Of a stretch of DNA of 13,456 bases, positions 1 through 13,456 are shown piece by piece. This stretch comes from Gulosibacter massiliensis. GTDB taxonomy: Bacteria; Actinomycetota; Actinomycetes; Actinomycetales; Microbacteriaceae. The notes beneath the pieces are model-generated. The model ran no database searches. It worked only from the letters and a program-made list of their open reading frames with translations, and had not been told where the DNA came from. The position numbers and the translations under genes are program-made. The stretch is from assembly GCA_945901035.1 (NCBI GenBank), contig CAMDKN010000015.1, forward strand, positions 1 to 13,456. The letters are read 5' to 3'. Each line of letters opens with the position of its first letter. Positions within the stretch are counted from its first letter, which is position 1.

Positions 1-507
1 GACCCGTCCGTCCCCGTATCGCGCGATGTTCCGTTCGGCCCACGCCGCCGCGAGGGGGAAAAGTTCGATGGCGTAGACCTCGGCGCTGGGCACCTCGGTT
101 GCCAGTGCTAGTGCGAGCGCGCCGGTTCCTGTCCCCAGATCGACGGCCCGCGGGGTCGCCGACGGGACCTGTCGTAGTGCTTCGATCGCCCATTCGGCGA
201 CGAGTTCCGTTTCGGGTCGGGGCACAAGCACCCCGGGTCCAACCTCAAGCACGAGGTGGCGAAACGGCGATTCACCGGTGATGTGCTGCAGCGGCTCGCG
301 CGCCTGACGGCGAAGCGCCAACTGTTCGATGCGCGCGACCACGTCGGCGTCGAGTTCCGCACCCATGAAGGCATTCGTGGCGACCTCACCGCGAGTCCAG
401 CCGGTCACGTGGCCGACGAGCAATTCGGCGTCCGCCAGAGCGGACTCGATTCCCGCTCGACCAAAACGATCCGCCAGATCACTCACCAGCGTGCCGACGG
501 TGGTCAC
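1..507 (-). CDS. prmC: PrmC (HemK), release factor glutamine methyltransferase, C-terminus cut by window edge
   Basis: This frame gives the first 169 residues of the enzyme that uses S-adenosylmethionine to methylate the glutamine of the GGQ motif in release factors 1 and 2. Visible family signatures are the N-terminal helical domain ending in REPLQHITG (residues 70-78), then [15 protein letters not shown] (89-103), and the SAM-binding motif [16 protein letters not shown] (122-136). The NPPY substrate-binding motif lies beyond the left edge, so the catalytic end cannot be checked. The start is a GTG that overlaps the prfA stop (GTGA, 4-base overlap), which implies translational coupling; the nearest Shine-Dalgarno-like GGAG lies rather far upstream. 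Its substrate, PrfA, is the gene immediately upstream, the usual arrangement in bacteria. The frame is open throughout. Confidence 0.95.
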
Positions 508-1589
508 GAGCCGGTGGACTCCGACAGGGCCTTCAGTCGGGCTTCTTCGTCGACGGTGATGCACGATTCGATGATGGGCTCGAGCGCGCCGTTCATCACC
601 TGGTCGAGGTTGTACGACTTGTAACCGGTCCGGTGATCGGCGATTCGATTTTCGGGGAAGTTGTAGGTGCGAATTCGCTCGGAACGGTCCATCCCGCGGA
701 TCTGGCTCTTGCGCGCGTCGCTCGCGACGGCGTCACGCTCTTCCTGCTGGCGCGCGAGAAGCCGGGCACGCAGAACGCGCATCGCCGACTCCTTGTTCTG
801 AATCTGGCTCTTCTCGTTCTGACAGGACACGACGATGCCGGTGGGAACGTGCGTGATGCGAACCGCCGAGTCGGTCGTGTTGACCGACTGTCCGCCCGGA
901 CCACCCGAGCGGAAGACGTCAATCCGAAGGTCGTTGGGGCTGATTTCGACTTCGTCGGGCTCGTCCACTTCGGGAAAAACCAGAACACCCGTCGTCGAGG
1001 TGTGAATTCGTCCTTGCGCCTCGGTCGCCGGGACGCGTTGCACTCGGTGGACACCACCTTCGTACTTCAACCGGGCCCATGCTCCGTTGGCGGGGTCGGA
1101 TGCGTTGGCCTTGATGGCGACTTGAACGTCCTTAAAGCCACCGAGATCGCTGTCGGTTTTGTCGAGGATTTCGACGCGCCAGCCTCGGCTGTCCGCATAC
1201 TGCGTGTACATCCGCAACAGGTCAGCGGCGAACAGGAAACTTTCGGCCCCGCCCTCGCCGCCCTTGATCTCCATGATGACGTCGCGACCGTCGTCGGGAT
1301 CCCGCGGAATGAGCAGTCGTCGCAGTTTTTCCTCGAGTTCGGTGACGCTCGCATCCATCGCGGGGATTTCCTGCGCGAACACCTCGTCGTCTTTCGCGAG
1401 TTCTTTCGCCGCGGCCAAGTCCTCTCGAGCCGCGCTCAAAGCCTCGTGCGTCGTGACGATCTGGTTCAGTTCGGAATAACGTCGATTGAGTTTCTTGGCG
1501 CGCGCCGGATCGGCGTGAATCGCCGAATCGGCAAGGTCCACCTGTAATTGCGCGTGTTCCGCAATCAGCCCATCAATCGATTCGAGCAC
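504..1589 (-). CDS. prfA: Peptide chain release factor 1 (RF1)
   Basis: RF1 recognises UAA and UAG in the ribosomal A site and triggers hydrolysis of the peptidyl-tRNA ester. The protein is 361 residues, normal for the family. The codon-reading PxT motif is present as P187-A188-T189, which identifies RF1 and not RF2. The catalytic loop [10 protein letters not shown] has GGQ at 232-234, and Q234 is the residue methylated by PrmC, encoded next door. The N-terminal coiled region (about 1-95) and the C-terminal basic part look complete. The start is GTG, preceded by AAGGG overlapping the TAA stop of the upstream rho-like gene, with only 8 bases between the two genes. It is therefore probably translated from the same mRNA as hom-thrC-thrB-rho. 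No rpmE (ribosomal protein L31) lies between rho and prfA, although that is common in actinobacteria. Confidence 0.98.
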
Positions 1590-1597
1590 GGTCGCCC

Positions 1598-2842
1598 TTA
1601 GAGCGTGACGACGGCGGTCGCGACGTCGAGAAGCTCGTCACGAACGACACCGGCGAATCCGGCGGTCTGATTGTCAACAGTCGCGATGACGGTCAGCGAC
1701 CCACCCGTTTCGAGGGCGCGACCCGCACCGAAAAGGCGCTTGGCGGCCGAAAAGACGGCGGAATCGACGTTTCCGTCACCGAGCGGTCGTGATCCCTGGA
1801 TCACGGCGAGTTGGTTTTTGGCGACACGGGTCATCGAGTCGATAAGCACGACCACGTGGTGGCCTTTTTCGACGAGGCGCTTGGCCCGCGCGATGGCGAG
1901 GTCCGCGACCGTGACGTGTTCGTCGGCGTGACGGTCGTACGAGGACGCACTGACCTCGCCGCGAACGCCGCGGGTCAAGGCGGTGACGTCTTCGGGGAGG
2001 CCTTCGGCCACGACCACCATGAGGTGCGCGTCCGTCGCGCTCGCCGAAATCTCGGCGGCGAGGTCGCGAATGACGGACGTTCGCGTGGCTCCGGCGGCGG
2101 CATCGACGAGGACGCGGTCACCCTTCTTCACGCCGGCAAAACGACCCGTCAATCCGAGTGCGTCGTGTGCGTGGACCGCAATGAGGTCGGTGAAGTCGTC
2201 ACGCGTGACCGCTTCTTCCGGTGCGGCGCCATTGACGAAATCAATCGTCGCGAGCGCGTTGTACTTCTGGCGGTTCTGGAAGTCGTTGTCTCGCGGTTGA
2301 CGAATCGCGCCCACAATGGCGTCACCTTTGCGAAGGTTGTACTTCTTGACCTGTCCCAAAGCCACGTACACGTCGGCGGGGCTGGCGAGGTAGCCGGCGG
2401 TTCGGACGAACGCGTAGTTGTCGAGAATGTCGAGGATTCCGGCGACCGGGATGAGAACGTCGTCGTCGCTGACACCGTCAAAGTCGTCGTCACGACCGCG
2501 ACCGCGCTTGCGGTTGCGCTGGCGATTGCGGCCATTGTCGGTCTGGGCGTCGTCCGCTTCCGGCGAGTCCGTTTGTTCGCCAGCGTCGCCGTCCGTCGAG
2601 GAAGCGGCGGTTGCGCGGCCACGACCGCGGCCCCGGGTTCGGCGACCTGCAGGAGCGTCCCCGTCAGCGGACGGATCGGCAGTCTCGACGGGAGTGTCCG
2701 ATGATTCCGAGGTCGTGGGTTCTCCGACGATGACCTCGACAGGGGCATCGGCGGACTTTTTCGTCGCGCGACGCGGTGCACGCGCGCGGACAGGCGCCTC
2801 GGTGGTGCTGTCGACAGACGTGTCTGTTGGTTCGTTTTCCAT
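1598..2842 (-). CDS. rho: Degenerate Rho: transcription terminator homologue with ruined ATPase site and missing C-terminus
   Basis: True Rho is a hexameric RNA-dependent ATPase that ends transcription. Residues 1-125 are a low-complexity tail with RG-rich basic patches ([11 protein letters not shown] at 66-76, [13 protein letters not shown] at 105-117), as in actinobacterial Rho. Residues 130-185 are a well-conserved primary RNA-binding domain ([35 protein letters not shown]). The ATPase core is recognisable: [24 protein letters not shown] with Walker B D335, [21 protein letters not shown]. However, the Walker A region reads [10 protein letters not shown] (247-256) where Rho has PPKAGKT. The segment IDERPEEVT has become AEGLPEDVT (279-287), the Q- and R-loops are altered, and the protein stops at L414, before the DRKIAERR segment and the arginine finger. 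About 70 C-terminal residues are absent. The ATG has a strong AAGGAG 6 nt upstream. The frame is intact, so a conserved non-motor role is possible (inference); slow decay is the alternative. Confidence 0.85.
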
Positions 2843-2848
2843 GCGTTA

Positions 2849-2854
2849 CTCCTT
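2849..2854 (-). promoter_or_regulatory. Ribosome binding site of the rho-like gene
   Basis: AAGGAG (CTCCTT on the + strand) lies 6 nt before the ATG at 2842. It is among the strongest Shine-Dalgarno sites in the window and argues that the degenerate Rho is still translated well. Confidence 0.75.
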
Positions 2855-2877
2855 GATGTGTCACACCACCCGGACCA

Positions 2878-2892
2878 ACCGCACAACGCGGT
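2878..2892 (-). other. Small hairpin in the thrB-rho spacer
   Basis: ACCGC-GTTGT-GCGGT forms a perfect 5-bp stem with a 5-nt loop in the 87-bp gap between thrB and rho. It has no following U-tract, so it is not a standard intrinsic terminator. It could be a leader structure or chance; I see no convincing promoter in this spacer. Confidence 0.25.
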
Positions 2893-2929
2893 ATGAAGTG
2901 GAGTGAATCTGAACCTGCTCGGGATCCGG

Positions 2930-3877
2930 TTAGAGACCGTCTCCATCGGGCAGTACCTCTACCGTAGCACCCTTGAAGTCCACCGCCAGCATGAGGCACT
3001 CCCACGAGGTTTCCGTCGACTTCTCCACAATGGCAGCAGCGCGCTCGCGCTCGACCGGGTCATCGGTCAAAACCAGCACCGAGGGGCCCGCTCCGGAGAC
3101 GACCGCCGCGAACCCTTCGTCTCGGAGACGTCGAATGAGCGCGCTCGTTTCCGGCATGGCCTCGGCGCGATAGTCCTGATGAAGTTTGTCCTCGGTAGCC
3201 GCGTGAAGCAACTCGGGACTTTGAATCAACGCAGCGATGAGCAACGCCGAACGCGACACGTTGAACACCGCGTCTTCGTGCGGAACGGTGTCCGGCTGGA
3301 GGCTTCGCGCCGCTGTCGTGCTCATCGTGAGGTCCCTCGGGACAGCCACGAGCAGCGAGACTCCGCGGTGAACCGTGAGCTTCTTGTGCTGTGGGCCCTC
3401 GGGCGTCACCCACGCAATTGAGAGTCCTCCGAACAGCGCGGGAGCAACGTTGTCGGGGTGTCCCTCGAGTTTCGTCGCAAGGGTGAGGAGACCGTCGGTG
3501 TCGATCTCGACAATGCCGGCCAACAAGCCTTTGGCGATCATGATTCCCGCCACAATGGCCGCTCCGGAGGAACCCATCCCACGACCGTGCGGGATCGCGT
3601 TGTGACACACCAATTCGACCGACGGAGCCTCGATTCCGTAAGCGCTGAACGTCGACACGATCGCCTGAATCACCAGATTCGACTCGTCCGTCGCGACGGA
3701 ACCCTCGCCCACTCCGTGGATGGTCGCGTGGGACGAGGGGCCGTCGATCACGGTCGCCGTGATGTCGTCGTACAACGACAGCGCGAGCCCCAAGGTGTCA
3801 AAGCCTGGTCCGAGGTTTGCCGATGTTGCCGGAACCTTGACGGTTACCGACCGGCCGACGGGGACACGACCCGACAC
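2930..3877 (-). CDS. thrB: Homoserine kinase
   Basis: ThrB is a GHMP-family kinase that uses ATP to phosphorylate L-homoserine, the substrate of threonine synthase. The 315-residue protein has the three family motifs in order: N-terminal VPATSANLGPGFDTLG (15-30), the phosphate-binding glycine loop PHGRGMGSSGAA (96-107), and the C-terminal SGAGPSVLVLTDD (261-273). Length and motif spacing are normal and no key residue appears lost. The start is a GTG sharing one base with the TAG stop of thrC (TAGTG), with only a weak GGGG upstream, so translation is probably coupled to thrC. An 87-bp gap separates its TAA stop from the rho-like gene. Confidence 0.97.
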   Translation of the reverse strand: MSGRVPVGRSVTVKVPATSANLGPGFDTLGLALSLYDDITATVIDGPSSHATIHGVGEGSVATDESNLVIQAIVSTFSAYGIEAPSVELVCHNAIPHGRGMGSSGAAIVAGIMIAKGLLAGIVEIDTDGLLTLATKLEGHPDNVAPALFGGLSIAWVTPEGPQHKKLTVHRGVSLLVAVPRDLTMSTTAARSLQPDTVPHEDAVFNVSRSALLIAALIQSPELLHAATEDKLHQDYRAEAMPETSALIRRLRDEGFAAVVSGAGPSVLVLTDDPVERERAAAIVEKSTETSWECLMLAVDFKGATVEVLPDGDGL

Positions 3878-4956
3878 TAGTGCCCCGCAACCAAACCCAG
3901 CACGCTGGCGATCTCTGCGACATCAACGGGAACGATCTGGGGCATTGCCTCTGTCCCGTCGGCGCGCTTCAGCCCCCACTGCGGATCCTTTAGACCGTGA
4001 CCCGTCACCGTGACGACACACACGGCGTCTTTGGGGATGGCACCCGCCTCGGCACGCTCCAACAAACCAGCGACGGAGGCGGCGGAGGCTGGCTCGACGA
4101 AGATTCCGACCTCGGCGGACAGGATTCGCTGTGCGAGCAGAATGTCGGCGTCGCTAATGGCTCCGAAGTACCCGTCCGAATCGTCGCGCGCAGCGATAGC
4201 CAAGTCCCACGAGGCGGGATTGCCGATGCGGATCGCCGTGGCGAGCGTTTCGGGATTCTTGACCGGTTTGCCCTCGACGAGCGGCGCTGAACCGGCCGCC
4301 TGGAACCCGAACATTCGGGGCAGGACGTCCGTCACGCCTCGGGCGATTTCTTCGCGGTAGCCGCGGTGGTAGGCGGTATAGTTTCCTGCGTTCCCGACGG
4401 GTATGAAGTGGAAGTCGGGGGCTCGTTCGAGCACCTCGACGATCTCGTACGACGCCGTCTTCTGGCCCTCGATTCGGTCATTGTTGACCGAGTTGACGAG
4501 GTGGACCGGGTAATTGGCGGCTAGGTCGCGGGCGATGTCGAGACAGTCATCGAAGTTCCCCTGCAACTGCAGGATTTCGGCGTCGTGGGCGACGGCCTGG
4601 CTCAGCTTGCCCATCGAGATTTTGCCCTCCGGCACGAGCACCGCCGCGGTGATTCCCGCGTGCGTCGCATAGGCCGCTGCGGACGCGGACGTGTTTCCGG
4701 TCGAGGCGCAGATGACCGCCTTGGCCCCTGCCTCCACTGCCTTCGAAATCGCCATCGTCATTCCGCGATCTTTGAACGAACCCGTCGGGTTCATTCCCTC
4801 GTACTTGACGTAGACCTTGGCGCCGGTTCGCTCGGACAACGTGCGAGCATAGATAAGAGGCGTGCCACCCTCGCCCAGCGTGATGATGGGCGTTGCATCG
4901 GTGACATCCAGTCGGTCACGATATTCGTGCAACAGGCCGCGCCATTGATGCGACAT
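3877..4956 (-). CDS. thrC: Threonine synthase
   Basis: ThrC is a pyridoxal-phosphate enzyme that converts O-phospho-L-homoserine to L-threonine and phosphate. The 359-residue protein is the compact actinobacterial/Gram-positive type. The PLP lysine is K62 in GMNPTGSFKDRGM (54-66). Other cofactor-pocket segments are STGNTSASAAAYA (85-97), the glycine-rich phosphate-binding loop VGNAGN (187-192), and TGHGLKDP near the C-terminus (318-325). The start ATG overlaps the hom stop by one base (TAATG) and follows a GAAGGG ribosome binding site, which fits efficient re-initiation. The stop overlaps the thrB start. Together with hom and thrB it completes the threonine branch of the aspartate family. Confidence 0.97.
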   Translation of the reverse strand: MSHQWRGLLHEYRDRLDVTDATPIITLGEGGTPLIYARTLSERTGAKVYVKYEGMNPTGSFKDRGMTMAISKAVEAGAKAVICASTGNTSASAAAYATHAGITAAVLVPEGKISMGKLSQAVAHDAEILQLQGNFDDCLDIARDLAANYPVHLVNSVNNDRIEGQKTASYEIVEVLERAPDFHFIPVGNAGNYTAYHRGYREEIARGVTDVLPRMFGFQAAGSAPLVEGKPVKNPETLATAIRIGNPASWDLAIAARDDSDGYFGAISDADILLAQRILSAEVGIFVEPASAASVAGLLERAEAGAIPKDAVCVVTVTGHGLKDPQWGLKRADGTEAMPQIVPVDVAEIASVLGLVAGH

Positions 4957-6269
4957 TAGAGCCCTTCCACTCGCAACACACTCACGACTCGTTCGACAAC
5001 CGGCGACGCCGCGAGGGCGGTCACGGTCGCAGCGAGATCGGCTTCGGTCGCCTCGTGAGTTCCGACTACCAGCGTAGCGGTGGGTGCCTCGCCGTTCGTT
5101 CCCAGAACCTTTTGCTCGACCGATTCGACCGACACTCCGTGGGCGGCGAATGATGCGGCGATGTCCGCGAGGACGCCCGACGCATCGGTGACCTCGAGTG
5201 AGATGTGGTACCGCGTTCGAATTTCGGAAATCGGAAGGATCGGAAAAGTGGCGTGGGTGCTTTCGGCGAGTCCCGGCCCGCCGACGACGTGACGTCGCGC
5301 CGCTGACACGAGGTCACCGAGAACGGCGGAGGACGTTTCGAGTCCGCCGGCGCCAGCCCCGTAAAACATGAGCGAACCCGCCGCTTCCGCCTGGACGAAA
5401 ACCGCGTTGTTCGCTCCGTGAACGGCGGCCAGAGGGTGGTCCAGTGGGACCATCGCCGGGTACACGCGCGCGCTGACGCCTTCGACCCCGTTCGCTCCGA
5501 CAACGCGTTCGCAAATTGCGAGCAGTTTGACGACATACCCGGCTTTGCGGGCGGCCTGAATCTGTTCACGGGTGACCGACGTGATGCCTTCGCGGTACAC
5601 GCTGTCGACGGGGACGTGCGTGTGGAAGGCGAGCGACGCGAGAATCGACACCTTCTGGGCGGCATCGAATCCTTCCACGTCGGCGGTCGGATCCGATTCG
5701 GCGTAGCCGAGTTGTTGGGCCGTCGCAAGCGAGTCCTCCATCGACTCCCCCATGGTGTCGATTCGGTCGAGGATGAAGTTGGTCGTCCCATTGACGATTC
5801 CGAGGATCCGCGTGACGCGGTCCCCCGCGAGAGATTCGCGCAGAGGACGAATGATGGGAATCGCACCGCCGACGGCGGCTTCGTAATAGACCTGAGCGCC
5901 GACCTGCGCGGCCGCGGCAAAAATTTCCGGCCCGTGATGAGCGAGGAGTGCCTTGTTCGCCGTGACGATGTCCGCCCCCGCATTGATCGCCGCGAGCACC
6001 AGCGTCCGAGCGGGCTCGATACCGCCCATAAGTTCAACCACAATGTCGGCTTTGCGCACGAGTTTCTCAGCGTCGGTGGTGAGAAGGTTTGCTGGAATCA
6101 CCGCGTCACGCTTGCCTTTGAGGTCGCGTACGGCAACCCCCACCAGTTCGATTCCCGCACCGATCCGAGCGGCGAGCTCGTCTCCGTGGTTCAGAATCTG
6201 ATCCGCGACCTGCGCACCGACACTCCCCGCGCCGAGGAGCGCGATTCGCAGGTTCCGATATTCGATCAC
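4956..6269 (-). CDS. hom: Homoserine dehydrogenase with C-terminal ACT domain
   Basis: This enzyme reduces L-aspartate-4-semialdehyde to L-homoserine with NAD(P)H, the branch point to threonine and methionine. The 437-residue protein has an N-terminal Rossmann fold (IALLGAGSVGAQVA, 9-22), VTANKALLA (102-110), the catalytic core with YYEAAVGGAIPIIRPL (128-143), GIVNGTTNFIL (157-167) and the catalytic-lysine segment DAAQKVS (202-208). A C-terminal ACT domain starts at about residue 354 (YHISLEVTDASGVLADIA), so feedback inhibition by threonine is likely, as known for actinobacterial Hom. It is a stand-alone enzyme, with no fused aspartate kinase. The start is GTG, preceded by GGAAGGA with 7-nt spacing. 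It is the first gene of the hom-thrC-thrB run. A perfect 12-bp palindrome lies in its leader. Confidence 0.97.
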   Translation of the reverse strand: MIEYRNLRIALLGAGSVGAQVADQILNHGDELAARIGAGIELVGVAVRDLKGKRDAVIPANLLTTDAEKLVRKADIVVELMGGIEPARTLVLAAINAGADIVTANKALLAHHGPEIFAAAAQVGAQVYYEAAVGGAIPIIRPLRESLAGDRVTRILGIVNGTTNFILDRIDTMGESMEDSLATAQQLGYAESDPTADVEGFDAAQKVSILASLAFHTHVPVDSVYREGITSVTREQIQAARKAGYVVKLLAICERVVGANGVEGVSARVYPAMVPLDHPLAAVHGANNAVFVQAEAAGSLMFYGAGAGGLETSSAVLGDLVSAARRHVVGGPGLAESTHATFPILPISEIRTRYHISLEVTDASGVLADIAASFAAHGVSVESVEQKVLGTNGEAPTATLVVGTHEATEADLAATVTALAASPVVERVVSVLRVEGL

Positions 6270-6285
6270 AGGGTGTTCCTTCCCA

Positions 6286-6315
6286 AATACATGTCTCGAG
6301 ACAGTAAATCAGCAA
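6286..6315 (-). promoter_or_regulatory. Possible hom promoter
   Basis: On the minus strand TTGCTG (6315-6310) and TGTATT (6291-6286) are separated by 18 nt. The match to sigma-70 consensus is partial (3/6 and 4/6). The predicted start point would fall very near the Shine-Dalgarno sequence, which weakens the case. Confidence 0.25.
6292..6303 (-). promoter_or_regulatory. Perfect 12-bp palindrome, candidate operator upstream of hom
   Basis: TGTCTCGAGACA is its own reverse complement. It sits 22 bases before the hom GTG in the only sizeable gap between sufU and the threonine genes, abutting the candidate -10 box. A dimeric repressor could bind here, but perfect 12-bp palindromes are expected a few times by chance in a window this long. 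Confidence 0.35.
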
Positions 6316-6343
6316 GTGTTTCAGGGCGCACGGTCGACACGGG

Positions 6344-6790
6344 CTAGTTTCTCGATTCTTGGGTGAGGAGCAGGCTGTCTTCGGCGGCGACCCACGCCAA
6401 CATGGCGCACTTGACTCGGGCAACGAACTTGGACACACCGGACAGGGCGGCGAGGTCGCCGAATTCTTCTTCGGGCAACACGATTGTTCCGCGCGAGCGC
6501 ATCGCTTCACGGAATCCGTTCGCGAAGCGTTCGAAGTCTGCAACCGACATCCCCGTCGCTTCGGAGGTCATGAGCGACGCCGAAGCTTGCGAAATCGAAC
6601 AGCCGGAGCCCTCCCACTCGAAGGCGGTGATGGTTTCGCCGTCGTCGCTGAGCCGGACCGTGAGCGTGATTTCATCCCCACAGGTCGGGTTGTACTGGTG
6701 CGAGGGGAAGCCGCCCTCGTTCAGTCCGTACCCGGCGCGTTTCTTGTTGTGGTCAAGAATGATTTGTTGGTACAGATCGTCGAGTTGCAT
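6344..6790 (-). CDS. sufU: SufU, zinc-dependent sulfurtransferase partner of SufS
   Basis: In Gram-positive SUF systems, SufU accepts persulfide sulfur from the cysteine desulfurase SufS and passes it on for iron-sulfur cluster assembly. The 148-residue protein has the zinc-ligand set typical of SufU: C37 and D39 in NPTCGDE, C64 in GSGCSIS, and C128 in RVKCAMLAW. The insertion between the second and third cysteines that distinguishes SufU from IscU scaffolds is present (about 95-120). The start ATG overlaps the sufS stop by one base (TGATG) and follows a GGGGAG site 5 nt away, so it is coupled to sufS. It is the last gene of argS-sufS-sufU; a 74-bp gap then leads to hom. No sufB, sufC or sufD is in the window. 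Confidence 0.95.
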   Translation of the reverse strand: MQLDDLYQQIILDHNKKRAGYGLNEGGFPSHQYNPTCGDEITLTVRLSDDGETITAFEWEGSGCSISQASASLMTSEATGMSVADFERFANGFREAMRSRGTIVLPEEEFGDLAALSGVSKFVARVKCAMLAWVAAEDSLLLTQESRN

Positions 6791-8058
6791 CAGGACTCCC
6801 CAAAGTAGCGGCGAACATCGGCGAGAGCCGCGACGGCGATTGCAACATCGTCCACCGTCGAATACATTCCGAGCGAGAACCGCGTCGACGAATCAACGCC
6901 GAGGCGTTTGTGGAGCGGCTGGGCACAGTGGTGTCCGACGCGCGCCGCAATTCCGCGGGAATCAAGGTACTGACCCACGTCGTGCGGGTGAACGCCGTCG
7001 ATCGCGAAGCTGACCAGTCCGACGCGGTGGACGCCTGTGTCGGTTCCAAGAATCGTGACGTGAGGGATGTCGGCGACCGCCGCATACATCTCGGCACCGA
7101 GCGACTCTTCGTGTGCTGCGATTGCGTCGACCCCGACAGTGTCAAGGTACGACACCGTGTGGGCCCACCCGATCGCCTGAGTCAGGCGAGGTGTGCCCGG
7201 TTCGAACTTGGCCGGCGCGGGAAGGTAGTCCGAGGAGTCGTACTCGACGCGGGTGATCATCGAGCCGCCGGTCAGAACAACCGGCATTTCGGCGAGCGCG
7301 TCAGCGGTTCCCCAGAGCGCACCGATTCCGGTCGGTCCGTACATCTTGTGTGCCGAGAACGCGACGAAGTCGGCCCCGTAGGACTCGACGTCGAGTCGGC
7401 CGTGTGCGGCGGACTGACAGGCGTCCACGACAACGCGTGTCCCGGCGGCTCGTGCTCGGTCGGCAATTTCCCGCGTGGGGTTTGTGATGCCGAGGACGTT
7501 GGACACGGATGAGAAGGCCACGATGCGGGTGCGTTCGCTGAGGACCGATTCGACGGCGTGCACGGTCAGTTCGCCGCCGTCCGTCACCGGGGCGACACGG
7601 ATTACGGCGCCGGTTTGCCGAGCGACCTCCTGCCAGGGGACGAGATTCGCGTGGTGTTCGGATTCGGTGACAACGATCTCGTCGCCCTCGCGCAGAGCGA
7701 ATCGCGCGGGCGAACCAACCGCCGACGCCAGTCGAACGGCGAGCGCGACGAGGTTGATCGATTCCGTCGCGTTCGACGTGAAAACCATCTGGTTGGGCCG
7801 CGATCCGACAAAGCCGGCAATCGTCGCCCGCGCATCGTCATATGCTTCGGTCGCCTCGGCCGCGAGCGTGTGTGCCCCTCGATTCACCGCAGCGGTGTGA
7901 CGGAGGGCGAATTCGGATTCGACATCGACAGCCCCGCGCGGGCGAAGGCTCGTGGCCGCGGTGTCGAGGTATACCAGCGGATGCCCGTTGACGGTTTCCG
8001 ACAGCTCGGGGAATTCCGCGCGGATTGCGGCGCTCTGTTCGGCGGTGAACTGGCTCAC
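6790..8058 (-). CDS. sufS: SufS-type cysteine desulfurase
   Basis: SufS is a PLP enzyme of aminotransferase class V that removes sulfur from L-cysteine, yielding alanine and an enzyme-bound persulfide. The 422-residue protein shows YLDTAATSLRP (30-40), TESEHHANLVPW (131-142), DACQSAAHG (212-220), the PLP lysine K238 in SAHKMYGPTGIG, and the persulfide cysteine C378 in ARVGHHCAQP (372-381). This is the SufS group II form. The frame stays open far upstream, but that part is antisense to argS codons. I choose the GTG at 8058, which overlaps the argS stop (GTGA, 4 bases), has GGAG 5 nt upstream and gives a family-typical N-terminus. Its partner sufU follows with a one-base overlap. Confidence 0.95.
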   Translation of the reverse strand: MSQFTAEQSAAIRAEFPELSETVNGHPLVYLDTAATSLRPRGAVDVESEFALRHTAAVNRGAHTLAAEATEAYDDARATIAGFVGSRPNQMVFTSNATESINLVALAVRLASAVGSPARFALREGDEIVVTESEHHANLVPWQEVARQTGAVIRVAPVTDGGELTVHAVESVLSERTRIVAFSSVSNVLGITNPTREIADRARAAGTRVVVDACQSAAHGRLDVESYGADFVAFSAHKMYGPTGIGALWGTADALAEMPVVLTGGSMITRVEYDSSDYLPAPAKFEPGTPRLTQAIGWAHTVSYLDTVGVDAIAAHEESLGAEMYAAVADIPHVTILGTDTGVHRVGLVSFAIDGVHPHDVGQYLDSRGIAARVGHHCAQPLHKRLGVDSSTRFSLGMYSTVDDVAIAVAALADVRRYFGES

Positions 8059-9713
8059 ATTCGCTCCGGTGCACTCACGCCGAGGAATCCGAGCCCGTTT
8101 CGCAAAACCTGACCCGACGCGTCGTTGAGCCACAACCGCGTGCGGTGGGCATCGTTGACGTCGTCGTCCCCGATCGGGGTGACACGGCAGTTGTCGTACC
8201 AGCGGTGGTAGAACGCGGCAAGTTCTTCGAGGTACCGCGCGACGCGGTGTGGTTCGCGCAGTGTCGCCGACTGTGCCACCACCCGCGGAAAGTCCGCCAG
8301 CGCGTTGGCGAGGTCGGCTTCGGTCTGGTGATCGAGCAGTTCGGCCCGGAACACCGACCGGTCGACACCGGCGGTAGCGGCGTTCCGCGCGACGGCACAG
8401 GTGCGGGCGTGCGCGTACTGCACATAAAAGACGGGGTTGTCGTTCGACTTCTTGGTCAAGAGTTCCGGGTCGAGCGACAGCGGCGAATCGGCGGGATACC
8501 GCGCCAACGAGTAGCGCAGCGCGTCCGTGCCGAGCCATTCGCGAAGATCGTTGAGTTCGATGATGTTGCCCGCACGTTTAGACAACTTGGCGCCGTTGAT
8601 GCTGACGAGTTGACCGATGAGGATTTCGATGTCCTTGTCGGGGTCGTCCCCCGCCGAACCCGCGAGCGCCTTGAGTCGGTGAACATAGCCGTGGTGGTCC
8701 GCACCAAGCAGGTAGATCTTGTGCTGGTAGCCGCGGTCGCCTTTGGACAGGTAGTACGCGGCGTCGGCGGCGAAGTAGGTATAGATGCCGTTACCGCGAC
8801 GAATCACCCGGTCTTTGTCGTCACCAAAGTCGGTCGTGCGAACCCACACCGCGTCGTCTTCGTCGTACACGTGACCTTGTGCTCGAAGTCGCTCGATTGC
8901 TTTTTCGATGAGCGAGTCGTCGCCCCCCGCGTGCAGGGTGCGTTCGCTGAACCAGACGTCAAATTCGACATTAAAGCGCGCGAGGGAATCCTTGATTTCC
9001 TGGAGTTGCAGTTCGTACCCGATGTCGCGGGAGACGATGATCGCCTCGTCGCGGGGAAGGTCAGCGAGGTCGGGACGTCTCTTCAGCGCGGTAGCGCCGA
9101 GTTCGGTGATGTAGTCGCCGGGATAGCCGTTCTCCGGGGTCGGTTCACCAAGAGCCGCGGCGAGAACCGATTCACCGAACACGTCCATCTGAGCGCCGGC
9201 GTCATTGATATAAAACTCGTTGGCGACCTGGGCTCCCGACGCGCGCAAAACGCGACCGATCGAATCACCCAGCCCGGCCCAGCGGGTGTGCCCGATGTGC
9301 AGGGGCCCAGTCGGGTTCGCCGAGACGAATTCGAGGTTGATCGACTGCCCCGCGAGGGTGTCGTTGTGTCCGAACGCCTCGCCCGCGGTGACCACCGTGC
9401 GGGCGATTTCGCCGGCCGCGGCGGCATCGAGTGTGATGTTGAGGAATCCGGGTCCCGCGATGTCGACCGCCTTGACTCCGGCGAGCGCCGACAGGGCGGC
9501 GTGAAGGGCCTGTGCCACATCGCGCGGGTTCATGTCGACGCGCTTGGCGACTTTCAACGCGATGGACGTTGCCCAGTCTCCGTGATCTCGGTTTTTCGGG
9601 CGCTCGAGCGCGACATCCGAATCGGCGATGCTCGCCGCGACGGCTTCATCGCGAGCGCCGATGACCGTGCGCGTCGCCTCGGCAATAGCGGTGCTCAGCG
9701 CGTCGGGATTCAT
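8055..9713 (-). CDS. argS: Arginyl-tRNA synthetase
   Basis: ArgS is a class Ia synthetase that charges tRNA-Arg with arginine. The 552-residue protein has the N-terminal additional domain that reads the tRNA D-loop (about 1-100), the HIGH motif at 139-142 within NPTGPLHIGHTRWAGLGD, the ATP-binding KLSKRAGN (376-383, the KMSK equivalent), and the C-terminal anticodon-binding helical domain (about 430-552, including DALRYSLARYP just before it). Length is normal. The start ATG at 9713 has no good Shine-Dalgarno at normal spacing but is preceded by TAAGAT exactly 6 nt upstream, suggesting a leaderless mRNA. Its stop overlaps the sufS start, so argS, sufS and sufU probably share a transcript. A tRNA-Arg gene lies about 1.9 kb upstream on the same strand. 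Confidence 0.97.
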   Translation of the reverse strand: MNPDALSTAIAEATRTVIGARDEAVAASIADSDVALERPKNRDHGDWATSIALKVAKRVDMNPRDVAQALHAALSALAGVKAVDIAGPGFLNITLDAAAAGEIARTVVTAGEAFGHNDTLAGQSINLEFVSANPTGPLHIGHTRWAGLGDSIGRVLRASGAQVANEFYINDAGAQMDVFGESVLAAALGEPTPENGYPGDYITELGATALKRRPDLADLPRDEAIIVSRDIGYELQLQEIKDSLARFNVEFDVWFSERTLHAGGDDSLIEKAIERLRAQGHVYDEDDAVWVRTTDFGDDKDRVIRRGNGIYTYFAADAAYYLSKGDRGYQHKIYLLGADHHGYVHRLKALAGSAGDDPDKDIEILIGQLVSINGAKLSKRAGNIIELNDLREWLGTDALRYSLARYPADSPLSLDPELLTKKSNDNPVFYVQYAHARTCAVARNAATAGVDRSVFRAELLDHQTEADLANALADFPRVVAQSATLREPHRVARYLEELAAFYHRWYDNCRVTPIGDDDVNDAHRTRLWLNDASGQVLRNGLGFLGVSAPERM

Positions 9714-9719
9714 GACTCC

Positions 9720-9725
9720 ATCTTA
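9720..9725 (-). promoter_or_regulatory. Candidate -10 box for leaderless argS mRNA
   Basis: TAAGAT on the minus strand fits the TAnnnT rule and is separated from the argS ATG by exactly 6 nt, which would place the transcript start at or beside the A of AUG. No good -35 hexamer is seen. The spacing matches that of the ramB promoter in this window. Confidence 0.45.
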
Positions 9726-9771
9726 AGTCGTGGCTGATTGAGCCCCGTCCATCAGTTCTCGGCGCCCAGAA

Positions 9772-10620
9772 TTAGCCGATGGCGTAGGGAACGAAGAAAA
9801 TGGAATCGGAAAGCCACGTCTCGCGTGTGACCGAATCACGCAGCACGTTTCCCCAACTAACTCTGCGGGACGTGAACGAGAGAACTCCGAGGCGCGAGAC
9901 CAACGGTTTTTTCCAGCCCATAAGCCAAGCCGTGTCCCGCGCATCGAAGCGTGCGTCGACAATGCCACCGCGTAAACCGCGAATTTGGCGCTCGACGGTG
10001 GTTTCCGCAGTCGCAAGCGAGTATTCGCCATCAGAGCCAATCACGAGCACACGTCCGTCACTCCGGCCAGACAGTCCGACAATCGGCCACGAAAACGTTC
10101 CATCGAGTAACGACGGAAACAAGTATTCGCCTGAGGACAGTGAAAAGACCTCCAGATGGCTGTCCGAGCTACCGCGCTCCTCAGCCGAAATTATGATTCC
10201 TTCACTGACAAAGATTGAACGGCAGGCATCTCGAGTGGAGGGCAATTCGAAGAGCATCACGGGGTCAATCGACGGCGTCCGAGGGTTCCACGTCATCACG
10301 GTGCATCGATCGTCGTCCTCTTGCAACAGACCGCGGGCGAGGATGTACACCAGGCCGGTGTCGGGCGAATAGTCGGCGCTCGTAATGGACGTCAGTCCCC
10401 AATCATCGCTGACTGCGGTGACTCGCCCGTTGCGGCCCACCGTTCCGACTCGGACGGTCTGATCGTCGATGTCGGCAACTTTGAATTCGATGGTGTACAT
10501 CGTGCCATTCCCGAAGGAGTAGGGACGAGGTTTGGCGTGCGCCTCGGTCACCGCGATGGACGAGAACAGAACCCCGAGTCCCGCTGCTGACGCCAACAGG
10601 GTTGACAGTGATTTCTTCAT
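9772..10620 (-). CDS. Secreted protein of unknown function, paralogue of the upstream neighbour
   Basis: I do not recognise a named family. The 282-residue product starts with a clear Sec signal peptide: MKK, a hydrophobic stretch (about 8-23), and a predicted cut after AHA at residue 29. The mature part is beta-rich, with blade-like phrases such as GRNGRVTAV (62-70) and SADYSPDTGLVYILA (81-95), which resemble beta-propeller blades (inference). It has exactly two cysteines, C106 and C133, which could form a disulfide outside the cell. No lipobox, membrane anchor or catalytic motif is visible. The start is the ATG at 10620 with AAAGGA 5 nt upstream; an in-frame ATG 7 codons earlier would spoil the signal peptide. 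It is clearly homologous along its length to the gene 67 bp upstream, implying tandem duplication. Confidence 0.85.
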   Translation of the reverse strand: MKKSLSTLLASAAGLGVLFSSIAVTEAHAKPRPYSFGNGTMYTIEFKVADIDDQTVRVGTVGRNGRVTAVSDDWGLTSITSADYSPDTGLVYILARGLLQEDDDRCTVMTWNPRTPSIDPVMLFELPSTRDACRSIFVSEGIIISAEERGSSDSHLEVFSLSSGEYLFPSLLDGTFSWPIVGLSGRSDGRVLVIGSDGEYSLATAETTVERQIRGLRGGIVDARFDARDTAWLMGWKKPLVSRLGVLSFTSRRVSWGNVLRDSVTRETWLSDSIFFVPYAIG

Positions 10621-10625
10621 GACGT

Positions 10626-10631
10626 TCCTTT
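10626..10631 (-). promoter_or_regulatory. Ribosome binding site that fixes the start of the downstream secreted paralogue
   Basis: AAAGGA lies 5 nt before the ATG at 10620. This site, and the signal peptide that follows, favour 10620 over the in-frame ATG at 10641. Confidence 0.65.
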
Positions 10632-10687
10632 CGGTCTGCATGTTAACTTAGCGGGGTGGCGCACAAACTAAATGGCTTTGGTTCCGG

Positions 10688-11542
10688 TTAGAAGACGGAC
10701 GGTATGAAGACGATGGCATCCGTCGGCCACATGTTTCGAGTGCCCGCTTCACGGAGCGTCTTTCCCCACTTGGCCTTGCTGCGGACGATATTCATTTTCC
10801 CCATCTTCACCCCGTTGCGACCCCGATTGATGAGCCAGGGGGTGTCGTTGCTGTCGAATTTGACGGAGTGGATCATCGGGTTCCGCACCTTGATGCGGCC
10901 GGACATTATGGCGCCTTCCATGCCCCCCCACAACGTGAAATGACCCGTGCCACGCATTGTGAGAAAGCCTTGAACAGTGTCGTCCATGGCCGAGTACAGA
11001 TCATTCAGCCCGTCGTCGAAGCCGCTGTCTTGCACGCTGAATTCGCCGCTCACAGCGTCGAAGCTATTGACCACACCGATGTCTAGCACCGCGTCACCGC
11101 TCGAAACCGCGACTTCACCATAAGCATCGTTGACCGCGAGGGATTCGCAACCCGCAATGGAAAACGACGGGCGCGAGAGTGTCGCAATTTGTGTCAACGA
11201 TCCAACGGCATCATCGGGGTCGAAGGACCACAACTCACAACTGGTCGACCACCCCTCCGCGAGGACATACACGAGTCCCGTCTCGACCGAATAGTCGGCG
11301 TCCGTTACCTGGTTGAGGTTCAGGTCGGCGCTCAACGGGGTCACGCGCCCATTCCGCTCGATCCGACCCCAGCGAGCCGTGTCACTGGATTCAGGGTCGT
11401 CCGGCGACGAGTATTCCAACGTGTACATCACACCGCCACTCGGGAGGTAACGAATCGGTTTGGCAACTGCGGACGTGAACGAGGACGCGATTAGGGTCAC
11501 CGACAACGAGGTTACCGTGACGATTTTCACCGAGAGGTTCAT
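10688..11542 (-). CDS. Secreted protein of unknown function, first of a tandem paralogous pair
   Basis: The function is unknown. The 284-residue product has a Sec signal peptide (hydrophobic core about 7-22, predicted cut after AVA at 27) and a soluble beta-rich mature part. It shares with the downstream paralogue the start of the mature chain (AKP, then GxxMYTxE), RNGRVT (63-68), DADYSVETGLVYVLA (81-95), a W-G-x-x-L-R segment (259-264) and the ending W-x-x-D-x-I-x-F-x-P (272-281). C102 and C132 match the cysteine pair of the paralogue. The start is the ATG at 11542, with AAGGAG 6 nt upstream. The frame is open for 52 codons further, but that stretch runs through the tRNA-Arg gene and is rejected. 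A promoter-like pair precedes it, so it may head a two-gene unit. Confidence 0.85.
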   Translation of the reverse strand: MNLSVKIVTVTSLSVTLIASSFTSAVAKPIRYLPSGGVMYTLEYSSPDDPESSDTARWGRIERNGRVTPLSADLNLNQVTDADYSVETGLVYVLAEGWSTSCELWSFDPDDAVGSLTQIATLSRPSFSIAGCESLAVNDAYGEVAVSSGDAVLDIGVVNSFDAVSGEFSVQDSGFDDGLNDLYSAMDDTVQGFLTMRGTGHFTLWGGMEGAIMSGRIKVRNPMIHSVKFDSNDTPWLINRGRNGVKMGKMNIVRSKAKWGKTLREAGTRNMWPTDAIVFIPSVF

Positions 11543-11548
11543 GATCTG

Positions 11549-11554
11549 CTCCTT
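11549..11554 (-). promoter_or_regulatory. Ribosome binding site of the first secreted paralogue
   Basis: AAGGAG with 6-nt spacing to the ATG at 11542. It settles the start against the longer open frame that reads into the tRNA gene. Confidence 0.75.
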
Positions 11555-11568
11555 CTGAGGACCAGACC

Positions 11569-11597
11569 AGAATAGACAGCGAAACAGTTTTTGGCTA
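11569..11597 (-). promoter_or_regulatory. Probable promoter of the secreted paralogue pair
   Basis: On the minus strand TAGCCA (11597-11592) and TATTCT (11574-11569) are exactly 17 nt apart, matching sigma-70 consensus at 4/6 in each box. The start point would be near 11562, giving a leader of about 20 nt that contains the AAGGAG site. The same -10 hexamer occurs in the ramB promoter. Confidence 0.5.
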
Positions 11598-11636
11598 CCT
11601 CTTTCGAGAGCAACCACGACTTCCCAGGACCCGACG

Positions 11637-11712
11637 TGGTACCCCCTACAGGATTCGAACCTGCGACCTTCTACGCCGGAGGTAGACGCTCTATCCACTG
11701 AGCTAAAGGGGC
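11637..11712 (-). tRNA. tRNA-Arg, anticodon CCG, with encoded CCA end
   Basis: The minus strand folds into a standard cloverleaf. The acceptor strand is GCCCCTT, paired with AGGGGGT (one G-U pair at the end and one inside). The D-arm is GCTC...GAGC with loop AGTGGATA. The anticodon arm is TCTAC-CTCCGGC-GTAGA, giving anticodon CCG, which reads the arginine codon CGG. The T-arm is GCAGG-TTCGAAT-CCTGT. The discriminator is A, followed by a genomically encoded CCA. It begins 16 nt after the ramB stop on the same strand. Just downstream, CGTGGT can pair with ACCACG at the 3' end of the gene; there is no U-tract, so I do not call a terminator. Confidence 0.97.
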
Positions 11713-11728
11713 TTTCGCCTCCAGCGTA

Positions 11729-13159
11729 CTACCGCGGCGAGTGACGCTCGAGAAATTCAAAGACGGCCCGATCGTCAACCCCGGGGAACGTGCCGTGATG
11801 AACGGGGGTCAACACGTGCGAGTGCATCGCCGCGCTCGTCCAGGTGTTGCCGGACCATCGCGCCGCGAGTCGGGCACTGGGCAGGACACAACAGTTCGGG
11901 TCGGGACAGGTCGAAACCTTCCGGTCGCCGGTGTCGCGACCACGGAACCACTTGGATTCAGTGAACGCAACCCCGACCGTGATCGAGAAGTTGCCGTCGA
12001 CACCCGAGCCGGTTTGGGTGGATTCCCAGAAGGTTCCCTCGGGAGTGTCGGTGTACTGATAGTACTCGGTCGTCCGACTGACGCGTTCGAGGGCGACGCG
12101 CGCACTCCAGTTCCGACACAGTCGCTGCCCCTCGACGCTGCCCGTGACGTCGGTGGGAATAGGCAGTCCGTCGTTTTCGTAAGCCTTGTAGACGGCTCCC
12201 TCGTTTCCGACGCGCAGAAAGTGGACGGGGATGTCCAGGTGACTGGTGGCGAGGTTCGTAAATCGCATGGACGCGACTTCGTGTGTCACGCCAAAGGCGT
12301 CCCGAAAATCTTCGACGGCGATGTTCCGGTCGGACTTGGCTTTGGACAAAAACTCGACCGCTTGTCGGCGCGGCATGATCGCGGCCGCGGCGACATAGTT
12401 GATCTCGAGGCGTTGCCTCAGAAAATCCGAGTAACTGGACGGAATGTCGTGTTCCAGAATTCGATGCGCGATCGCCTGAATCGCCATCGATCGCAGCCCG
12501 TGTCCACCCGGAATCGAGGCGGGGGGAAGATACACATGTCCGTTAGCCCAGTCGGTGATGCTGCGCGCGGATTCCGGTAGATCGTCGACATAGATAATGT
12601 CGAGCCCGAATCGCTCCGCCATCTGGCTCATCTCGCGGTGGGTGAGTGCGCCGGTGGTGTGCCCGACCTGGTCGGACAGGTCTTGACCGATTTCTTCGAG
12701 GTCGGGTCGATAGTTGTTAATGTCCCGCATGATCTGACGCAGTTCGGTGTTCGCGCGGCGTGCCTCCTCCGGCGTCGCAATCGCCGTCGTTTCTCGGCGC
12801 ACGAGTTCTCGGTGCAGTCCCAGCAGCGCATCGAGGGTGTCGTCACTGACCGTCTTGCCAATACGCGCTCGGGGTATTCCCAGTCGGGTCGCGAGTGGCG
12901 ACCGTTGAAGTTCGTCGAGTTCGAGCTCTTTCGCACTTCGTTCGTCGGGCGCTCCGGGTTCCAACAACGTGTTGAGGCTGACCCCCAACGCTTCGGCGAT
13001 CGACGTGATGAGCCCGATTTTGGGCTCGCGCTTTCCGTTTTCGATGATCGACAGTTGACTGCCCGATAATCCGACCTTTTCGCTCAAGGCGTCCAGCGTC
13101 AGATTGGCGCGGTTACGGTAGTGGCGAATTCGCCTTCCCATCGTTTGTGCGTTTCCCAT
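11729..13159 (-). CDS. ramB: RamB/PrpR-type (short-chain fatty acid) transcriptional regulator
   Basis: This is a 476-residue regulator of the family that includes C. glutamicum RamB and M. tuberculosis PrpR, which control acetate, propionate and glyoxylate genes. Residues 8-62 are an XRE helix-turn-helix (IRHYRNRANLTLDALSEKVG, then SGSQLSIIENGKREP). Residues about 160-300 resemble the ImmA/IrrE fold, but its zinc-protease HExxH is degenerate (IAHRILEHD, 230-238). The C-terminal DUF2083 region (about 300-470) carries C348 in RLCRNW and C418, C423, C424 in STCPDPNCCVLPSARLAARW. PrpR is reported to bind an Fe-S cluster with C-terminal cysteines, so the same is plausible here (inference). The ATG is 6 nt after a TATTCT box and lacks a Shine-Dalgarno, which suggests a leaderless mRNA. 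It diverges from pckG, a likely target. An in-frame ATG at 13141 is the alternative start. Confidence 0.88.
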   Translation of the reverse strand: MGNAQTMGRRIRHYRNRANLTLDALSEKVGLSGSQLSIIENGKREPKIGLITSIAEALGVSLNTLLEPGAPDERSAKELELDELQRSPLATRLGIPRARIGKTVSDDTLDALLGLHRELVRRETTAIATPEEARRANTELRQIMRDINNYRPDLEEIGQDLSDQVGHTTGALTHREMSQMAERFGLDIIYVDDLPESARSITDWANGHVYLPPASIPGGHGLRSMAIQAIAHRILEHDIPSSYSDFLRQRLEINYVAAAAIMPRRQAVEFLSKAKSDRNIAVEDFRDAFGVTHEVASMRFTNLATSHLDIPVHFLRVGNEGAVYKAYENDGLPIPTDVTGSVEGQRLCRNWSARVALERVSRTTEYYQYTDTPEGTFWESTQTGSGVDGNFSITVGVAFTESKWFRGRDTGDRKVSTCPDPNCCVLPSARLAARWSGNTWTSAAMHSHVLTPVHHGTFPGVDDRAVFEFLERHSPR

Positions 13160-13165
13160 ACGACA

Positions 13166-13195
13166 AGAATAGACCTAAAGTTGTGAAAAACGCAA
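13166..13195 (-). promoter_or_regulatory. Probable ramB promoter, leaderless type
   Basis: On the minus strand TTGCGT (13195-13190) and TATTCT (13171-13166) are 18 nt apart, and the -10 box ends 6 nt before the ATG at 13159. That spacing places the transcript start at the AUG itself. The -35 box is also one arm of an inverted repeat, so a protein bound there could repress ramB. Confidence 0.5.
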
Positions 13196-13236
13196 GAAAA
13201 CTATTTCTTTCGTCGTAAAAATCGGGTGTGTTGCGT
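13190..13236. promoter_or_regulatory. Inverted repeat ACGCAA / TTGCGT in the ramB-pckG spacer, candidate operator
   Basis: ACGCAA (13190-13195) and TTGCGT (13231-13236) are exact inverted copies, 41 bp centre to centre, about four helical turns. One arm overlaps the ramB -35 box; the other ends 5 nt before the first pckG ATG. RamB/PrpR sites are known to be TTTGC/GCAAA-like, so autoregulation plus control of pckG is possible. Six-base arms are short. Confidence 0.35.
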
Positions 13237-13241
13237 CAACA

Positions 13242-13456
13242 ATGCGAGAGTCTGAGGACATGAAGCCGACCGCCCCGAAAGTGACACCATCGACCTCGTC
13301 TGCTGATCGCCTCGTCCCGCCGACGACGCGCGAAGACCTGCGGGAGTGGGTTGACCAGATTGCACGGCTGACCACACCCGACCAGATCCGCTGGTGCGAC
13401 GGGTCGTTGGCGGAGCGCCAAGACCTCATCGACGAGTTGGTTGCGGCCGAGACACT
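13242..13456 (+). CDS. pckG: Phosphoenolpyruvate carboxykinase, GTP-dependent, N-terminal 71 codons only
   Basis: The enzyme interconverts oxaloacetate plus GTP and PEP plus CO2 plus GDP, the first committed step of gluconeogenesis from TCA intermediates. Only the N-terminus is inside the window. The family-typical segment LREWVDQIARLTTPDQIRWC, then DGS and a helix ending DELVAAET, matches the start of actinobacterial PckG (a WVxEVAxLTxPDxVxWxDGS pattern); catalytic motifs lie beyond the right edge. Two in-frame ATGs are possible, 13242 and 13260. Neither has an ideal ribosome binding site: GAGG lies only 2 nt before the second, and no TAnnnT box lies about 6 nt before either, so the start is open. 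The gene diverges from the ramB-like regulator, suggesting carbon-source control. Confidence 0.9.
   Translation, partial: MRESEDMKPTAPKVTPSTSSADRLVPPTTREDLREWVDQIARLTTPDQIRWCDGSLAERQDLIDELVAAET

Follow-up and report, generated by a model that had tools for sequence, protein, structure and literature searches.

Rho is treated as a motor, and its ATPase as its function (PMC5379054). According to that report, E. coli Rho carrying D265N or R366A shows reduced hydrolysis and unaffected RNA binding; M. tuberculosis Rho mutants at the positions equivalent to E211, R366 and D265 are expressed and fail to sustain growth, and depletion of Rho kills M. tuberculosis (PMC5379054). The catalytic residues are described as highly conserved in divergent Rho factors (PMC8828861). 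Within the primary site, Y80 of Rho touches nucleic acid, and the Y80C substitution abolishes tight binding: for (dC)34, the Kd goes from 10 nM to more than 3000 nM (PMC1950744). Among the papers listed by searches of the open-access literature, none describes a Rho with a dead motor for the bacteria considered here. Surveys of rho distribution have been published in subscription papers.

Here we describe pseudo-Rho, which a freshwater bacterium encodes in the usual place of rho. Within the window (the whole 13,456-nucleotide stretch of DNA that was analysed), its gene occupies 2842..1598 on the minus strand, a strand that the original prediction had left unstated, and encodes 414 amino acids with 0 internal stops. 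NCBIfam matches give the surrounding gene order as hom-thrC-thrB-rho-prfA, all on the minus strand: thrC and hom at 3877..6269, thrB as the upstream neighbour at 2930..3877, and prfA as the downstream neighbour at 504..1589, with 8 bases between the pseudo-Rho stop and prfA. The order thrB-rho-prfA is usual in actinobacteria. A ribosome binding site, AAGGAG (2849..2854, minus), lies six bases before the ATG, in agreement with the original prediction of an intact frame behind a strong site. Further along the window, also on the minus strand, a SufS-type cysteine desulfurase and a NifU_N (SufU-like) protein are encoded between argS and hom (6344-8025), two open frames (9772-10641, 289 aa; 10688-11698, 336 aa) have no NCBIfam or Pfam match, and a 476-aa HTH regulator (11729-13159) has RamB and IrrE-like matches below cut-off.

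The original prediction had placed a gene with a Rho-like RNA-binding domain at 1598..2842, between thrB and prfA, and this holds: the Rho_RNA_bind domain (PF07497) is matched at 85 bits (cut-off 27), and an ATP-synt_ab-type domain is also present. The protein scores 231 bits against the Rho equivalog model TIGR00767 and so falls short of its cut-off of 509. Over the matched part, it is 46-53% identical to 13 intact Microbacteriaceae Rho proteins. From the orthologous locus and the Rho domain architecture, we conclude that pseudo-Rho is Rho by descent.

To read the motor residues, we aligned the protein with Rho of E. coli and of family members whose motor is intact, using E. coli numbering. 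The Walker A remnant AAAGATRT (residues 248-255; 2078..2101, minus) has Arg in place of K184, with Thr-Arg at 253-254, and the catalytic-Glu stretch has become AEGLPEDVT (from residue 279; 1982..2008, minus), with Gly at E211 and Leu at R212. Asp265 is kept in the Walker B strand VVVLIDS (1835..1855, minus). Both the Q-loop, now QGSRPLGDG (from residue 349; 1772..1798, minus), and the R-loop, now NQTAGFAG (from residue 391; 1649..1672, minus), are changed, the latter with Phe at K326, and the secondary RNA site is therefore absent in its Rho form. All four of these altered motifs had been read correctly in the original prediction. It had also counted about ten residues missing before Walker A; a gap does exist there, of ~14 residues relative to E. 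coli Rho and ~11 relative to actinobacterial Rho, but the loss is larger than was supposed, as everything after about residue 345 is gone as well. The gap covers E. coli residues 154-164, and because alpha-6 of Rho spans residues 153-166 (PMC5449661), most of this helix is gone. The RecA-like domain (1601..2128, minus) ends at its last core strand, and in the genus members aligned nothing remains past about E. coli residue 345, Arg366 included.

To extend this reading, we compared 91 proteins of the type found in the window's genus (P0001-P0091), three of which are incomplete (P0088, P0090 and P0091, the last with an apparent frameshift). All 91 have Arg at 184 and Gly at 211, lack R212, and have no residue at 366, confirming that the ATPase has lost essential residues; Gly183 is lost in 90 of the 91, an acidic residue (Glu or Asp) stands at 210 throughout, and D265 is kept in 90. 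This agreement at 184, 211 and 366 rules out an assembly fault as the source of the motor loss. By its sequence, then, pseudo-Rho lacks three features of the Rho motor: the Walker A Lys184, the catalytic Glu211 and the Arg366 finger.

The RNA-binding part has fared differently. L58, F64, R66, D78, Y80 and Y110 are present in 91/91 genus-type proteins; like Y80, introduced above, the other five are primary RNA-site residues of Rho. They lie in the OB-fold domain (residues 128-209; 2216..2461, minus), which is preceded by a probably disordered N-terminal region (residues 1-119; 2486..2842, minus; pLDDT <50 nearly throughout) containing a 13-residue Arg-rich block (2492..2530, minus). Such a block stands directly before the OB fold in the motor-dead and intact forms examined, although the protein of one genus (g49) is truncated N-terminally, so that no more than RRRR of the block can be seen. 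The AlphaFold model of the window protein is mediocre as a whole (pLDDT 65.5, pTM 0.47), with a mostly confident RecA-like core. In a fold search, the 50 listed PDB matches were all Rho chains, at an rmsd of 12-14 because the domain orientation is unsure, and the best PDB sequence matches listed (the first 14 of 33) were Rho as well. For a motor-dead protein of a second genus (g6), modelled without its N-terminal region, a two-domain model was obtained with pLDDT 77.9 and pTM 0.77. Since the RecA part is still mostly a confident fold in these single-chain models, a scaffold or oligomer role for it is plausible.

Pseudo-Rho is the only Rho found in its genome. Searching with the window's protein (P0001), at E values up to 1e-3, gave one match in each of 15 genomes of the genus, and no second Rho, intact or otherwise, was found in any of them. 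Five of these genomes are at least 94% complete, among them MWH-Ta3 (G010; 99%, 2 contigs); the assembly from which the window comes reaches 80% completeness, and apart from pseudo-Rho it contains no more than weak TIGR00767 matches, none better than E 2e-10. These results contradict the suggestion that the protein is a dominant partner of a second Rho.

We then asked how selection acts on the gene, using Nei-Gojobori dN/dS over the 78 pairs of 13 genus genes (G003 and G008 being set aside as partial). In window-protein numbering, residues 128-209 gave a dN/dS of 0.017 and residues 239-398 one of 0.073; 68/82 and 100/160 residues, respectively, were invariant over the 13 genes; by E. coli columns, it was 0.028 for the OB fold (51-119) and 0.074 for the RecA-like part (171-340). 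These values are not near 1, and none of the 15 genus matches contains an internal stop, ruling out a decaying pseudogene for the window's genus, one of the outcomes that the original prediction had named as refuting it. Corresponding OB/RecA values for three intact control genera were 0.133/0.044 (g85, 5 genes), 0.054/0.024 (g57, 7 genes) and 0/0 (g98, 6 genes), and for two other motor-dead groups 0.093/0.254 (Leucobacter, 6 genes) and 0.084/0.267 (g6, 5 genes), from no more than 6 and 5 usable pairs, respectively, out of 10. Single-genome lineages (g16, g19, g49) fell outside this analysis. Thus, constraint is tighter on RecA than on the OB fold in 2/3 intact genera (the third has no change in either) and looser in 3/3 dead groups, a comparison weakened by the higher median dS of the dead groups (0.67-1.85, vs 0.20-0.38 in the controls). 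Outside the window's genus, dN/dS fits a new role or slow decay alike.

The original prediction was made from a single case; motor loss is in fact recurrent. TIGR00767 is matched above cut-off in 343 of 398 Microbacteriaceae genomes, and the low scorers group by genus. A rho match below 1e-30 is present in 391/398; the 7 without one are all assemblies of at least 270 contigs, and no genome with a lower contig count is without a rho-type gene. The gene therefore seems to be retained despite loss of the motor. Of the rho loci of 30 genomes, we aligned 28 (L066 and L076 being left out). Walker A is broken in the window's genus (g1), in g6 (5/5), in Leucobacter (g15; 6 of the 8 genomes aligned, of nine) and in two lineages of one genome each, Tropheryma whipplei (g16) and g49, the last of which keeps E211. 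In the single g19 genome, GKT survives within a loop that has been shortened, but E211 is gone, as is the C-terminal part. The affected lineages are thus the window's genus, Leucobacter, T. whipplei and three further genera. We assigned g15 and g16 from proteins 100% identical to those of L. tenebrionis (P0122, matching the G354 protein) and T. whipplei (P0242). Position 184 is occupied by Ala, Val, Ile or Gly in other dead lineages. The finger is not lost everywhere: several dead Leucobacter, like T. whipplei, still have an Arg at or near 366. In g13 (E211 to A), g52, g73, g94, g21 and g17, the changes are milder.

Leucobacter and its relatives (L062, L064, P0122-P0241) form a graded series: some proteins are intact, some are dead, and the intermediates carry D265 to E or are short of a single motor residue. 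Of the 120 proteins closest to L. tenebrionis Rho, which come from other genera as well, 73 lack both Walker A and E211, 38 have all four motor features scored and 9 are intermediate. Three other proteins (P0095, P0101 and P0111, the last perhaps incomplete) keep Walker A and E211 with no Arg near 366 and are possible intermediates. The sole strong Rho match of T. whipplei (L071), a bacterium with a reduced genome, has K184 to R and E211 to I, and keeps L58, F64, R66, D78 and Y80. Streamlining as the sole cause is ruled out by the six dead Leucobacter genomes, which measure 2.7-3.4 Mb.

To ask whether these losses share one origin, we mapped them onto an RpoB tree of 30 genomes that we chose ourselves and that are enriched for low scorers (G280 has a partial RpoB, and T. 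whipplei a long branch). The fewest changes required were 5 for loss of K184, 6 for E211, 7 for either and 4 for both, reading the changes, as we do, as losses and not regains; g19, which keeps GKT, was coded as dead, and each residue was also counted alone. Holding the 12 dead genomes as one clade was rejected (p-AU 1.1e-6), by a test that assumes a group named before the tree, which is true here only in part. These data indicate that the motor has been disabled several times in Microbacteriaceae, and related bacteria seem to have broken it independently.

Among 196 class-level genomes, 189 exceed the TIGR00767 cut-off; the seven below it comprise two truncated or fragmented cases, the window's genome and four of a second actinobacterial family (f41). 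In the six f41 genomes read, Walker A is broken in 5 (L249-L253; G519, G579, G446, G570 and G538; 3.5-4.5 Mb), with K184 to R in 3 and to A in 2, the latter 2 also without E211; the sixth (G462, L248) keeps GKT. Low TIGR00767 scores in G099, G081, G482 and G431 were read as contig-end truncation or fragmented assembly instead of motor loss.

What has largely been kept across the dead lineages is the RNA site. Scored over columns invariant in 13 intact Rho proteins (13/15 loci from outside the genus; L029 and L033 were set aside as divergent), retention in the OB fold is 0.86 in the window's genus, 0.88 in g6, 0.95 in Leucobacter, 0.65 in T. whipplei, 1.00 in g19 and 0.92 in g49; in the same six lineages it is 0.46-0.65 in the RecA part and 0.02-0.43 in the C-terminal part. 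L58, F64, R66, D78 and Y80, together with D265, are kept in 6/6. Y110 is not kept throughout, being His in T. whipplei and Gly in part of g6, and T. whipplei, whose OB fold is the weakest of the set, has Cys at the F62 position. The RNA-binding domain was still recognisable each time the motor was lost.

Abandonment of Rho-dependent termination might predict more intrinsic terminators. We scanned 400 kb of each of six genomes with our own gene caller, scoring U-tract hairpins of -12 kcal/mol or lower against shuffles. At convergent ends, the excess was 0.052 (n=82), 0.020 (112) and 0.177 (86) in dead genomes and -0.004 (118), 0.120 (96) and 0.065 (100) in genomes that keep the motor; at widely spaced tandem ends, it was 0.185 (65), 0.006 (79) and 0.165 (59), and 0.101 (69), 0.157 (59) and 0.012 (85), respectively. 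In this weak test of three dead against three kept genomes, there was no consistent excess, and a test of C>G bubbles, also weak, 3' of genes gave no consistent difference between dead and intact.

Taken together, the loss of the motor residues, the single Rho per genome, purifying selection and recurrent loss with the RNA site kept lead us to favour, at a probability of about 0.62, a pseudo-ATPase RNA-binding protein in a lineage that has abandoned translocation-driven Rho termination. Because the ATP binding and hydrolysis of a Rho ring would be missing, such a protein would neither translocate RNA nor terminate by pulling, and Rho termination of the known kind would therefore be absent. The Arg-rich block and OB fold would continue to grip single-stranded RNA; the RecA-like part may persist as a folded scaffold that perhaps supports oligomers. 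As a guess, the motor-independent role retained could be shielding of nascent RNA, an RNA chaperone or an RNA condensate. The original prediction had offered an RNA-binding factor and abandoned Rho-dependent termination as separate options; they are compatible, and both remain as candidates. The recurrent, apparently independent loss suggests a useful activity of Rho that does not need the motor. More tentatively, the RNA-binding function of the Arg-rich block and OB fold may be the indispensable part, and translocation the dispensable one, lost at least 5 times in one family, in which case these proteins would make up a recurring class of RNA-binding Rho proteins with a pseudo-ATPase. Some observations sit awkwardly with the favoured account: the weak terminator and C>G tests gave no sign of compensation, the retention of D265 in six dead lineages is odd if nucleotide is irrelevant, and the T. 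whipplei OB score, with His at 110 there and Gly at 110 in at least one g6 protein, speaks against an untouched RNA site.

Other explanations must be weighed against these data. Pseudo-Rho could be a motor-free terminator, which binds both RNA polymerase and its nascent transcript and stops transcription by trapping the enzyme in an ATP-independent way. NusG is present in 14/15 genus genomes (missing from G002, 65% complete), but has other roles; M. tuberculosis Rho was once claimed to terminate apart from motor action, a claim that the same source reports as contradicted (PMC4499133), and the failure of M. tuberculosis ATPase mutants in vivo (PMC5379054), the changed Q- and R-loops and the loss of the C-terminal part and of most of alpha-6, beside the connector, make this unlikely. 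We are similarly doubtful of slow decay, in which Rho is dispensable, its motor is eroding and the RNA domain is slower to go. The graded forms of Leucobacter, g52, g13, g73 and g94 would suit it, as would the RecA dN/dS of 0.25-0.27 in dead Leucobacter and g6 and a TAG inside the matched stretch of one Leucobacter locus (L070, G132); it is harder to square with the window's genus, where the RecA-like part is as constrained as described above, with a recognisable OB fold behind its Arg-rich block in 6/6 dead lineages, and with a gene in every family genome of fewer than 270 contigs.

The invariant Arg at 184, the acidic residue at 210 and the near-universal D265 might instead describe a weak but real motor, with Arg standing in for the Walker A Lys. 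Against this, E211, R212 and 366 are lost in 91/91 and Gly183 in 90/91, and other dead lineages have Ala, Val, Ile or Gly at 184; we consider such a motor very improbable. Least probable of all is an intact Rho or functional replacement hidden elsewhere in the genome: the incompleteness of the window's own assembly leaves room for one, yet each genus genome yields a single match, the nearly complete G010 included. These matches speak against a Rho homologue, and less against an unrelated replacement factor.

If the favoured account is true, these bacteria provide a natural separation of function, with the motor lost several times and the RNA grip kept, in which one can test directly what Rho does without translocation and how a cell with a high-GC genome manages when no Rho motor drives termination. 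Suitable strains include MWH-Ta3, whose record is not labelled as a MAG and which is presumably a cultured strain, and many named Leucobacter, a genus with intact, intermediate and dead forms.

Compared with Rho itself (TIGR00767; M. tuberculosis Rho, 7oqh, and E. coli Rho), pseudo-Rho has the same locus, domain order, OB-fold primary site and RecA-like fold, and differs in being without the Walker A Lys, catalytic Glu, Arg valve, Arg finger, R-loop Lys, C-terminal part and most of alpha-6. In the Rho of Bacteroides thetaiotaomicron, a charged disordered region can drive RNA-dependent condensation, a possible analogue for pseudo-Rho, but that protein is reported to remain an essential termination factor (PMC13269538). 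The motor-dead Rho of Leucobacter (e.g. L. tenebrionis) shows the same type of loss with the RNA site kept, and differs in its separate place on the RpoB tree, its C-terminal region, its longer N-terminal region and its faster RecA evolution. T. whipplei Rho resembles pseudo-Rho in its substitutions at K184 and E211 and in being the one match of that strength, and differs in its Arg at 366, its weaker OB fold and its separate lineage. Finally, the short paralogue Rho2 (NF041509) is likewise a short relative of Rho, to which pseudo-Rho scores 210 bits against a cut-off of 628; Rho2, however, is a paralogue, whereas pseudo-Rho is the sole Rho found in its genome.
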